Source of the DNA: Entomospira culicis
GTDB taxonomy: Bacteria > Spirochaetota > Spirochaetia > WRBN01
NCBI RefSeq assembly: GCF_028748145.1
Contig: NZ_CP118181.1
Coordinates: forward strand, 441,433 to 505,432
Length of the DNA stretch: 64,000 nucleotides
Direction of reading: 5' to 3'
The position numbers and the translations under genes are program-made. The notes beneath the pieces are model-generated. The model made no database searches. It was not told the DNA's origin and worked only from the letters and a program-made list of their open reading frames with translations. Of this stretch, positions 1-64,000 are shown in pieces (the stretch's first letter is position 1; every line of letters begins with the position of its first letter).

Positions 1-10
1 GAGTGATTGG

Positions 11-1390
11 ATGATGATGGCTGGCATTGGAGTGGTCTTTTTTGCGATGCTTTTGGTGCTTAGAGGCATGGCGAAAAATCCTAAGCAATTTAATTTTTCC
101 AAGCGCGTCTTTGCGGGCTTGGCCTTTGGTATTCTTTTTGGGGCAGTGTTGCAGGTGCTCTTTTTAGAGCAGCACGCGCAGATGCTCTTTAAGACGCTGG
201 AGTGGACAAACTTGGTGGGGCAAGCCTACCTTGGTCTTTTGCAGATGATTATCATGCCATTGATTATCGTCTCGATCTCTAGTGCGATCTTGAATATGAA
301 GCAAGACGAGAATCTCGCGGGAGCAACCGGACAAATTATCGGGGTGCTGGTGGCAACAACTGCGATATCGGCGATGATTGGTATTGGTATCAGCCTTGTA
401 TTTAACCTGCAGGCACCAGATGTGATTACTAGTGACATGACCAACCGAGGCGCTGTGCTGGAGGGAATGGTTGATGCTAATAATCTTGGGATGGCGCATC
501 AAATTAGACAAATGCTACCAGATAATCCGTTTAAAGATATGGCGGGTATCCGTAAGACCTCTACGCTAGGTGTGGTGATTTTTGTGGCGCTCTTTTCTTT
601 GGCAGCGCGTCAAATTGCAAACAAAAAAGAGAAGAGCTTCTCTCTTATTAAAGACGGTGTAACGGCGCTTCATGATGTGGTGATGCGTCTTTTAACGATT
701 GTTCTACGCTTAACTCCTTATGGTGTTTTTGCTATGATGACCAACTTAATGGCTACAAGTTCTTTTGAGGAGATGCTCAAATTTGTCTACTTCCTTGGTG
801 CTAGCTACTTGGGACTCTTGCTTATCTTTTTGGTGCATCTTCTTTTAATTTCTATCAGTGGACTTAATCCTGCTACGTATGTCAAAAAAGGCTGGCCGGT
901 CTTTCTCTTTGCTTTTACCAGCCGTAGCTCGATGGGAACAATTCCGCTTAATGTTAAGGCGCAGACCCAGAGCATGGGGGTGAGCGAGAGCTCTGCGAAT
1001 CTCTCGGCAAGTTTGGGTGGGTCAATTGGACAAAATGGTTGCGCGGGTCTCTATCCTGCTATGCTCGCGATTATGATTATGATCTCTTCTGGCATGGATA
1101 TTACGATTGGTACGATTATTCAGTTGATTTTAGTGGTAGCTATTAGTAGCTTTGGTGTAGCGGGAGTAGGTGGTGGTGCGACCTTTGCCGCGCTCATTGT
1201 CTTGAGTATCATGAATTTACCCGTAGCTTTGGTTGGTGTCTTAATTTCGGTAGAACCACTTATCGATATGGGACGTACGGCTATCAATGTCAGTGGTGCG
1301 ATGACTTCCGGACTTGTGAGTAGTCGCTGGCAAAAGACGCTTAATCTTGAGCGCTACAACGATCCAACGGCATCAATTCAAGAAGAGTAA
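11..1390 (+). CDS. tcyP: L-cystine:cation symporter, TcyP-like (DAACS family)
   Basis: Multi-pass inner-membrane symporter of the dicarboxylate/amino acid:cation symporter family. The N-terminal part has the spacing and 'FSKRVF' stretch of Bacillus TcyP, followed by hydrophobic segments throughout and a re-entrant-loop region rich in Ser/Gly ('SRSSMGTIPLNV', about residues 303-314). The length of 459 aa is close to the roughly 463 of TcyP, so the protein is probably complete. The frame is still open to the left window edge, however, so a slightly earlier start cannot be excluded. It lies 23 nt before a CoA-disulfide reductase, which suggests one thiol-related unit: cystine import feeding cysteine and CoA, plus disulfide reduction. 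The family call is secure. The cystine specificity is inferred from the N-terminal resemblance and the neighbour. Confidence 0.85.
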   Translation: MMMAGIGVVFFAMLLVLRGMAKNPKQFNFSKRVFAGLAFGILFGAVLQVLFLEQHAQMLFKTLEWTNLVGQAYLGLLQMIIMPLIIVSISSAILNMKQDENLAGATGQIIGVLVATTAISAMIGIGISLVFNLQAPDVITSDMTNRGAVLEGMVDANNLGMAHQIRQMLPDNPFKDMAGIRKTSTLGVVIFVALFSLAARQIANKKEKSFSLIKDGVTALHDVVMRLLTIVLRLTPYGVFAMMTNLMATSSFEEMLKFVYFLGASYLGLLLIFLVHLLLISISGLNPATYVKKGWPVFLFAFTSRSSMGTIPLNVKAQTQSMGVSESSANLSASLGGSIGQNGCAGLYPAMLAIMIMISSGMDITIGTIIQLILVVAISSFGVAGVGGGATFAALIVLSIMNLPVALVGVLISVEPLIDMGRTAINVSGAMTSGLVSSRWQKTLNLERYNDPTASIQEE

Positions 1391-1413
1391 GATAAGACGA
1401 ACAGGGGGATATT

Positions 1414-2745
1414 ATGAAGATTATTGTGGTGGGGGCAACGGCAGCGGGTACGACATTTGCAGCCAAAATGCGTCGAAATAAAAAGGATGCACAGATTATC
1501 TTATTAGAGAAGAGTAACACGACGAGCTTAGGCGCGTGTGGTTTACCTTTTTATGTTGGCGGATTTTTTGACAATCCCCATCACATGATCGCCCGTACGC
1601 CCGAGCAATTTGTGGAGAGTGGCATTGATACGCGTATTTTACATGAAGCATTGTCGGTTAATGCAAAAGATAAATCGATTTTAATTAAAGATTTAGCGAA
1701 AAATCAAGAGTACTCCGAGAGCTATGATGCTTTAGTGATTGCGACGGGTGCAAGCGTAGCGCCCATGCCATTTTCTCTCGCCGAAGGGGTGGATATTTAT
1801 CCCTTGCGTCGCTTAGAGGATGGTATTAGGTTACACGAGGCGCTTCATAGTAGTACGCCCAAACACGTGGCAATCATCGGTGCGGGTTTTATCGGCATCG
1901 AGGTGGTCGAAGGGGCGCTCAAGCTTGGGCATCAAGTCTCTCTTATTGACGGCGCGCCAAAACCAATGGCAAATAGCGTGGATGAGGAATTTCAGAATCT
2001 CATTGATGAGGAATTAAATGCCCACAATGTAAAAGGTTATTACGGATCGTTCATTAAGGCGATCGACCAAAATAAGAGCATTATCTTAGAAAATGGTCAA
2101 CGTATTTCTGCGGATATTATTGTCTGGGCGGGGGGAATTGTGCCGGCAACAATGTGGCTAGAGCCCAGCGGCATTGCGATGGAGCGTGGTGTGATTCAAA
2201 CCGATCGCAACGGGGAAACATCACTGACGGATATCTATGCAATCGGCGACTGCGCAACGGTGCATCATTTGGTATTGGATAAACCATTTTATAGTCCGCT
2301 CGCAACGACAGCCAATAAGATGGGGCGTTTTTTAGCCGATCACTTGGCGGGTGTAGCAACTGGTGATTTTACGGGAATGATGGGCAGTGCGAGTCTTAAA
2401 GCGTGCGACTTAGAGGTGGTACGCGTGGGGCTCTCGGAGGGAGAGGCAAAGCGTCATGGTGTTAGCTATCAAAGTGCGTTTATCGAAGATAAAGATCACA
2501 CCAATTACTATCCCGATGCGCAAAAAATTTGGATCAAGCTTCTTTACGACGATACAGGCGTCATTTTAGGGGCGCAACTTGCAGGAAAGCGTGGGGCAGC
2601 TCTACGCGGTAGCGCCATGGCATTTGCTGTGGCTAAGCGCATGACGATTAAGGAGTTGGGTCTCTTGGATATTCCCTATAGTCCACCTTTTGCGCGCACT
2701 TGGGATGCCCTCAATGTGGCAGGCAACGCCTCGAAATTAAAATAG
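1414..2745 (+). CDS. cdr: CoA-disulfide reductase / NADH oxidase family flavoprotein
   Basis: Pyridine-nucleotide-disulfide oxidoreductase with a single active-site cysteine. An FAD-binding Rossmann start ('VVGATAAGTTFA') is followed by the cysteine in 'GACGLPFYVGG' (about residue 43), a NAD(P)H Rossmann motif ('IIGAGFIGIE', about 154) and the second FAD motif ending in 'IYAIGDCA' (about 278). The C-terminal dimerisation domain ends in 'YSPPFARTWD', as in CoA-disulfide reductases that use a tyrosine pair. Length 443 aa is normal. The start has a strong AGGGGG ribosome site. In Borrelia a related enzyme maintains CoA as the main low-molecular-weight thiol, so the pairing with a cystine transporter fits a CoA-based redox system. 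The alternatives are water-forming NADH oxidase or polysulfide reductase. Confidence 0.85.
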   Translation: MKIIVVGATAAGTTFAAKMRRNKKDAQIILLEKSNTTSLGACGLPFYVGGFFDNPHHMIARTPEQFVESGIDTRILHEALSVNAKDKSILIKDLAKNQEYSESYDALVIATGASVAPMPFSLAEGVDIYPLRRLEDGIRLHEALHSSTPKHVAIIGAGFIGIEVVEGALKLGHQVSLIDGAPKPMANSVDEEFQNLIDEELNAHNVKGYYGSFIKAIDQNKSIILENGQRISADIIVWAGGIVPATMWLEPSGIAMERGVIQTDRNGETSLTDIYAIGDCATVHHLVLDKPFYSPLATTANKMGRFLADHLAGVATGDFTGMMGSASLKACDLEVVRVGLSEGEAKRHGVSYQSAFIEDKDHTNYYPDAQKIWIKLLYDDTGVILGAQLAGKRGAALRGSAMAFAVAKRMTIKELGLLDIPYSPPFARTWDALNVAGNASKLK

Positions 2746-2761
2746 TTTAAAGATAACAGAG

Positions 2762-2791
2762 AGAAGCACTGGAAAACCAGTGCTTCTTTTT
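2762..2791 (+). terminator. Intrinsic terminator after the cystine/CoA-disulfide unit
   Basis: An 11-bp perfect stem (2762-2772 with 2777-2787) around an AAAA loop, followed by a T run. It closes the two-gene plus-strand unit before the convergent MBOAT gene. Confidence 0.9.
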
Positions 2792-2844
2792 AGGTACAAG
2801 TATGTTTAGATTAGCTCATATCAAAATTACTAACCATTTTTTTA

Positions 2845-4287
2845 TTAGAAATTAAAATATAGAAAATCACTGACATTATTATCTGACAATAAGGCGAGAA
2901 AAGCTATTAAAAAACTCATAGATGCTAGGAAGAGCGTTCGATAATTAGTTGTAAACTGGATGAGTTGTTCTTGCGAATTTTTCATTTTAAGGATGATAAG
3001 GAGAGCGCTAAAAATATATATAGTAATTATCGGAATCGTGAGACTAGTGTTGATGGAAAATGAATTACTCAAAATGAAATCAATGAGGGTCTCGATATTG
3101 GACTGCATGTTACCAAAGCCATTGAGACCTAGCATGCCTTTAAAAAGAGTCATTGCCTCGCGAACGTTATTGGCACGAAAGAAGACCCAAGCACCGTTGA
3201 TAAACCCAAACGTAAGCAACCAGGCTATAATGTTAGGCATACGTATATTCCATTGACGCCACATACGATGCATGACTAATGCCAAGCCATGCAAGAGACC
3301 CCAAATAATGAATGTCCACCCAGCGCCATGCCAAATTCCACCTAATAAAAAAGTGATCGTGAGGTTGACGTAGGTTCTATACTTGCCTTGACGATTGCCA
3401 CCTAGTGGAATATATACATAGGTGGATAAAAATCTACTTAATGTCATATGCCAACGTCGCCAAAAATCTTGAATGTTTAGGGCTTTGTACGGTGAATTAA
3501 AATTGATCGGTAGATGAATGTTGAAGAGTAATGCCAAGCCAATCGCCATATCACTATAGCCACTAAAGTCAAAGTATAATTGAAAGGTGTAGCTCAAAGA
3601 GGTTTGCCATGCAGAAAAAAAGTCTAAATTAACGTCTCCAAAGCCTGCATTAGCCCATAATGCAAACGTATCTGCAATGATAACTTTTTTAAATAGTCCC
3701 AAAGAGAAGATAAAAATACCTCGAGCTGTATTCACACTACTTATTTTACGGTTGTTAGCATCTAAGAACTGGGGAGTCATTTCACTGTGGCTAACGATGG
3801 GACCTGCAATAAGCTGAGGGAAAAAGGTGATAAAGAGGGTATAGTCTAGGAAATTGGTATGTCGAACATTACCCTTATAACTATCCACTAAGAATGCAAT
3901 TTGTTGAAACGTGAAGAAAGAGATGGCCAAGGGTAGCATTAGGTTAAGCAACGGAAGTGCATTGGAGGTTACTCTATTCATATTTTGGATAACAAAATCT
4001 GTATATTTAAAGATTCCTATGAGAAGTAAATTGAGGCTTATACCTAGTATGAGAATAGATTTATTTTTATTTTTTAATAGTAGAACGCCTAAAAAATAAT
4101 TGAAAAGAATAGAACCAGTGATTAAAAATAAGTACTCTTTTTTCCAGTAACCATAAAAGAAGAGTGAGGCTAATACGAGGAATATTTTAGCCGGGGTTGC
4201 TTTTTTTAGGGTGTGTTGCAGGAGAAAATAGCCTAATAGGGTGATCGGGAGGAATAGCAAGATAAAAAGTGGCGTATTAAAGAGCAT
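2845..4287 (-). CDS. MBOAT family O-acyltransferase (AlgI/PatA-like)
   Basis: Membrane-bound O-acyltransferase of about 480 aa. It begins 'MLFNTPLFILLFLP', as AlgI/DltB-type proteins do. Many membrane helices surround the conserved core 'QDFWRRWHMTLSRFL', and the catalytic His lies in 'GGIWHGAGWTFIIWG'. I place the start at 4287, not at the farther upstream in-frame start at 4452, because of the family N-terminus and a GGAG ribosome site directly before it. The gene overlaps the stop of the upstream SGNH-like gene by 11 nt, so the two are translationally coupled. Together they resemble systems that move acyl groups across the inner membrane and attach them to an exported glycan or other envelope polymer. 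The acceptor is not identifiable from the window. Confidence 0.88.
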   Translation of the reverse strand: MLFNTPLFILLFLPITLLGYFLLQHTLKKATPAKIFLVLASLFFYGYWKKEYLFLITGSILFNYFLGVLLLKNKNKSILILGISLNLLLIGIFKYTDFVIQNMNRVTSNALPLLNLMLPLAISFFTFQQIAFLVDSYKGNVRHTNFLDYTLFITFFPQLIAGPIVSHSEMTPQFLDANNRKISSVNTARGIFIFSLGLFKKVIIADTFALWANAGFGDVNLDFFSAWQTSLSYTFQLYFDFSGYSDMAIGLALLFNIHLPINFNSPYKALNIQDFWRRWHMTLSRFLSTYVYIPLGGNRQGKYRTYVNLTITFLLGGIWHGAGWTFIIWGLLHGLALVMHRMWRQWNIRMPNIIAWLLTFGFINGAWVFFRANNVREAMTLFKGMLGLNGFGNMQSNIETLIDFILSNSFSINTSLTIPIITIYIFSALLIILKMKNSQEQLIQFTTNYRTLFLASMSFLIAFLALLSDNNVSDFLYFNF

Positions 4288-5353
4288 CAGTATCTCCAAA
4301 GGTAAAATTTTCAAACAAAATCGCCCACATCTCCGCGGTGGGGTGGTTAGCGTCTCGGAAGTATGAGGCATCGAGGTTATATCGATATGGATTAAAGCTC
4401 CCAACGACGGGGACGCCATGCTCTGTAGCAAATCCCAAAATATCAGCCTCAACTATGTGTAAAAAGTCGCTACGCTCTATAGAGGTATCATAGGTTAATG
4501 GAGGATAAGGGGTTAGTAGCAGAATCGGCGTAATACCATAACTTTGCATATCTAACGCTAGTACTTTGATTAAAGTGCGATATGCCTGGTATCGTTGGTT
4601 ATCTTTGGTCAGCATTTCACCAAAATCAATAAAGTGTTTTTCATCTTGGGGTGAATGATTATGTAACGTATAACTACCATCAGACTGTATGGTTCTTTTG
4701 CCAACAAGCATCTCATTAGGTATCGCAAAAAAATTATCTCGGTTAATAAATTGAAGATTTTGTAACAAATAGGAAAACGAGAAGAGTTCGGCTCTACGCA
4801 TGGTTTGAAATGATCTTCGTCTTTCTAATGAGCGTTGTTGTATCTCTCTATCAAGATATTTTTCACTCCATGCCCTAAATAGCGTTTCATCAACGAATAT
4901 GTTCTCTTCACGAGAAGGGGGAGAAAATTCAATGATGGCGTATTGTGGTATCGGTAAAGATGGGTTATTTCTATTTAAAAAATATTGCCACATTTCAATG
5001 ATACCATTAATACCACCACCATGAATACTTAAGTTGATAAAGTGATTATTAGTTTGAAGATGACTGCTATTCAATAGCAGTAAACGTGATGTGCCTAGTG
5101 CAAAAATAGGTGGGTTTTTATTCTCTAAATGTAAGCGTCGTTGTAAAGCTCCTTGTCTGATGTGATAGCTTGAATCAATAATCGAGTTACCAGCATTCAG
5201 CGCATCAACGCCACGCTGTATACGCTTAAAGTAAAAACTATGAGGATTTTCATACAAAATATCATAATCAGTAAAAAAGTTAAAAGCACCAATTGATAGC
5301 ATGACAAAGATGATATTGGTAAAGAAGAAAAGTATCCATTTTTTATAATTCAT
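4277..5353 (-). CDS. DltD/AlgX-like SGNH-type periplasmic protein, partner of the MBOAT
   Basis: A protein of 358 aa with one N-terminal hydrophobic anchor (residues about 5-25) and a large exported domain. Two features point to an SGNH-hydrolase-like fold: 'FALGTSRLLLLNSS' in the region of the nucleophile block and a late 'RDANHPTAEMWAIL', resembling the Asp-x-x-His block. Proteins of this type commonly sit beside MBOAT enzymes and transfer the acyl group to its final acceptor. The MBOAT start lies inside this gene's end. No ribosome binding site precedes the ATG. Instead TTGACA, 18 nt and TATCAT end 7 nt before it, so the mRNA is probably leaderless. The assignment rests on motifs and context, not on a strong family match. 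Confidence 0.65.
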   Translation of the reverse strand: MNYKKWILFFFTNIIFVMLSIGAFNFFTDYDILYENPHSFYFKRIQRGVDALNAGNSIIDSSYHIRQGALQRRLHLENKNPPIFALGTSRLLLLNSSHLQTNNHFINLSIHGGGINGIIEMWQYFLNRNNPSLPIPQYAIIEFSPPSREENIFVDETLFRAWSEKYLDREIQQRSLERRRSFQTMRRAELFSFSYLLQNLQFINRDNFFAIPNEMLVGKRTIQSDGSYTLHNHSPQDEKHFIDFGEMLTKDNQRYQAYRTLIKVLALDMQSYGITPILLLTPYPPLTYDTSIERSDFLHIVEADILGFATEHGVPVVGSFNPYRYNLDASYFRDANHPTAEMWAILFENFTFGDTDAL

Positions 5354-5360
5354 ATCACGA

Positions 5361-5390
5361 ATGATAGCATATTTAATAGGTTTCTGTCAA
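5361..5390 (-). promoter_or_regulatory. Sigma70-type promoter abutting the SGNH-like gene (leaderless)
   Basis: Read on the minus strand: -35 TTGACA (5390-5385), 18-nt spacer, -10 TATCAT (5366-5361), then 7 nt to the ATG at 5353. The expected transcription start falls at or next to the start codon. Confidence 0.7.
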
Positions 5391-5407
5391 CGTTAATTTT
5401 CAAATAG

Positions 5408-5438
5408 AAAATAAGCGCTGACATTCAGCGCTTATTTT
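5408..5438 (-). terminator. Terminator of groEL
   Basis: A 13-bp stem (5408-5420 with 5426-5438) around a 5-nt loop with A/T tails on both sides, about 25 nt past the groEL stop on the minus strand. Confidence 0.85.
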
Positions 5439-5461
5439 AATCCTGTTATTGTCAAGAAATG

Positions 5462-7141
<1,680 letters not shown>

Positions 7142-7199
7142 TTATGATTAATATTGATCGGGAGCATATTCGCTCATCACAAAGATGCCCCTTAGCTTA

Positions 7200-7228
7200 A
7201 AGATAGCAATAATTGTACCAAGAGGCAA
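7200..7228 (-). promoter_or_regulatory. Candidate groEL promoter
   Basis: Minus strand: TTGCCT (7228-7223), 17-nt spacer, TATCTT (7205-7200), giving a leader of about 90 nt. No CIRCE element or other obvious heat-shock operator overlaps it. Confidence 0.45.
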
Positions 7229-7241
7229 CTATTTTTTATCA

Positions 7242-8516
7242 TTATTCGGAAAAATCCTCTAATAGTGGGGTATTTTCTTCACGTTTAGGATAAAATAGCA
7301 GCGATTCGATACGATTTTCGGTGACTTGTTCGACAATGAATTTACCTACATCAAAGATCACTTCGTCGTTCACCTCGGCGATGCGTTCGAGTTTTTCTGC
7401 GAGTAATCCTGCCACAGTAAAGATATGTTTGTCGTGCGTAATGCGTTCGCCTGCCACCTCTTCTAGGCGATAGATGGGCAAGTCGCCAGAGAGGCGTAGC
7501 GCGTCGCCTAAGCTCTCCATTACCAGCTCTGGATTTTCATCTTCATCATAGAGCTCGCCGAGAATTTCTTCTAATACGTCTTCTCGGCTAGCTACTCCGG
7601 CTAAGCCACCGTACTCATCCAAGACGATGGCAATGTTGAGCGACTCACGATGGAAGACGGCAAGGAGCTCTTTAAGCGGTAGGCTGGATGGTACATAAAT
7701 CGGATTTTTCATGATGGAATGCAAGGATTTATCGCCATCGCCATGCAGGTAGGCTTTAATGAGGTCATTTTCTAAAACAACCCCGATGATTTCCTCACAA
7801 CCGCGTTCTCCATAGACGGGGATACGCGTAAAACTTTGGGCGGCAACTTCGGCGAGTGCTTCGTGGATACTCATCGAGGCATCGAGAGAGAAGACATCTT
7901 TACGGTGGGTGAGCACCGACTGTACCGTGTGATCTGCTAGACGGAAGAGCCCCGTAACGGCCTCTTTCTCATACTGTTGCACCGTACCCGAGGCTTCGGC
8001 AAGTTTGACCATATGAAGAATGCTATCTAGGCTGAAGGGCTTGGCTTTTTTCCCGCCTAAAAGACGGTTAAAGAACATCCCAAAAAAGGAGACCAAGGCC
8101 ACCACTGGTTTTAGGATAATCACGAAGACTTGGAGGAAAGGTGCAAGGAGCACAGCAAAGAATTCGTTGTGGTTTAGGGCGATTTGCTTGGGGGTTACTT
8201 CTGCAAAGATAAGAATAACCAGCGTTAAAATAGCCGTGGAGTAAGCAACAGCACCTTGCCCAAGATACTTAATGGTGAGCATGGTTGCCAGCGCACCGGC
8301 TACGGTGTTGGCGATGTTGTTGCCTACTAAGATAGAGCCGATTAAACTCTCTCCGTTGCTGGCAAGCTTAGCGCTTAGCCGTGCGAATCGATTCTTATCG
8401 CTTTTCATTTTCTCTACCTGTAAAGGTGAGAGCGAGGTGTAGGCGGTCTCTGCAATAGAAAAGAGAGCAGAAAAAGAGAGTATAACGACTAAAAGAAGCA
8501 CATACGATAATAACAT
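7242..8516 (-). CDS. CNNM/CBS-pair membrane protein (HlyC/CorC family)
   Basis: A 424-aa protein: an N-terminal DUF21/CNNM membrane domain with about four hydrophobic segments (residues 1-150), a CBS pair (about 185-310) containing 'LDEYGGLAGVASREDVLEEILGEL', and a C-terminal CorC_HlyC domain. CNNM proteins are implicated in magnesium/cobalt transport; older annotations call them haemolysins. The start at 8516 ('MLLSYVLLL') is preceded by AGGAGAAGG and begins with the first membrane helix. A longer in-frame reading to 8621 adds a segment without family character. A second, soluble CBS/CorC protein without the membrane domain lies at 46461-47237. Confidence 0.9.
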   Translation of the reverse strand: MLLSYVLLLVVILSFSALFSIAETAYTSLSPLQVEKMKSDKNRFARLSAKLASNGESLIGSILVGNNIANTVAGALATMLTIKYLGQGAVAYSTAILTLVILIFAEVTPKQIALNHNEFFAVLLAPFLQVFVIILKPVVALVSFFGMFFNRLLGGKKAKPFSLDSILHMVKLAEASGTVQQYEKEAVTGLFRLADHTVQSVLTHRKDVFSLDASMSIHEALAEVAAQSFTRIPVYGERGCEEIIGVVLENDLIKAYLHGDGDKSLHSIMKNPIYVPSSLPLKELLAVFHRESLNIAIVLDEYGGLAGVASREDVLEEILGELYDEDENPELVMESLGDALRLSGDLPIYRLEEVAGERITHDKHIFTVAGLLAEKLERIAEVNDEVIFDVGKFIVEQVTENRIESLLFYPKREENTPLLEDFSE

Positions 8517-8649
8517 AATGCTACCTTCTCCTAGACAAGGTGAATAGGTTCCCGCATAAACACGGGCTATCTTCATCATCCATAATGTTTTTAGTTTACC
8601 GTGTAATAGCGAGTTTGTCAAGCTTTTTAGGCGAATTCTTCTTTATTGC

Positions 8650-8679
8650 TTGACTAAAAATCGCATTCTCTATTATAAT
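8650..8679 (+). promoter_or_regulatory. Promoter of the ltaE-guaA unit
   Basis: TTGACT (8650-8655), 18-nt spacer, TATAAT (8674-8679). It gives a leader of about 36 nt ending in an AGGAG ribosome site before the ATG at 8722. Confidence 0.8.
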
Positions 8680-8721
8680 AATAGTGTCCGTAGGGATAAA
8701 TTCGGTGTGCAGGAGAAGAGA

Positions 8722-9747
8722 ATGAATATGCGAAGAGTAGATCTGCGTAGCGATACGCTTACCAAGCCATCTGAGGCGATGCGAAAAGCGATGCTTCAAG
8801 CCCCCGTGGGGGACGATGTCTATCTGGAGGATCCGACCATTCTTGCGTTAGAAGAGAAGGCTGCCGATCTGTTGGGGATGGAGTCGGCGCTCTTTGTCAG
8901 CAGTGGTACGATGGGTAATCTTATCGCAGCTTATCTGCATGCACCACGAGGCACCGAGGTCTTGATGCACGAACGTGCCCATACTTACCGTACGGAGCTT
9001 TCGGGTATTTCGGCGGTGGCGGGGGCAAAGCCATTGCTTGCCAGTGGCGATCGCGGTATTCTTAAGCGAGAAGCGCTCGAGCCTCTGATGAACAAGCGAG
9101 CCATCTATTATATGGAGCGTACCAGTGCAATCTTTATTGAGAACACCCACAATTTTTGTGGCGGAAGTGTCTGGAATGCATTGGAGCTAGTGGAGATTGC
9201 CGACTTCGCGCGCGAGCATAAATTGGCGCTCCACATGGATGGGGCAAGACTCTTTAACGCCAGTGTTGCCTCGGGGATGAGTGCCAAGGAGATTGTGAAA
9301 GATTGTCATTCGGTAACTTTCTGTTTAAGTAAAGGATTAGGTGCGCCGGTGGGTTCGATTTTGGCAGGCGATCGTGATTTTGTCTACGAAGCTCGCCGTA
9401 CGCGAAAAATGCTCGGTGGTGGTATGCGCCAAGCAGGAATGTTGGCTGCTGCCGGTATCTACGCCCTCGATCATAACATCGATCGTTTGGCCGAAGATCA
9501 TCAACACGCACAATTCTTGGCAAAGGCAGCCAAGGAGAATCCGATCTTTACGCAAGTTATCGAGCCGGAAACCAATATTCTCTTCCTCCACACCGATCGT
9601 CCTGCGGTACAAATTGTCGAGAAGTTGGCGCAACGTGGCATTGCGGTTCTCTCCTTGGATGCGCATACGATTCGGTTTGTTACCCATTTAGATGTCTCAA
9701 CCGTAGATATTAATTATGTGAGTGAGGTTTTGCGTGAGCTTAAATAA
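8722..9747 (+). CDS. ltaE: Low-specificity L-threonine aldolase
   Basis: PLP-dependent fold-type I enzyme splitting L-threonine (or allo-threonine) into glycine and acetaldehyde. The N-terminal 'VDLRSDTLTKPS' is diagnostic. 'HMDGARLFNA' (about residues 172-181) carries the PLP-contacting Asp, and the PLP lysine lies in 'SVTFCLSKGLGAPVG' (about residue 203). At 341 aa it has normal length. I use the ATG at 8722, which has AGGAG 6 nt upstream and starts just before the family N-terminus. The 3' end overlaps guaA by 14 nt. Glycine from this enzyme can feed purine synthesis, so coupling to guaA is metabolically plausible. Confidence 0.95.
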   Translation: MNMRRVDLRSDTLTKPSEAMRKAMLQAPVGDDVYLEDPTILALEEKAADLLGMESALFVSSGTMGNLIAAYLHAPRGTEVLMHERAHTYRTELSGISAVAGAKPLLASGDRGILKREALEPLMNKRAIYYMERTSAIFIENTHNFCGGSVWNALELVEIADFAREHKLALHMDGARLFNASVASGMSAKEIVKDCHSVTFCLSKGLGAPVGSILAGDRDFVYEARRTRKMLGGGMRQAGMLAAAGIYALDHNIDRLAEDHQHAQFLAKAAKENPIFTQVIEPETNILFLHTDRPAVQIVEKLAQRGIAVLSLDAHTIRFVTHLDVSTVDINYVSEVLRELK

Positions 9748-11305
9748 GCACGAAGCTTGGCTTACCGACGCACTCTTGGTGATAGATTATGGGTCGCAGT
9801 TGACACAGCTGATTGCCAAGCGCTCCCGAAAAGTGGGCGTCTACTCGCAGGTGGTTGCCTACGACAGCGACTTTTCTACTATCGATCTTAACGCATACTG
9901 TGCTTTTGTTATCTCCGGTGGCCCAATGAGTGTGCATGATGCGGATGCGCAGGGAATTCCGCCTGCACTCTTAGCAAGTGGTAAGCCGATGCTCTTTATT
10001 TGCTATGGCGCGCAACGCTTGGCGCATGAGGCGGGTGGGCGTGTGGAGAGTTCGCAAAAGCGTGAATTCGGCGCCACATTAATCCGTCTGGTTAAGCCGG
10101 AGCATCCGCTCTTTTGTGGATGGCAGATGGAGTCGAAGGTCTTGATGAGCCACTCGGATCATATCGAAGTATTGCCCGATGCCTTTGACGCGCTTGCCTA
10201 CACCGATCAAGGGGTGCTGGCTGCCTATGCGCATCGTGAAAAACCTTATTATGCCGTACAGTTTCACCCCGAATCTGAAGATACGGTGCATGGGGAGGCG
10301 CTCTTTATCAACTTTTTGCAGACCATCGCGCGAGCACCGGCCAATTGGTCGATGCCCTACTACCTAGAGGAAGAGGTGAAGGTTTTGCGTGAGCGCATTG
10401 GCGATCGACAGGTTTTGCTGGGGTTATCGGGCGGGGTGGATAGCTTGGTGAGCGCGGCAATTCTGGATCGCGCGATTGGTAACCAGCTCTATTGTGTTTT
10501 TGTCGATCACGGGTTGATGCGCGCCAACGAGGCGCAACAGGTGAGGGCGTATGTCGAGGCACATTTTAATTTGAATCTTATTCAAGTCAATGCGAGTGAG
10601 CAATTTCTCTCGGCACTGGTGGGGGTGGAGGATCCTGAGGCTAAGCGAAAGATTGTTGGTAAGCTCTTTGTCGAGACCTTTTTAGCCGTGGCAAAGGAGC
10701 AAATTCAATCGCATCACTTAACGTTCTTGGCGCAGGGCACGATCTATTCCGATGTCATCGAGAGCGCCCACGGAGGTAAATCGCAGTTGATTAAGAGCCA
10801 TCATAATGTCGGTGGGTTGCCCGAAGAGCTCCATTTGGAGTTGGTCGAGCCATTACGGTATCTCTTTAAAGATGAGGTGCGCGCGCTTGGCTTGGCGATG
10901 GGGATTGATCGTGCGTTGGTAATGCGTCATCCCTTTCCAGGGCCGGGCTTAACGATCCGTATCTTGGGGGAGGTGAAGGCGGAGTATATCCCGATTCTTC
11001 AACATGCCGATACGATTATGCTCGATGAGTTGCACTCTGCTGGTCTTTACGATGCGGTTTCGCAGGCATTTTGCGTCTTTTTGCCCGTCAAGAGCGTGGG
11101 CGTGAAGGGCGATAATCGCAGTTATGACTACACCATTGGTGTGCGGATGATCCAGAGCGACGACTTTATGACCGGTCGTTTCGCGCAACTCCCTTGGTCG
11201 GTGTTAGAGCGTATCGGTGCGCGTATCGTCAACGAGGTTGCCCATGTTAGCCGTGTGGTCTACGACATCACGAACAAACCACCGGCCACCATCGAGTGGG
11301 AGTAG
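9734..11305 (+). CDS. guaA: GMP synthase (glutamine-hydrolysing)
   Basis: Converts XMP to GMP with ATP and glutamine. The N-terminal class I amidotransferase has the nucleophile in 'FICYGAQ' and the His/Glu pair in 'VQFHPESE'. The ATP pyrophosphatase domain has the P-loop 'GLSGGVDS', and the C-terminal dimerisation region contains 'FPGPGLTIRILGE'. About 523 aa, normal for the family. There is no good ATG near the amidotransferase start. GTG at 9734 has a GAGG site 6 nt upstream and is preferred; a second GTG at 9722 would add four residues. The start lies inside ltaE, indicating translational coupling. Confidence 0.95.
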   Translation: MSLNKHEAWLTDALLVIDYGSQLTQLIAKRSRKVGVYSQVVAYDSDFSTIDLNAYCAFVISGGPMSVHDADAQGIPPALLASGKPMLFICYGAQRLAHEAGGRVESSQKREFGATLIRLVKPEHPLFCGWQMESKVLMSHSDHIEVLPDAFDALAYTDQGVLAAYAHREKPYYAVQFHPESEDTVHGEALFINFLQTIARAPANWSMPYYLEEEVKVLRERIGDRQVLLGLSGGVDSLVSAAILDRAIGNQLYCVFVDHGLMRANEAQQVRAYVEAHFNLNLIQVNASEQFLSALVGVEDPEAKRKIVGKLFVETFLAVAKEQIQSHHLTFLAQGTIYSDVIESAHGGKSQLIKSHHNVGGLPEELHLELVEPLRYLFKDEVRALGLAMGIDRALVMRHPFPGPGLTIRILGEVKAEYIPILQHADTIMLDELHSAGLYDAVSQAFCVFLPVKSVGVKGDNRSYDYTIGVRMIQSDDFMTGRFAQLPWSVLERIGARIVNEVAHVSRVVYDITNKPPATIEWE

Positions 11306-11310
11306 TAAAG

Positions 11311-11346
11311 AAGAGAGAGGGTCGCATAAGTTGTACCCTCTCTTGT
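11311..11346. terminator. Hairpin between guaA and the convergent VOC gene
   Basis: A 9-bp stem (11314-11322 with 11335-11343) with a 12-nt loop between two converging genes. The T tract is poor, so efficiency is uncertain. Confidence 0.5.
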
Positions 11347-11348
11347 AA

Positions 11349-11771
11349 TTATGCCTCAGTAGCGTCGTGGGAAAGTTGCCAGGTTGTTCCGAATTTATCC
11401 TGAACAATCCCAAAGAGATCGCTCCAGAAGGTGGGTTGCATTGGCACGAGAACCTTGCCCCCCACTTGAAGTTCGGCATAAAGACGCTGAAGCTCGTCTT
11501 TTTCTTTTCCACGCAGGGTAACGTTGATGTTACCTTGATTTGACCAAGGTTGCCCACTCATGCGATCGCTGAACATAAGTGTAGTGCCATAGACATTTAG
11601 CGTTGCGAAGACAACTTTTTCGCGATCTTCCTCTGGAATGACAAATCCTTCTTGGGTAGGCATCTGCCCGAATGTCATTAGATCTTGCACCTTGGTATTA
11701 AAGATTTTAGCATAAAAGGCAATCGCTTCTTGGCAATTATCTTTAAATGTAATAAACAACGATATATTCAT
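11349..11771 (-). CDS. VOC-family protein (PhnB-like glyoxalase/bleomycin-resistance fold)
   Basis: A small cytosolic protein of 140 aa with the paired beta-alpha-beta-beta-beta modules of the vicinal oxygen chelate superfamily. It has 'ITFKDNCQEAIAFYAKIF' near the start, 'GTTLMFSDRM' in the middle, and 'DLFGIVQDKFGTTWQL' near the end, as in PhnB/YjdN-type proteins. I start it at 11771 (AAGGA 5 nt upstream); the GTG at 11783 overlaps that site. The substrate cannot be deduced. It stands alone between guaA and the two GHL10 lipoproteins. Confidence 0.8.
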   Translation of the reverse strand: MNISLFITFKDNCQEAIAFYAKIFNTKVQDLMTFGQMPTQEGFVIPEEDREKVVFATLNVYGTTLMFSDRMSGQPWSNQGNINVTLRGKEKDELQRLYAELQVGGKVLVPMQPTFWSDLFGIVQDKFGTTWQLSHDATEA

Positions 11772-11841
11772 TTTTTCCTTCACATTGGTTCAGATTTTTG
11801 CCAAATGTACCATATTTTTTTCTGTTGGTCAAGAGGCTCGC

Positions 11842-13659
11842 CTATAAATTCATAGATTGACTTAGACCCTCCACGCCAGCAAAATCCTTGATACTAATGC
11901 TCAATGTTTCGTAGCCATCAAGGTTGATATTGCGTAAAGAGAGACTCTGGGCGATGCTTTTTTTGTTTCTCCCTACCATGAGGAGCAGCGTTTTCTCCAT
12001 TCCTTTAACGCCGTAGACGAGGTAGAAACGGCTGTCGTTATCGAGGGCGTCTTGAAAGGTGATGAGCTTGTCGCGGGCATTGAATTGGAGGTTTTGGAGA
12101 GGGAGCGTCTCTTTTTGGTCGAGCCACGGGCGGGGTGGGTTGGGCGTGATGGTTTGCATATGTTCGCCAAGCGCTTGAATCTCTTTGTTACGAATGATCG
12201 CAGCGCGAGATGTTCCTTGGGCGGGTACGAGGTCGTTGTAGCTGAAGAACGCAGAGCCTTGAATTTTAGGAAAGCGCGCGTTATAGCGCAGTTGATTGGT
12301 AATTTCGTGATAATTTTCCCACTCTTGATTGGTTTTGAAGTTCGGGTGTCCAATGATGAGCTGGGTGCGAGATTTGCGTAGCGCATGTTGCCACCAGTAG
12401 GTGATGGTAGAGTAGGGGGCGACGGTGCTCTCGAAGTGCCAATAGACTTGTGGAATAATATAATCAATGGTCTCCTCTTGCGCCCACTTGAGGGTGTCGG
12501 CGTAGATGTCTCGACGGGATGATGAGGCGTAAATACGCGTGAACGTTCCGCGTCGATCGATATCAAAATGCTCCCAAACACCAAACGGACTAATCCCCCA
12601 CTGCACCGCCTTACCCGTGGTGGCGTTGTGTTGAGCAATGACGTTAGCAACATGTTTTACCATCTGATCGTTGTTATCTTTGCGCCACTTCTCCACCTCT
12701 TGTTGATAGCGCGGACTCTGTGTCTGTTCGCTAAAGCGAAAGTTGCGCGGGTTATCGCGGAAGTTATCGTGGTCGAGGGTGGTATTCCTAAAGGAGACTT
12801 TTTCCCCATTTACCCAGACAGGATAGGGGTAGAAGTAGTCGTCAAAATGAATGGCATCCACATCATAACGCGCGATAAATTCGCCAATAACGGCTTGGAT
12901 ATGGGCTTGCGTCTTGGCAGAGCCGGGGTCGAGGTAGACTTTATTATCAACAAAGAGATAGGCGGCATCGGGATGTTGACGAGCAAAATTATTCGTATCG
13001 AGCTGATTGAGAATATGCGCCAATGGATCGCTAGCCGTGGCTTGATGCATACGGGTATCGGCGGTTACGCGATAGGGATTAAACCATGCATGAAACTCCA
13101 TTCCGCGTTGATGGGTCTCCTCGATCATCCATTCGATAAGATCGAAGCGCCCCGCCCACTCGGGGGCAACGCCTTGGCGATTTTGCGGATTGATCATCGC
13201 AGACCACGGGCGATGCTTGGAGGCATAAAAGGCATCGAGGGTAGGACTCACCTGAAAAATGATGGTATTAAGGTTGAGCGATTGTGCATTGGCAAGAATT
13301 GCTAACCAGTCGCTCTGTAGCTCGGTAAGCGCCAAACGAGGGGTGCCATTGGCATTTTTACGTGGATAATGCAACTGCGCCACCGTGGCAATCCAGGTAG
13401 CGCGCATCATCTCTTTGGGCTCCTCGTAGTTACGTACCACCCGCACCGTAGATCCCGGCTCCGAACTATCCACACGAATCTTACTATTACTAAAGATAAG
13501 GGAAAAATCATCCGCAAGCCCTTCAAAGGTGTAGAGTTCGTCCAGCTCTTCTTTTTTGGGTTTTGCCTTCTTCTCTGCGTTGTCCACAGATCCACAGCTC
13601 GCGACAAAGGCGAGAGCAAGGGTTAGTAACGTGAGCCGTTTAAGATGAAATGATTGCAT
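11842..13659 (-). CDS. GHL10 (DUF187/YngK-like) glycoside hydrolase lipoprotein, copy A
   Basis: An exported lipoprotein of 605 aa: signal peptide with lipobox 'FVASC' (Cys at about residue 22), then a (beta/alpha)8 glycosidase-like domain. Typical landmarks are 'MRATWIATVAQLHYP', 'MEFHAWFNPYRV', the Asp pair in 'AIHFDDYFYPYP', 'QWGISPFGVW' and 'DYIIPQVYW'. A C-terminal fibronectin-like or beta-sandwich segment follows. GHL10 proteins are thought to act on cell-wall or polysaccharide material, but few have been assayed. AGGAG lies 8 nt before the ATG. A close paralogue sits 12 nt upstream in the same operon. Confidence 0.88.
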   Translation of the reverse strand: MQSFHLKRLTLLTLALAFVASCGSVDNAEKKAKPKKEELDELYTFEGLADDFSLIFSNSKIRVDSSEPGSTVRVVRNYEEPKEMMRATWIATVAQLHYPRKNANGTPRLALTELQSDWLAILANAQSLNLNTIIFQVSPTLDAFYASKHRPWSAMINPQNRQGVAPEWAGRFDLIEWMIEETHQRGMEFHAWFNPYRVTADTRMHQATASDPLAHILNQLDTNNFARQHPDAAYLFVDNKVYLDPGSAKTQAHIQAVIGEFIARYDVDAIHFDDYFYPYPVWVNGEKVSFRNTTLDHDNFRDNPRNFRFSEQTQSPRYQQEVEKWRKDNNDQMVKHVANVIAQHNATTGKAVQWGISPFGVWEHFDIDRRGTFTRIYASSSRRDIYADTLKWAQEETIDYIIPQVYWHFESTVAPYSTITYWWQHALRKSRTQLIIGHPNFKTNQEWENYHEITNQLRYNARFPKIQGSAFFSYNDLVPAQGTSRAAIIRNKEIQALGEHMQTITPNPPRPWLDQKETLPLQNLQFNARDKLITFQDALDNDSRFYLVYGVKGMEKTLLLMVGRNKKSIAQSLSLRNINLDGYETLSISIKDFAGVEGLSQSMNL

Positions 13660-13671
13660 ACAAGATGTCTC

Positions 13672-15498
13672 CTATAATTGCGGTAAATTGATGATCTGCA
13701 TGGTGTTTTCTACACCAGAAAAATCCTTAATGCTAATGCCTAATTGGGTGTAGCCATGGAGGTCTAGTGGGTTGAGCGTGAAGGCTTGTTTTGCGATCTT
13801 TTTATCGCGCCCAACAACCTGAAGGATCTCGCGTTGCTCCCCATTAAGGCCGTAAATGACATAAAAGCGCGTATCATTAAGAAGGGAGTCATGGAAAGAG
13901 AGGCGGTGTTCACTTGGTTCATAATGGATAAAGGTGAGGGGGAGGGTCTCCTTTCTATCGAGCCAAGGCTTAGCCGGAATGAGACTGGTCTTACGCAGGT
14001 GATCGCGCAAGGTGATAAGCTCTAGGTTGCGTACAGCGCGTGCGGTGTTGTTGGGAATTTGCCAGAGCAGATCATTATAGCTGAAGAAGGCAGAGCCTTG
14101 AATCTTGGGAAAGCGCGCGTTGTAGCGCAGTTGGTTCGCGATATCGCTATAGTTGTTCCACGCAACGCCGGTTTTGTAATTGGCGTGTCCAATATAAAGG
14201 TGCGTGCTTGCATCTTTGAGCGCATCTTGCCACCAGTAAGTGATTGTAGAGTAAGGCGCGGCTTTGGTCTCAAAGTTCCAGTAAACTTGAGGAATAATGT
14301 AGTCGATATGCTCTTCTTTTGCCCACTTGAGGGTGTCGGCATAGATATCTCGATAGGAGGCGGTAGAGCCAACGGGTGTCTTGGAGCCTAGGGGATTTTC
14401 GTCGTAATGCGCCCAGATACCAAAGGGACTAATGCCCCACTGCACTGCTTTGCCTCTCTCTGCATTGTGGGCATCGATGACAGCTTTAACGCGCAAAACC
14501 ATGCGATCGTTGTTGTCATTACGCCACTTGGCAACTTCTTGTTGATAGCGAGCTAAGTCAGCTTCCCCTTCGATATCCTCAATAAAGGTAAAGCCACGTC
14601 GGTTGTTACGAAAGGTCTCACGGTCGAGCAGTTGATCGGCAAAGTGTACGCGCTCGCCGTTGGCAAAAATGGAGTAAGGGTAGAAGTAGTCGTCAAAGTG
14701 AATGGCATCGGCATCATAACGCTCTAGGAATTCGGCAATGACCGCTTCAATATGGTTTATTGTGGTATCTAGTCCGGGGTCGAGGTAGACTTTTTTATCG
14801 AAAAGGTAGGTTGTATTGGGATTATCCTTGGCGAAATTCCCAGCAGGTAACACCGATAACTCACCCTCTAGCGTGCCATCAGAGCCAAGAGAGATGGTGT
14901 AGTGTCCGCCAGCAGTTACACGATAAGGGTTGAACCAAGCGTGGAATTCCATGCCACGTTGATGCGTCTGCTCAATCATCCATGCGACAAGATCAAAACT
15001 ATCTGCCCATTCGGGCTTAATGCCTTGACGATTTTCTGCATTAAGAAATTGCGACCAAGGACGATGCTCCGAGGTATAAAAGGCATCGAGCATCGGGCTC
15101 ACTTGAAAGATTATCATATTAAGATGGAGAAATTGCGCATTTGCTAAGATCTCCAGCCAATCGCTTTGGAGTTCGGCGAGGCTTAGCCGTGGAGTTCCAT
15201 CAGCATTCTTACGCGGATAGTGCAACTGCGAGATCGTCCCAATCCAGACGGCGCGCGCCATCTCATGCGGTTCGACATACTCTTTTACAACCAAGATATG
15301 TTCGGTCGGCTCCGTCGTTACCACCTTGATGGGTTGATCGCTAAAGAGCAGATTGTAGTGCGAATCTACCCCTAAAAAAGTATGGAGCATCTGGGTGGCT
15401 TGGGGTTGCTCTTGCTTGGCTTGAGGACAGCTGGTTAGCATGAGTATGGCTAAGAGTAGGCTGATGCGTTTACTTTTGGAATTTCTCCTAATATACAT
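13672..15498 (-). CDS. GHL10 (DUF187/YngK-like) glycoside hydrolase lipoprotein, copy B
   Basis: Tandem paralogue of the neighbouring gene, about 608 aa, first in the pair. The signal peptide ends in a lipobox 'LTSC' at about residue 24. The same blocks recur: 'ARAVWIGTISQLHYP', 'MEFHAWFNPYRV', 'IHFDDYFYPYS', 'QWGISPFGIW', 'DYIIPQVYW'. The two differ mostly in the first 70 residues, in a short insertion near the 'HYTISLGSDG' stretch, and in the C-terminal 100 residues. The start at 15498 has AGGAG upstream at a long spacing of 11 nt. An in-frame ATG at 15525 lacks a ribosome site and would place extra residues before the signal peptide. Confidence 0.88.
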   Translation of the reverse strand: MYIRRNSKSKRISLLLAILMLTSCPQAKQEQPQATQMLHTFLGVDSHYNLLFSDQPIKVVTTEPTEHILVVKEYVEPHEMARAVWIGTISQLHYPRKNADGTPRLSLAELQSDWLEILANAQFLHLNMIIFQVSPMLDAFYTSEHRPWSQFLNAENRQGIKPEWADSFDLVAWMIEQTHQRGMEFHAWFNPYRVTAGGHYTISLGSDGTLEGELSVLPAGNFAKDNPNTTYLFDKKVYLDPGLDTTINHIEAVIAEFLERYDADAIHFDDYFYPYSIFANGERVHFADQLLDRETFRNNRRGFTFIEDIEGEADLARYQQEVAKWRNDNNDRMVLRVKAVIDAHNAERGKAVQWGISPFGIWAHYDENPLGSKTPVGSTASYRDIYADTLKWAKEEHIDYIIPQVYWNFETKAAPYSTITYWWQDALKDASTHLYIGHANYKTGVAWNNYSDIANQLRYNARFPKIQGSAFFSYNDLLWQIPNNTARAVRNLELITLRDHLRKTSLIPAKPWLDRKETLPLTFIHYEPSEHRLSFHDSLLNDTRFYVIYGLNGEQREILQVVGRDKKIAKQAFTLNPLDLHGYTQLGISIKDFSGVENTMQIINLPQL

Positions 15499-15666
15499 AA
15501 AGTTGTAATCTCCTGTTACTATCATTATAAAGTAATTTTGTTAATTACGCAAGCGTAAATGCAACAAATGTCATGTAATTTTTTTCGGTTGCTTGGCTGA
15601 TGGATTTGAATTATTGGCTTACTGCGTCGATAAGTAAAGGACGTTAATGATGAGGTGGTATCTGCT

Positions 15667-16317
15667 ATGTTGGTGGTTTTGGAAGGATTGGATGGGGTGG
15701 GCAAGAGCTTACAGACGCGATTACTGCAAGAGTATTTTGCCTTGTATCAGCCAGAGGTGTTGCACTTTCCACGCCATCATCAGCGCCCTTTTGGTGATCT
15801 GATTTCGCGCTTTTTACATGGCGATTTAGGCGATATTGAGGCGACGCATCCGGCCTTAGTTGCGCTGCTCTTTGCGTGCGATCAATTTGATTATATGAAA
15901 AATATCGACACCAAAGAGGATCTCGTCATTCTCGATCGCTATTATTATAGTAACATGGCCTATCACTCGGCAAAGTTTTCTCACGCGCAAGAGCGCTTGG
16001 CATTTCGGCAATGGCTGGCTGATGTTAGCAAGATCTTCTCCTTGCCACCTGCGGATCTGCTCTTTTATTTGGAGCTTCCCGATACGTTGACGAGTGCTAA
16101 TCTTGAGCAACGCACGGCCGACGGCAAGAGCGATCATTATGAGCGCGATCTCTCTTTTCAGGCGCGTGTGCGCGAGGCGTATCAAGCTATGTTGGCAGAG
16201 GAGAAGAACGTCGTGCGTATCGCCTGTGCGCAGCCAGATGGTACATGGCGTTCGGCGCAAGAAATTCACTTGGAGATGGTGCAACATATCGAACGGTGGC
16301 TTGAAGAGAATACCTAA
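15667..16317 (+). CDS. tmk: Thymidylate kinase (dTMP kinase)
   Basis: Phosphorylates dTMP to dTDP. The 216-aa protein has a P-loop 'GLDGVGKSLQTRLL', in which the usual Ser-Thr after the lysine reads Ser-Leu. It also has the dTMP-binding 'LDRYYYSNMAYHSAK' and a 'FYLELP' strand followed by a LID-like arginine region. The ATG at 15667 is favoured by the P-loop spacing and a GAGGTGG site upstream; a GTG at 15655 lies within that site. The gene is monocistronic between divergent and convergent neighbours. Confidence 0.92.
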   Translation: MLVVLEGLDGVGKSLQTRLLQEYFALYQPEVLHFPRHHQRPFGDLISRFLHGDLGDIEATHPALVALLFACDQFDYMKNIDTKEDLVILDRYYYSNMAYHSAKFSHAQERLAFRQWLADVSKIFSLPPADLLFYLELPDTLTSANLEQRTADGKSDHYERDLSFQARVREAYQAMLAEEKNVVRIACAQPDGTWRSAQEIHLEMVQHIERWLEENT

Positions 16318-16352
16318 TCATGCTCTTCTCTTCAAGCATAAAGCATAATAGT

Positions 16353-17303
16353 CTAAAAGAGAGGGTGGGCGTAGGTCTTGGTGCGGTTGAGCCAACCAGC
16401 CAGAAAGATGGACTCATCTTTACCCTCAAGCAGAGCGTTCTCTACACGGCGGGTTAAGACTAATCCTGCGCTACGACTAAATTCATCTAATGCTGCCTGC
16501 CCTCGCTCACTGCCTTGCATCTCCATTAACACCTGACGCAATCCCCAACCATAACCTTGATACACCCGTGCACGTTTAGGATTGTAGGCCGATTCGCCTT
16601 TGTCGCCAAGAATATCTATGATATAGGTGAGCGGAGTAAAGAGATCATCGCCGCTAAGGCCTTCGCCTTTAAAGTTGACGTAGTCAATGAGGGGATAGTA
16701 TCCGCTGGGGCTGTTTGCCATTCGATGATATTGCGCTTTGAGATGATCACGATCGCTGGCAACGATGAGCATTTTGGAGAGAGAGTTATTAAGGCGTTCA
16801 AAAATAAAATTGACTTGGATGGGAAAGGTATTATAAAGAAAGTCTCGTAATTCCATGATCTCAGGCTCCTTGGCGTTGAGTTGCACATACATCTCTTCGC
16901 GCGTACTCCATGGTGCAAATTGCGTATCTCCTTGGAGGAGCTTGGGCAATTGAGACTCTGTATAGCCATGCTTTTTGTAGTATTCTATGAGTGGGGGAAA
17001 ACTTGCTTGTCCAAATTCAGTTTTATAGTCCATCGGAAACCATAAAAAATGTCCTAATCCTAGGGAGGGAAAGGGTTCGTTAGCGTTCCAAAAGACGAGG
17101 TGATCTTTATTACCCCCTGTCTCATTTTGAAAAATCTGCATACCAATAGCTTGTAACTCGGCATCGCTGGGTTGATAGATATCTTCATCAATATCTACTG
17201 GGGGGGTAGGCGTGGATGGCTTACAGGCATAAAAGCTTATCAACAGCGTTAAGCCAAGGAACGCACTAAATTTTTTATAGGAGAATCTTATTAAACGATT
17301 CAT
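16353..17303 (-). CDS. Exported lipoprotein of unknown function with a lysozyme-like 'E...GLGHF' motif
   Basis: A protein of 316 aa with signal peptide and a relaxed lipobox 'FYAC' (Cys at about residue 27), followed by a Pro/Thr-rich linker. The body begins 'MQIFQNETGGNKDHLVFWN', then 'FPSLGLGHFLWFP'. I recognise this Glu plus GxGHF pattern from uncharacterised envelope proteins in proteobacteria. It recalls the Glu-helix/GxGH arrangement of lysozyme-like folds but is not proof of one. The C-terminal half is helical, including 'VYQGYGWGLRQVLMEM'. GAGGA precedes the ATG by 7 nt. A role in the envelope is likely, and the enzymatic function is unproven. Confidence 0.7.
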   Translation of the reverse strand: MNRLIRFSYKKFSAFLGLTLLISFYACKPSTPTPPVDIDEDIYQPSDAELQAIGMQIFQNETGGNKDHLVFWNANEPFPSLGLGHFLWFPMDYKTEFGQASFPPLIEYYKKHGYTESQLPKLLQGDTQFAPWSTREEMYVQLNAKEPEIMELRDFLYNTFPIQVNFIFERLNNSLSKMLIVASDRDHLKAQYHRMANSPSGYYPLIDYVNFKGEGLSGDDLFTPLTYIIDILGDKGESAYNPKRARVYQGYGWGLRQVLMEMQGSERGQAALDEFSRSAGLVLTRRVENALLEGKDESIFLAGWLNRTKTYAHPLF

Positions 17304-17496
17304 GGGAAAGTCCTCTTTTATGAATTTGATCTTAATATATCATAACATGAATATTCAATTTAATCAATAAGATACATCTGTTTGTGGACGCTTCTTGGCT
17401 CTAGGATTATACTTGATGCGAGTTAATACCGATAAGTAAGCAAGAAAATGATTGTGAGGAGCATATTTGCTTGATACATAAGACTCTTGATGGTGG

Positions 17497-18591
17497 GTGT
17501 GTACTGTGGATGATTTAGAGAGATTACTCTTTTATTTAACCAACGATTATGTGAAAGGGCGCACCTTGAGCCAAAATATCCCTTTTCAACTCTTTCGTCG
17601 CCACGCGCTTAAGCACTATGCTACGATTTCTCTTGCTGGACGAGAAGTTATTTTACAGCAACTCATTAAGCACATAAAAGATCCGCACGTGCGTCTGGAG
17701 TCGATCCTCACCCCATCGCGATCGCTGGAGCGCCTGTACGAAGATCACTTTCGATCGTTTTATCAACCAAGTGTGGGCATGCCGATGCAACATGCGGTTA
17801 CGTTTAACAATCTCGAACCCCAAGCCTCGGTTATCGATAGTGATACGCTGTTGTGGCAGATTCCCAGTTTGCATGTGGGTTTTATGCCTCGTTTAGAAGG
17901 GTTACTTGCGCAATATCGTCAGGCGATGGAGCACCTGCCTTATTGGATTATTGACCTGCGTGGTAATGGTGGGGGATCGGATCGGATTTGGTCGCACTTT
18001 TGGCCCTATCTCTCTTCTGGCGTGTTGTTGCAGGGCGGTACGGCATTTCGCGCGAGTCGCGGCAATCAAGGGTACTTTACCTTGGCCGCGCACTATGCTA
18101 AGCTGTGGGGCGCACACAACGATAGCCTCTGGTACGAGAGCGTGGTTAAGGCGATGCGCGTACAGAGTGGTAACTTTGTGATTCCCCCTTTACCGGGATT
18201 TTCGCCGGAGATTCATCTCCAGCAGCCAAGACCTTATCCCCAACGAGTAGCGATTTTAATCGACAATAAGACCGCCAGCTCTGCCGAGACACTCGTTCAC
18301 CTCGCCAAGCAGAGCTTTAAGGTCATCGTGTTGGGGCAATCTCCCTCGATGGGCTGTACCGATAGCGGTAATTTACGTTACGCCATCTTGCCTAGTAAGC
18401 GCTATGCCCTCTCCTTTGGCACGAGCTTAGAGCTCAACTCTTATCACGTGGCAATCGACCGTGGGGGGTATCAACCTGATATTATTTTGCCCCAAGGCGA
18501 TCCTGCACTAGTGATTCCTTGGGCGCAAGCCTATCTTCGTAATGATCTTAACCAAATACGCGCAATTTATACCCAATTTAGCAGTAGATAA
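17497..18591 (+). CDS. S41 family (tail-specific/C-terminal processing) peptidase-like protein
   Basis: A protein of 364 aa with the S41 core. 'WIIDLRGNGGGSDRIW' (about residues 149-164) is the typical strand-loop. 'AILIDNKTASSAETLVHLAKQ' carries the expected nucleophile Ser within 'ASSAE' (about residue 265), and 'VIVLGQSPSMGCTDSGN' follows. No signal peptide or PDZ domain is visible, so it may act in the cytosol or be exported by another route. The start is uncertain: GTG at 17497 or 17506. A tiny frame, ATG 17489 to TGA 17512, overlaps the start region. Its 3' end is one half of a 138-bp tandem duplication with the prfC 3' end. Confidence 0.8.
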   Translation: MCTVDDLERLLFYLTNDYVKGRTLSQNIPFQLFRRHALKHYATISLAGREVILQQLIKHIKDPHVRLESILTPSRSLERLYEDHFRSFYQPSVGMPMQHAVTFNNLEPQASVIDSDTLLWQIPSLHVGFMPRLEGLLAQYRQAMEHLPYWIIDLRGNGGGSDRIWSHFWPYLSSGVLLQGGTAFRASRGNQGYFTLAAHYAKLWGAHNDSLWYESVVKAMRVQSGNFVIPPLPGFSPEIHLQQPRPYPQRVAILIDNKTASSAETLVHLAKQSFKVIVLGQSPSMGCTDSGNLRYAILPSKRYALSFGTSLELNSYHVAIDRGGYQPDIILPQGDPALVIPWAQAYLRNDLNQIRAIYTQFSSR

Positions 18592-18673
18592 CGCCATTTT
18601 TAGGATAAATTTACCCTATCCTTCGGAGGTGAAGGCAAAGTGAATCTGGGGATGATCCTCCATGGTGCGTTCG
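18536..18673. repeat. Tandem duplication, copy 1 (junction of S41 and prfC 3' ends)
   Basis: 138 bp, followed immediately by a second copy at 18674-18812. It contains the functional last codons and stop of the S41 gene, and then a non-functional minus-strand copy of the last 19 codons of prfC. The two copies differ at six positions, all transitions, plus one T in a T run. Confidence 0.97.
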
Positions 18674-18812
18674 TTTGTAACGATCTTAACCAAATACGCG
18701 CAATTTATACCCAATTTAGCAATAGATGACGCCATTTTTTAGGATAAATTCGCCCTATCCTTCGGAGGTGAAGGCAAAGTGAATCTGGGGATGATCCTCC
18801 ATGGTGCGTTCG
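18674..18812. repeat. Tandem duplication, copy 2
   Basis: 139 bp, about 95% identical to copy 1. Here the S41-derived half is the non-functional one, and the right half is the real 3' end of prfC (stop at 18755-18757). The last 60 bp are identical in both copies. Confidence 0.97.
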
Positions 18813-20323
18813 AGTGTCCAGCGGTTGGTGGCTAAAAAGACGAAGCGTTCTTTGCTATCGAGGGCGATTTTGTTCTCATAAAAGCCAAAGAAGCGATCCC
18901 ATGCCTCTTTGTTTGGACTAGAGACCCAGCAGGCGATGTTGAAGTCGACCCCTTCAAAACTACAGGAGGCACCATACTCGCTGGTGAGGCGAAATTGGGT
19001 TACATCAAACTGCAAGACACCCACTGCACCGATGAGGCGCTCCTTGCTGTAGTAGGTGGTAAAGACTTGGATAACGCCCTCTTCGCTAAGTTCGGTAAGG
19101 GCGCGGTTAAATTGTTTACTCTTGAGCGGATCTTTATTGAGGATGCGTCGAAAGAGTTGGGGCGAGAAGGCAGGAATGCCCTTAAAGTCGAGCCTCTCTC
19201 CTTCGGTGATAGCGTCGCCAATGCGAAAGAGACCCGTATCGTGTAGTCCAATAATATCGCCAGGATAGGCCTTATCGGTGGCCTCACGACTCTGTGCCAT
19301 AAAGGCAAGCGGGGTTGCCGTGCGATAGGTTTTGCCGGTGCGTGGGTGGGTGTAGAGTTTGTTCTTTTCAAACACGCCACTACAGATACGCATAAAGGCG
19401 ATGCGGTCGCGGTGTTTGGGGTCGAGGTTGGCGTGAATTTTGAAGATAAAGCCACTAAGTGTTGGCTCATCGGGTTGAATCAGGCGCTGTTCGGTGGCAA
19501 ATGCCCCAGCCGATGGCGCATACTTCGCCAAGGCATTAAGGAGTTCTCGTACGCCAAAGTTGTTGAGGGCGCTGCCAAAGAGAACGGGGGAGATCGTTCC
19601 TTTAAGGTAATCTGCTTGGTTGAGGGTGGGGTAGACCCCACGGATCATCGCGAGATCTTCTTTAAGTTTGGTAAGGAGATGCTCGGCGATGTGGCCTTTA
19701 ACTTCGGCACTATCGAGATCTTTACCATCGATCATTTTGGCTTCAAGATCGGTGGCGTGAGCATCAAAGAGGAGGATGTTGTCTTCTAAAAGATTGTAGA
19801 CTCCCTTAAAGGCTTGTCCTTGTCCGATGGGCCAACTAAGGGGGGTAACTTGGAGATTGAGCTCGCGTTCTACTTCATCGAGAACTTCGAAGGGATCTTT
19901 GCCTTCGCGATCGAGCTTATTGAGGAAGGTGATGATGGGGGTGCGACGCATGCGACAAATTTCACAAAGCTTTCGGGTGCGCTCTTCCACGCCTTTCACA
20001 CTGTCGATAACCATGAGGGCGGAGTCGACGGCAGTAAGCGTACGATAGGTATCCTCACTGAAATCGGCGTGCCCTGGGGTGTCTAGGAGGTTGACCTTGC
20101 GTCCGGCGAAGTCAAAGCCCATGACCGAGGTGCTAATTGAGACACCACGCTCCTTCTCCATCTGCATAAAATCGCTCACGGTACCACGTCCGCCATGTTT
20201 GGCTTTAACCAATCCGGCTGCTTGAATGGCGCCCCCAAAGAGCAAGAGCTTCTCGGTGATGGTGGTCTTACCGGCGTCGGGGTGAGAGATGATAGCAAAG
20301 GTTAATCGGGGCAAGTGCGACAT
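18755..20323 (-). CDS. prfC: Peptide chain release factor 3
   Basis: Translational GTPase that recycles RF1/RF2 from the ribosome after termination. 522 aa, usual length. G1 'SHPDAGKTTITEKLL' (residues 13-27), switch region 'RGVSISTSVM', G3 'DTPGHADF', G4 'NKLDREG', then the RF3-specific C-terminal domains ending 'HPQIHFAFTSEG'. AGGAG lies 11 nt before the ATG. Its last 19 codons are repeated downstream in the tandem duplication. prmC, whose product methylates RF1/RF2, is 7 kb away. Confidence 0.97.
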   Translation of the reverse strand: MSHLPRLTFAIISHPDAGKTTITEKLLLFGGAIQAAGLVKAKHGGRGTVSDFMQMEKERGVSISTSVMGFDFAGRKVNLLDTPGHADFSEDTYRTLTAVDSALMVIDSVKGVEERTRKLCEICRMRRTPIITFLNKLDREGKDPFEVLDEVERELNLQVTPLSWPIGQGQAFKGVYNLLEDNILLFDAHATDLEAKMIDGKDLDSAEVKGHIAEHLLTKLKEDLAMIRGVYPTLNQADYLKGTISPVLFGSALNNFGVRELLNALAKYAPSAGAFATEQRLIQPDEPTLSGFIFKIHANLDPKHRDRIAFMRICSGVFEKNKLYTHPRTGKTYRTATPLAFMAQSREATDKAYPGDIIGLHDTGLFRIGDAITEGERLDFKGIPAFSPQLFRRILNKDPLKSKQFNRALTELSEEGVIQVFTTYYSKERLIGAVGVLQFDVTQFRLTSEYGASCSFEGVDFNIACWVSSPNKEAWDRFFGFYENKIALDSKERFVFLATNRWTLERTMEDHPQIHFAFTSEG

Positions 20324-20480
20324 GGCAGATGATACTCCTGAAATCTTTAATTTATAAAGTAATGGTTTATCCTAGCGTATTTTGCACTTTTTGGCAAGAT
20401 AGTTGCGCTTTTTTTTCGTGCTGGTCGATATGTTAGAGCGTATGCGTTGGAATTTTATGGCTGAAGAGAGAGGAGTGGAT

Positions 20481-21914
20481 ATGGACGATTTATGGCAGAG
20501 CCCATGGGCAGATCGGTATGCAAGTAAGGCGATGCTTCGCCTTTTTGGTGCTAAGTCACGGGCGTATCACTGGCGACTGATGTGGTATTATCTGGCTAAA
20601 GCACAGCATCAGTTGGGTCTACCGATTACGCATGAGCAGGTAGAGGCGCTGAAGGCACACTTAGAGAGCATCGATTTGTTGGCGGTGCGCACCTATGAGA
20701 AAGAGCTCAAGCACGATGTGATGGCACACCTACACGCCTATGCCGATCAAGCACCAAGCGCGCGCGCAATCTTGCACTTGGGAGCAACTAGTGCCGATAT
20801 CACCGACAATGCCGATATGTTGATGATGCGTCAAGGGCTCAAGTTGATTGAAGCGGATCTGGTCTTGACCATGCATTGGCTCAACCAGTTTGCAAAGACG
20901 CATGCAGGCGTAGTAACCTTGGGCTTTACGCACTTTCAAAGCGCTACGGCCACCACGGTGGGCAAGCGTGCGACGCTCTGGTTGGAGAGTTTGTCTAGCG
21001 ATCTGGACGATTTACTTAGCCTTATCGCGCGCCTACCGATGAAGGGCTTTAAAGGAGCAACGGGGAGCGCCGAGAGTTATCATGCGCTCTTTGATGGTGA
21101 TTATACGCGATATCGTGAAATGGAGCAGTTGATCGCGACATATGCGGGTTTTAGTCAGATTCAAGCCGTAGCAGGACAGACTTATGATCGTAAGTGGGAT
21201 TTGCGGGTGATGGATCTCTTGAACCAAATTGCTGTGAGCGCCCATAAGATCTCGAATGACTTGCGTCTCTTACAACATCTTAAAGAGTTTGAGGAGCCGT
21301 TCTCCTCGCAACAAGTAGGGTCGTCGGCAATGGCCTATAAGCGCAACCCCATGAAAGCCGAGCGGGTGAGTGCCTTGGCAAAGTGGGTCAGTTCGTTGCA
21401 CAGTGGCAGTGTCAGCACCGCCTCGACCCAGTGGCTTGAGCGCACGCTTGATGACTCGGCGATTCGTCGCTTGAACATTCCTCAGGCATTTTTTGGCGTT
21501 AATGCCCTGTTACGTTTGCTCCAAGGCATCTTTCATGATGGCAAGGTCTATGATAAGGTCATCGCGCTCCATCTTCGTGAAGAGCTACCCTTCCTCCTCA
21601 CCGAGAAGATGATGATGGCGCACGTGCAAGCGGGGGGCGATCGTCAAGAGGCGCATGAGTGGATCCGTGAGGCATCGCACACCTTGACCTTGGCGTTGAA
21701 GAGCGAGGGCAAAAAGCTCGATCTTATCCCACTACTCTTGGCGGATAAGCGCTGTATTTTATCCAAAGAGACATTAGAAGAAATTCTCTCTAGTCAAGCG
21801 GTGGCTGGCTTTGCAAAAGAGCAGACCCTTGCGTACGTGGGGTGGATGGAAGAACGTTTAGCGCCGTACGCCTCTTGGCTGGAGCAGGCAGATTTACCCC
21901 AACTTGAGGTGTAA
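20481..21914 (+). CDS. purB: Adenylosuccinate lyase
   Basis: Purine biosynthesis and the purine nucleotide cycle: splits SAICAR and adenylosuccinate, releasing fumarate. 477 aa. 'LHLGATSADITDNAD' (about residues 96-110) and the fumarase/lyase signature 'SSAMAYKRNPMKAERV' (about residues 283-298) are present, with the catalytic Ser in the flexible loop. This longer form resembles the eukaryotic/clostridial type. ATG 20481 has AGGAG 5 nt upstream and begins 'MDDLWQSPWADRYAS', as family members do. The in-frame upstream starts lack a ribosome site. Confidence 0.95.
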   Translation: MDDLWQSPWADRYASKAMLRLFGAKSRAYHWRLMWYYLAKAQHQLGLPITHEQVEALKAHLESIDLLAVRTYEKELKHDVMAHLHAYADQAPSARAILHLGATSADITDNADMLMMRQGLKLIEADLVLTMHWLNQFAKTHAGVVTLGFTHFQSATATTVGKRATLWLESLSSDLDDLLSLIARLPMKGFKGATGSAESYHALFDGDYTRYREMEQLIATYAGFSQIQAVAGQTYDRKWDLRVMDLLNQIAVSAHKISNDLRLLQHLKEFEEPFSSQQVGSSAMAYKRNPMKAERVSALAKWVSSLHSGSVSTASTQWLERTLDDSAIRRLNIPQAFFGVNALLRLLQGIFHDGKVYDKVIALHLREELPFLLTEKMMMAHVQAGGDRQEAHEWIREASHTLTLALKSEGKKLDLIPLLLADKRCILSKETLEEILSSQAVAGFAKEQTLAYVGWMEERLAPYASWLEQADLPQLEV

Positions 21915-21929
21915 CATATTATGTTGCTT

Positions 21930-22910
21930 CTATTTAAAGAGTTCGTTAAGTCTGGCGAGCTCTTTAAGTTCGGGGCGATACTCAAAGTGCATAATATCGT
22001 ATTGAGGCCAGCTACCGCCCCATAAAAATCCCTCTTGAAAGAAGGCGCGTAAGACGCTGGGGTGAATCTGCCATCTATCTTCTGGGGCAACGAGGAACCA
22101 CTCAGGATTTCTGGCGCGCTCCCATAGCCAGTAGATCGGCTTGGTGGTCTTGATGGGGTTGATGTCGATGGCGATGCCGTAGGAGTGGTAGCTGATGCTA
22201 TTCGTCCCTGCGATGTTGCGCCAGTAGTAGCTAGAGGAGTTGGTGAGGGTATTCAGAAATGCTTGAAGTGATGCGTCACGCGCTTTCTCTTTGAGGATGC
22301 TCTCTTCTACGCGCTTGAGGGCAGGGGCAACAAGTTTGTTCATTTTGAGACGCGTGCCTAGAAATTCCATCTCTATCAACTGTGCTTCGATGCTCTTTTG
22401 ATCGTATCCCCCATAAAGCAGGTGATGAAATTGTCCATGATAGGTGGTGCGGGTGCGTTGCACATTAGGATTGGTGGAATTCTGAAAGCGTTGCAGGCGC
22501 TCTAGGGGCCAAGTGCGCATGTCGGCGGGTACTTCGCTCCATTGATAGCTGATGTAACTACGGTACTTGTCGACATGGGCAAGCTCACTTTTGGGTAGGA
22601 TTCTCCCTTTTGCCCAGTAGAGATCGGTTTTTCCGGCAAAGGTGAGTACCCAGTCGCCGACTTCTGCATCGTACCCTAGGGTGAGCTGATGGCTCTGCTC
22701 GTACGTGTTGTAGATAGCCAAGAGACGTAACAATTGGGGTAATTCGATAGGGGTAAGGGTGTAATTTTTTAAGAGATTGGCGGGAAACCCCTGCTTGATG
22801 AGCGTTCTTTGGTGATTATTTTGCTCTTTGGTGCTAAAGCTCTCTTGCGCGAAATTCATGGTAGGCATAATTAAGAGCATTAGGCTGAATAATATGGATA
22901 GTTTTTTCAT
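21930..22910 (-). CDS. Exported M15-type D-Ala-D-Ala carboxypeptidase-like protein
   Basis: A protein of 326 aa with a signal peptide (cleavage plausible after 'MNFAQ', about residue 20). The C-terminal zinc peptidase domain has 'SYHSYGIAIDINP' and 'GGSWPQYDIMHFEYRPE', which supply the His, Asp and His ligands of the M15/VanY family. The preceding 200 residues are family-specific ('SYQWSEVPADMRTWP'). It probably trims peptidoglycan peptides. The start at 22910 begins at the signal peptide with a GAGGA site 8 nt upstream, whereas the longer frame to 23045 crosses the divergent promoter. It converges on purB with a 15-nt gap. Confidence 0.88.
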   Translation of the reverse strand: MKKLSILFSLMLLIMPTMNFAQESFSTKEQNNHQRTLIKQGFPANLLKNYTLTPIELPQLLRLLAIYNTYEQSHQLTLGYDAEVGDWVLTFAGKTDLYWAKGRILPKSELAHVDKYRSYISYQWSEVPADMRTWPLERLQRFQNSTNPNVQRTRTTYHGQFHHLLYGGYDQKSIEAQLIEMEFLGTRLKMNKLVAPALKRVEESILKEKARDASLQAFLNTLTNSSSYYWRNIAGTNSISYHSYGIAIDINPIKTTKPIYWLWERARNPEWFLVAPEDRWQIHPSVLRAFFQEGFLWGGSWPQYDIMHFEYRPELKELARLNELFK

Positions 22911-23013
22911 AACATTGTTCCTCTTCTCTTCAAAGTCATCGGGATTTTGGTGGATTAAATCAATGTTTTTTTGCGATGAGGGTAATTTATGCATATTTTT
23001 AGGAGGCAAGTTC

Positions 23014-23042
23014 TTGACAGAGGCTAGATTGTGGGGTATCCT
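23014..23042 (+). promoter_or_regulatory. Promoter of the M28-like membrane protein
   Basis: TTGACA (23014-23019), 17-nt spacer, TATCCT (23037-23042). The expected start near 23049 lies after the in-frame GTG at 23031, which supports ATG 23067 as the real start. Confidence 0.7.
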
Positions 23043-23066
23043 CAAAAAGACGTGAAGAGACTAAGC

Positions 23067-25250
23067 ATGATCCTCGCTTTTTTAGTATGGATGATCTCAC
23101 CTTGGAGCTACGCCCTAGAAGTGGAGCAGTGGCAGAGTATCCTCAATTTTGGTGATCGCGATGAGGGTAACGCTGCGGAGCAGGCATTAGTTGGCTGGCT
23201 GATGCGTGAGGCACAGCGATTAGGCATTGACGCGACGCGTTATGATTTAGTGGATTTTAGCCGTAATGTGCACAGCTTTGGCGCGAATGTGGGCTACTAC
23301 TTTCCGGGTGAGCGTGAAGAAGAGATTGTCATTTTGATTCCCCAGAGCCACTATGATGGTAGCTTACTCTTGGGGATTGCCTTGGCACAGGAGCTAGCTA
23401 AACACGACTCCTTGCGCTACACGATGCGCATCTTCTTTCTCTCGGGGGAAGAGTCGCCTCACTGGTTGGTTGCTAGTGCCAAAGAACGCGCCCTTAGCTA
23501 TCCCATCGGCACAAGAAATTTGTTGCGCTTAGGCATTATCAATAACCAAAGTTATCTTCTTTATTATCAATTAAAATCGCCGACCAATACCTATACGATT
23601 GGGGCGGAGCAATATTTACGATCGCCTTACAGCGTGATCGCGATGATGCACCAGTTGTACGAACTGTTTGATCGGCAAATCTATTTACAACAGAGTAATG
23701 TCGTGCCACGTCGTTTTATTCGTGCGTATGCGCATGCGGTGGATGAGTATTTAAATCAAGAGTTGGCCACCGTGCTGATTAGCGGAGAAGATCAAGATGT
23801 TGTTTACTCGCTAGAGGAGGCGGTAGGTTGGGCAAACCGTCGGGCGCAAGAGAGTAGGGAGTTCTATCATCAACACCTTAGCGAGATTGAGAGCGAGTGG
23901 GAGATCAACTACGTCGTCTTTGGCAAGTGGATCTTGCGGGAGAAGCACTATCTTACGCTTTTGGTCTTTGGCCTCTTTTTACTTTTGATTGCTGCTGCCA
24001 TTTCGCGTCATCAATTGCGATCGCAGTGGGTACGCTTTCGTCGTCAAGGTAAATCGAGCTTAGTGCTCCTGCCCATGACCTTCATTGCGCTCTTCTTGGC
24101 CTCTTTTATCACTTATTATGTAAACCATCAGCGGGGTGAGAACGCCTTTTGGCAATACATGCCCTTGATGTTTGTCCTCTACAAAGTGCTCTGGACGCTC
24201 TTTTTATCGGCGCTCTTTGGCAGAGTCTTTGAGGGCGTTCGTCGGCAAGGATCGAGCAAATTTTATACGTTCTCCGCATTGATTTTTGGCTTTGTCTCGT
24301 TGCTTCTCTTTGCTATGATCAATATCATCTACGCCCTTGGCTGGCTTTGGTTTCTCTTTATGTATACTTGCTATGTTATGGTAAAGCCCTTGTACCTGCG
24401 ACTGGTCTTTCTCTTCTTAGCCCCTGTGATGATCATCTTTTTTGCGAGCGACTTCTTCAATCACGCTCCGCCGGCCATCGCGCAACTCTTCCTCTTCGAC
24501 TCTATCTTAGGAAACATCATTCTCCTCTTTATCTTCGCTCCCATCTTCATGCTGATCATGTCGCACTTTAATCATCGTAAGCGCCTGCGCCTGCATCGCC
24601 TCCCGCCATATATCTCCTTCGTCATCTATATCGTGGCGATCATCGGGCTCTATGGCGTGTTGCGTTACTATCATCCGTATCGACAATCAGAGAAAGAACC
24701 GCTATGGCTGGTGGCGAGCGAGAGTGGGTTTGGGCAACGCAGGCAGAGTACCGCGCGTATCTGGAGTATCCAACGGCTAGGCGATCTTAAACTGATCAAT
24801 AACACTAACCAAAAAGAGCTGGCACTGGTCGATATTCCCAATTTGGTGGTCGATGGCATCCCGATAGAGCCCTCGGGCTACGACTTTACCCTAAATGTAG
24901 AGTTTGAAGAGATCCTCAACCGCACCGCCAGTAACATCACTTTAGGTAATCTGGAGCAGGTGGAGTATCTCGACCTCTATATCCGCAGCGATCGTAACTT
25001 TGGCGTAGTCTCTGCCAACGTGCCGATGGACATCATCGATCAACAGAATGTCGTTATTTTTCTGGGTAAAAACCCTCCCAGCCAGATCGAAATTCGCCTG
25101 ATTAGCAACGATCCTTTTCGCCTCCAAGTGCGCGCGGTGGCTAGCTACTCCTTGCTGGATCGGGTGACCTTAGTGCGTCATAACTCCTACCTCGCCGCCG
25201 CTTACGCCCACATCACGCGCGAGCGTTTTCGCACTGTCTTAGAGATTTAA
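23067..25250 (+). CDS. Polytopic membrane protein with an M28-peptidase-like periplasmic domain
   Basis: About 727 aa. A short signal segment is followed by a domain of about 280 residues resembling M28 aminopeptidases: 'GANVGYYFPG', 'SHYDGSLLLGIALAQEL' with His about residue 95 and Asp 97, and 'FFLSGEES' with the Glu pair near residue 129. Further zinc ligands are not obvious, so it may be an inactive or altered peptidase. Seven to eight membrane helices span about residues 300-540, and a 190-residue exported C-terminal domain follows. The promoter position decides the start at 23067; the earlier GTG at 23031 would lie upstream of the -10 box. I do not recognise a named family. Confidence 0.65.
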   Translation: MILAFLVWMISPWSYALEVEQWQSILNFGDRDEGNAAEQALVGWLMREAQRLGIDATRYDLVDFSRNVHSFGANVGYYFPGEREEEIVILIPQSHYDGSLLLGIALAQELAKHDSLRYTMRIFFLSGEESPHWLVASAKERALSYPIGTRNLLRLGIINNQSYLLYYQLKSPTNTYTIGAEQYLRSPYSVIAMMHQLYELFDRQIYLQQSNVVPRRFIRAYAHAVDEYLNQELATVLISGEDQDVVYSLEEAVGWANRRAQESREFYHQHLSEIESEWEINYVVFGKWILREKHYLTLLVFGLFLLLIAAAISRHQLRSQWVRFRRQGKSSLVLLPMTFIALFLASFITYYVNHQRGENAFWQYMPLMFVLYKVLWTLFLSALFGRVFEGVRRQGSSKFYTFSALIFGFVSLLLFAMINIIYALGWLWFLFMYTCYVMVKPLYLRLVFLFLAPVMIIFFASDFFNHAPPAIAQLFLFDSILGNIILLFIFAPIFMLIMSHFNHRKRLRLHRLPPYISFVIYIVAIIGLYGVLRYYHPYRQSEKEPLWLVASESGFGQRRQSTARIWSIQRLGDLKLINNTNQKELALVDIPNLVVDGIPIEPSGYDFTLNVEFEEILNRTASNITLGNLEQVEYLDLYIRSDRNFGVVSANVPMDIIDQQNVVIFLGKNPPSQIEIRLISNDPFRLQVRAVASYSLLDRVTLVRHNSYLAAAYAHITRERFRTVLEI

Positions 25251-25303
25251 TGTAGAATTTTATTCGTTTAGGAATATTGTTTTTTATTTTGGTGGTGGGA
25301 TAT

Positions 25304-25332
25304 GAAAAAAGAGAACACATAACGTGTTCTCT
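25304..25332 (-). terminator. Terminator of tRNA-Asp
   Basis: A 9-bp stem (25310-25318 with 25324-25332), 5-nt loop, then a T run on the minus strand, 5 nt past the tRNA 3' end. Confidence 0.85.
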
Positions 25333-25336
25333 AAAA

Positions 25337-25410
25337 CGGAGCTGACGGGACTCGAACCCGCGATCCCCTGCGTGACAGGCAGGTGCGATAACCAACTTCG
25401 CTACAGCTCC
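25337..25410 (-). tRNA. tRNA-Asp (GTC)
   Basis: A 74-nt cloverleaf. The acceptor stem pairs 25410-25404 with 25344-25338, the anticodon loop CTGTCAC gives GTC, the T-arm has GGTTCGAGTCC, and the discriminator is G. The 3' CCA is not encoded. It has its own promoter and terminator. Confidence 0.97.
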
Positions 25411-25421
25411 ATCTGATACTG

Positions 25422-25450
25422 ATAATAGCATAGAGGCAAAAAAATGTCAA
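25422..25450 (-). promoter_or_regulatory. Promoter of tRNA-Asp
   Basis: Minus strand: TTGACA (25450-25445), 17-nt spacer, TATTAT (25427-25422), 11 nt before the tRNA 5' end. The -35 box is also the right arm of the hairpin behind the FemAB gene. Confidence 0.85.
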
Positions 25451-25461
25451 GCCCTTTGACA
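25438..25461 (-). terminator. Short terminator after the FemAB-like gene
   Basis: On the minus strand, TGTCAA (25461-25456) pairs with TTGACA (25450-25445) around a 5-nt loop and is followed by seven T. The stem is short (6 bp), but it lies directly after the stop of the FemAB-like gene. Confidence 0.55.
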
Positions 25462-25466
25462 AAAAA

Positions 25467-26495
25467 TTATCGTTTAAGATGCTTTTTGTGGCGATGCTTG
25501 CGTAGCGCGCGCAATGCCTCGGCCAAGCGGTAGAGGCGATAGCGCAAGCAACTCGTTGGCGCATCCCAAATGGACATGTAGTGGTGGATATCGCCACCAA
25601 AGCCAACCTTAAATTGATAGAGTCCGAACATCGGGTGGTCTGGGTTGGGTTCGGGGGGCAGACCAAAGAAGTCATAAGCGGTGCACCCCTTCTCTTTGGC
25701 AAGCTGGATGGCCTGCCACTGCAGGGCGTAGCTGGGCATCAGGTTGCGTTTGTGGTTGCTACTTGCGCCGTAGACGTAGGTGGCGTGGGTATCGGTGAAG
25801 AGGAGAATAATACCCGCAAGCAGATCGTCGTCGTGGTAGGCCAGCAGGAGTTGGGCTTTGGGATAGTAGTGGTGCTGGTGGGAGACTTGAAAGAATTTCT
25901 GGTAGTAGGCAAGGGAGTGTATCGTGATGCCGTCGCGTTTAGCGGTCTCTTTGTAGAGGTCGTACCACTTAACGACATCGTGGATGGGCGCTTGGACGAT
26001 TTTGACCCCCTTCTTTTCGGCAAGACGGATATTATAACGTGTCTTTTTGTGCATCTTCTCTAGGATCGTTTCGAGATCGGGCTGGAGGTTGAGGATAGTG
26101 GTGTCGGCTGGTTGGATCGAGAGGCTAGGAAGATCCTTGAGATAGCTACGAAAGTGGGTGATGGCTCCTTGGGTGCGCGGTAGGTTGAGATCCCATCGCA
26201 CCAAAAAGAGGTCAGGAATATGGCGCTTCATGAGCTTTGCGGTCTGCTTGAGGATGCTCGGGATTGCCTGCGGATCGAGGTGGTTAAGGTTGGGGTGAGG
26301 TACGTAGGCAAGGGTAAGGGTTGGCGCGAGAGATCGCGTAAGCACGAGGATGAAGGTAGGATCCGCGCCCTCGATATTAAGGCGAAAGGTGTGCGCCTGC
26401 CAGCCAAAATTCTCTTTAAAATAGGCCCAAAATTCAGTTTGTAGAAAGTTATTGCTCGCCAAAAGAGGCTCTCTAAATAGGGTAACTTGACTCAT
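25467..26495 (-). CDS. FemAB/FemX-family aminoacyltransferase (peptidoglycan bridge formation)
   Basis: A protein of 342 aa of the GNAT-like Fem family, which transfers amino acids from aminoacyl-tRNA to lipid II. 'FLQTEFWAYFKENFGW' at the N-terminus, 'MHKKTRYNIRLAEKKGVKI' (about residues 142-160), and 'YDFFGLPPEPNPDHPMFGLYQFK' with the typical GL.p.FK pattern. The basic C-terminus 'RKHRHKKHLKR' may bind RNA or membrane. Its position beside several tRNA genes may be chance. There is no ribosome site: TTGCCA/17/CATAAT ends 8 nt before the ATG, so the mRNA is predicted to be leaderless. Confidence 0.88.
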   Translation of the reverse strand: MSQVTLFREPLLASNNFLQTEFWAYFKENFGWQAHTFRLNIEGADPTFILVLTRSLAPTLTLAYVPHPNLNHLDPQAIPSILKQTAKLMKRHIPDLFLVRWDLNLPRTQGAITHFRSYLKDLPSLSIQPADTTILNLQPDLETILEKMHKKTRYNIRLAEKKGVKIVQAPIHDVVKWYDLYKETAKRDGITIHSLAYYQKFFQVSHQHHYYPKAQLLLAYHDDDLLAGIILLFTDTHATYVYGASSNHKRNLMPSYALQWQAIQLAKEKGCTAYDFFGLPPEPNPDHPMFGLYQFKVGFGGDIHHYMSIWDAPTSCLRYRLYRLAEALRALRKHRHKKHLKR

Positions 26496-26503
26496 ATAGC
26501 AAT

Positions 26504-26532
26504 ATTATGCCATAAAAAGAGGCATTTGGCAA
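26504..26532 (-). promoter_or_regulatory. Promoter abutting the FemAB-like gene (leaderless)
   Basis: Minus strand: TTGCCA (26532-26527), 17-nt spacer, CATAAT (26509-26504), then 8 nt to the ATG at 26495. Confidence 0.6.
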
Positions 26533-26562
26533 GCACACCTAAGGAAAAATGGGGAAAGGCTC

Positions 26563-26591
26563 TTGACAAAAAAAAATCTTTTTGATATGAT
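26563..26591 (+). promoter_or_regulatory. Promoter of the tRNA-His/Arg/Lys cluster
   Basis: TTGACA (26563-26568), 17-nt A/T-rich spacer, TATGAT (26586-26591), 12 nt before tRNA-His. Near-consensus. Confidence 0.9.
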
Positions 26592-26603
26592 AGTAGCAGA
26601 CAT

Positions 26604-26677
26604 GGTAAGCGTAGTTCAGTCGGTAGAGCCCCAGATTGTGATTCTGGTTGTCGCGGGTTCAAGTCCCGTCGCTTACC
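26604..26677 (+). tRNA. tRNA-His (GTG)
   Basis: Anticodon loop ATTGTGATT gives GTG. The acceptor carries the extra G at position -1 (26604), opposed by C73 (26677), the identity pair of tRNA-His. The 3' CCA is not encoded. First in a three-tRNA transcript. Confidence 0.97.
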
Positions 26678-26684
26678 CTCCTAT

Positions 26685-26758
26685 GCACTCGTAACTCAGC
26701 TGGATAGAGTGACAGACTTCGAATCTGTAGGTCGTGGGTTCGAATCCTACCGGGTGCG
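26685..26758 (+). tRNA. tRNA-Arg (TCG)
   Basis: 74-nt cloverleaf, acceptor 26685-26691 paired with 26751-26757 (one G-T pair). Anticodon loop CTTCGAA gives TCG, reading CGA/CGN codons. Discriminator G, no encoded CCA. Confidence 0.95.
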
Positions 26759-26777
26759 TTTGGAATTTTTAAAACAT

Positions 26778-26850
26778 GGGCCGCTAGCTCAGCTGGTAGA
26801 GCGACAGACTCTTAATCTGTTGGTCAAAGGTTCGATCCCTTTGCGGCTCA
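26778..26850 (+). tRNA. tRNA-Lys (CTT)
   Basis: 73-nt cloverleaf with one G-T pair in the acceptor. Anticodon loop CTCTTAA gives CTT (AAG codons). Discriminator A, no encoded CCA. Confidence 0.96.
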
Positions 26851-26857
26851 CTTTATC

Positions 26858-26898
26858 AAGAGAGGTTAAGCTTTTATCGGCTTGCCTCTCTTTTTTTT
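26858..26898 (+). terminator. Terminator of the tRNA cluster
   Basis: An 8-bp AAGAGAGG/CCTCTCTT stem (26858-26865 with 26885-26892), extended by an inner AAGC/GCTT helix, then a T8 run. Confidence 0.9.
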
Positions 26899-26957
26899 GT
26901 CTATCTTTTATAGACACTTGTGATTTTTTTGATTATTGTAAGGGAGGAGAGTTTTTT

Positions 26958-27566
26958 ATGAAAAACATGATTAAATTAGCGCTAGTTTTTATTGTTTCGA
27001 TCAGTATGCTTCATGCCAGTACCCCGATTGGGCGAGAGATCGCGCTGGAGTGGAGTGCAGACAATGGTACGCGCGCGGTACGACTTATCCGTGAAACTGA
27101 AGGCGAAGAGAATCGCTTCATTTTAGAGTATATCATGCATGAGCCGTTGGTAGAGTTTGATACGATAGCCTTGCGTTTTGCGAAGGGTACCTACCTTTGG
27201 AGCGTGCAGGATGTGAAGGAGCGTGGCTTTCGTTATGTAAAAGGGGATCCTAGTAACGAGTTTATGGGGCGGGCAAATCCGCAGTTGGGAATGAAGCCAC
27301 CACAGTTGCAACGTCCGGTGAGTATGGGCGGGAATTTATGGTTGCAAGGGCGCTATCGTCGCACCCCGATGCCAACGCTTGTGCGTGAGGAGGTCTTTCA
27401 TATGGAGATGGATTTAAACGAACAGGTGTTGCGTGAGATGAAAAATTCTAATTATTTAGAGCTTCATCTTTTTGATAGTCAGACTGATATTACACGTGAG
27501 GCGTTTATTTTAGATCAGAATCAACTTGAACTGGTGCATTTATACCTGATGGAGCAACTTAAATAA
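26958..27566 (+). CDS. Exported protein of unknown function
   Basis: A protein of 202 aa with an N-terminal signal peptide ('MKNMIKLALVFIVSISMLHAS', cleavage near residue 21). The mature part is beta-rich and alternates short hydrophobic and charged stretches ('GTRAVRLIRETEGEENRFIL', 'FHMEMDLNEQVLREM'). No cysteine lies near the cleavage site, so it is probably not a lipoprotein. The ATG at 26958 is fixed by the AGGGAGGAG site; the open frame upstream of it runs through the tRNA genes and is not coding. prmC follows after 6 nt. I do not recognise a family; a periplasmic location is likely. Confidence 0.7.
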   Translation: MKNMIKLALVFIVSISMLHASTPIGREIALEWSADNGTRAVRLIRETEGEENRFILEYIMHEPLVEFDTIALRFAKGTYLWSVQDVKERGFRYVKGDPSNEFMGRANPQLGMKPPQLQRPVSMGGNLWLQGRYRRTPMPTLVREEVFHMEMDLNEQVLREMKNSNYLELHLFDSQTDITREAFILDQNQLELVHLYLMEQLK

Positions 27567-27572
27567 TTTTTT

Positions 27573-28436
27573 ATGTTCAATAAAGATGATTATGTAATTG
27601 GCACTCTTTTAGAGAGTGCCCGTTTGGCATTAGCACCGATATCAGAGAGTCCACTATTGGATGCGCAGTTGCTTTTGGCGAGGAGCATGGGTTGTAGTCG
27701 TACGGCACTGTTGGCGAACGATCCTCATGGATTGGTGAGTGATGCGATTTATGCGCAATTTCAGGAGTTCTTGGAGAAGCGCCTAGCTGGTTATCCTGTA
27801 GCGTATTTATTAGGTTACAAGGAGTTTTACGGCAGGAATTTTTATGTGGATGAGCGTGTTTTAATCCCCCGTCCAGATACGGAAATTCTAGTGGAAGCGG
27901 TTATTCAATACGCGCAAACGCATGCCGTGCAACGCATCCGTGAGGTGGGTTTTGGCAGTGGGGCAATCGCACTTACGCTAGCTTGTGAGTTGGAGCATAA
28001 AATGATTATCGCTAGTGATGTGAGCGCTGATGCCTATGCGGTTTTTGCGAAAAATCATACAAACTTGAAAGCTTCTCTACGCAGTGAAGTGCACTTTTTT
28101 GTGGGTAATTTGTGGGACGATGGGGGGGATGCGGATATTTTAGTCTCGAATTTACCCTATCTTACGAGAGCAGAGACCCAAGAGCGCATGGAGCTTTTGT
28201 GGCGCGAACCTGCTTTGGCACTAGATGGTGAAGTGGAAGTCGGCGACGGTGGTCTTGGACTCATTTATCAACTAATTGAGCAGGCTAAAGGGCGCGTACA
28301 AGCACTCTTTTTGGAGGCAAGCAGCGAGCAGATGCCCCATCTGGCACAGGCGCTACGTCAGGCTAACTTTCCCAACATCTTTATAGAAAAGGATTTGGCG
28401 GGAAGCGCGCGCGTAATATGGGCTTTTTTAAGATAA
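27573..28436 (+). CDS. prmC: Release factor glutamine methyltransferase
   Basis: SAM-dependent N5-glutamine methyltransferase of the release-factor GGQ motif. 287 aa with the helical N-terminal domain 'SPLLDAQLLLARSMG', then 'YGRNFYVDERVLIPRPDTEILVE' (PrmC signature). The SAM motif reads 'EVGFGSGAIALTLA' in place of the usual D-G-T-G-S-G type. The catalytic NPPY box reads 'SNLPYL'. Both changes are unusual but keep the Asn, the last Pro and the Tyr. No ribosome site is evident, and the gene follows the previous stop by 6 nt, so translation is probably coupled. prfC is in the same window. Confidence 0.92.
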   Translation: MFNKDDYVIGTLLESARLALAPISESPLLDAQLLLARSMGCSRTALLANDPHGLVSDAIYAQFQEFLEKRLAGYPVAYLLGYKEFYGRNFYVDERVLIPRPDTEILVEAVIQYAQTHAVQRIREVGFGSGAIALTLACELEHKMIIASDVSADAYAVFAKNHTNLKASLRSEVHFFVGNLWDDGGDADILVSNLPYLTRAETQERMELLWREPALALDGEVEVGDGGLGLIYQLIEQAKGRVQALFLEASSEQMPHLAQALRQANFPNIFIEKDLAGSARVIWAFLR

Positions 28437-28519
28437 GATTTTGCATTTTATATAGTAGGTTACTAGACGCATTTTGAAAAAAGATGTATAATGGAAGATG
28501 TGATGAGGATGGTTAAAGC

Positions 28520-28954
28520 ATGCGAAATATTGCCATAGTGATTTTTCTTCTTGTTGCCGGCGCAATGTTTACGGTAAGTGCCCTCGCCGTAGGTAAGTTT
28601 GATAGTTACCATGCACGGGTATTATTCTTTTTTAACGAAGCAAAACAGCGCAAAGAAGGGAGTATTCTTGCCCAAAAAGGGCAGAGTCAGGTTGAAGATG
28701 CGATTCGTTTTTACCTGCTAGCATTGTTGAGTCGCCCTGCCAACGGCAACATGCGGCCCATCTTTGACGGTCTTGCGCATGTACGTGCGGTGCATCTTTT
28801 ACCTCATCAAAGTGTGGTGGTGGTAACTTGGCCCGAAATCGTGCATTTCCGTGGCGATTTAACTCTCGATATGGAGCTTGTTGAGTATGGCTTAAACTTC
28901 AACTTTCCTGAGTTAGCCCCTTTTTCGTTAGTGATCGACAAAGGAATTGCCTGA
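28520..28954 (+). CDS. Small exported protein upstream of flaA
   Basis: A protein of 144 aa with an N-terminal membrane or signal segment (residues 4-25, 'IAIVIFLLVAGAMFTVSALA'). A compact domain follows, with 'VEDAIRFYLLALLSRPANG', 'GLAHVRAVHLLPHQSVVVVTWP' and 'DLTLDMELVEYGLNFNFP'. The order 'ALLSRP....VRAVHLL' loosely resembles GerMN-type domains, but I would not assign it. Treponemes have a small gene of unknown function before flaA (Tap1), and this may be the positional equivalent. A TATAAT lies at 28487-28492, and a weak GAGGAT site precedes the ATG. Confidence 0.6.
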   Translation: MRNIAIVIFLLVAGAMFTVSALAVGKFDSYHARVLFFFNEAKQRKEGSILAQKGQSQVEDAIRFYLLALLSRPANGNMRPIFDGLAHVRAVHLLPHQSVVVVTWPEIVHFRGDLTLDMELVEYGLNFNFPELAPFSLVIDKGIA

Positions 28955-28986
28955 TGGTTTGAGTTATTGAGAATTTTGGACGATAA

Positions 28987-29016
28987 TTGATTTGGAAGAT
29001 AGTGATACACTATGCT
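28987..29016 (+). promoter_or_regulatory. Candidate flaA promoter
   Basis: TTGATT (28987-28992), 18-nt spacer, TATGCT (29011-29016), with a leader of about 30 nt ending in AGGAG. No sigma28-type pair is apparent. Confidence 0.55.
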
Positions 29017-29052
29017 TCTACAAGATATTTTTTATAGGTAAGGAGCGTATAA

Positions 29053-30090
29053 ATGAAACGAATTTTAGCGTTAAGTGGTGTCGCCATGCTATTCGCTGCT
29101 AGTTTCGTGACAGCAGAAGAAGCACAGCTAATTAATTTTGGCGATTTCGTTGCTGGTGATGATGGTCAGCATGCAGAGACCACTTTTGATTACAGCGTTC
29201 ACGCTGGACAGACTTACACCCAAGAAGAGAAGGATATGATGAAGACATCATACGCCCTTCAAAACTGGGTTGTAACATTGAATGGTTCTGCTCGCAATGT
29301 CGTGGCAGATCGTTTAACCACTGCTCGCCCAGTTGAGTCCTCAGCGCGTGGCAAGACAGTGATGGGTGTGCGTGTGCACTTTCCAAGCAACGGTTCGAAC
29401 AATGCCAATGCAGTCGTTCGTCCTCCCTTTCCAGTACCAGCCATCAACCCTACGTTGATTGAAGGTGGCATTGAGGAAGATGGCGAGCAACGCAATTACT
29501 TCGACGAAAATGAATTCGTCGGACGTGGTATTGTCAACAACGTTGGTATCCTTAAAATGGTCGAGATGAACATCCGTGGTCTCAACTTCCCACACTCCGT
29601 TAGCATTCTTCTTGAGCGCATCGGTGGTCGTGTTGAAGAGATTCCTATGGGTAGCTTAGACTTCGATGGTTGGAAGACCCTTACTTGGACTAACCCTTCC
29701 TATGCTTTCGAAGTACGCCAACGCGACCTTCGCCGTCTTCCTGTCTATCCTTACACCGTTCCTTACATCAAGTTGAATGGTATTAAGTTCTACCGCAGTG
29801 GACACAACATGGGCGGTGATTTTATCGCTTACATCGATGACATCGTGCTTGTTTTTGACAAAGCAGTACGTGATGACGTGCCTGTAGATATCGATGATGA
29901 GGCTGTTTGGAACATTATTCGTGATCGTGAAATGTCCCGCATGAAGATTGAGCTTCGCCGTCTTGGTGAGCGCTTGGTTTACGAGTTTACTCAAGCTAAG
30001 CTCATGGACACCACTCGTCCACAAACTTTCCCAGCTCATGGTGCGATTCCTGTAAATGATCGTCGCCCATCTGAGGTAAATGAGGAGTAA
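29053..30090 (+). CDS. flaA: Flagellar filament outer layer (sheath) protein FlaA
   Basis: Sheath protein of the periplasmic flagella, a spirochaete hallmark. 345 aa with a cleavable signal peptide (cleavage near 'VTAEEAQ', residue 22). Characteristic stretches are 'VMGVRVHFPS', 'EMNIRGLNFPHSV', 'GWKTLTWTNPSY' and 'AYIDDIVLVFDKA'. The C-terminal 70 residues are charged and helical. Codon choice is more uniform than in neighbours (frequent CGT, GGT, ACT), consistent with high expression. AGGAG lies 7 nt before the ATG and a strong terminator follows. It is monocistronic. Confidence 0.97.
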   Translation: MKRILALSGVAMLFAASFVTAEEAQLINFGDFVAGDDGQHAETTFDYSVHAGQTYTQEEKDMMKTSYALQNWVVTLNGSARNVVADRLTTARPVESSARGKTVMGVRVHFPSNGSNNANAVVRPPFPVPAINPTLIEGGIEEDGEQRNYFDENEFVGRGIVNNVGILKMVEMNIRGLNFPHSVSILLERIGGRVEEIPMGSLDFDGWKTLTWTNPSYAFEVRQRDLRRLPVYPYTVPYIKLNGIKFYRSGHNMGGDFIAYIDDIVLVFDKAVRDDVPVDIDDEAVWNIIRDREMSRMKIELRRLGERLVYEFTQAKLMDTTRPQTFPAHGAIPVNDRRPSEVNEE

Positions 30091-30119
30091 TCTTTACTCT
30101 TAATGAGATCTTTAGAGAT

Positions 30120-30152
30120 AATGAGAGCCTCTGCTCTCATTGTCTTTTTTTT
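30120..30152 (+). terminator. flaA terminator
   Basis: A 9-bp stem (30120-30128 with 30133-30141), CTCT loop, then a T-rich run. Its right arm and T run overlap the -35 box of the next promoter. Confidence 0.93.
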
Positions 30153-30168
30153 CAAAATCGGGTATACT
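30140..30168 (+). promoter_or_regulatory. Promoter abutting the J-domain gene (leaderless)
   Basis: TTGTCT (30140-30145), 17-nt spacer, TATACT (30163-30168), then 7 nt to the ATG at 30176. The -35 lies inside the flaA terminator. Confidence 0.75.
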
Positions 30169-30175
30169 AAATAGC

Positions 30176-30652
30176 ATGGCAGTAGGAAGCACATATTATG
30201 ATATTCTCGGCGTAAGCAAAGAGGCCTCTTCGGAGGAGATTCGTAAGGCGTATAAGTCGTTAGCAATGAAATATCATCCTGATCGTTTAAATGGTTTGCC
30301 CGCTAGTCAGCAAGCAAGCATGACCGAGAAGATGAAAGAGATCACTAACGCATACACCACGTTAAAAGATGAAAATCTACGCAAAAAGTATGACAACCAA
30401 CTCTATATGCAACAAAACTTTAGCGGAAATTCATCCTTCTCAGCTGGTGATCCTTTTCAGCGCTCTTCGCAACAACGTTATCACTTTTACACCTATCGCT
30501 CCTCGCGCCCGCGTGCTTCGGCTGGGGGCTCGTTATTACACGTACTCATTACCTTTGGTATTATCGCTCTTTTTTTAGCGATCGCCTTGATATTTTGGCC
30601 TATTCTTCTGATCTTATTTTTATTAAGCATCTTGCGAATTCGTATGCGTTAA
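30176..30652 (+). CDS. Membrane-anchored J-domain protein
   Basis: A protein of 158 aa. The J domain at residues 6-75 has 'YYDILGVSKEASSEEIRKAY', the HPD tripeptide in 'KYHPDRL' and 'AYTTLKDENLRKKYD'. A Ser/aromatic linker and a C-terminal hydrophobic stretch of about 35 residues (about 120-155) ending 'LRIRMR' follow. It has no Gly/Phe zinc-finger or substrate domains, so it is a J-only co-chaperone that would recruit DnaK to the membrane. No ribosome site precedes the ATG at 30176; the promoter -10 box sits 7 nt upstream. Confidence 0.85.
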   Translation: MAVGSTYYDILGVSKEASSEEIRKAYKSLAMKYHPDRLNGLPASQQASMTEKMKEITNAYTTLKDENLRKKYDNQLYMQQNFSGNSSFSAGDPFQRSSQQRYHFYTYRSSRPRASAGGSLLHVLITFGIIALFLAIALIFWPILLILFLLSILRIRMR

Positions 30653-30654
30653 TC

Positions 30655-30682
30655 TTGAGTATCTTGAATAAGTTGATATAAT
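30655..30682 (+). promoter_or_regulatory. Promoter of yebC-ruvC
   Basis: TTGAGT (30655-30660), 16-nt spacer, TATAAT (30677-30682), with a leader of about 55 nt. Confidence 0.65.
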
Positions 30683-30742
30683 ATGATAAACTATAGCTAA
30701 CATTAAACCGGTTGAGTGGTTGGAGAAGGAGTGTATTGATTC

Positions 30743-31480
30743 ATGTCAGGACATAGTAAATGGAGTACGATTAAGCACAAAAAGGGCGCTGCGGATGCTA
30801 AGCGTGGTAAGATTTTCACCAAAATTATCAAAGAGATTGTGATTGCCGCTAAGGATGGTGCCGATGTGGAGAGTAATGCTAAGTTGCGCACTGCCGTATT
30901 GAAGGCGCGCGCAGCGAACATGCCTAAAGATAACATCGAAAAAGCGATTAAAAAGGGATCTGGTGAGGCTGGTGGGGCTGATTATGTTGAGCTAGTTTAT
31001 GAAGGATACGCTAGTGGTGGTGTTGGTCTTATCATTGAAACCCTAAGTGATAATAAAAATCGTACAGCAGCGAACGTCAAGAGTATTTTGACTAAGGCTG
31101 GCGGGCAGATGGCAACGACCGGCGCGGTGAGTTATCAATTTAAGCGTATGGGGGTTGTTCTCTTTGCGAAGGATAAAGTAGATGCCGATATGCTAGAGGA
31201 GCTTGCTATCGAGATGGGCGCTGAAGATGTGCAGGTAGAGAGCGAGAGCATTGAGGTTCTTATTGAGCCTAGTGGGTTTGGGGCATTTTTGGATGCATTA
31301 GAGGCGCGTGCGATTCCGACGCTTAATGCGGAAATTAGCATGATTAGCGACCAAAAAGTGATGCTTGATAAGGAGAAGACACTGAAAGTTCTCCAGTTAA
31401 TCGATAAGCTTGAGGACGATGATGACGTACAGACGGTCTTTTCCAATTTAGCAATCGATCCCTCGATGGATTTGGGTTAA
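30743..31480 (+). CDS. yebC: YebC/PmpR-family protein
   Basis: A protein of 245 aa, standard length. It begins 'MSGHSKWSTIKHKKGAADAKRGKIF', the family signature, and contains 'NMPKDNIEKAIKKGSG' and 'YEGYASGGVGLIIETLSDNKNRTA'. YebC proteins were described as DNA-binding regulators; some are now linked to translation of proline-rich stretches. GGAG sites precede the ATG. ruvC begins at the next base after the stop, a widespread yebC-ruvC pairing. Confidence 0.97.
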   Translation: MSGHSKWSTIKHKKGAADAKRGKIFTKIIKEIVIAAKDGADVESNAKLRTAVLKARAANMPKDNIEKAIKKGSGEAGGADYVELVYEGYASGGVGLIIETLSDNKNRTAANVKSILTKAGGQMATTGAVSYQFKRMGVVLFAKDKVDADMLEELAIEMGAEDVQVESESIEVLIEPSGFGAFLDALEARAIPTLNAEISMISDQKVMLDKEKTLKVLQLIDKLEDDDDVQTVFSNLAIDPSMDLG

Positions 31481-31975
31481 TTGATTATTTTAGGCATTGA
31501 CCCCGGTCTAAAACATTTAGGTTGGGGGGTGATTGAGGCGCAAACGCCACAACGTATGCGCCATATTGCTCACGGGGTGATTACTACGGATGCCGCGTTT
31601 TCCATGCCTGAACGTCTATTCTCTATTTATCAAGATTTAGTTAAGTTGTTCGATAAATATACCCCCGAGGCATTGGCGAACGAGGCGCTTATTTTTAGCA
31701 AAAATGTGAGTTCTGCGCTTCCTGTTGCGCATGTACGGGGAGTGATTTTACTTCTTGCTATACAACAAAATGTATCCATCAAGAGCTTTGCTCCCAATAC
31801 TATTAAACAGGCCGTTACGGGTAATGGTATGGCGAAAAAGGGTGAGGTTCAGCAGATGGTGAAACTTTTGCTTAAACTCGAAGAGATTCCTAAGCCCGAC
31901 CATGCAGCCGATGCGCTTGCCATTGCGATAAGTTACGCGTATGGTGTACCGGCGGTGAGTGATCGATTAACGTAA
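31481..31975 (+). CDS. ruvC: Holliday junction resolvase RuvC
   Basis: Endonuclease that cuts four-way junctions, with an RNase H-like fold. 164 aa. Catalytic Asp in 'ILGIDPGLKHLGWG' (Asp7), Glu in 'LANEALIFSKN' (about residue 68), and the C-terminal 'KPDHAADALAIAIS' with the two final Asp. It starts with TTG directly after the yebC stop, without a gap, so expression depends on yebC translation. ruvA and ruvB are not in the window. Confidence 0.96.
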   Translation: MIILGIDPGLKHLGWGVIEAQTPQRMRHIAHGVITTDAAFSMPERLFSIYQDLVKLFDKYTPEALANEALIFSKNVSSALPVAHVRGVILLLAIQQNVSIKSFAPNTIKQAVTGNGMAKKGEVQQMVKLLLKLEEIPKPDHAADALAIAISYAYGVPAVSDRLT

Positions 31976-31995
31976 TGTAAAATATCGCGAGAAGA

Positions 31996-32808
31996 TTAAC
32001 TCAAGGAGACATCCAGAAACATCATGATGGCGAAACCGAGCATGCCACCGCCTGTAGCGAGATCGTTGTTACCTGCGCTCTGGCTTTGGGGAATAACCTC
32101 TTCAATGACGACGAAGATCATTGCTCCGGCAGCAAAACCTAGGGCAAAGGGAAGAATGGCTTGCATCTGAATTACTAAGAGCGCACCCACCACTGCGGCA
32201 ATGGCTTCGACGCTCCCGGAGGCTTGACCCCAAAAGAAGGCGCGTCGTTTGGTCATTTTCTCTTCTAACAGGGGCATCGATACGGCGAAACCTTCGGGGA
32301 TATTTTGGATACCGATACCTACGGTTAGCGCGATAGCTCCCGCGATGGTTACTTGTGGAAAGATCGCGGTTGCCCCGAAGGCAACACCTACGGCCAATCC
32401 TTCTGGAATGTTGTGGATGGTAACAGCGATAATCATGAGCATATTTTTACTTAGCGAGCTTTGTGGACCTTCGGTCTCTTCGCCTTTACGCATATAGCGA
32501 TGCATGTGAGGTAAAGATAAATCGAGTATTCGTAGGAAAATACCACCACTGAGAAAGCCGACAAGAGGCCACAGCCAAGGGATATAGCCAAGCTCTTCGC
32601 TGAGTTCGAGGGCTGGGTCTAGGAGCGACCAAAAACTCGCTGCGATCATCACACCGGCGGCAAAGCCCAGAGAAGCATCGAGTAATTTACGATTGAGATG
32701 TTTAAAAAAGAAGACAAACATCGCACCAAAGGCGGTAGCGAACCACGTAAATGTCCCACCGATAAGCGCGGCAAGGACGGGGTTAATTGCTGAAAACCAT
32801 TCTATCAT
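31996..32808 (-). CDS. ZIP-family metal transporter (ZupT-like)
   Basis: A protein of 270 aa with eight predicted membrane helices. Helix IV carries 'HNIPEGLAVGVAFGA' and helix V 'IQNIPEGFAVSMPL', the His/Glu metal-binding motifs of ZIP transporters importing zinc or other divalent cations. 'GQASGSVEAIAAVVGA' follows. AAGGAT precedes the ATG at 32808. The substrate metal is not determined by sequence. It is next to a metal-dependent pyrophosphatase, perhaps by chance. Confidence 0.92.
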   Translation of the reverse strand: MIEWFSAINPVLAALIGGTFTWFATAFGAMFVFFFKHLNRKLLDASLGFAAGVMIAASFWSLLDPALELSEELGYIPWLWPLVGFLSGGIFLRILDLSLPHMHRYMRKGEETEGPQSSLSKNMLMIIAVTIHNIPEGLAVGVAFGATAIFPQVTIAGAIALTVGIGIQNIPEGFAVSMPLLEEKMTKRRAFFWGQASGSVEAIAAVVGALLVIQMQAILPFALGFAAGAMIFVVIEEVIPQSQSAGNNDLATGGGMLGFAIMMFLDVSLS

Positions 32809-32879
32809 ATCTATTGGATCCTTTCTTTTTATTAAATGATGCGTGTTTAATGTAGCAAATTTTTGTATTCTTGTCTAGG

Positions 32880-34532
32880 TTAGAGCGTGGAAATGATCTC
32901 GGTGAGCATGGGGATGAGTTGTTTTTTACGAGAGAGGACATCTTGGAGAAAGTAGACGTGATCGCTGTGGTTGGGGTAGGGAATGAGCGAGATAAAATTC
33001 TCTTGCGCGGTGATGATGAGGTAGCTAGAGAGGGAGGTGGTGTCGGTGATGAGCAGACCGCAGAAGAGCGCCTCTTCGTCTGCCATCTGACTTGTAAGGA
33101 GATCGATATATTGTGCTTTGTTATGGAGAAAGAAGTCGGGGTTGCTAGTTTCGATTTGGCTTACGAAGAATTTCCAATCGTCTTCTTGATACTCTTTTCT
33201 ATCCATCCCAATAACCTCGCTGGGGCTACGGTGCATGATGTGGTTTGAGGCTTCGGTGAGCTCTTGGCTTAGAGTTGTAATGTCGATTTGCGTGAGGCTG
33301 GCTAAGTAGCGAGCGGTGTCGCGGTCGATTTGCGTGGTGGTGGCGCTCTTTAGGCCGAGGGTGTCGCTTAAAATGCCACAGAGCAACAGCGAAGCAGTGG
33401 TGCGATCGAGTGGGGTATGTTGGGTTTTGTAGAGATTCGCCACGATGGTGGAGGTGGAGCCGACAGTTTGATTGATAAAGGTAATGGGGATGTTGGTTTT
33501 GAAGCCTCCTAAGCGATGGTGGTCGATCACTTCAAGGACATCGACATGCTCTACGCCACTAATGGCTTGGCTTAATTCATTATGGTCCACGAGAATAAGC
33601 GCGATGTTGGGACGGCGATTGAGATCGATCTCTTTGAGTAATCCGATGACTTCTGCTTCTTGGTTGACGACTGCTACGGCGCGCGCAGTGGAGTGTTCAA
33701 TACGATTTTTTGCCTTGGCGGTGGTATCGTCATAATCAACTGCGGGGGTCTCCAATGCCGCATGTCCAACGGGTACGCTGTAGAGGAGCATGATCGAGGT
33801 GGTGGTGGCGTCGTGGGCACTGATGAGGATAGAGACGCCATGTTCTTGGGCGAGAGTTTGTAGATCGGGGTGGATAATATAGTTGTTGGTTACGATGATG
33901 ATGGCCACTTTGCGTTCGATAATGTAGCGCTGAAGATCGATACGATCGCCGATAAGGACGATAAGCGTCTGGGGATCTTCGCGGTCGAACTCTTCTTTAA
34001 ATGTCGAGGAGTAGGAGGAGGCAACCAGTAGCGTGTATCCCTGAATTTTGGTAGGGCTGAAGGCGGTGATGGGTTGCGCTTTCAATGTGGATTGAATAAG
34101 ATCGAGGCTAGAGATGAGCAACGATCGTAAGGAAGCGGTGGTCTTTTGCATGATGTAGAGCGAGATGCTCTCGTAGCACAGAAGCTTGAGGTAGCGACGC
34201 TCATCATCGACGACGGGCAGGGTATCGATTTGCTCTTGGGTGATGATCTGCAGAGCGTCCCAGAGACTACGCTGATAGTGAATGGTTATCGGATCGGCTT
34301 GCATAAAGTGCATCACTTTGGGAATAACGTCGGGTAAGAGGAGCGGGAGGGGCGCATTAAAGCGTTGAAAAATATACTCGCTTTGGCTATTGGCAACGCC
34401 ACTGCGGATGGCAATGACGTTACTATTTCCTTGCAACTGCTTGAGATTAGCATAGGCGTGGGCACTGATGAGGGAGTCGGCGTCGGGGTTGCGATGCCCC
34501 ACCACATAAATTTGCTTGTAGGCTGTTGACAT
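32880..34532 (-). CDS. Family II (Mn/Co-dependent) inorganic pyrophosphatase with CBS-DRTGG insert
   Basis: A DHH phosphoesterase of 550 aa. It begins 'YVVGHRNPDADSLISAHAYA' with metal ligands His/Asp/Asp, and the DHH box appears in 'EVIDHHRLGGF' (about residue 336). 'NQTVGSTSTIVANLY' follows, and a DHHA2 domain closes the protein. Between residues about 70 and 300 lie CBS and DRTGG-like regions, which in CBS-pyrophosphatases bind adenine nucleotides and regulate hydrolysis. It pulls biosynthesis by removing pyrophosphate. A TATAAT lies about 22 nt upstream of the ATG, with AGAGGA as ribosome site. Confidence 0.93.
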   Translation of the reverse strand: MSTAYKQIYVVGHRNPDADSLISAHAYANLKQLQGNSNVIAIRSGVANSQSEYIFQRFNAPLPLLLPDVIPKVMHFMQADPITIHYQRSLWDALQIITQEQIDTLPVVDDERRYLKLLCYESISLYIMQKTTASLRSLLISSLDLIQSTLKAQPITAFSPTKIQGYTLLVASSYSSTFKEEFDREDPQTLIVLIGDRIDLQRYIIERKVAIIIVTNNYIIHPDLQTLAQEHGVSILISAHDATTTSIMLLYSVPVGHAALETPAVDYDDTTAKAKNRIEHSTARAVAVVNQEAEVIGLLKEIDLNRRPNIALILVDHNELSQAISGVEHVDVLEVIDHHRLGGFKTNIPITFINQTVGSTSTIVANLYKTQHTPLDRTTASLLLCGILSDTLGLKSATTTQIDRDTARYLASLTQIDITTLSQELTEASNHIMHRSPSEVIGMDRKEYQEDDWKFFVSQIETSNPDFFLHNKAQYIDLLTSQMADEEALFCGLLITDTTSLSSYLIITAQENFISLIPYPNHSDHVYFLQDVLSRKKQLIPMLTEIISTL

Positions 34533-34609
34533 AAAATTCCTCTCTTTTGCTCCTATTATACCACGAAAGAGAGGATTTGGCGATTCTTTTTTTAAAGATT
34601 AACGTTGAT

Positions 34610-35701
34610 TTAGAGCGAGGTTGCGCCAAGTTGTCCGCATGCGCCCAGGATTTCGTCGGCACGGCTTCTTCGCCAGCGAACCACTTGTCCAAAGCTCTCC
34701 AGTTCGCGCTTAAATTGTTCCATTTGGGCGATAGTGGGGCGAGTAAAGGTGAGGTTGGGAACGGGATTATAGGCGATAAGATTGACGACACAGGGGAGAT
34801 CTTTGAGGTACTCCGCGAGCGCTTGGGCGTTGTCATTGACGTTTGGGATGAGGGTGTACTCGATGAAGAGGTCGTGGTATTTGCGCTTAATCGGGATACT
34901 CTGGAGGACGGCTTTGAGCTCTTCCACGGGGTAGCGATCGTTGACGGGCATGATGCTAGAACGCAGGGCGTTGGTGGGGGCGTGTAAGCTAATGGCCAAT
35001 TTGATATTACGATAGCAGGTGGGCGCGGGCGTGCCTGCTTGACGCTGGTTTTCTTGGTCGATATCGGCTTGCATGAGTGCTTCGAGTTTACGTAATCCCG
35101 CTACTTCGCCGACGGTGGAGATGGTGATAAATTTGGTGGGGATACGAATTCCGCGTTGGTCGGAGAGAATATCGATGGCTTTGATGACGGCATCAAAATT
35201 GTCCATCGGTTCACCCATGCCCATAAAGACGATGTTTTTGATTGGTTGCTTCAAGGTGAAGCGGGCAAAGAAGTACTGCGCGATAATCTCTTGCACGGTG
35301 AGGTTGCGTGTGAGTCCCATCTGTCCGGTGGCACAAAATTTACAGCCACGTCCACAGCCTACTTGGCTGGAGATGCAGAGGCTTTTGTAGCTACTCATCG
35401 CGATCACCACGCCTTCACAGAAATTCCCGTCGGCAAGCGTGAGACGGAATTTAATATTACCTTCAACCTCTTCCACAAAGCTCGCCTCGGGGAGATCTAG
35501 GGGAATTTCTTCGGCGATGCGCTTAGCCACGGCTTGATTTTGGGCAAATTCGGGCAAGTGCATCACATGAGGTGTCCCTTGGCGGTAGAGCTGTTGCCAA
35601 AATGCCTTGGCGTGGTATTCGCGCTTTTTGTATTTAGATGCAAAAAGTTCGACGATTTCTGCATAATTATATTGTAATATATCGATATTAATCTTCTTCA
35701 T
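34610..35701 (-). CDS. rlmN: Dual-specificity RNA methyltransferase RlmN
   Basis: Radical-SAM enzyme methylating C2 of A2503 in 23S rRNA and A37 in some tRNAs. 363 aa. The 4Fe-4S cysteines lie in 'GCGRGCKFCATG' (about residues 112-123), with 'NIVFMGMGEPMDNFD' after. The second methyl-carrying cysteine is in 'ADEILGACGQLG' near the end. An extra Arg/Gln-rich insertion lies near residues 217-228. No ribosome site; TTGATT/17/TACAAT ends 8 nt before the ATG, so the transcript is probably leaderless. Confidence 0.97.
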   Translation of the reverse strand: MKKINIDILQYNYAEIVELFASKYKKREYHAKAFWQQLYRQGTPHVMHLPEFAQNQAVAKRIAEEIPLDLPEASFVEEVEGNIKFRLTLADGNFCEGVVIAMSSYKSLCISSQVGCGRGCKFCATGQMGLTRNLTVQEIIAQYFFARFTLKQPIKNIVFMGMGEPMDNFDAVIKAIDILSDQRGIRIPTKFITISTVGEVAGLRKLEALMQADIDQENQRQAGTPAPTCYRNIKLAISLHAPTNALRSSIMPVNDRYPVEELKAVLQSIPIKRKYHDLFIEYTLIPNVNDNAQALAEYLKDLPCVVNLIAYNPVPNLTFTRPTIAQMEQFKRELESFGQVVRWRRSRADEILGACGQLGATSL

Positions 35702-35709
35702 AGCTTCTT

Positions 35710-35738
35710 ATTGTAGCTAAAGTGGCAAGAAAAATCAA
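35710..35738 (-). promoter_or_regulatory. Promoter abutting rlmN (leaderless)
   Basis: Minus strand: TTGATT (35738-35733), 17-nt spacer, TACAAT (35715-35710), then 8 nt to the ATG at 35701. Confidence 0.65.
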
Positions 35739-35757
35739 TGCAGATGGGGGTAAAATA

Positions 35758-36489
35758 TTACGATAAGATCGCTTTTATCGTCTGATTTTGTCCTGCCGAG
35801 AAGAGATGCGGTAGCCATAACCCCGTTGCCTGAGGCGAGGGTGGAAGGAGAATCTTCTCTTTAAGAGCTAAGCGAAAGAGCGCTTGGTGGCTATCGATGG
35901 AGGTCTGGTTGTAGGTGAAGTAGGCGTGATGTTGGCTAAAATTGGTGGAGGTTATTGGGGTGATTTCTGGGGTGAAATTTAGCAAGTGCGTTAGCATACG
36001 CAAGAGTGTCCGCGCTAAATAGGCAGGTAAAATTTCTGCGGTGGGAAGTTCGTTTTTGGCATTTTTATCGATAAGCAGATAGCACGCATAGCCAGAGAGC
36101 GGAAGTGCCAATTGCGCGATGGTGCAATCCTTTGGTAGAGGGATACCCGCACGTAAGAGATAATATCCTTTGGGGTGATGATGCCAAGGTTCATGCATGC
36201 AGAGCGCGCGGTGGGGGGCAATGTGTACCGCGTGAGCATCGAATGTTATTTGAATGGCTTGGATAGCGCGTTGGTGCCAATGCGAGGGATAGGGGTGAAT
36301 GAAGGTTTGGGCGAGGGCGTTTTTGGCGACAGTCAGTAGTCCTGCTGGTTGATGTCCCTGAAGAATAGTGGCATTATTCAGCCAGAGATCGAGGAGGCGT
36401 TCGCCGTTTTGGGTATACAGATAGCCCCCACGCGATCGACGGATGGGAGGCAGTTCGCTTAATAGATGTAAAGAGCTAGCATCGTTCAT
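35758..36489 (-). CDS. Shrunken class-III aminotransferase-like protein (GSAM-like), probably not an aminotransferase
   Basis: A protein of 243 aa. Residues 15-45 ('RSRGGYLYTQNGERLLDLWL') match the N-terminal strand of glutamate-1-semialdehyde/class-III aminotransferases. The C-terminal 'LFRLALKEKILLPPSPQATGLWLPH' matches their end. The middle, which should hold the PLP-contacting Asp and the Lys, is replaced by about 150 unrelated residues rich in His, Ala and Leu. No PLP lysine context is visible. It may be a decayed paralogue or a repurposed scaffold. The start is placed at 36489 because a promoter -10 ends 7 nt upstream. Confidence 0.6.
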   Translation of the reverse strand: MNDASSLHLLSELPPIRRSRGGYLYTQNGERLLDLWLNNATILQGHQPAGLLTVAKNALAQTFIHPYPSHWHQRAIQAIQITFDAHAVHIAPHRALCMHEPWHHHPKGYYLLRAGIPLPKDCTIAQLALPLSGYACYLLIDKNAKNELPTAEILPAYLARTLLRMLTHLLNFTPEITPITSTNFSQHHAYFTYNQTSIDSHQALFRLALKEKILLPPSPQATGLWLPHLFSAGQNQTIKAILS

Positions 36490-36496
36490 GCTCTTC

Positions 36497-36525
36497 AGCA
36501 TAGCAAAAAGAGCAAAAAAAGGCAA
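36497..36525 (-). promoter_or_regulatory. Promoter abutting the aminotransferase-like gene (leaderless)
   Basis: Minus strand: TTGCCT (36525-36520), 17-nt spacer, TATGCT (36502-36497), then 7 nt to the ATG at 36489. Confidence 0.6.
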
Positions 36526-36554
36526 GGGTTGATCGATTTTTGCGAAGTTAGCTA

Positions 36555-36583
36555 TTGACAAAATTTTTAGGGTGTGCTATGAT
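36555..36583 (+). promoter_or_regulatory. Promoter of tRNA-Asn
   Basis: TTGACA (36555-36560), 17-nt spacer, TATGAT (36578-36583), 17 nt before the tRNA. Near-perfect consensus. Confidence 0.9.
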
Positions 36584-36600
36584 AGGGAACATAAGGATAT

Positions 36601-36673
36601 TCCTCCTTAGCTCAGTTGGTAGAGCAAAGGACTGTTAATCCTTGGGTCGTTGGTTCGAGTCCAACAGGAGGAG
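36601..36673 (+). tRNA. tRNA-Asn (GTT)
   Basis: 73-nt cloverleaf. Acceptor 36601-36607 pairs with 36666-36672, anticodon loop CTGTTAA gives GTT, discriminator G, no encoded CCA. Confidence 0.97.
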
Positions 36674-36676
36674 TAG

Positions 36677-36708
36677 AAAAGAGTTCTTGCAATAAGAACT
36701 CTTTTTTT
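36677..36708. terminator. Bidirectional terminator between tRNA-Asn and slyD
   Basis: A 12-bp stem (36677-36688 with 36694-36705), 5-nt loop, T run on the right and A run on the left, placed between converging genes. Confidence 0.92.
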
Positions 36709-36714
36709 ATTTGC

Positions 36715-37215
36715 TTAGTTGTCGTGATGGTGATGTTCATCGCCTTCAAAGTGCAGATGCCCATGTTCAAGCTCTTCGTCGGTGGCGGTACGCACCTCTT
36801 TTACCTCAATATCAAAGGTAAGCGTCTTACCGGCATAGGGGTGGTTGCCATCCAGGGTAACGGTTTCGTCGCCTAGCTCGCTAATGCGCCAGACGATGGT
36901 GCCTGCTTCGTCGGCTTCGCCCTCGTCCATCACAAATTCCATATTGAGACTTAAATCTTGTCCATGAAAGTCGTCGATGGGTACCTGAATGATGAGGCTC
37001 TCGTCGTGATGCCCAAAGGCCTCTTCTGGGGAGAGCACGATGGTGGTGGTGTAACCGGCCTCTTTTTGATCGAGGGCAGCCTCAAAACCGGGGAGCGTGG
37101 TTCCGCTACCGTGAATGTAGCCGACATGTTCATTGGCGTTCGACTCTAAGAGCGTGCCGTGTTCGTCCTTAATGCTGTAGTTAAAGATTACAGCACTATT
37201 GTGAGAAATTTTCAT
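36715..37215 (-). CDS. slyD: SlyD-like FKBP peptidyl-prolyl isomerase
   Basis: Cytosolic prolyl isomerase and chaperone of 166 aa. The FKBP half-domains 'VIFNYSIKDEHGTLLES', 'GSGTTLPGFEAALDQKEAG' and 'PEEAFGHHDESLI' flank an insert-in-flap domain (about residues 70-120). 'GNHPYAGKTLTFDIEV' completes the fold. The tail 'LEHGHLHFEGDEHHHHDN' is His-rich and should bind nickel or other metals, as in SlyD proteins that serve metallocentre assembly. GGAGG precedes the ATG at 37215. Confidence 0.95.
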   Translation of the reverse strand: MKISHNSAVIFNYSIKDEHGTLLESNANEHVGYIHGSGTTLPGFEAALDQKEAGYTTTIVLSPEEAFGHHDESLIIQVPIDDFHGQDLSLNMEFVMDEGEADEAGTIVWRISELGDETVTLDGNHPYAGKTLTFDIEVKEVRTATDEELEHGHLHFEGDEHHHHDN

Positions 37216-37263
37216 GGTATATCCTCCAAGGAGATATTTTTATCTTAAACATACACCTTTTGA

Positions 37264-38070
37264 TCAATTTAATCCATCGGGTGATTGCTTATCTTCTTTG
37301 TTTGGGGAGCTTTTGAGGCTCTCTTTGGGCTTCATGTGGGTGAGCTGGCGCATCATTTTTTCTAAGAAGATCGCCTCTTTTTGCGAGAGTTGTGCGCGCG
37401 CGATGATCGCGTGCCAAAAGTTAAAGAGATGGCGCTCGCCGTTCTCTCTGGAGATGGCGAAGAAGCCAATGCTGTCGAGTTGATTGGTGATGGTTTGGGC
37501 TAACTGTTGCGTTTCGGGCGCGCTAATGGGGTGAAAGTGAATATGCGTCGCGCAGTTGTGTTGATAGAGCTCATAGCAGACAAGCTGTACGGCCTGCGCG
37601 AGATTGAGGCTGGGGTATTGATCGCTGGTGGGGATGTAGAGAAGCTGATGGGCAAGGTCGACCTCTTCTTCATTGAGACCATTTTTCTCGTTGCCAAAGA
37701 GAATCGCCACGTGGCTATTGGCGTACTGCGGGAGATTTTGCGCAAATTCCTTGGCAGTGAGGCTAAAAAATTTACGATTTTTACCCAACCGTCGGCTGGT
37801 GGCCACCACAAGGGTCATGTCGGCAAGCGCTTGGGGCAGAGTGGCGAAGTGTTGGGCGTTTTCATAGATATCAAATGCGCTCAAACTCCACGTGCGGATA
37901 GCGGTTAAGTCCTCAGGACTCTGCATATCGACAATGCGAAGACGGTGCACGCCCATCGCTTTCATCGCTCGGCAGATGGCGCCAATGTTGGCTTGCCCTT
38001 CGGGTCGTACTAAAACAATGGTAATATTCTCTAAAACAGTTACATATTTTGCACAAGACATAGCTATCAT
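37264..38070 (-). CDS. trmJ: SPOUT-family RNA 2'-O-methyltransferase (TrmJ-like)
   Basis: A TrmH/SPOUT methyltransferase of 268 aa. It has 'VLVRPEGQANIGAICRAMKAMG' (motif 1), 'AILFGNEKNGLNEEEVDL' (motif 2) and 'YPSLNLAQAVQLVCYEL' (motif 3). The N-terminus and 'SSLNL/PSLNL' pattern fit TrmJ, which methylates tRNA position 32. The C-terminal 80 residues are helical. The frame stays open to 38316, but similarity begins only near 38070. No ribosome site; TTGCGC/17/TAAAAT ends 8 nt before ATG 38070. ATG 38061 is the alternative start. Confidence 0.88.
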   Translation of the reverse strand: MIAMSCAKYVTVLENITIVLVRPEGQANIGAICRAMKAMGVHRLRIVDMQSPEDLTAIRTWSLSAFDIYENAQHFATLPQALADMTLVVATSRRLGKNRKFFSLTAKEFAQNLPQYANSHVAILFGNEKNGLNEEEVDLAHQLLYIPTSDQYPSLNLAQAVQLVCYELYQHNCATHIHFHPISAPETQQLAQTITNQLDSIGFFAISRENGERHLFNFWHAIIARAQLSQKEAIFLEKMMRQLTHMKPKESLKSSPNKEDKQSPDGLN

Positions 38071-38078
38071 CGTACCAT

Positions 38079-38107
38079 ATTTTATGGCTTTAGGCAAGAT
38101 AGCGCAA
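38079..38107 (-). promoter_or_regulatory. Promoter abutting trmJ (leaderless)
   Basis: Minus strand: TTGCGC (38107-38102), 17-nt spacer, TAAAAT (38084-38079), then 8 nt to ATG 38070. Back to back with the lepB promoter. Confidence 0.55.
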
Positions 38108-38128
38108 GGCTTTTTCGCAAGAGGACTC

Positions 38129-38157
38129 TTGTCAAAAGTGCGTGGTTGTGGTATGAT
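38129..38157 (+). promoter_or_regulatory. Promoter abutting lepB (leaderless)
   Basis: TTGTCA (38129-38134), 17-nt spacer, TATGAT (38152-38157), then 7 nt to the ATG at 38165. Confidence 0.75.
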
Positions 38158-38164
38158 TTGACGC

Positions 38165-39169
38165 ATGAGTGTGGACAAAGAAGATAAACTAGGCGATTTT
38201 TTACTAGAGAAGACCGAGAAAATGTTAACATGGCGCAAGCGACATAAAATGTTGTCGCGTGAGCGATCACGGCGTAAAGGGTTTTTCCTTGATCTCCTTA
38301 CAAGTATCCCCAGCACCTTATTGATTGTCTTTTTACTTAATTTATACGTGATTCAAGCCTATGTGATTCCCTCAGAGTCGATGAACACAACGTTGCTCCC
38401 AGATGATCGTATTTTTGTCGACAAATTCCATTATGGTCCTGAAATTTGGCTTGGGGTGGACAAACATTTGCCTGCCATTAATCCTGTGGTGCGTGGACAG
38501 ATCATCACGTTCCCCAATCCCGATTATGAGAGCAAAGGGGTTATCTTTGAGACACTACGTCGATTCCTCTTTTATATTTCTTTAACTTCTGTAGACATCG
38601 GGCGTGATGCACAAGGCAATCCGCCTATTGATCTTTTGATTAAGCGTGCTGTCGGCTACAACGGTGATCGCCTAATTTTCCGTGATGGGGAACTCTTCAT
38701 TAAGGGCGAAGGTGAGAGCTTTGAGCTTCCTGAACACTTCTTTCAACGGGTCAATAACATCTCCTATTATACGCAACGTGGGTACACACAAGATAATAGC
38801 GAACTGGTTGCCAAGCTCGCGGAGTATTCGATCTATCGCGATTTACGCTTAACCCTACCCGCTCATTTAGAGCGATTTGAAGAATTTTCTCAAGAGCGCA
38901 CCCGTTATTTAGGGCGCATCACGCAAGGCAATCCTTTTCCTAGGAGTTTAGCCAGCATGATGATTTATGCAAACCGTCAAGAGAAGTTGGATGATTACTA
39001 CCGCCATAATCGTGGGATCTATGTCCCACATGGCTATGTTTTGCCCTTGGGCGATAATCGCGACAACTCTTTAGATGGGCGCTACTTTGGGGTTATTCCA
39101 CAAAAAATAGTACAAGGTAGGGCATTTTTACGTATGTGGCCTTGGGATAGAATAGGTGGAATTCACTAA
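38165..39169 (+). CDS. lepB: Signal peptidase I
   Basis: Removes signal peptides on the outer face of the inner membrane. 334 aa. One membrane anchor (about residues 45-65), catalytic Ser72 in 'IPSESMNTTLLPDDR', catalytic Lys160 in 'LIKRAVGYNGDRL', and box E 'LPLGDNRDNSLDGRYFG' near the end. Between boxes D and E lies an insertion of about 100 residues, mostly helical and charged (about 180-285). No ribosome site precedes the ATG; a near-consensus promoter ends 7 nt upstream. A second SPase-like gene follows after 5 nt. Confidence 0.95.
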   Translation: MSVDKEDKLGDFLLEKTEKMLTWRKRHKMLSRERSRRKGFFLDLLTSIPSTLLIVFLLNLYVIQAYVIPSESMNTTLLPDDRIFVDKFHYGPEIWLGVDKHLPAINPVVRGQIITFPNPDYESKGVIFETLRRFLFYISLTSVDIGRDAQGNPPIDLLIKRAVGYNGDRLIFRDGELFIKGEGESFELPEHFFQRVNNISYYTQRGYTQDNSELVAKLAEYSIYRDLRLTLPAHLERFEEFSQERTRYLGRITQGNPFPRSLASMMIYANRQEKLDDYYRHNRGIYVPHGYVLPLGDNRDNSLDGRYFGVIPQKIVQGRAFLRMWPWDRIGGIH

Positions 39170-39174
39170 ACACC

Positions 39175-39900
39175 ATGAGAAAGAAGGTTAAATTTCGCAA
39201 ACATTCGTATCAACAAACTCGCGCGATGATAAAGCAGATCTTTCGCTATGTACTCTTTATTTTTCTTTTGATTGCGCTTTTAACCTTTACAAAGTTTGCT
39301 CTCGTGGCCACTTATCGGGTTGAAGCGGAGGGGATGTCGCCCTATTATCCTAAGGGTAGTATGGTGATGGCAAATGCCTTTGGCTTAAGTGATTTTTATG
39401 ATCATTTACCTCTTAATAAAGAGATTAAGCGAGGGCACGTTGTCTTATTGCAAACGCATCAGGAGAAGGAGGAGCAATCATGGCTAGGGTACTTGTTCAA
39501 TCCGGGGTTACGCTTTATTTCGGGTAATTTTTTCTGGATTAAGAGTAAAAAAGAGCGCAGTGGCATTCCCCATCTCATGATGAAGCGCGTGATTGCCCTG
39601 CCGGGGGATCGGATTCGGCTAGAGGGCAATGAGGTCTTTGTCCAGACTCCCTCGCACACCTTTTTTGTGAGCGAATTTGAGGCCTCATCGTTACAATATG
39701 AGATTACAACGCCCTTGCGTCGAGAAGATTGGTTGCCCTTCTCGCCTTTCTCGGGTGATTTGGTTGAGTATCTCCTAGGCGAGGATGAATACTTTGTTCT
39801 AGGCGATAACCGTACGCTTATTAACGATAGCCGCAATTTTGGTCTCATCACAAAACGCGACATCCATGCGGTGGTACTCTTTAAGTACTTGGGTCGGTAG
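39175..39900 (+). CDS. Signal peptidase I-like protein lacking the usual catalytic serine
   Basis: A protein of 241 aa with an N-terminal anchor (about residues 22-42). The position of the catalytic Ser-Met pair reads Gly53-Met54 in 'RVEAEGMSPYYPKG'; the next residue is Ser55. The Lys box is kept ('LMMKRVIALPGDRIRL', Lys137), as is box E ('LGDNRTLINDSRNFGLI'). It is therefore either an inactive partner of the upstream enzyme, an enzyme using Ser55 with a shifted register, or something with a new role. It is 5 nt after lepB and surely co-transcribed. Confidence 0.85.
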   Translation: MRKKVKFRKHSYQQTRAMIKQIFRYVLFIFLLIALLTFTKFALVATYRVEAEGMSPYYPKGSMVMANAFGLSDFYDHLPLNKEIKRGHVVLLQTHQEKEEQSWLGYLFNPGLRFISGNFFWIKSKKERSGIPHLMMKRVIALPGDRIRLEGNEVFVQTPSHTFFVSEFEASSLQYEITTPLRREDWLPFSPFSGDLVEYLLGEDEYFVLGDNRTLINDSRNFGLITKRDIHAVVLFKYLGR

Positions 39901-39930
39901 AACAACTTCCTGCTAATATAAAATACGCCC

Positions 39931-39959
39931 TTGTCAAAGAGCAAGACTCTAGCTATAAT
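39931..39959 (+). promoter_or_regulatory. Promoter abutting alaS (leaderless)
   Basis: TTGTCA (39931-39936), 17-nt spacer, TATAAT (39954-39959), then 6 nt to the ATG at 39966. The expected +1 coincides with the A of ATG. Confidence 0.85.
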
Positions 39960-39965
39960 ATAGTT

Positions 39966-41762
39966 ATGAATGCAGAGAAATTACGAAGATTATTTATTGG
40001 CTTTTTTACACAGCATGATCATGTGGAGATTTCTGGTCGATCGGTAATACCGGAAAACGATCCCACAGTGCTTTTTACCACGGCGGGCATGCATCCATTG
40101 GTGCCCTATCTTCTGGGTGAGCCTCATCCTTCGGGGCGACGTTTGACCGATGTGCAAAAGTGTATCCGCACAGGCGATATTGAGAGTGTTGGTGATGCGC
40201 ATCACTTAACGTTTTTTGAGATGCTGGGCAACTGGAGCTTAGGCGACTACTTTAAATCAGAGATGATTGCGATGAGCTATCAATTTTTAACCTCGCCAGA
40301 TTACTTGGGTATCGACCCTTCTCGGTTGCATGTTACGGTGTTTGCCGGCGATGATGAGGTTCCCCGTGATGAGGAGTCGGCGCGCTTATGGCAAGAGATG
40401 GGCATCGCTCCTGAGCGTATCTACTTTTTAGGACGCGAGGATAATTGGTGGGGACCCGCCGGACAGACCGGCCCTTGTGGGCCTGATAGCGAGATGTTTT
40501 TAGATACCGAAAAAGAGCCCTGTAGCGCCGAGTGTCGACCGGGTTGTAGTTGTGGCAAGTACATTGAGATTTGGAACGATGTCTTTATGGAGTACGACAA
40601 GCAAGAGGATGGATCTTATCTTCCTTTAAAGATGAAAAATATCGATACAGGCATGGGTTTGGAGCGTACCCTCTGTCTCTTGTTGGGTAAAAAAAATGTC
40701 TACGATACCGAACTCTTTCAACCGATTATCCAGAAAATTGAAGAGATTTCGGGTCATCGCTATACTGGCGAAGAGAGCGAAGAGACGACGAAAGCCTTTC
40801 GTGTGATCGCCGATCATATTAAAACCGCTACTATGATTATGAGTGATGAGCGTGGCATTCGCCCAAGCAATGTGGGGCAGGGGTATATCTTGCGCCGTTT
40901 GATTCGTCGTGCGGTTCGATTTGGGCGGAAACTGGGCATTGAGGTATCATTTTTGCCACAGCTTGCCGATGTCGTGCTAGATATTTATCGAAATAGTTAC
41001 CCAGAAATGCAAGATAAGCGTAATTTTTTGCATGACGAGTTACGCTTAGAAGAAGAACAATTTAGTCGCACACTGATGCAAGGCGAGCGTGAATTTCTCA
41101 AAATGTTGCCCTCTTTATTGAAAAATCCGCAAAAGATGATGAGTGGTCGCTTGGCCTTTAAGCTCTACGATACCTATGGGTTTCCGATTGAGTTGACCGA
41201 GGAGTTAGCGCGCGAGCATGGCTTAGGTGTCGATCGTACAGAGTTTGATGCGGCCTTTGCCAAGCATCAAGAGGCAAGTAAAGCGGGCGCGGATAAGCTC
41301 TTTAAGGGTGGTTTGGCGGATGATAGCATGGCCAGCACGCGTTATCATACGGCGACACACTTACTGAATGAGGCATTACGGCGTGTCTTGGGCGATGGCG
41401 TGCATCAGGCGGGTAGTAATATTACGCCAGAGCGTTTACGTTTCGATTTTAACTGGAATGATAAGTTAAGCGAAGAGCAAATCGTACAAGTAGAGGCGTT
41501 GGTGAATGCACAAATTGAGGCGAATTTACCTATTGGGTTTGAAGTGATGTCGATTGAAGAGGCAAAAAATATCGGCGCACAGGCAATGTTTGAAGGTCGT
41601 TATGATGAAAAGGTGAAGGTCTACCGCATGGGCGACTTTTCCGTTGAGGTCTGTGGTGGGCCACATGTGGAACATACTGGCGAGTTAGGCAAATTCAAAA
41701 TTGTCAAGGAGCAATCCAGTAGCCGTGGGGTGCGACGCATCAAAGCGATTTTAGTGGATTAA
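39966..41762 (+). CDS. alaS: Alanyl-tRNA synthetase, short form
   Basis: Class II synthetase of 598 aa. The catalytic domain has 'FTTAGMHPLVPYLLG' and 'DAHHLTFFEMLGNWSLGDYF'. The tRNA-recognition helices follow, then the editing domain with 'HTATHLLNEAL' (about residues 460-470) and 'VCGGPHVEHTGELG' (about 560). The protein stops right after editing. The C-terminal DHHA1/C-Ala domain of the usual 870-residue enzyme is absent, as in other spirochaetes that I recall with enzymes near 600 aa. An extra Cys-rich stretch 'CSAECRPGCSCG' lies near residue 186. It is predicted to be leaderless. Confidence 0.97.
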   Translation: MNAEKLRRLFIGFFTQHDHVEISGRSVIPENDPTVLFTTAGMHPLVPYLLGEPHPSGRRLTDVQKCIRTGDIESVGDAHHLTFFEMLGNWSLGDYFKSEMIAMSYQFLTSPDYLGIDPSRLHVTVFAGDDEVPRDEESARLWQEMGIAPERIYFLGREDNWWGPAGQTGPCGPDSEMFLDTEKEPCSAECRPGCSCGKYIEIWNDVFMEYDKQEDGSYLPLKMKNIDTGMGLERTLCLLLGKKNVYDTELFQPIIQKIEEISGHRYTGEESEETTKAFRVIADHIKTATMIMSDERGIRPSNVGQGYILRRLIRRAVRFGRKLGIEVSFLPQLADVVLDIYRNSYPEMQDKRNFLHDELRLEEEQFSRTLMQGEREFLKMLPSLLKNPQKMMSGRLAFKLYDTYGFPIELTEELAREHGLGVDRTEFDAAFAKHQEASKAGADKLFKGGLADDSMASTRYHTATHLLNEALRRVLGDGVHQAGSNITPERLRFDFNWNDKLSEEQIVQVEALVNAQIEANLPIGFEVMSIEEAKNIGAQAMFEGRYDEKVKVYRMGDFSVEVCGGPHVEHTGELGKFKIVKEQSSSRGVRRIKAILVD

Positions 41763-41765
41763 TCA

Positions 41766-41796
41766 AAAGAGACCGCATTTGCGGTCTCTTTCTTTA
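41766..41796. terminator. Terminator between alaS and fba
   Basis: A 12-bp near-perfect stem (41766-41777 with 41780-41791) followed by a T-rich tail, between converging genes. Confidence 0.92.
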
Positions 41797-41814
41797 TATA
41801 GACGCGTAAAAAAT

Positions 41815-42813
41815 TTACGCTTTTCCTGCGGAACCAAGAACGTTTTGATTCTTGTACATGTAGAGTTTTTTGAGCTCATCACGTGCAGGCCCGAGGTATT
41901 TGCGCGGATCGAATTCGGATGGTTGCTCGGCGAAAACCTTACGGATCATCGCAGTCATAGCAAGGCGACCGTCGGAATCGATGTTGATTTTACAGACAGC
42001 GCTAGCAGCGGCACGGCGAAGTTGTTCTTCTGGAATACCAACGGCATCAGGCACTTTGCCACCGAATTGCTCGATGATGCGTACGTACTCCATGGGTACG
42101 CTAGAAGATCCGTGAAGAACGATAGGGAAACCAGGAAGACGCTTTTCGATCTCTTCGAGAATGTCGAAGCGGAGTTCTGGTGGAACCAAGACGCCATCGG
42201 CATTGCGGGTACATTGATCGGGGGTGAATTTGGTGGCACCATGACTGGTTCCAATCGAGATAGCAAGACTATCAACACCGGTACGCTTGACGAAATCTTC
42301 GACTTCATCGGGCTCGGTGTAGGTGTGATGCTCGGCAACCACGTCATCTTCGATACCAGCAAGGATACCAAGCTCACCTTCAACGGTTACGTAGTGCTCT
42401 TGACTATGAGCAAAATCAACCACTTGCTTGGTCAGTGCAACGTTCTCTTCGTAAGGAAGGTGGCTACCATCGATCATAACGGACGAGAAGCCAGACTCGA
42501 TACACTCTTTGCAGAGCGCCAAGCTGTCGCCATGGTCTAGGTGAAGGACGATAGGGATATCGTATCCGAGCTCTTTAGCATATTCGGTGGCACCTTTAGC
42601 CATGTTGCGAAGCAAGGTCGCGTTGGCATACTTGCGTGCACCCGAAGAAACTTGTAAAATGACGGGACTCTTGGTCTCGACACAGGCTTGAACGATGGCT
42701 TGAAGTTGTTCTAGATTATTGAAGTTGTAGGCAGGAATCGCATACTTGCCAGCCATGGCTTTAGCGAATAGGTCTTTGGTGTTTACCAAACCTAAATCTT
42801 TGTAACTAACCAT
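41815..42813 (-). CDS. fba: Class II fructose-bisphosphate aldolase
   Basis: Zinc-dependent glycolytic aldolase of 332 aa. 'AIPAYNFNNLEQLQAIVQA' at the N-terminus, 'IPIVLHLDHGDS' with the catalytic Asp and zinc-binding His, 'SVMIDGSHLPYEENV', and 'VEGELGILAGIEDD' with a zinc ligand Glu. 'SIGTSHGATKF' supplies another His, and 'VLHGSSSVP' with a further His follows. Codon use is uniform, as for a highly expressed gene. An AGGAG site precedes the ATG. A small stem-loop (about 42846-42864) lies in its leader. Confidence 0.97.
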   Translation of the reverse strand: MVSYKDLGLVNTKDLFAKAMAGKYAIPAYNFNNLEQLQAIVQACVETKSPVILQVSSGARKYANATLLRNMAKGATEYAKELGYDIPIVLHLDHGDSLALCKECIESGFSSVMIDGSHLPYEENVALTKQVVDFAHSQEHYVTVEGELGILAGIEDDVVAEHHTYTEPDEVEDFVKRTGVDSLAISIGTSHGATKFTPDQCTRNADGVLVPPELRFDILEEIEKRLPGFPIVLHGSSSVPMEYVRIIEQFGGKVPDAVGIPEEQLRRAAASAVCKINIDSDGRLAMTAMIRKVFAEQPSEFDPRKYLGPARDELKKLYMYKNQNVLGSAGKA

Positions 42814-42872
42814 ATATTGACTCTCCTAAAAAATACATATTGGCTCTCGCTGCGAGCGCCTAAATTAATTAT

Positions 42873-42878
42873 ACAATA
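42873..42878 (-). promoter_or_regulatory. Probable -10 box of fba
   Basis: TATAAT on the minus strand about 60 nt before the start. The -35 region is weak, so only the -10 is called. Between it and the gene, 42846-42864 can fold into a short GC-rich hairpin. Confidence 0.5.
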
Positions 42879-42957
42879 TTTCGAAGAAAATAGCACTAGG
42901 TCCGCGCTTAAATATATTGAATTTACCATAAATTTTCTCAAAAGCTAATAAATTGAG

Positions 42958-42986
42958 TTGTAGTTTTTTGAAAAATGTGCTACTCT
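42958..42986 (+). promoter_or_regulatory. Candidate promoter of the histone-like gene
   Basis: TTGTAG (42958-42963), 17-nt spacer, TACTCT (42981-42986), with a leader of about 70 nt ending in AGGAAGG before ATG 43061. Confidence 0.45.
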
Positions 42987-43060
42987 AAACCAGAAAAGAC
43001 CGACTAGCAATAGTTGGTTGGTTATTTTAGCATAATGAAGCTTTGTAGGAAGGTAAACGT

Positions 43061-43255
43061 ATGGAAGATGAAAACAAAGAAGCTCTCGTGGTTCGTTCTA
43101 AAGTGAAGAGCTATATAAAAGAGAAGAGCGATGGGATGAAGTGCTCGGAGAAGGTGATCGATATCTTGTCTGACCGCGTAAGGGAGCTTTGTGATGCTGC
43201 CATCGAGAATGCCAAGCGCGACAAGCGTAAGACGGTACAAGAGAAGGATTTTTAG
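43061..43255 (+). CDS. Bacterial histone-fold protein (single, compact histone)
   Basis: A protein of 64 aa. The layout fits a histone fold: helix 1 'VVRSKVKSYIKEK' (residues 10-22), the long helix 2 from 'CSEKVIDILSDRV' through 'CDAAIENAKRDK' (about 28-54), then the loop-strand 'KRKTVQEKDF'. That last part is the Arg-Lys-Thr-Val...Asp signature of archaeal histones. It ends right there, so helix 3 is reduced or missing, as in the dimeric bacterial histone HBb of Bdellovibrio and its relatives. The charge is basic near the ends. It would bind DNA as a dimer. AGGAAGG precedes the ATG, and the gene stands alone with its own terminator between the glycolytic genes fba and gap. Confidence 0.85.
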   Translation: MEDENKEALVVRSKVKSYIKEKSDGMKCSEKVIDILSDRVRELCDAAIENAKRDKRKTVQEKDF

Positions 43256-43279
43256 GATTCTTTTTTGTGTTTTAGAAAG

Positions 43280-43314
43280 AAAAAACCTCACCTGCTGGTG
43301 AGGTCTTCTTTTCT
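43280..43314. terminator. Bidirectional terminator between the histone-like gene and gap
   Basis: An 8-bp stem (43285-43292 with 43297-43304) around TGCT, with an A run on the left and a T-rich tail on the right. Confidence 0.9.
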
Positions 43315-43326
43315 CTTTAAGAGAGA

Positions 43327-44421
<1,095 letters not shown>

Positions 44422-44485
44422 CTATTCAGGTGAAAATAAAGATTTTATCTTCTCAAAAATAGTATACTCAAAAACGCCAACTCTG

Positions 44486-46474
44486 TCAATGAAGTAGGAA
44501 GAATCCTTCAGGAATTCCTAGCACGGGGGAGCTTGATTGGGGTAGTTGGTTGGGGTCGCGGAGGAGAAAGAGTTCATCTTCGGTGGTGATGACATCGGGG
44601 CGCACGGTGGGTTGCACTGATCCTGCGGAGCTAAACTCACCCAACTCGTCGATGGTTACGCGCCCAAGCTCACTGTTGTTGATGATTTCAAAGTAGGGTG
44701 CGCCACTGATGAGGCGACTATTGCCTTTTGCAATGATGATAAATTGATCGCCAGTCTTGACACCGTGCAGGGATCCAACGCTAATTAAGATACGAGATCC
44801 TTCACGACGCATCACTTGCGCACGGATCGGAATGGTTGCGTCGATCATTTTAATGATATCGTTCATCGCATCTTCAATACGCGTATTCCCCGTACGGTTG
44901 AGGCTGAAGCTCTGAATAAGTGTGCCGGTGTTGACCATATAGAGATCGGCTTGGGTAAAGAGGCGACGATCGCGCTCGATAAAGCGTAAAATAATGCTGT
45001 AATCCATGTGTTGATTGTAGGCGGTTTGCCAAGCTTCACTTTGGGTTTGGCTAGCACCTGCGTCGGTGAGTTCGAAGCGGGTGTTAAAGCGCATTTTGTC
45101 GACAAAAACTTGTTGTAGGAGCGCGTCGACACCATATTGCCCCAAGAGCGATTCTCCTTGAATACGCGTAACCAGAATACGCAAGGGACGCCCCATCGGC
45201 ATGTGGGAGAGACCAAATTTTTTGGCAGGATTGGGATAGGTTTGGCGCTCCTCGCGAGCTAAAACGGTGAGCATTTCTGGCGTGGCAATGCCCTCCTCTT
45301 TGAGGAGGCGAAGTTGATCGACGTAGCTTAAAGGAAAACCTTGTTGCGCAAAGATGCGACCCATTTCAAAACGTGCTTGAGCGTCGTGGGGGTTGAGAAT
45401 GAGGGAGCGACGATAGCTTTGCAAGGCGCGGGTATTATCGAGATTACGGGAGAGGAGCCGAGCTTGTTCTCGTCGTTGGCTGGCAAAGGTGTTACGCTCT
45501 TTATCGCCAATGGCAAAATTTCGCATGATAAAATCTTCTGCACTTAAGCGATGTAACTCATGGCTAGGCTGTAGTTTAAGAAGCTCTACATAGGCATTGT
45601 ATGCCTTGGTGAGGTCGCCCGATCGTTCCAGTGCCTCGGCAAGGAGCGCCCAGACTTCGGTCTCTTCTCGCCCACGGCCTTTGATGAGCTCTTCTAAGAC
45701 TTTAACCGCTTCATCATAACGGGTAAGCCCCATCAGCACTTGACTTCGACGCATGGCTAATTGATGAAAGTTAGGGTTGATCCGATAGACGGCATCATAT
45801 TCAATGAGTGCCTCGCGCCACTTGAGCTGTTTTTCGTAGTGAAGACCTGCATGAAAACGTACCAATGCATCTTGGGGAAAGTAGAAGATAGCTTGACGAA
45901 TGTAGGGTGTGGAGCGGTGGAATTCGCGTCTGTCGTCGAAGATGAGAGCAAGGCTAAGGAGCGCACGACGATTTTGTGGGCGCTCTTTGAGCATCTTCTC
46001 GATCAATGCGATGGCGTTATCGCTACGGCCTTCTAAAAGGTTGACCTCTGCCATGCCAAATTGCGCATCAACATTATTAGGCTCTTTGGAGAGGACATCT
46101 TGAAAGATGGCTCTTGCCTGCCCACTCTGACCCAATCCGGTGTGGGCGCGTGCGCGAAGCGTTTTCGCATCAACATTATTAGCAAGACGATCGTAGAGAT
46201 TGAGGTTGCTAAGTACTTCATGATATTCGCCAAGAAAAAAGTAGACTTCGCTGATGCGTAGGCGTGCTTCGGCATAGTTGGGGTTGATGTTGAGGGCGCG
46301 TCGAAAGAGGGTAATCGCCTGAAAGAAATCTTGCCGTTCGGTGGCGGCTAAGCCCTCTTTGTAGAGATCCATGGCGCTCTGTTGCGGGGGAGCGATTTGC
46401 GTTTGGGCAAAATTCATCGGGATGACAAAGAAGGAGAAGAGCAGTATACCGACAATGGGGCTAATCTTTTTCAT
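44486..46474 (-). CDS. Exported TPR-repeat protein
   Basis: A protein of 662 aa with a signal peptide ending near 'MNFAQ' (residue 24), then about ten tetratricopeptide repeats over residues 32-400 ('ALNINPNYAEARLRISEVYF' is typical). A second domain (about 425-560) resembles the nucleotide-free Rossmann-like fold used for curli/secretin-associated lipoproteins ('RPLRILVTRIQGESLLGQYG'). A final beta-rich part has 'SVGSLHGVKTGDQFIII'. It is the last gene of the minus-strand pgpH-ybeY-tlyC-like unit and overlaps the previous gene by 14 nt. Probably periplasmic or outer-membrane-associated; function unknown. Confidence 0.8.
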   Translation of the reverse strand: MKKISPIVGILLFSFFVIPMNFAQTQIAPPQQSAMDLYKEGLAATERQDFFQAITLFRRALNINPNYAEARLRISEVYFFLGEYHEVLSNLNLYDRLANNVDAKTLRARAHTGLGQSGQARAIFQDVLSKEPNNVDAQFGMAEVNLLEGRSDNAIALIEKMLKERPQNRRALLSLALIFDDRREFHRSTPYIRQAIFYFPQDALVRFHAGLHYEKQLKWREALIEYDAVYRINPNFHQLAMRRSQVLMGLTRYDEAVKVLEELIKGRGREETEVWALLAEALERSGDLTKAYNAYVELLKLQPSHELHRLSAEDFIMRNFAIGDKERNTFASQRREQARLLSRNLDNTRALQSYRRSLILNPHDAQARFEMGRIFAQQGFPLSYVDQLRLLKEEGIATPEMLTVLAREERQTYPNPAKKFGLSHMPMGRPLRILVTRIQGESLLGQYGVDALLQQVFVDKMRFNTRFELTDAGASQTQSEAWQTAYNQHMDYSIILRFIERDRRLFTQADLYMVNTGTLIQSFSLNRTGNTRIEDAMNDIIKMIDATIPIRAQVMRREGSRILISVGSLHGVKTGDQFIIIAKGNSRLISGAPYFEIINNSELGRVTIDELGEFSSAGSVQPTVRPDVITTEDELFLLRDPNQLPQSSSPVLGIPEGFFLLH

Positions 46475-47237
46475 GTTTTCTATCCTTTATAAGTTCTACG
46501 CTTTTAATTTTTTGTCCATCGACCTCACGGGCAATGAAGAGAGCATCCTCATACTCCACTTCTTGATGAAGGGCGGGGACTCTGCCAAAAAGATTATACA
46601 AAAATCCACCGAGTGTGTCAAAGTTATCGTTGGGAAGCGACATATGCAAGAGCGCGTTGAGTTCGTCAATGGCGATACGTGCGTCGATCATGTAGTGTCC
46701 GCTGCCGAGGTTGTGGATCTCTTCGGTTTCGTTGTCGAATTCATCTTGAATGCTACCAACAATCTGCTCGATGATATCCTCCAGTGAGAGAAGACCACTC
46801 ACTCCGCCGTACTCATCTAAGACCAGAGCCATATGCACATGGCGTTTTTTGAACTCACGTAATAAGCCGTCGAGCTTTTTACTTGCAGGAACAAAGAATG
46901 GCTCGCGACAGTAGCGTTCGAGTTGGAAAGGCTCTCTCTCTTGGCTGTAGAGATAGCGGATGAGATCTTTGCTATAAAGCACACCAATGACGTTGTCTAC
47001 CCGATTTTTGTAGACGGGATAGCGCGAGTAACGGTGATCTAAGATGATCGTTAAGATCTCCTCAAAGGAGCTATCCGCATTGAGAAAGATGGCATCAACG
47101 CGCGGCACCATCACTTCGATGGCGCTGGTCTCTTCTAGGGAGAGAATGCCTTGGATCATCTTCTCTTTTTCGGCACTAATTGCTTTGGGTTCCTCTTGTC
47201 TCTTTTTTTGCGAAATCCAATTTTTAAATAAAGCCAT
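46461..47237 (-). CDS. CBS-pair/CorC_HlyC domain protein (TlyC-like), soluble
   Basis: A protein of 258 aa without a membrane domain. The CBS pair spans residues about 40-165 ('VMVPRVDAIFLNADSSFEEIL', 'LDEYGGVSGLLSLEDIIEQIVG') and the CorC_HlyC domain about 170-250. This is the short type called TlyC in spirochaetes; the haemolysin label is not supported by the sequence. Binding of adenine nucleotides is typical of CBS pairs. It follows ybeY by 16 nt and overlaps the TPR gene. No clear ribosome site precedes the ATG. Confidence 0.88.
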   Translation of the reverse strand: MALFKNWISQKKRQEEPKAISAEKEKMIQGILSLEETSAIEVMVPRVDAIFLNADSSFEEILTIILDHRYSRYPVYKNRVDNVIGVLYSKDLIRYLYSQEREPFQLERYCREPFFVPASKKLDGLLREFKKRHVHMALVLDEYGGVSGLLSLEDIIEQIVGSIQDEFDNETEEIHNLGSGHYMIDARIAIDELNALLHMSLPNDNFDTLGGFLYNLFGRVPALHQEVEYEDALFIAREVDGQKIKSVELIKDRKHEKD

Positions 47238-47253
47238 AAATGTCGAACGCAGC

Positions 47254-47718
47254 TTATTGCAAGCTTAGCTCTTTTAACTCCTTCATGATAAGTTCTTGTT
47301 CTATAAGCATCGGCTCATTAGCCTCATTTGTTGCGTGGTTTTTTCCTAAAAGGTGTAAAATTCCATGAATGATGACTCTTTTGGTCTCTTCGTGGAGGCT
47401 GACGTTAAATTCTTGTGCATTTTGGGCGACGGTTGCCAGACAGATGAGGATGTCGCCAAGACTCTTGGGCTCGTCGTCTTGGCTGAGTTGGAGAAAGGGA
47501 TCGTCTGGCTCCTCCTCCAGGGTGAAGGTGAGGACGTCGGTGGGATAATCTTTGCCACGGTAGGTGCGATTGAGCTCTTGCATGGCTTGTGCGTCGATAA
47601 AGCTTAGGCTAAAAATCTCTTTAATGTTTAAATGAGTAACAACTGCCTGCACAAACGCTTCTAACGCTGATGGTTGGATGGATGGGGGCAGTGGCTCTTC
47701 ATAAAAAATATCGATCAT
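47254..47718 (-). CDS. ybeY: Endoribonuclease YbeY
   Basis: rRNA maturation and quality-control metalloendonuclease of 154 aa. 'YPTDVLTFTLEE' precedes the zinc motif, here 'HGILHLLGKNH' (about residues 120-130), with the three His intact. The common Gly-Tyr-Asp-His ending reads Gly-Lys-Asn-His. ATG 47718 directly follows the stop of the HD gene, and the AAGGAG site lies inside that gene. The pgpH-ybeY adjacency is also seen in Firmicutes. Confidence 0.95.
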   Translation of the reverse strand: MIDIFYEEPLPPSIQPSALEAFVQAVVTHLNIKEIFSLSFIDAQAMQELNRTYRGKDYPTDVLTFTLEEEPDDPFLQLSQDDEPKSLGDILICLATVAQNAQEFNVSLHEETKRVIIHGILHLLGKNHATNEANEPMLIEQELIMKELKELSLQ

Positions 47719-49692
47719 TTACTCTTTCTCTCCTTTGGGGTATTCAATACGATGGTGATACTGCCCGATGAGCGATTGCACGAGCGAGAATTTTATCTTG
47801 CCTAAATCCTTTAGAGCTAAAGGGCTATCTTGTAGCTCTTTGGTTTCAATTTTATGGCTAATAATATCGTCTACCAACTTGGCGATGGTGGTTTGATTGG
47901 GCTTTTTGAGGGTGTGGCTGGCAGCTTCTACTGAGTCGGCCAGCATGACAATGGCGCTCTCCTTACTGCGCGGACGCGGTCCTGAGTAGCGAAAATCCGC
48001 CTCATTGATGCTCTGTTCGGGGTCGCTAAGCTCTTCTTTAGCACGCGTATAGAAAAAGCTCACCAGACTCTCGCCATGGTGCTCACTAATAATATCCAAG
48101 ACCTCTTGGGGTAGGCGAATCTCTTTGCCCATTTCATAACCGATGCGCACATGACTACGGATCATCGCCGCGGAGAGGTTGGCGCGCATGCTGTTGTGTT
48201 TGTTGGTGCCTTTTTGTTGATTTTCGACAAAGTATTCAGGATTTTCCATCTTTCCAATATCGTGATAGTAGGCTCCCACCCGCGCCAAAAGACCTTTCGC
48301 GCCGATATGTTGACAGGCATTCTCCGCCAGTATCGCTACATTGAGGCTATGGGTGTAGGTGCCGGGGGCGAGGTATTGTAGCCGTCTTAGCGTGGGCGCA
48401 TTGAGGTTGCAGAGATCGAGCAGGCGATAGTTGGTAGGCAGATTGAGCATCCGTTCAACGATTGGGCTGATGGTGAGCGCAACGGGTGAGACTAGGAGTC
48501 CACTGACAATCGCAACCATCAAACTAGGCAGATCAAACTCTTCTGTAGCGTTTACCATGGCGAGAATAAAGAACGCAAGCGCTTGGAGCAGTGCTTGCCA
48601 AAAAGAGGCCAAAAAGAGGCGATTACGATTGGTTGCATGGTGGGCAAGATAGATAGCAACTGGCATGCTCATGAGCAGATAGATAATGGAGAGCATATCA
48701 AAGCGTACCGCCAGTGCAAAGATGAGCAGATAATGGAGCGAGAAGAGGAGTCCTATACGGTAGCCAAAGAGCAAGGTGATGGCAAAGCTAACGGCAATTG
48801 CTGGGCTCATCATGACGGCGGGGACTCTATAGGGTGCGCCTTGCCAGGTAAGAATAAAGAAGGTGGAGATCAAGGCGATAAAGGCGATCGCGAGTATCAT
48901 GTAGTAGCGCTTGGCGATGGGTTTGAGGCGATCGAGTTTAATGATGGCTTCGCGATAGAGAGCATGAATAATGGCAATGATTGCCGCGGTAATCAAGAGC
49001 ATGTAGAGGATGGAACCTATTTGTTCTTGTTGCAGAAGAATGGGTGATATTTCTGTAATTTGATGGCGTTCTAGGTTGGTAAAGTTGAGGTTGGGTTGCA
49101 AGAAGAGGTGAATGAGTGCTTTGGCAAAGAGTTGCACTTCAAGGTCATAGGGTAAAAGCGCGTGGTCGATGTAACCATGGATGTTCTCTATGGTGAGGAG
49201 CTCTTTTGCGGATAAGAGCATATCGTGATGGTTATCTTCACGAATGAGGACAAATCCCCCTCGCTCGGCTTCTCTAGGGAGCTCTCTGCCAGTGTAGCCG
49301 ATGGCGTAGATTTGGGCTAAAATGTCTTCACTGATGGTATAGATTTGTTCCATTTGTATGAGATTGAGCTCTAAGGAGTCTAGTTGTGGGCTGGCTAACA
49401 CCTGACGTAACAGAAGGCTGGGGTTGTTCGACTGTAAGACGCTCTGTCTAACAATGGCAAAGTGCTGTTGGCTTTGGTGAGAGCTCCTTTTATGATAGAC
49501 TGGAATTAATGCATGATTACTCTGTTCGCTGTAACGGTGGTGGATGTTGTGCCAAATGGGGCGGCCTTGGGCAAAGGTTAAAATTAGCATAAGGAATAAC
49601 GCTTGCAGAAGAAGATAGGTGAGTAAGTAATATTTCTGACGCAAGAGGGGATTCATGAAGAGGAATATTGCATGATAAGGTCTCTTAAACAT
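47719..49692 (-). CDS. 7TM-HD phosphohydrolase (PgpH-like, c-di-AMP phosphodiesterase family)
   Basis: About 657 aa. An N-terminal membrane helix, an extracytoplasmic domain (about residues 40-235), seven membrane helices (about 240-430), then a cytosolic HD domain with 'ARVGAYYHDIGKMENPEYF' (about 485) and 'ISEHHGESLVSFFYTRA'. This architecture is that of PgpH, which hydrolyses c-di-AMP. The order pgpH-ybeY supports the assignment. The TTG at 49746 is rejected: ATG 49692 has AGGAG upstream and starts just before the first helix. A promoter lies at 49718-49746. Confidence 0.88.
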   Translation of the reverse strand: MFKRPYHAIFLFMNPLLRQKYYLLTYLLLQALFLMLILTFAQGRPIWHNIHHRYSEQSNHALIPVYHKRSSHQSQQHFAIVRQSVLQSNNPSLLLRQVLASPQLDSLELNLIQMEQIYTISEDILAQIYAIGYTGRELPREAERGGFVLIREDNHHDMLLSAKELLTIENIHGYIDHALLPYDLEVQLFAKALIHLFLQPNLNFTNLERHQITEISPILLQQEQIGSILYMLLITAAIIAIIHALYREAIIKLDRLKPIAKRYYMILAIAFIALISTFFILTWQGAPYRVPAVMMSPAIAVSFAITLLFGYRIGLLFSLHYLLIFALAVRFDMLSIIYLLMSMPVAIYLAHHATNRNRLFLASFWQALLQALAFFILAMVNATEEFDLPSLMVAIVSGLLVSPVALTISPIVERMLNLPTNYRLLDLCNLNAPTLRRLQYLAPGTYTHSLNVAILAENACQHIGAKGLLARVGAYYHDIGKMENPEYFVENQQKGTNKHNSMRANLSAAMIRSHVRIGYEMGKEIRLPQEVLDIISEHHGESLVSFFYTRAKEELSDPEQSINEADFRYSGPRPRSKESAIVMLADSVEAASHTLKKPNQTTIAKLVDDIISHKIETKELQDSPLALKDLGKIKFSLVQSLIGQYHHRIEYPKGEKE

Positions 49693-49717
49693 ATGTCTCC
49701 TAGTATCTATAGCTAGT

Positions 49718-49746
49718 ATTTTGAAGGGAAACGATAAAAAAGTCAA
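49718..49746 (-). promoter_or_regulatory. Candidate promoter of the pgpH-ybeY-tlyC-TPR operon
   Basis: Minus strand: TTGACT (49746-49741), 17-nt spacer, CAAAAT (49723-49718), with a leader of about 20 nt carrying AGGAG. Confidence 0.55.
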
Positions 49747-49817
49747 TAGATAGGCGCAAGCATTCGATATATTTAGAGAGAGCGCAGTGTTAGGTAAGGA
49801 AAGGAGGGCGTGGCATC

Positions 49818-51995
49818 ATGGGGCAGGAGCTTGTTTATTCTACAGCAGTGATGCACAAGGCACAGCAGGTGGTGATGCCAGTAACTTCTTATCGTGTTGG
49901 CGAATTTCGCTTGGAGAGTTCTTTGGAGGCAGGGGAGTATTTGGTTGCCTCGATGCTTGAGCCAGAGCAACAGCAAACAAAGATCGGTCAAAGTCGCATC
50001 CCCTTACTTGCGCATGGGGAGGTTGCTTATGTAGGACAACCGATCGCCTTGCTTTTAGCCCCTACCCTCTGGCAAGCGCATGTTGCGCGTGAGAAGCTGG
50101 CGATTCACTACCCTGCGCACTCCACGAGCGCCTCATTGCAATTGTCGCCTTTTTTGCGCAAAAAAGTTGTTCCCACTTCGCAGTCCGATCACTTTTTTGT
50201 CCAGCGAAATGTGAAGAAGGGGTTCGACTTAGAGTATATTTTTAGTACTGCGCATCAGACCTTTAGCCAGAAGTATCATGTCGATCGGCGAAATCTCGAG
50301 CTAGAGAATGAGCTGGGGGTCTTTGCTGGTTATGAGGATGGCAAGGTGATTGTCTATTTGGCTTCGATTTGGAGCAATCGCATCCGTATTGCGCTGATGC
50401 GTCTCTTCGACTTATCTTGCGAAGAGTTAGAGATTCGGCAATTACCTCGCACTGCCCAAGAGGATGGGTTTGATCTGCATGTGCACCTCGGAGCTTGCTA
50501 TGTGGTTTGGGCGTTATTGCATACGGGCAAATCGACACGTTTAATTTGGGCAGGTAGTCGCCCGTTCTTTAGTAGCAACGTGGGGGGGGATCTGCAATTA
50601 GAGTTGGAGTTAGCCCTTGATAGTGAGCAGGCGCTTTTGGCGGTACGCTGTCGTGCGATTTTTGATGCAGGCGCGTATGCTATCGGATTGGATGAGGTGA
50701 TCGATCGGATGATTTGGGCTTTGGGGGTGCGTTACCGTAAGGCGGCGCTAGGGGTGGAGATCAAGGCACGTCAGAGTGCGCAAGAGCCAGCTCTACCTGA
50801 TGCTACTTTTGGCGTGAGCGCGATCAATTATGCATTAGAACATGCATTAGCGACAATCTATCAACGTCCAAGCCATCGCACCATTCGTGAGTGGACACAC
50901 TTTCTCTATGGTAAAGGCGATATCGATCTTTTCGATCACGAGTGGCGTCACGATACTTCTTATATCGCATTGATTAAGCGTCTTTATGCGATTTCGGGCT
51001 ACCCGCGTAAGTACGATGCCTATCAGCGCGAGGCCTCGGCGCGCGAGGCGGTGCAATCTAGCGAACATCTTCAACACTATCGGGGGATTGGGCTGGCGCT
51101 GGCGGAGTTGCCATCGGGATTTTTGCGCCATCTTTACGCTCCCATTCGTATGGAGATGACACTAACGCCTGCTCACTGTGTAGAGATTCGCCTCAATGTG
51201 GGTGGCCAGCGTGCCTCTTTGTTGACTTATTGGCGAGGTCTCGTCAGCCGTATGCTTCAGATTGATCGGCAATTAGTGGAATTTATGCCGATGCGTAGCC
51301 TCTCTTCGGATAAGAAGGAATCTCCTTGTGATGAAGATGTGGCTGGAATGTTGGGAGGTAATGTCCATATGGTTACGGCGATGCTTCAAGATGCCTGTGA
51401 GGAGATCCAAAAGCGTCGATTTCGTGAGGGATTACCGATCTCGGTGGCTTTGGTGGATAAGCGATATCGCAAGTGGAAGGATCGCCACTTTGAGGGCGAC
51501 TTGAGTGAGCGTGTGAGTCGGGCGGCGGTGGTCAGCGAGGTGGAGGTCGACAGCAAGACGATGAATGTCTATACCCGTGCCATCTACCTAGTGGTAGATG
51601 CTGGGAAGATCTTATTGCCTGAACAGGCGCGAAATCAGGTAGCCCTGGAGGTAGAGCAGACGCTCAAACAGTTGAGTGTTCGTAAGGAGCATGGGGGAGA
51701 GCAACGCGATTATGCCAATGCTTCGCTGGTAACCACGACGCTTTATCCGCAACGTTTACAGATAGAATTTTTAGAGAAACGACAGAATATTCACAGCAAG
51801 AGTCGAGGCTTGAGTGGTTTGGTGCAGAGCATCTTACCCGTAGCGCACTTACTGGCGATTAGTCAGGCGCTTCAGCGCTCGATCAGCCATTTGTCGCTAC
51901 AGAATGAGTCGATTTTCGTACAGTATCAATGGTTAGATATGATGCTAGAGCTGCAGCAGCGCCGACGCCTAGCAGAAAAAGTAGAGGAGCAGTGA
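49818..51995 (+). CDS. Divergent molybdenum-hydroxylase (xanthine dehydrogenase-like) large subunit
   Basis: A protein of 725 aa. The N-terminal hammerhead-like domain has 'HGEVAYVGQPIALLLAPTL' (about residues 67-85), as in xanthine dehydrogenase subunits, and 'CRAIFDAGAYAIG' matches the large-subunit core. The glycine-rich GGGFGGK-type Moco loop is not seen; the expected place reads 'TAQEDGFDLHV'. The C-terminal GxGE block with the catalytic Glu is not recognisable ('SRGLSGLVQSILPVAHLLAI'). It may bind an altered cofactor or none. It is first of a three-gene unit, overlapping the 2Fe-2S subunit by one base. Confidence 0.75.
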   Translation: MGQELVYSTAVMHKAQQVVMPVTSYRVGEFRLESSLEAGEYLVASMLEPEQQQTKIGQSRIPLLAHGEVAYVGQPIALLLAPTLWQAHVAREKLAIHYPAHSTSASLQLSPFLRKKVVPTSQSDHFFVQRNVKKGFDLEYIFSTAHQTFSQKYHVDRRNLELENELGVFAGYEDGKVIVYLASIWSNRIRIALMRLFDLSCEELEIRQLPRTAQEDGFDLHVHLGACYVVWALLHTGKSTRLIWAGSRPFFSSNVGGDLQLELELALDSEQALLAVRCRAIFDAGAYAIGLDEVIDRMIWALGVRYRKAALGVEIKARQSAQEPALPDATFGVSAINYALEHALATIYQRPSHRTIREWTHFLYGKGDIDLFDHEWRHDTSYIALIKRLYAISGYPRKYDAYQREASAREAVQSSEHLQHYRGIGLALAELPSGFLRHLYAPIRMEMTLTPAHCVEIRLNVGGQRASLLTYWRGLVSRMLQIDRQLVEFMPMRSLSSDKKESPCDEDVAGMLGGNVHMVTAMLQDACEEIQKRRFREGLPISVALVDKRYRKWKDRHFEGDLSERVSRAAVVSEVEVDSKTMNVYTRAIYLVVDAGKILLPEQARNQVALEVEQTLKQLSVRKEHGGEQRDYANASLVTTTLYPQRLQIEFLEKRQNIHSKSRGLSGLVQSILPVAHLLAISQALQRSISHLSLQNESIFVQYQWLDMMLELQQRRRLAEKVEEQ

Positions 51996-52459
51996 TGGAG
52001 ATCTCTTTTTCGTTAAATGACGCACCCATTACGGTGAAGGTTCCGCCTCACTTGCGCTTGAGCGCGCTGTTACGCGATTTGGGACATCAGCAAGGTGCAC
52101 GCGGTTGTCGGGATGGATCGTGTGGGCGTTGTTTGATTTTTATGGACGATCGATTAATGCATAGTTGTCTTCTCATGGCTTTTGAGGTGCGTAGTACCCA
52201 GATTCATAGCGCTAAATATTGGCAGGAGCGTAGGATAATGCGTTATTTTTTATGGGCACAGGCGATGCAACGGCTCTTTTTTTGCGAGGGTTGTCGGGAT
52301 GCGCGCTTGCTAAGCCTTGTCTATCTCTTAGAAAGAGATGATGCGCCAGTAGAGATGACCGCTTGCGCTTCCATGGTGCAGTGCACGTGTGTTAGCCAGC
52401 ATGACGTGGCGCGGATCTTTCGGTTAGCTTATCGCTTGAAGGTGCATGATGCAGGGTAA
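51995..52459 (+). CDS. 2Fe-2S subunit of the xanthine dehydrogenase-like complex
   Basis: A protein of 154 aa. The plant-type ferredoxin domain has 'GCRDGSCGRC' followed by the fourth Cys in 'LMHSCLL' (cluster one). The helical domain has 'CEGC' and 'QCTC' (cluster two, C-x2-C and C-x-C). All eight cysteines of the family are therefore present, although the linker is shorter and the Gly/Pro residues around cluster two differ. ATG 51995 overlaps the TGA of the large subunit by one base. The cluster ligands suggest that electron transfer is maintained even though the large subunit is divergent. Confidence 0.85.
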   Translation: MEISFSLNDAPITVKVPPHLRLSALLRDLGHQQGARGCRDGSCGRCLIFMDDRLMHSCLLMAFEVRSTQIHSAKYWQERRIMRYFLWAQAMQRLFFCEGCRDARLLSLVYLLERDDAPVEMTACASMVQCTCVSQHDVARIFRLAYRLKVHDAG

Positions 52460-53339
52460 CAGATATATCGCCCCCGAAATTCTTGAGCCACTGTCGCTTT
52501 CACAGTTGGCGCAAATCATTCATCGACGACCTAGAGCCTTGTTGATGGGGGGTGGGGTGCATGTACGTGTCAATCAAGATAGCGAACTCTTCAGCCTACC
52601 TGCCGAGATTGTTCTCTTACACAAAGTCGCAGAGCTTACCCGTCTTACGCGCAACGATCACTTTTTGGAGGTAGGCGCGAGCGTTACCTTACAACACTTT
52701 CTGGAGCAAGCGGGTGAGTATTTGCCTCCAATTTTGAGTCAGACAATCAAAGAGATAGCAACGGTTGCTTTACGCAATCAAATGACCATCGCCGGATCGA
52801 TTGCCTTACCCAATTATCGTAGCGATCTCTTTGTGGTATTGGCGCTCTTGGAGGCCAAGGTGGAGATTCGGGATTTTACGCATCGAGGTGGACGTGGCAA
52901 GATCCGTAAAGAGGCACTCCTACGTTTGGTGCGGGAGGGTTTTCTCGACATTGCTAGCGCAGAGGTCATCACCGCGATACGCTTGCCTATCACGCATTGG
53001 ACGCATTGGCAGTATCGTAAAATTCAGCGTCCCTTCACCAGCGACCAACGTACCCTCATCATTGCCATGGTTGCACGCGTGGAAAAAGCAATGGTGTTAG
53101 GATTTCATCTGATTATCTTAACGCATGGGCAACACCTATTTTATGATTATAATCTAAATACACAAGCAATTGGTCGGCGCTATCCGCTTTCGCCCAAAGA
53201 TCGTGACTATTTTCTTGAGCTCTTGCAAGAGAGCCTCACCACCGACGAAGAGAGCTTCTCCGACTACATGCGCCACGTCATCGAGGAGGTTGTTATCGAC
53301 TTTTTACAGGGAAGAAATTCCACTTTCCCCCAAGGCTAG
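52446..53339 (+). CDS. FAD-binding subunit of the xanthine dehydrogenase-like complex
   Basis: A protein of 297 aa of the FAD_binding_5/CO_deh_flav_C type. 'PRALLMGGGVHVRV' is the first FAD-contact loop, 'FLEVGASVTLQHFLE' follows, and 'ATVALRNQMTIAGSIALPNYRSDL' is the second (usually ..RN.GTIGGNIA). The C-terminal domain contains 'VITAIRLPITHWTHWQYRKI'. It overlaps the 2Fe-2S gene by 14 nt, so the three subunits are made together. No Moco synthesis or XdhC-type maturation gene is in the window. Confidence 0.85.
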   Translation: MMQGNRYIAPEILEPLSLSQLAQIIHRRPRALLMGGGVHVRVNQDSELFSLPAEIVLLHKVAELTRLTRNDHFLEVGASVTLQHFLEQAGEYLPPILSQTIKEIATVALRNQMTIAGSIALPNYRSDLFVVLALLEAKVEIRDFTHRGGRGKIRKEALLRLVREGFLDIASAEVITAIRLPITHWTHWQYRKIQRPFTSDQRTLIIAMVARVEKAMVLGFHLIILTHGQHLFYDYNLNTQAIGRRYPLSPKDRDYFLELLQESLTTDEESFSDYMRHVIEEVVIDFLQGRNSTFPQG

Positions 53340-53341
53340 CC

Positions 53342-53370
53342 TTGCATTTTATTCTTCTTTATGTTATTAT
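53342..53370 (+). promoter_or_regulatory. Promoter abutting ftsY (leaderless)
   Basis: TTGCAT (53342-53347), 17-nt spacer, TATTAT (53365-53370), then 7 nt to the ATG at 53378. It starts 2 nt after the stop of the preceding gene. Confidence 0.65.
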
Positions 53371-53377
53371 AAAAGAC

Positions 53378-54238
53378 ATGGCGGGATTGGGTAGTAAGAT
53401 ACGAGACTTTTTCACACGTTCGGCATTAAGTACCGACTTTTATGAGGATTTAGAAGATAAATTGATCGAGGCAGATTTAGGCCCTAAGTTGGCAAGTGAG
53501 TTGACCCAACTCTTGCGCAAAGCAAAGGCGAAGGATCTCCAAACCTTTACGAAGATTGTCGATGAACGTATCTCTCCTTTAATCACTGCCGAGAAGTTGA
53601 CTCTCACTCCTGATGGGCTCAATGTTTTGCTTTTTTTAGGGGTTAATGGGGTTGGCAAAACCACCACGATTGCGAAAGTCGCGCACTATTTTCAGCAATC
53701 AGGTGTAAAACATATCAGCGCCGCCGCCGGTGATACCTTTCGCGCTGCTGCCAGTGAGCAATTGGGCATTCATGGCGAACGGCTTGGCTTTCGCGTGGTT
53801 AAGAGCCATAGCGGAGCCGATTCTGCCTCTGTGGTGCATGACGCGTTAACCGCAGCCCTTGCCCATCAAGATAGACTTTTATTGGTAGATACCGCCGGTC
53901 GTATGCATAATAAGAGCGAGCTTTTACACGAGTTGCGTAAGATGGATAAGATTATTCGCCAGCGCGTACCCGAAGAGAATTATAGGCGTATTTTAGTTAT
54001 CGACGTAAATACCGGGCAAAATTGTCTACGCCAAGCCGAGGTCTTTCATGAAGCCGTGGGGCTTTCGGGAGTAATTGCCAGTAAGTATGACGGCACCGCC
54101 AAGGGTGGTGTGTTGGTAGCAATGGCGCGCGATTTACAACTTCCCATCTACTTCTTGGGCACGGGAGAGAGACCAGACGATCTGTCGGTCTTTGATGCGA
54201 AAGCATTTATGCGCGACGTTATCGCCATGGATACTTAG
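53378..54238 (+). CDS. ftsY: Signal recognition particle receptor FtsY
   Basis: SRP GTPase receptor delivering ribosomes to the membrane translocon. 286 aa, consisting only of the N and G domains with no acidic A domain. 'LFLGVNGVGKTTTIAKVAHYF' (G1), 'AAAGDTFRAAASEQL' (G2), 'LLLVDTAGRMHNKSELLHEL' (G3), 'SKYDGTAKGG' (G4) and 'LGTGERPDDL' (closing loop). An amphipathic start 'SKIRDFFTRS' may bind the membrane. 'VIDVNTGQN' replaces the usual Asp-Ala-Thr-Thr-Gly. No ribosome site; the mRNA is predicted to be leaderless. Confidence 0.97.
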   Translation: MAGLGSKIRDFFTRSALSTDFYEDLEDKLIEADLGPKLASELTQLLRKAKAKDLQTFTKIVDERISPLITAEKLTLTPDGLNVLLFLGVNGVGKTTTIAKVAHYFQQSGVKHISAAAGDTFRAAASEQLGIHGERLGFRVVKSHSGADSASVVHDALTAALAHQDRLLLVDTAGRMHNKSELLHELRKMDKIIRQRVPEENYRRILVIDVNTGQNCLRQAEVFHEAVGLSGVIASKYDGTAKGGVLVAMARDLQLPIYFLGTGERPDDLSVFDAKAFMRDVIAMDT

Positions 54239-54248
54239 TGACGACCTC

Positions 54249-54953
54249 ATGGCATTTTGCTTGAGGGTTGGCTTGGCTTGGTTTCTCTTTCTTTTTCCGC
54301 TCTATTCCCAACAACGGATTTTTCGTGCTTCAGCGCTCTTTCAACCAATCGGTGTTGAGGTAACCTCTATTCCTACAACGGGTTATGCGATCATGATTGC
54401 GTTCTCGCAAGAGGTGGATAATCTCTTGCGTGAAGAGCGTTGGCATTATTTGGATGGGCAAGAAGTGGCGCGTTGGTATCTCTTTTATTTACCCGATGGG
54501 CGAGTGGTACGTCGTGTGCAGATGGATGTAGCACAACGTACGATTTATGATGAGGCGCTGATTTATCGGCAGGATCACCGCTTATGGCTGGTATTGAGCG
54601 CCCAACGTAGTTATCTTATTGGGCGTAAGGCACAGAGTTGGCAAGCCCAAGGTGTGCGGCAACGTCTCTCTTTTTTTGATAAAAATGATCCCCAGCAACC
54701 GCAAGAATCGCGTAAAAATCCGCCCACTTTTCTCTTAGATAGTAGCGCGATTCAGCAGGTGGAAGAAATTTGGCAGGACGGTGTATTGATCGGCTTACGT
54801 TATTATCGGTACGGCGTGTTGGAGCGGGAGCGTCGCTTTTCGAATAAGAATAGATATGAGGAGATCTTTTATCATGCAGGCGAGGCGGTGGTAAAGCGTA
54901 TTGTTGTCGACGATAAAATTATTGCCGAGGAGGTGATGGATGGCACGCCCTAA
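54249..54953 (+). CDS. Exported protein of unknown function in the ftsY-lol unit
   Basis: About 234 aa. N-terminal signal segment 'CLRVGLAWFLFLFPLYSQQ' (residues 4-22), then a beta-rich domain with many aromatic and Arg residues ('YLPDGRVVRRVQMD', 'YEEIFYHAGEAVVKRIVVDD'). The regular pattern of short strands ending in tyrosine recalls MORN-like or LolA-like surfaces, but I cannot assign it. It lies 10 nt after ftsY and overlaps the LolC/E-type permease by 14 nt, suggesting a role in lipoprotein or envelope transport. Confidence 0.7.
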   Translation: MAFCLRVGLAWFLFLFPLYSQQRIFRASALFQPIGVEVTSIPTTGYAIMIAFSQEVDNLLREERWHYLDGQEVARWYLFYLPDGRVVRRVQMDVAQRTIYDEALIYRQDHRLWLVLSAQRSYLIGRKAQSWQAQGVRQRLSFFDKNDPQQPQESRKNPPTFLLDSSAIQQVEEIWQDGVLIGLRYYRYGVLERERRFSNKNRYEEIFYHAGEAVVKRIVVDDKIIAEEVMDGTP

Positions 54954-56181
54954 ATTGATAGCTAGTATTGCTTGGCGCTACTTTTGGCCTAAAGGACGTG
55001 GTGCACGCGCGTCAGGTGTGGCTCTAGCGGTGCTGGGGGTGATGATCGGTGTCTTGGCGATGGTCTCGGTGTTGGGGGTGATGAATGGCTTACAACAAGG
55101 GTATATCCGTACGATTTTAGAAGTAGAGAGTGGGCATCTGCAGATTTACTCGCATCGCCTGTTGGATAATCAGCAAGATGAGGCGATCTTGGAGCTTTTT
55201 GCGAGGCATCGGGTACGTAATTTTTCTGCACGCATGAAAGAGACGACGATGATGCGATCGTTTATTAGTGGCTATCAAGCGGTGCAATTGGTTGGCGTCT
55301 CCGAGGCGACATGGAGCGAAGATACGGGTTTGCGTGCACAACTTAATATCAAAAGTGGCTACTTTCCACCTGCGGGTTTTGTGCTTTTGGGCAGTGAACT
55401 TGCGACGAAGTTGCGCGTAGATGTGGGAAGCTTGGTAACGATTTTAGTGCTTGCCGAGGGGTCGCTAGAGCCTTATGCGTTGACTTTGGAGGTGAGTGGC
55501 CTCTTTAGCAGTGGGTACTACACCTTTGATGCTAATTTGGCGATTCTTAACTTAGATTATATGCGCGAGTTACTGGGATCGGATCGCTCGATTTTTTACA
55601 CGATTAAATTAGAGGATATGCGAGAGATCAAGAAGTTGGAGTCGCACCTGACTGGGTTAGGTTATGAGGCGCAGAGCTGGCAGGAGTATAATCGCGCATT
55701 TTTTGGCGCGCTTCAGTTGGAGAAGAGTTTGATGAGCCTCATGTTGCAACTCATTTTTATTGTTACGGCGATCAATATCTATCAAGGTAGACGGCGGATG
55801 ATTCTACAAAAAGAGCGCGAGTCGATGATCTTGCGTACCCTAGGTCTTTCGGGTCGAGAGTTACGTATCATCTTTCTTTTACAAGGATTTTTTATCGGGT
55901 TATTTGGCACCAGCTTAGGGATTCTTTTTGGCATTGCCCTTGCGTGGAATTTAGATACGGTGATTCAGTGGCTAAGTCTTGCAATCAACCAGATCCTCAA
56001 TCTCTTTGGCATGCACGTCTACCTTCTGTTTGACAACTCTCTCTTCTATTTACAGAAGATTCCGGTGGAGATTTTTTGGAGTGATATTCTCTTTATTAGC
56101 ACGAGTGCTATCGGTATTACCTCCTTTGCTGGGTGGATAGCAGGCCGCGCGCCCTTTGCGCGACGACCGTTAGAGTTGTAA
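54940..56181 (+). CDS. lolE: LolC/LolE-type ABC transporter permease
   Basis: A membrane protein of 413 aa. Helix 1 (about residues 24-46) is followed by a large MacB/PcdD-like periplasmic domain (about 50-255), then an FtsX domain with three helices. Sequence hallmarks: 'IAWRYFWPKGRGARASGVALAVLGVMIGV' at the N-terminus, 'LQKERESMILRTLGLSGRELRIIF' as the coupling helix, and 'FFIGLFGTSLGILFGIALAW' after it. Lol permeases extract lipoproteins from the inner membrane. No LolD-type ATPase or second permease is in the window. GAGGAGG precedes the ATG. Its stop abuts the convergent pgm stop with no gap. Confidence 0.85.
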   Translation: MARPKLIASIAWRYFWPKGRGARASGVALAVLGVMIGVLAMVSVLGVMNGLQQGYIRTILEVESGHLQIYSHRLLDNQQDEAILELFARHRVRNFSARMKETTMMRSFISGYQAVQLVGVSEATWSEDTGLRAQLNIKSGYFPPAGFVLLGSELATKLRVDVGSLVTILVLAEGSLEPYALTLEVSGLFSSGYYTFDANLAILNLDYMRELLGSDRSIFYTIKLEDMREIKKLESHLTGLGYEAQSWQEYNRAFFGALQLEKSLMSLMLQLIFIVTAINIYQGRRRMILQKERESMILRTLGLSGRELRIIFLLQGFFIGLFGTSLGILFGIALAWNLDTVIQWLSLAINQILNLFGMHVYLLFDNSLFYLQKIPVEIFWSDILFISTSAIGITSFAGWIAGRAPFARRPLEL

Positions 56182-57927
56182 TTATGTTGTTGCAAGATAG
56201 GGCTGAATAAATGCCTCAATAGAGCTTACGATTGCACTTGCCTTGGTGGTTGCCGTACTGCTATCGCGCGCTACAATACTGATATAAAATTTGATTTTTG
56301 GCTCGGTACCACTGGGACGCGCGCTAATCAACGTCTCATCTTCAAGCTCAAATTGGAGAAGATTGGTTTTGGGTAGCGTCTCTTTACGAGGAATTTCCGT
56401 ACCATCGGGATGATAGACTTTCTGGGTACGATAGTTGTAGATCGCTTTGAGTGGGCTCTCTTGCGACCAGACGGGACTATGCTCTGCGATGGCATCCATC
56501 ATCTGTTGCATCGCTTTTACTCCCGACAATCCCTTAAATGTATAGCTTAATTGCTGATCCCGATGGTAACCATAGGTCAGATAAAGTTGCTCGAGGGTGT
56601 CGATAAGGGTCTGTCCCTGCTGGGTATAATACTCTTGCATCAGGGCAACAAGGAGCGCCATCGAGACGGCATCTTTGTCGCGGGCTAAGGGATGAATTAA
56701 GTAACCATAGCTCTCTTCACAACCAAAAAGATAGGTGTGGGATTGTTTGGCTTCGCTTTGGGCGATAACCTCGGCGATATGTTTAAAGCCAGTAAGTACG
56801 CGCTTTTCGGTAACATGATGGGCTTTGGCAATCTTATTTTGGAGGGGCGAGGTAACCACAGTATTAATGAAGAGCGCATTTTTCGGTAATGTATTTGCTT
56901 TTTTCTCGATATCGATGATAAAGTGTAGCGCCAAGACACCAATTTGATTTCCCGTGAGGGTAATAAATTGCCCTTGATGGCGAACTGCTACGCCCAAGCG
57001 ATCGGCATCAGGGTCGGTAGCTAAGACCAGAGAGGCATCTTGCTCTTTAGCCAGTGTAATCGCCATTTGTAAATTTTCCGCGTCTTCGGGATTGGGTGTC
57101 TTTACCGAGGGGAAATTACCATCATACTGCATTTGCGCTTGGGGCATGACGACGTTAAACCCTGCCTGCTCCAAGAGATAACGCACCGGTTCACGCCCCG
57201 ATCCATGTAAGGGACTATAACAAATGCGATTGGTTATCGGAGTCTTGAGCAATGCGTTCACAGCAAGAATAATCGGTTGCTCGGCGATGGCAGTTTGATA
57301 TTGATGGAGAATTTCTGTGTCTAACCAGTGCCAAAGTCCCGTCTCTTGCGCCTCGGTTTCGCTTAAAAGAGCGCGTGGTTGAGCTTTTTGAATGGCCATT
57401 TCCATCGCCTTGTCGTGGGGAGAAACAACTTGCTCACCGCCATTCCAGTAAACCTTATAGCCGTTGTACTCTTTGGGATTGTGGCTTGCGGTAATCATCA
57501 CGCCAAAGTCTGCCTTTAACGTACGGATAGCATAACTAAGGAGGGGAACGGGCGTGGGTTGGGCGAAAATCTCCACATGCATGCCGAGGGTAGCGAAGGT
57601 TTGGGCGGCGGTGATAGCGAATTCGCGGCTATAGAGCCGTGTGTCGTAGCTAACAACGACACGTGGTGGGTTGTGGTTTAGCGAGGTTACGTATTGCCCA
57701 ATGCCAAGGCTAACTAAGTGAATCGTGAGCGGATTTATCGTGGTAAATCCCGGTTGCATGATGCCACGTAATCCGCCCGTACCAAATTGAATGGAACCGG
57801 CAAATAGCTCCTCTAATTGAGCGGGTTTATTCTCTTGTTGAAGCTTTTTTGCCAATGCTAAAAAGTGCGGATCATGCTCATGTTCTACATAAAATTGAAC
57901 TCTTTTCTCTAGGTCTGTACTCATCAT
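56182..57927 (-). CDS. pgm: Phosphohexomutase (phosphoglucomutase/phosphomannomutase)
   Basis: Alpha-D-phosphohexomutase of 581 aa, the long cytosolic type (PgcA-like). Domain 1 carries the phosphoserine loop 'MITASHNPKEYNGYKVYW' (Ser at about residue 144). Domain 2 has the metal loop 'ATDPDADRLGVAV', domain 3 the sugar loop 'FGCEESYGYL', and domain 4 the phosphate loop 'SARPSGTEPKIKFYI'. It interconverts hexose 1- and 6-phosphates. The ATG pair at 57927/57924 lacks a ribosome site, and a TATACT box ends 6 nt upstream; the mRNA is perhaps leaderless. Confidence 0.95.
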   Translation of the reverse strand: MMSTDLEKRVQFYVEHEHDPHFLALAKKLQQENKPAQLEELFAGSIQFGTGGLRGIMQPGFTTINPLTIHLVSLGIGQYVTSLNHNPPRVVVSYDTRLYSREFAITAAQTFATLGMHVEIFAQPTPVPLLSYAIRTLKADFGVMITASHNPKEYNGYKVYWNGGEQVVSPHDKAMEMAIQKAQPRALLSETEAQETGLWHWLDTEILHQYQTAIAEQPIILAVNALLKTPITNRICYSPLHGSGREPVRYLLEQAGFNVVMPQAQMQYDGNFPSVKTPNPEDAENLQMAITLAKEQDASLVLATDPDADRLGVAVRHQGQFITLTGNQIGVLALHFIIDIEKKANTLPKNALFINTVVTSPLQNKIAKAHHVTEKRVLTGFKHIAEVIAQSEAKQSHTYLFGCEESYGYLIHPLARDKDAVSMALLVALMQEYYTQQGQTLIDTLEQLYLTYGYHRDQQLSYTFKGLSGVKAMQQMMDAIAEHSPVWSQESPLKAIYNYRTQKVYHPDGTEIPRKETLPKTNLLQFELEDETLISARPSGTEPKIKFYISIVARDSSTATTKASAIVSSIEAFIQPYLATT

Positions 57928-57933
57928 GATAAT

Positions 57934-57939
57934 AGTATA
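57934..57939 (-). promoter_or_regulatory. -10 box abutting pgm (possibly leaderless)
   Basis: TATACT on the minus strand, 6 nt before ATG 57927. The -35 is weak: a TTGTCG lies 20 nt upstream, which is a long spacing. Confidence 0.45.
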
Positions 57940-57950
57940 CTATGGAAAGC

Positions 57951-57983
57951 AAAAAAAAGCGACAAAAATATGTCGCTTTTTAT
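57951..57983 (-). terminator. Terminator of the rimP-nusA-infB operon
   Basis: Minus-strand stem AAAAGCGACA/TGTCGCTTTT around a short A/T loop, followed by T8. It lies 25 nt after the infB stop and directly upstream of the pgm -10. Confidence 0.92.
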
Positions 57984-58006
57984 GATAGAAATTTATAGAG
58001 AAGGAG

Positions 58007-60664
58007 TTATTTAGAAGCAAGTCGGCGTTTAATTTCGGTAATTTCATAGGCCTCAAGGATATCACCCAGACGAACATCGGAGTAGCCTTGGAGGGTAACA
58101 CCACACTCAAAGCCCTCTTTAACCTCTTTAACATCATCTTTTTCACGTTTAAGACCAGCGATAGTACAGTCGCCAACCACCACGCTATCGCGAATGACAT
58201 GGATACGACTCTTGCGAGTAATCACACCACTAAGCACCATACATCCTGCTATATTACCGACCTTAGAACTAGAGAAGACCTTGCGGATTTCAGCTTGACC
58301 GGTAACTTGCTCACGTAGCTCGGGAGAGAGTAGACCTTCGATGGCAAGGGTAATATCCTCAATCACCTCGTAAATGAGGTTGTACTTGCGAATTTCCACC
58401 TTCTCTTGATCGGCAAGGAGCTGTGCTTTGGGCGTGGGGCGAACGTGGAAACCAATAATGATCGCGTCGGAGGTGGCGGCGCTCTTGACATCTTGTTCAA
58501 CAATTGCACCTGCTGCCGCGCTCAATACGGTGAGGCGGATCTCTTGGGTGGAGAGTTTCTCCAGCGATTGCTTGAGTGCCTCAACCGACCCTTGCACGTC
58601 GCCCTTGATGATAAGGCGTAACTCTTTTTGATCGAGTTCGGAGATGCTCTCCATAAAGTTTGCCAAGGAGACCTTTTTGATGTTTTTCGCGCCTTCCATC
58701 TTGTGGAGCTCTTGGCGTTTGCTGGCAATTTGACGAGCAAACGCCTCATCTTTGGTAACCTGAAAGGGATCGCCTGCTTTGGGCGTGCCTTCGGAGAATC
58801 CCGTTATCTCCACGGGTTGGGCAGGGGTTGCACTCTTAATGCGTTGACCCTTATCGTTGTACATGGCACGAATCTTACCGTGATAAATACCGGCAACAAA
58901 GGCATCACCCACATTAAGCGTACCTCGACTAAGGAGAACTGTTGCTGCAATTCCTCTCCCAGGATCGATACGTGCCTCGATGACGTGTCCTTCGGCTGCA
59001 CAGTGGGGGTTGGTCTTAAGCTCCATCACCTCGGCTTGGAGGAGAATCGACTCCAATAATAGGTCAATACCCATGCCGGTGAGCGCAGAGATCGGGACAA
59101 AGATGGTGCTTCCGCCCCAACTCTCTGGAGTCAGTTCGAATTCAGCAAGTTGTTGTTGAATTTTCTCCATGCTGGCATCTTGAAGATCCATTTTATTGAC
59201 CGCAACAATGATCGGCGCTTTGGCCTCTTGGGCTTGACGGATGGCCTCTCTGGTTTGTGGCATAACGCCTTCTGTACCCGAAACAACCAAGACGACAATA
59301 TCAGTAACCGAAGCACCGCGCTCACGCATGGCGCTAAAGGCTTCGTGTCCGGGGGTGTCTAGGAAGGTAATTTGTTGACCGTTAGGAAGGGTAACTTGAT
59401 AGGCACCAATATGTTGGGTAATACCTCCGGCCTCTTTGGAGACAACATCAGCGCTACGAATCGCATCGAGGGTTTTGGTTTTACCATGGTCAACGTGTCC
59501 CATAATGGTAACAATGGGGGTGCGTGGTAAGAGATCTTCGGGGCGATCAGCTACGGTTTCAATGACGGTTTCATCGTAAAGGGATACGACATTGACCGTG
59601 CAGTTGTACTCATCGGCAAGGATGGTGGCGGTGTCGCTGTCAATTTGTCCGTTAATGGTAACCATTACGCCCATACCCATCAATTTGGCGATGAGTTCAC
59701 TGGCCTTGAGGTTCATTTTACGCGCGAGATCGGCGACGGTAATGCTCTCCATAATGTCGATAGAGCTGGGCACAACCTTGGTGTTGTTGAGCGCTTTGCG
59801 TTTCTGTTGAAAGAATTTTTCGCTGTCGCTTTGACTTTTGGATTGATAGCTCTTCTTTCCTTTGGAGGCAGCCCAGCGAGCAGCTCCTGCGCTACGGCTT
59901 GTGTCGATGGTCTCGGTTGCCGCCGGCTTAGCTCCGCCTGCGCGTGCTGGTCCTGATCGATTGTAGGTGGATCCGCCACTGTTGGGGCGATTATTATTGT
60001 ATGGGGAAGAGCCATAGGGCGGACGACCACCACCGGCACTGCCACCACTATAGGGGCGACCAGATTGGGCACCTCCCGTGCGACCATTGGGCGAGGATCC
60101 GTAGGGGGGTCTGCCTCCACCCTGATTAGCGCGATCGCGATCGTAGGGTGGGCGACTCCCAGCGGGACGATCCCCTTGTGGGTAGTTTGGGCGGGGGGGA
60201 CGTTCGCCATTGGGTGAGGAGTTGTAACGATTAGCATAGCTACTAGTGGGGCGTCCCGCATAACTAGAGGTCTGCTCGTAGCGTTGGGTGGTAGCACTAC
60301 TGGTAGGGCGTGAGCCGTAGCTACTAGAAGATCCATAAGAGGAGGATCGCGTCGTATTGCTAGAGGCGTTACCTGCCAGATTACCAGCACGCTTGTGGGT
60401 ACGTGGGGTGTCCAAGCTCTGCACATGGGGCGAAGCAGGGGTAGGAGCGTTCTGTTCGCTCTTTTGGTGGGAGGATGGCTTAGGTTTGGACTCCTCTTCT
60501 CGACTCTTTTTGGAGACGACGACGACGCGTTTCTTCTTTACATCCTTGACTTGAGCTTGCTCTTCCTTCTTCTCAGGAGCGACCGCTGGTTGCTCTTTGA
60601 TCTTTTTGTCCTTTTTGATAAGAGGAGCGCCCTCTTTTTTGTCCTTATCGCTTTCGCTTGTCAT
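58007..60664 (-). CDS. infB: Translation initiation factor IF-2
   Basis: A GTPase of 885 aa that places fMet-tRNA on the ribosome. The first 70 residues are Lys/Glu-rich. Residues about 95-255 are a low-complexity Ser/Tyr/Gly/Arg/Pro-rich region with repeated 'RPPYGSSP'-type units. An IF2_N domain follows (about 310-360). The G domain has 'GHVDHGKT' (388-395), 'DTPGHEAF' and 'NKMD'. IF2-C1 and C2 domains end '[11 protein letters not shown]'. It is last gene of the operon. The ATG at 60664 has AAGGA only at a long distance, so initiation may rely on other features. No rbfA or truB follows; a terminator does. Confidence 0.98.
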
Positions 60665-60754
60665 GCTTACTATTTAACCCTTCCTTATACGTCGACCTTT
60701 TACCCAGAGGGGAGAGGTCTCTCTTATTCTATACCATTTTGCAAAGAACGTCTA

Positions 60755-62191
60755 CTACTCCTCGTGCTCTTCTACCTCAAAACTCAAACCAACGCCACAA
60801 TTGGGGCATTCATGCATCTCCACGGTGATAGGCGATCCACATTCGGGGCACTCGTAGGTCTCTTCTTCGATCTCTTGTTGCTGATGGTGGTGCTCTTCGA
60901 TTTCGGAGTGGAGATTTAGGATCTCTTGGATGCGTGTGATGTCTTCGGCGGTGATGCCAGCTAGAGACTCAAGACCTTGACCATCGATGAGGGTTTGCAG
61001 ACCGTCGACAAATTCGATGCCGTTGGAGCTAAGGAGGGCAACAAGGCGCTCGCTTACACCAGGCAGTTCATCAATACGTAGATCGGTTTCGTAGCTATCG
61101 TCAAAGAGACCGTCGGGCATGCTTGCTTCGTGGAGATCGATCTCCATATCAGCGACTTGTGCCTCGGTTTTGACATCGATATTCCAGTCGACTAACTTAT
61201 TAGCTAGGCGGATATTGAGGCCATTTTTCCCGATGGCTAAGCTGAGTTGATCCTCGCCCACAATGGCAAGCGCCTTACGCGTGGCTTGGTTGAGGATATA
61301 AACAGCTTGAACCTTGGCTGGAGAGAGGGCATTTTTGATGAATTCGGCGATATTATCTTCATATAAGAGCACGTCGATCTTCTCGCCTTCAAGCTCACGG
61401 ATAACACTTTGGATGCGTTGTCCTTTTGCACCAACACAGGCACCTACGGGGTCGATATCACTACGGCTAGAGAAGACGGCCAACTTGGTGCGATAGCCGG
61501 GTTCGCGTACAATTTTGTGGATATGAACGGTCTCGTCATTAAGTTCTGGAATCTCTATCTCAAGAATGCGCTTGACAAATTCGGCATGGGTGCGGGTGAG
61601 GACGATAGAGAGACCTGTAGTACTCTTCTTGACCTCCCAAATCATCACTTTAATGCGATCGCCGATTTCGTAATGCTCGCGAGGCGATTGGTAGCGTTTG
61701 GGGATAATGCCTTCGGTTTTACCAAGGCTTACATAGATATTGCCCTTGTGGAGGCGCTGATAGTAGCCGATAACAACCTCACCGACTTTATCTTTAAATT
61801 CGCTGTAGAGAGTATTCTTTTGGATCTCTTTAAAGTCTTGACGGTTACGCTGTTTTCCTGCTTGAATATCGGTACGGTCGAACTCTTTTGGGTCAACCTC
61901 GATAAGGATTTCATCGCCGACTTCGGCATCTTGATTATGCTTTTTTGCCTCGCTAATTTCGATCTGCGTGTAGGGGTTGTCCCAGTCGTCATCCTCCACG
62001 ACTTCACGGCGAGCGTAGAGGGTTACATATTGCAGATCTTTAGAAAATTGGATCATGGCATTTTCCGAGGAGCGAAAGCGACGCTTATAGGCAGCCAAGA
62101 GCGTATCCTCGATGGTTTTTACTACCAGCTCTTCTGAAATATCGTGTCCACTTTGTAGCTGACGTACAGCATCTCCAATAAATGAAGGCAT
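60755..62191 (-). CDS. nusA: Transcription factor NusA with a C-terminal zinc ribbon
   Basis: Elongation/termination/antitermination factor of 478 aa. N-terminal RNA-polymerase-binding domain (1-125), S1 domain (about 130-200, 'VGEVVIGYYQRLHKGNIYVS'), KH1 and KH2 (200-345, 'PVGACVGAKGQRIQSVIREL', 'AIGKNGLNIRLANKL'). A helix-hairpin-helix-like acidic region spans about 365-425 ('IDELPGVSERLVALLSSNG'). A His/Gln/Glu-rich linker then leads to four cysteines (448, 451, 462, 465) arranged C-P-E-C...C-P-N-C, a zinc ribbon not found in standard NusA. AAGGAGA precedes the ATG. It lies 15 nt after rimP. Confidence 0.97.
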   Translation of the reverse strand: MPSFIGDAVRQLQSGHDISEELVVKTIEDTLLAAYKRRFRSSENAMIQFSKDLQYVTLYARREVVEDDDWDNPYTQIEISEAKKHNQDAEVGDEILIEVDPKEFDRTDIQAGKQRNRQDFKEIQKNTLYSEFKDKVGEVVIGYYQRLHKGNIYVSLGKTEGIIPKRYQSPREHYEIGDRIKVMIWEVKKSTTGLSIVLTRTHAEFVKRILEIEIPELNDETVHIHKIVREPGYRTKLAVFSSRSDIDPVGACVGAKGQRIQSVIRELEGEKIDVLLYEDNIAEFIKNALSPAKVQAVYILNQATRKALAIVGEDQLSLAIGKNGLNIRLANKLVDWNIDVKTEAQVADMEIDLHEASMPDGLFDDSYETDLRIDELPGVSERLVALLSSNGIEFVDGLQTLIDGQGLESLAGITAEDITRIQEILNLHSEIEEHHHQQQEIEEETYECPECGSPITVEMHECPNCGVGLSFEVEEHEE

Positions 62192-62206
62192 TATCTTCTC
62201 CTTAGA

Positions 62207-62626
62207 TTAAAAGTCGGTTTTGAGTTTCGCTTTAGAAACGTCGGCAAAGGCGATAAAGGTGGATTGGTCTAGGTAGAACCCATCCTCTTTAACATCGGTA
62301 ATTTCTCCGGAAAATTGAGTAGAATCTTTTTTAGTACCTTCAATTTGATGGTGCATAAAGATGGTGTACTCGTGGTTGGCTTTAAATTGACGGTCGATAC
62401 CGGGGGTGGAGACTTGGAGATCGAGGGCGAGGTCGGGGTGGAGGGCTTCGAGTTGGAGGTTGATGCTGGAGGCAACAGTGGAGCAATCATCTAAGCCCAC
62501 TCCGCCTTCTTTATAAATATAAAGTGTTGCGCGTTTACCGCCACGGCTGGGGCTAATGGTGAGCTCTACCACATGGTAGTGGAGCTCTTGGGTGAGAGTG
62601 GTGATCACGTCTTCTAGGTTGAGCAT
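62207..62626 (-). CDS. rimP: Ribosome maturation factor RimP
   Basis: Factor for 30S subunit maturation, 139 aa. 'YHVVELTISPSRGGKRATLYIYKEGGVGLDDCSTVASSIN' spans the RimP N-domain (about residues 17-56), 'LDLQVSTPGIDR' its end, and a short C-terminal SH3-like part finishes the protein. This is the usual first gene of the rimP-nusA-infB operon. GAGG lies 8 nt before the ATG. Its leader carries a terminator-like hairpin. Confidence 0.93.
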   Translation of the reverse strand: MLNLEDVITTLTQELHYHVVELTISPSRGGKRATLYIYKEGGVGLDDCSTVASSINLQLEALHPDLALDLQVSTPGIDRQFKANHEYTIFMHHQIEGTKKDSTQFSGEITDVKEDGFYLDQSTFIAFADVSKAKLKTDF

Positions 62627-62650
62627 GGAAGGTACCTCGCATATTGGAAT

Positions 62651-62683
62651 AAAAAAAAAGCTTTACAATGAAGATTGTAAGCT
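62651..62683 (-). promoter_or_regulatory. Terminator-like hairpin in the rimP leader (candidate attenuator)
   Basis: Minus strand: ten bases 62683-62674 pair with 62669-62659 with one bulged A around a GAAG/CTTC loop, then T8-9 (62659-62651). It lies between a consensus promoter at 62721-62749 and the rimP ATG at 62626, so transcription must read through it to reach rimP. Confidence 0.75.
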
Positions 62684-62720
62684 GTATTATGTGTAAACAT
62701 AAAACCATTTAACCAACTAG

Positions 62721-62749
62721 ATTATAGATAAAAAGCTAAAAATAGTCAA
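62721..62749 (-). promoter_or_regulatory. Promoter of the rimP-nusA-infB operon
   Basis: Minus strand: TTGACT (62749-62744), 17-nt spacer, TATAAT (62726-62721). Predicted start near 62714, giving a leader of about 88 nt. Confidence 0.85.
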
Positions 62750-62800
62750 GGGGTGCGCACCTTTTTTACGAATTCTCGGGATAAATGCTTTGGGGGTCTC

Positions 62801-62829
62801 TTGATCTTGTTGGGGAAAAGGGGTATACT
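62801..62829 (+). promoter_or_regulatory. Promoter of the outer-membrane barrel-like gene
   Basis: TTGATC (62801-62806), 17-nt spacer, TATACT (62824-62829). The leader of about 20 nt has GAGG before the GTG at 62855. Confidence 0.75.
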
Positions 62830-62854
62830 TTGCATCAGTGTAGTGAGGTAAATT

Positions 62855-63436
62855 GTGCGAAAATTGGTCTTCGTTTTATTTATATGTAGTCTTTCGGTAG
62901 GCAATCTCTGGGCACAAAGTGGCGCAAGTGATGAGGTTTACGAAAAGGGTGATGTGCAAATTCGTGTGGGGGTGGGGGCACTCTTTCCGCTCTACGTCCA
63001 TGCGTTTAACTTTTCAGACTTTACCATGTCTAGTATGAAGACAGGTTTTTCGATTGGGCTGGGCTTTGATTACTACTTATCGAATAATTTAAAGATTGGT
63101 GGCAGTGCTTCGTTTGGCAGTATCACCAACTCTAGCAAAAATTACTCCTTTTTAGTGCCCGTAGTTACGCGTATCAGCTGGGAGTTCCACACCATTCGCT
63201 TCGATTTTCCTGTGGGTGTGGATGTAGGATTACTCTTTAATAAATATCGAACGCTCTTTGCGATCAATTTTTTAGTGCGTCCGCACGCGGGTGTCTTCTT
63301 TAATATCACACGCTCTTGGTCTATTGGCATCGACACTACCTTCTGGATTGTTCCTCAAGTGGTTTGGGATGATCTACCTAAGAGTCGGGTAGGTACCTTT
63401 GTTGAGGTGATGATCGCAGGGCGCTACAGGCTATAG
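62855..63436 (+). CDS. Outer-membrane beta-barrel-like protein
   Basis: A protein of 193 aa with a signal peptide ('VLFICSLSVGNLWAQSG', cleavage near residue 21). Alternating polar/apolar strands follow: 'VQIRVGVGALFPLYVH', 'TGFSIGLGFDYYLSNNLKIGGSASFG', 'WSIGIDTTFWIVPQVVW', and a final 'GTFVEVMIAGRYRL' ending in Leu. This resembles small eight-stranded outer-membrane barrels, although the last residue is not aromatic. It starts with GTG. Function unknown. The lipoprotein gene that follows after 9 nt is probably in the same operon. Confidence 0.75.
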   Translation: MRKLVFVLFICSLSVGNLWAQSGASDEVYEKGDVQIRVGVGALFPLYVHAFNFSDFTMSSMKTGFSIGLGFDYYLSNNLKIGGSASFGSITNSSKNYSFLVPVVTRISWEFHTIRFDFPVGVDVGLLFNKYRTLFAINFLVRPHAGVFFNITRSWSIGIDTTFWIVPQVVWDDLPKSRVGTFVEVMIAGRYRL

Positions 63437-63445
63437 GAGAGAAGA

Positions 63446-64000
63446 ATGAAACATATTATACGACGCATAGGCTTGCTTACGATCGTCGCGCTCATGATGG
63501 GCTCGTGTCAAGATCCTATCTTCTGGACACAGGTGGTAGAAGGGCGTACCCCACAGAATAATTTAAATAAGAGCGCACGTATCTTCGATGTAGATACGGA
63601 TGGCAGTTATCTCTACGCCCTTGCTGGTGGTATTCTCTACCGACGCGCCATTGGCTCGGTAGACTGGGAGCGTTATGAGCTACCACAGTGGGCGCACTCT
63701 ATCGACGTAGAGGGTGGGCGAATTTCTTTTACTGAAGGTATCTATACCTACGATTTTTCTAGTATGAACTTAGGTACGGTGCTTGATGCCTCTGCTGAGC
63801 GTGCTTTTTTTGACAAAACAGTAAGTCCTGCACTTACCATCACCTACGGGCGAGATGAGACGACAAATAATCCTATGGATATCTTTTTTGTCAACGGTCA
63901 TCGGTATGTCGGGCGCTATGTGGGAGTCATCGGCACGACCTATGTAATCAGCACAACAGGCGTCTTTACCGTCGGTTCAACGGGTACCGCTGTTAACCCT
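63446..64000 (+). CDS. Lipoprotein, 3' end beyond the window (partial)
   Basis: An open frame of 185 codons running off the right edge. ATG 63446 has GGAGA upstream. Signal peptide with lipobox 'MGSC' (Cys at about residue 21). The visible mature part is beta-rich and shows repeated short blades ('IFDVDTDGSYLYALAGGILYRR', 'HSIDVEGGRISFTEGIYTY'), which suggests a beta-propeller-like fold. Nothing in it allows a functional call. Probably co-transcribed with the preceding barrel-like gene. Confidence 0.75.
   Translation, partial: MKHIIRRIGLLTIVALMMGSCQDPIFWTQVVEGRTPQNNLNKSARIFDVDTDGSYLYALAGGILYRRAIGSVDWERYELPQWAHSIDVEGGRISFTEGIYTYDFSSMNLGTVLDASAERAFFDKTVSPALTITYGRDETTNNPMDIFFVNGHRYVGRYVGVIGTTYVISTTGVFTVGSTGTAVNP

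Follow-up and report, generated by a model that had tools for sequence, protein, structure and literature searches.

Genes and signals at the locus

The locus lies in a window of 64,000 nucleotides from Entomospira culicis, which is the whole stretch of DNA that we analyzed. It contains an intact ORF encoding a histone of 64 residues, flanked on one side by fba and on the other by gap (Table 1). Because both neighbors are encoded on the minus strand, the histone gene stands alone, as the original prediction of a monocistronic gene had it. The spirochaete host suggested from the sequence was also correct, the genome carrying FlaA genes. The gene is preceded by a usable ribosome site, as had been proposed, whose pairing with the anti-Shine-Dalgarno sequence has an energy of -7.8 kcal/mol, near the -8.0 kcal/mol in the nearest relative. 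Downstream, a terminator-like hairpin is followed on each strand by a T-rich tail and could thus end both the histone gene and gap transcripts. No consensus sigma-70 promoter was found between 42700 and 43400, and when the leader was compared by eye with that of the nearest relative, there was no evident similarity that would point to a conserved upstream element. A 9-pair hairpin lies about 40 nt 5' of the histone start codon, and none was seen by eye in the nearest relative's histone leader. Farther upstream, two adjoining genes look by eye like signal peptidase I paralogues, and the alanyl-tRNA synthetase encoded next to them is only 598 aa long, with Pfam matches to the catalytic and second additional domains and none to the C-terminal domain.

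Table 1. Features of the histone locus and layout of the histone.
Feature	Position	Strand	Details
Signal peptidase I-like gene	38165-39169	+	
Signal peptidase I-like gene	39175-39900	+	
Alanyl-tRNA synthetase gene	39966-41762	+	
fba	41815-42813	-	divergent neighbor; class II fructose-bisphosphate aldolase; PF01116, E=1.9e-94
Hairpin	42998-43019		
Shine-Dalgarno AGGAAGGT	43047-43054	+	6 nt ahead of the histone ATG; basis: sequence
Histone ORF	43061-43255	+	ATG start; 64 codons; product MEDENKEALVVRSKVKSYIKEKSDGMKCSEKVIDILSDRVRELCDAAIENAKRDKRKTVQEKDF, then stop
Terminator-like hairpin ACCTCACC-TGCT-GGTGAGGT	43285-43304	.	
gap	43327-44409	-	convergent neighbor; glyceraldehyde-3-phosphate dehydrogenase (GAPDH); PF02800 and PF00044
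Histone helix 1	to residue 22		residues 2-22 in the AlphaFold model
Histone loop 1	residues 23-29		
Histone helix 2	residues 30-53		
Histone loop 2	residues 54-60		
Histone helix 3	residues 61-63		one turn; DSSP on the AlphaFold model

The position between two glycolytic genes had been read as a sign that the protein may be abundant. When the window's proteins were searched by tblastn against 35 related histone loci with flanks of up to 10 kb (a few of them from one same genome), neither fba nor gap was found near the histone at any of them, and only some genomes of one family have a local histone neighbor in common. The setting thus carries no information, and we dropped synteny as a functional clue. 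The codon adaptation index (CAI) of the gene, with ribosomal proteins as the reference, is 0.63, which falls inside the range of ordinary window genes and is attained by 18% of stretches of equal length, a mild bias. The case for high abundance made from the glycolytic neighbors consequently falls away.

The locus encodes an alpha3 histone

The closest match of the product in the PDB by phmmer is HBb (Bd0055) of Bdellovibrio bacteriovorus, a bacterial dimer alpha3 histone (PDB 8cmp, 8fvx, 9ezz, 9f0e), with an E-value of 3e-10. It is followed by HLp of Leptospira perolatii, a bacterial face-to-face (FtF) alpha3 histone (9qt0-9qt2; E=4e-7), and by HTkC (9f2c; E=7e-5). Pairwise BLOSUM local scores give the same order (128, 106, and 86, respectively). 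The generic models Pfam PF00808 (E=6e-4, just under the cut-off) and NCBIfam NF043032 match weakly, below their curated cut-offs. An AlphaFold model built from an alignment of 17 sequences has a mean pLDDT of 87.7. When this model was compared with the PDB by Foldseek, the best eight matches were alpha3 histones (HBb, HLp, and HTkC chains), the remaining listed matches being other histone-fold proteins or nucleosome entries, although E-values are modest (best 4.9e-3, with a TM of ~0.6). The histone fold and the relation to HBb that were originally predicted are thus upheld by both the phmmer search and the model.

Further features agree with this assignment. Helix 3 consists of three residues (61-63), within the three to four seen in alpha3 histones, and the alpha3 motif RxTxxxxD, with its RD clamp residues, can be recognized in the sequence as R56-K-T58-V-Q-E-K-D63. 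With 64 aa and a single fold, the protein differs from the pseudodimeric DUF1931 type, which has two histone folds per chain. The reduced helix 3 of the original prediction is present, but it is no peculiarity since the alpha3 family as a whole is defined by a short third helix (PMC11390915). Likewise, almost all homologues stop no more than three residues past the clamp Asp, which shows that the abrupt C-terminus is normal. Together, these findings confirm that 43061-43255 is a genuine alpha3 single-domain histone gene, similar to that of HBb. Less favorable to an HBb-like function, the protein is near neutral in charge (16 K/R versus 15 D/E), and its acidic N-terminal MEDEN may weaken binding.

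Contact residues point to a bacterial dimer histone

Several types of alpha3 histones have been distinguished, including a tetrameric FtF type and a bacterial dimer type (PMC11390915, PMC12701072, PMC11317129). The dimer type lacks the Arg and Asn of FtF tetramers (PMC11390915), which in HLp are R49 and N53, the residues joining dimers (PMC12701072). We mapped HBb and HLp residues onto the histone using phmmer alignments and alignments of multiple relatives. Of the ten main HBb DNA-contact residues (T8, S9, K10, K12, K16, N22, S24, K52, T53, and R57; PMC11317129), seven are kept, S9, K10, K12, K16, S24, K52, and T53 corresponding to S13, K14, K16, K20, S29, K57, and T58, while the other three, T8, N22, and R57, are changed to the basic residues R12, K27, and K62. 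The RD clamp of HBb is likewise retained, R51 and D58 corresponding to R56 and D63 and the helper D49 to D54, and the helix 1 lysines typical of the dimer type (11, 13, and 17 in the published logo) are found as K14, K16, and K20. The positions of HLp R49 and N53 are occupied by N50 and D54, and the protein is therefore best read as a DNA-bending bacterial dimer histone. The residue test discriminates, since an FtF-type histone encoded on a Deltaproteobacteria-labelled contig (L020:3232-3420) has both FtF residues and is much nearer HLp (score of 184) than HBb (97).

Overall, the histone shares with HBb its length, the truncated helix 3, the RD clamp with helper Asp, the KT motif, the SKVK start of helix 1, a conserved Cys in helix 2, and coexistence with HU. 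It differs by an identity of only ~50%, a loop 1 that is one residue longer, the three substituted contact residues, an end directly after D-F, and the acidic N terminus. Only two features set it apart from the other histones aligned, namely R12 and the insertion of one residue in loop 1. The extra residue, Gly25 (codon 25), is found in no bacterial relative aligned and weighs somewhat against the HBb-like reading. As for the cysteines, C28 in loop 1, a Thr in HBb, is common to a large spirochaete subset, and C44 is widely conserved.

The original prediction had grouped HBb with a Leptospira histone, which proved to be incorrect since the latter is a tetrameric FtF histone that wraps DNA, and the protein studied here has dimer residues. 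That it might itself be an HLp-like tetramer, wrapping ~60 bp of DNA, is very improbable. FtF histones are indeed reported from Spirochaetota (PMC11390915), and HLp has the host phylum in common with our histone, as well as the fold, the RD clamp, and the identical DF chain end, and the length of loop 1 equals that of HTkC. Nevertheless, the two residues that join HLp dimers are replaced, RTTV in HLp is RKTV here, and the histone scores nearer HBb.

HU coexistence and a putative second nucleoid protein

The window genome has one HU-type gene, located outside the window and adjoining an rpsT-like gene. HU is also present beside HBb in Bdellovibrio (PMC10627809), whereas Leptospira is reported to lack it (PMC12701072). 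Since HU is encoded in the same genome, the histone adds to HU and does not replace it. The organism may use the histone as a nucleoid protein, as had been proposed, but with HU also encoded it need not be the sole or main one.

Could the histone fold serve another task, such as the regulation of a few genes or an adaptor function between proteins, with no general DNA packaging? We consider this unlikely, if somewhat less so than a tetramer. The absence of a clear high-expression sign in codon usage, the near-neutral charge, and the presence of HU, which could do the packaging, are all compatible with such a task, and it has been cautioned that not every protein of this kind must be a genome organizer (PMC11390915). 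On the other hand, nearly all HBb DNA-contact residues are kept, and in Bdellovibrio HBb coexists with HU and is more abundant than any other protein in the nucleoid fraction (PMC10627809). HBb and the Leptospira histone are both abundant in their own hosts (PMC10627809).

The histone is thus probably of the bacterial dimer, HBb-like type and would be a second architectural nucleoid protein beside HU. By homology to HBb, we infer that it dimerizes, binds DNA, and bends it. Two chains would pair head to tail via helix 2. The paired loops, which carry the KT motif, and the SK with which helix 1 begins would hold the DNA backbone at the minor groove irrespective of sequence, and the histone would bend the DNA in the manner of HBb, alongside HU.

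Distribution in Spirochaetia and selection

A survey of related spirochaetes, suggested as a check on the original prediction, returned a histone homologue in 64 of 395 sampled genomes of the class Spirochaetia (16%), that of the window included. The gene is near-universal in some families, being found in both genomes of the window's own family, in 25/26, 7/8, 4/4, and 4/4 genomes of families f26, f22, f39, and f9, respectively, and in no genome of the large families f8, f19, and f24 within the same survey. We excluded a weak match in genome G033 (locus L035), as it falls within a long, unrelated frame. HU is present in 382 of the 395 genomes and accompanies the histone in 63 of the 64 histone-positive ones, the exception being a genome that is 81% complete (G168).

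Codon comparison of G000 with G001 showed synonymous sites to be saturated. Pairwise comparisons within the nearest well-sampled genus gave dN values of 0.007-0.05 and dS values of at least 0.39, with dN/dS values of at most about 0.06 (median ~0.02), indicating that the protein is kept by selection. This strong purifying selection, the E-value of 3e-10 to HBb, and the homologues across the class exclude a chance ORF. It is conceivable, although we hold this view only tentatively, that the class had the histone from early on and that several large families lost it, and that many lineages have a two-protein chromatin in which a conserved HBb-type histone and HU share the nucleoid.

Significance

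Bacterial dimer histones of Spirochaetia were already listed by Schwab et al. in 2024 (PMC11390915). The protein described here belongs with them, in the same class and the same subfamily, and is therefore a well-supported further member of a known family and no new kind of protein. What our survey adds is the breadth of histone occurrence across the class Spirochaetia, which contradicts a 2025 preprint that restricts histones among the spirochaetes to Leptospira (PMC12236494). That histones package DNA in bacteria is recent knowledge, and the direct experiments in the literature cited here concern Bdellovibrio and Leptospira. Since Spirochaetia with the histone nearly always have HU as well, the division of labor between the two proteins becomes testable in a further group of bacteria.
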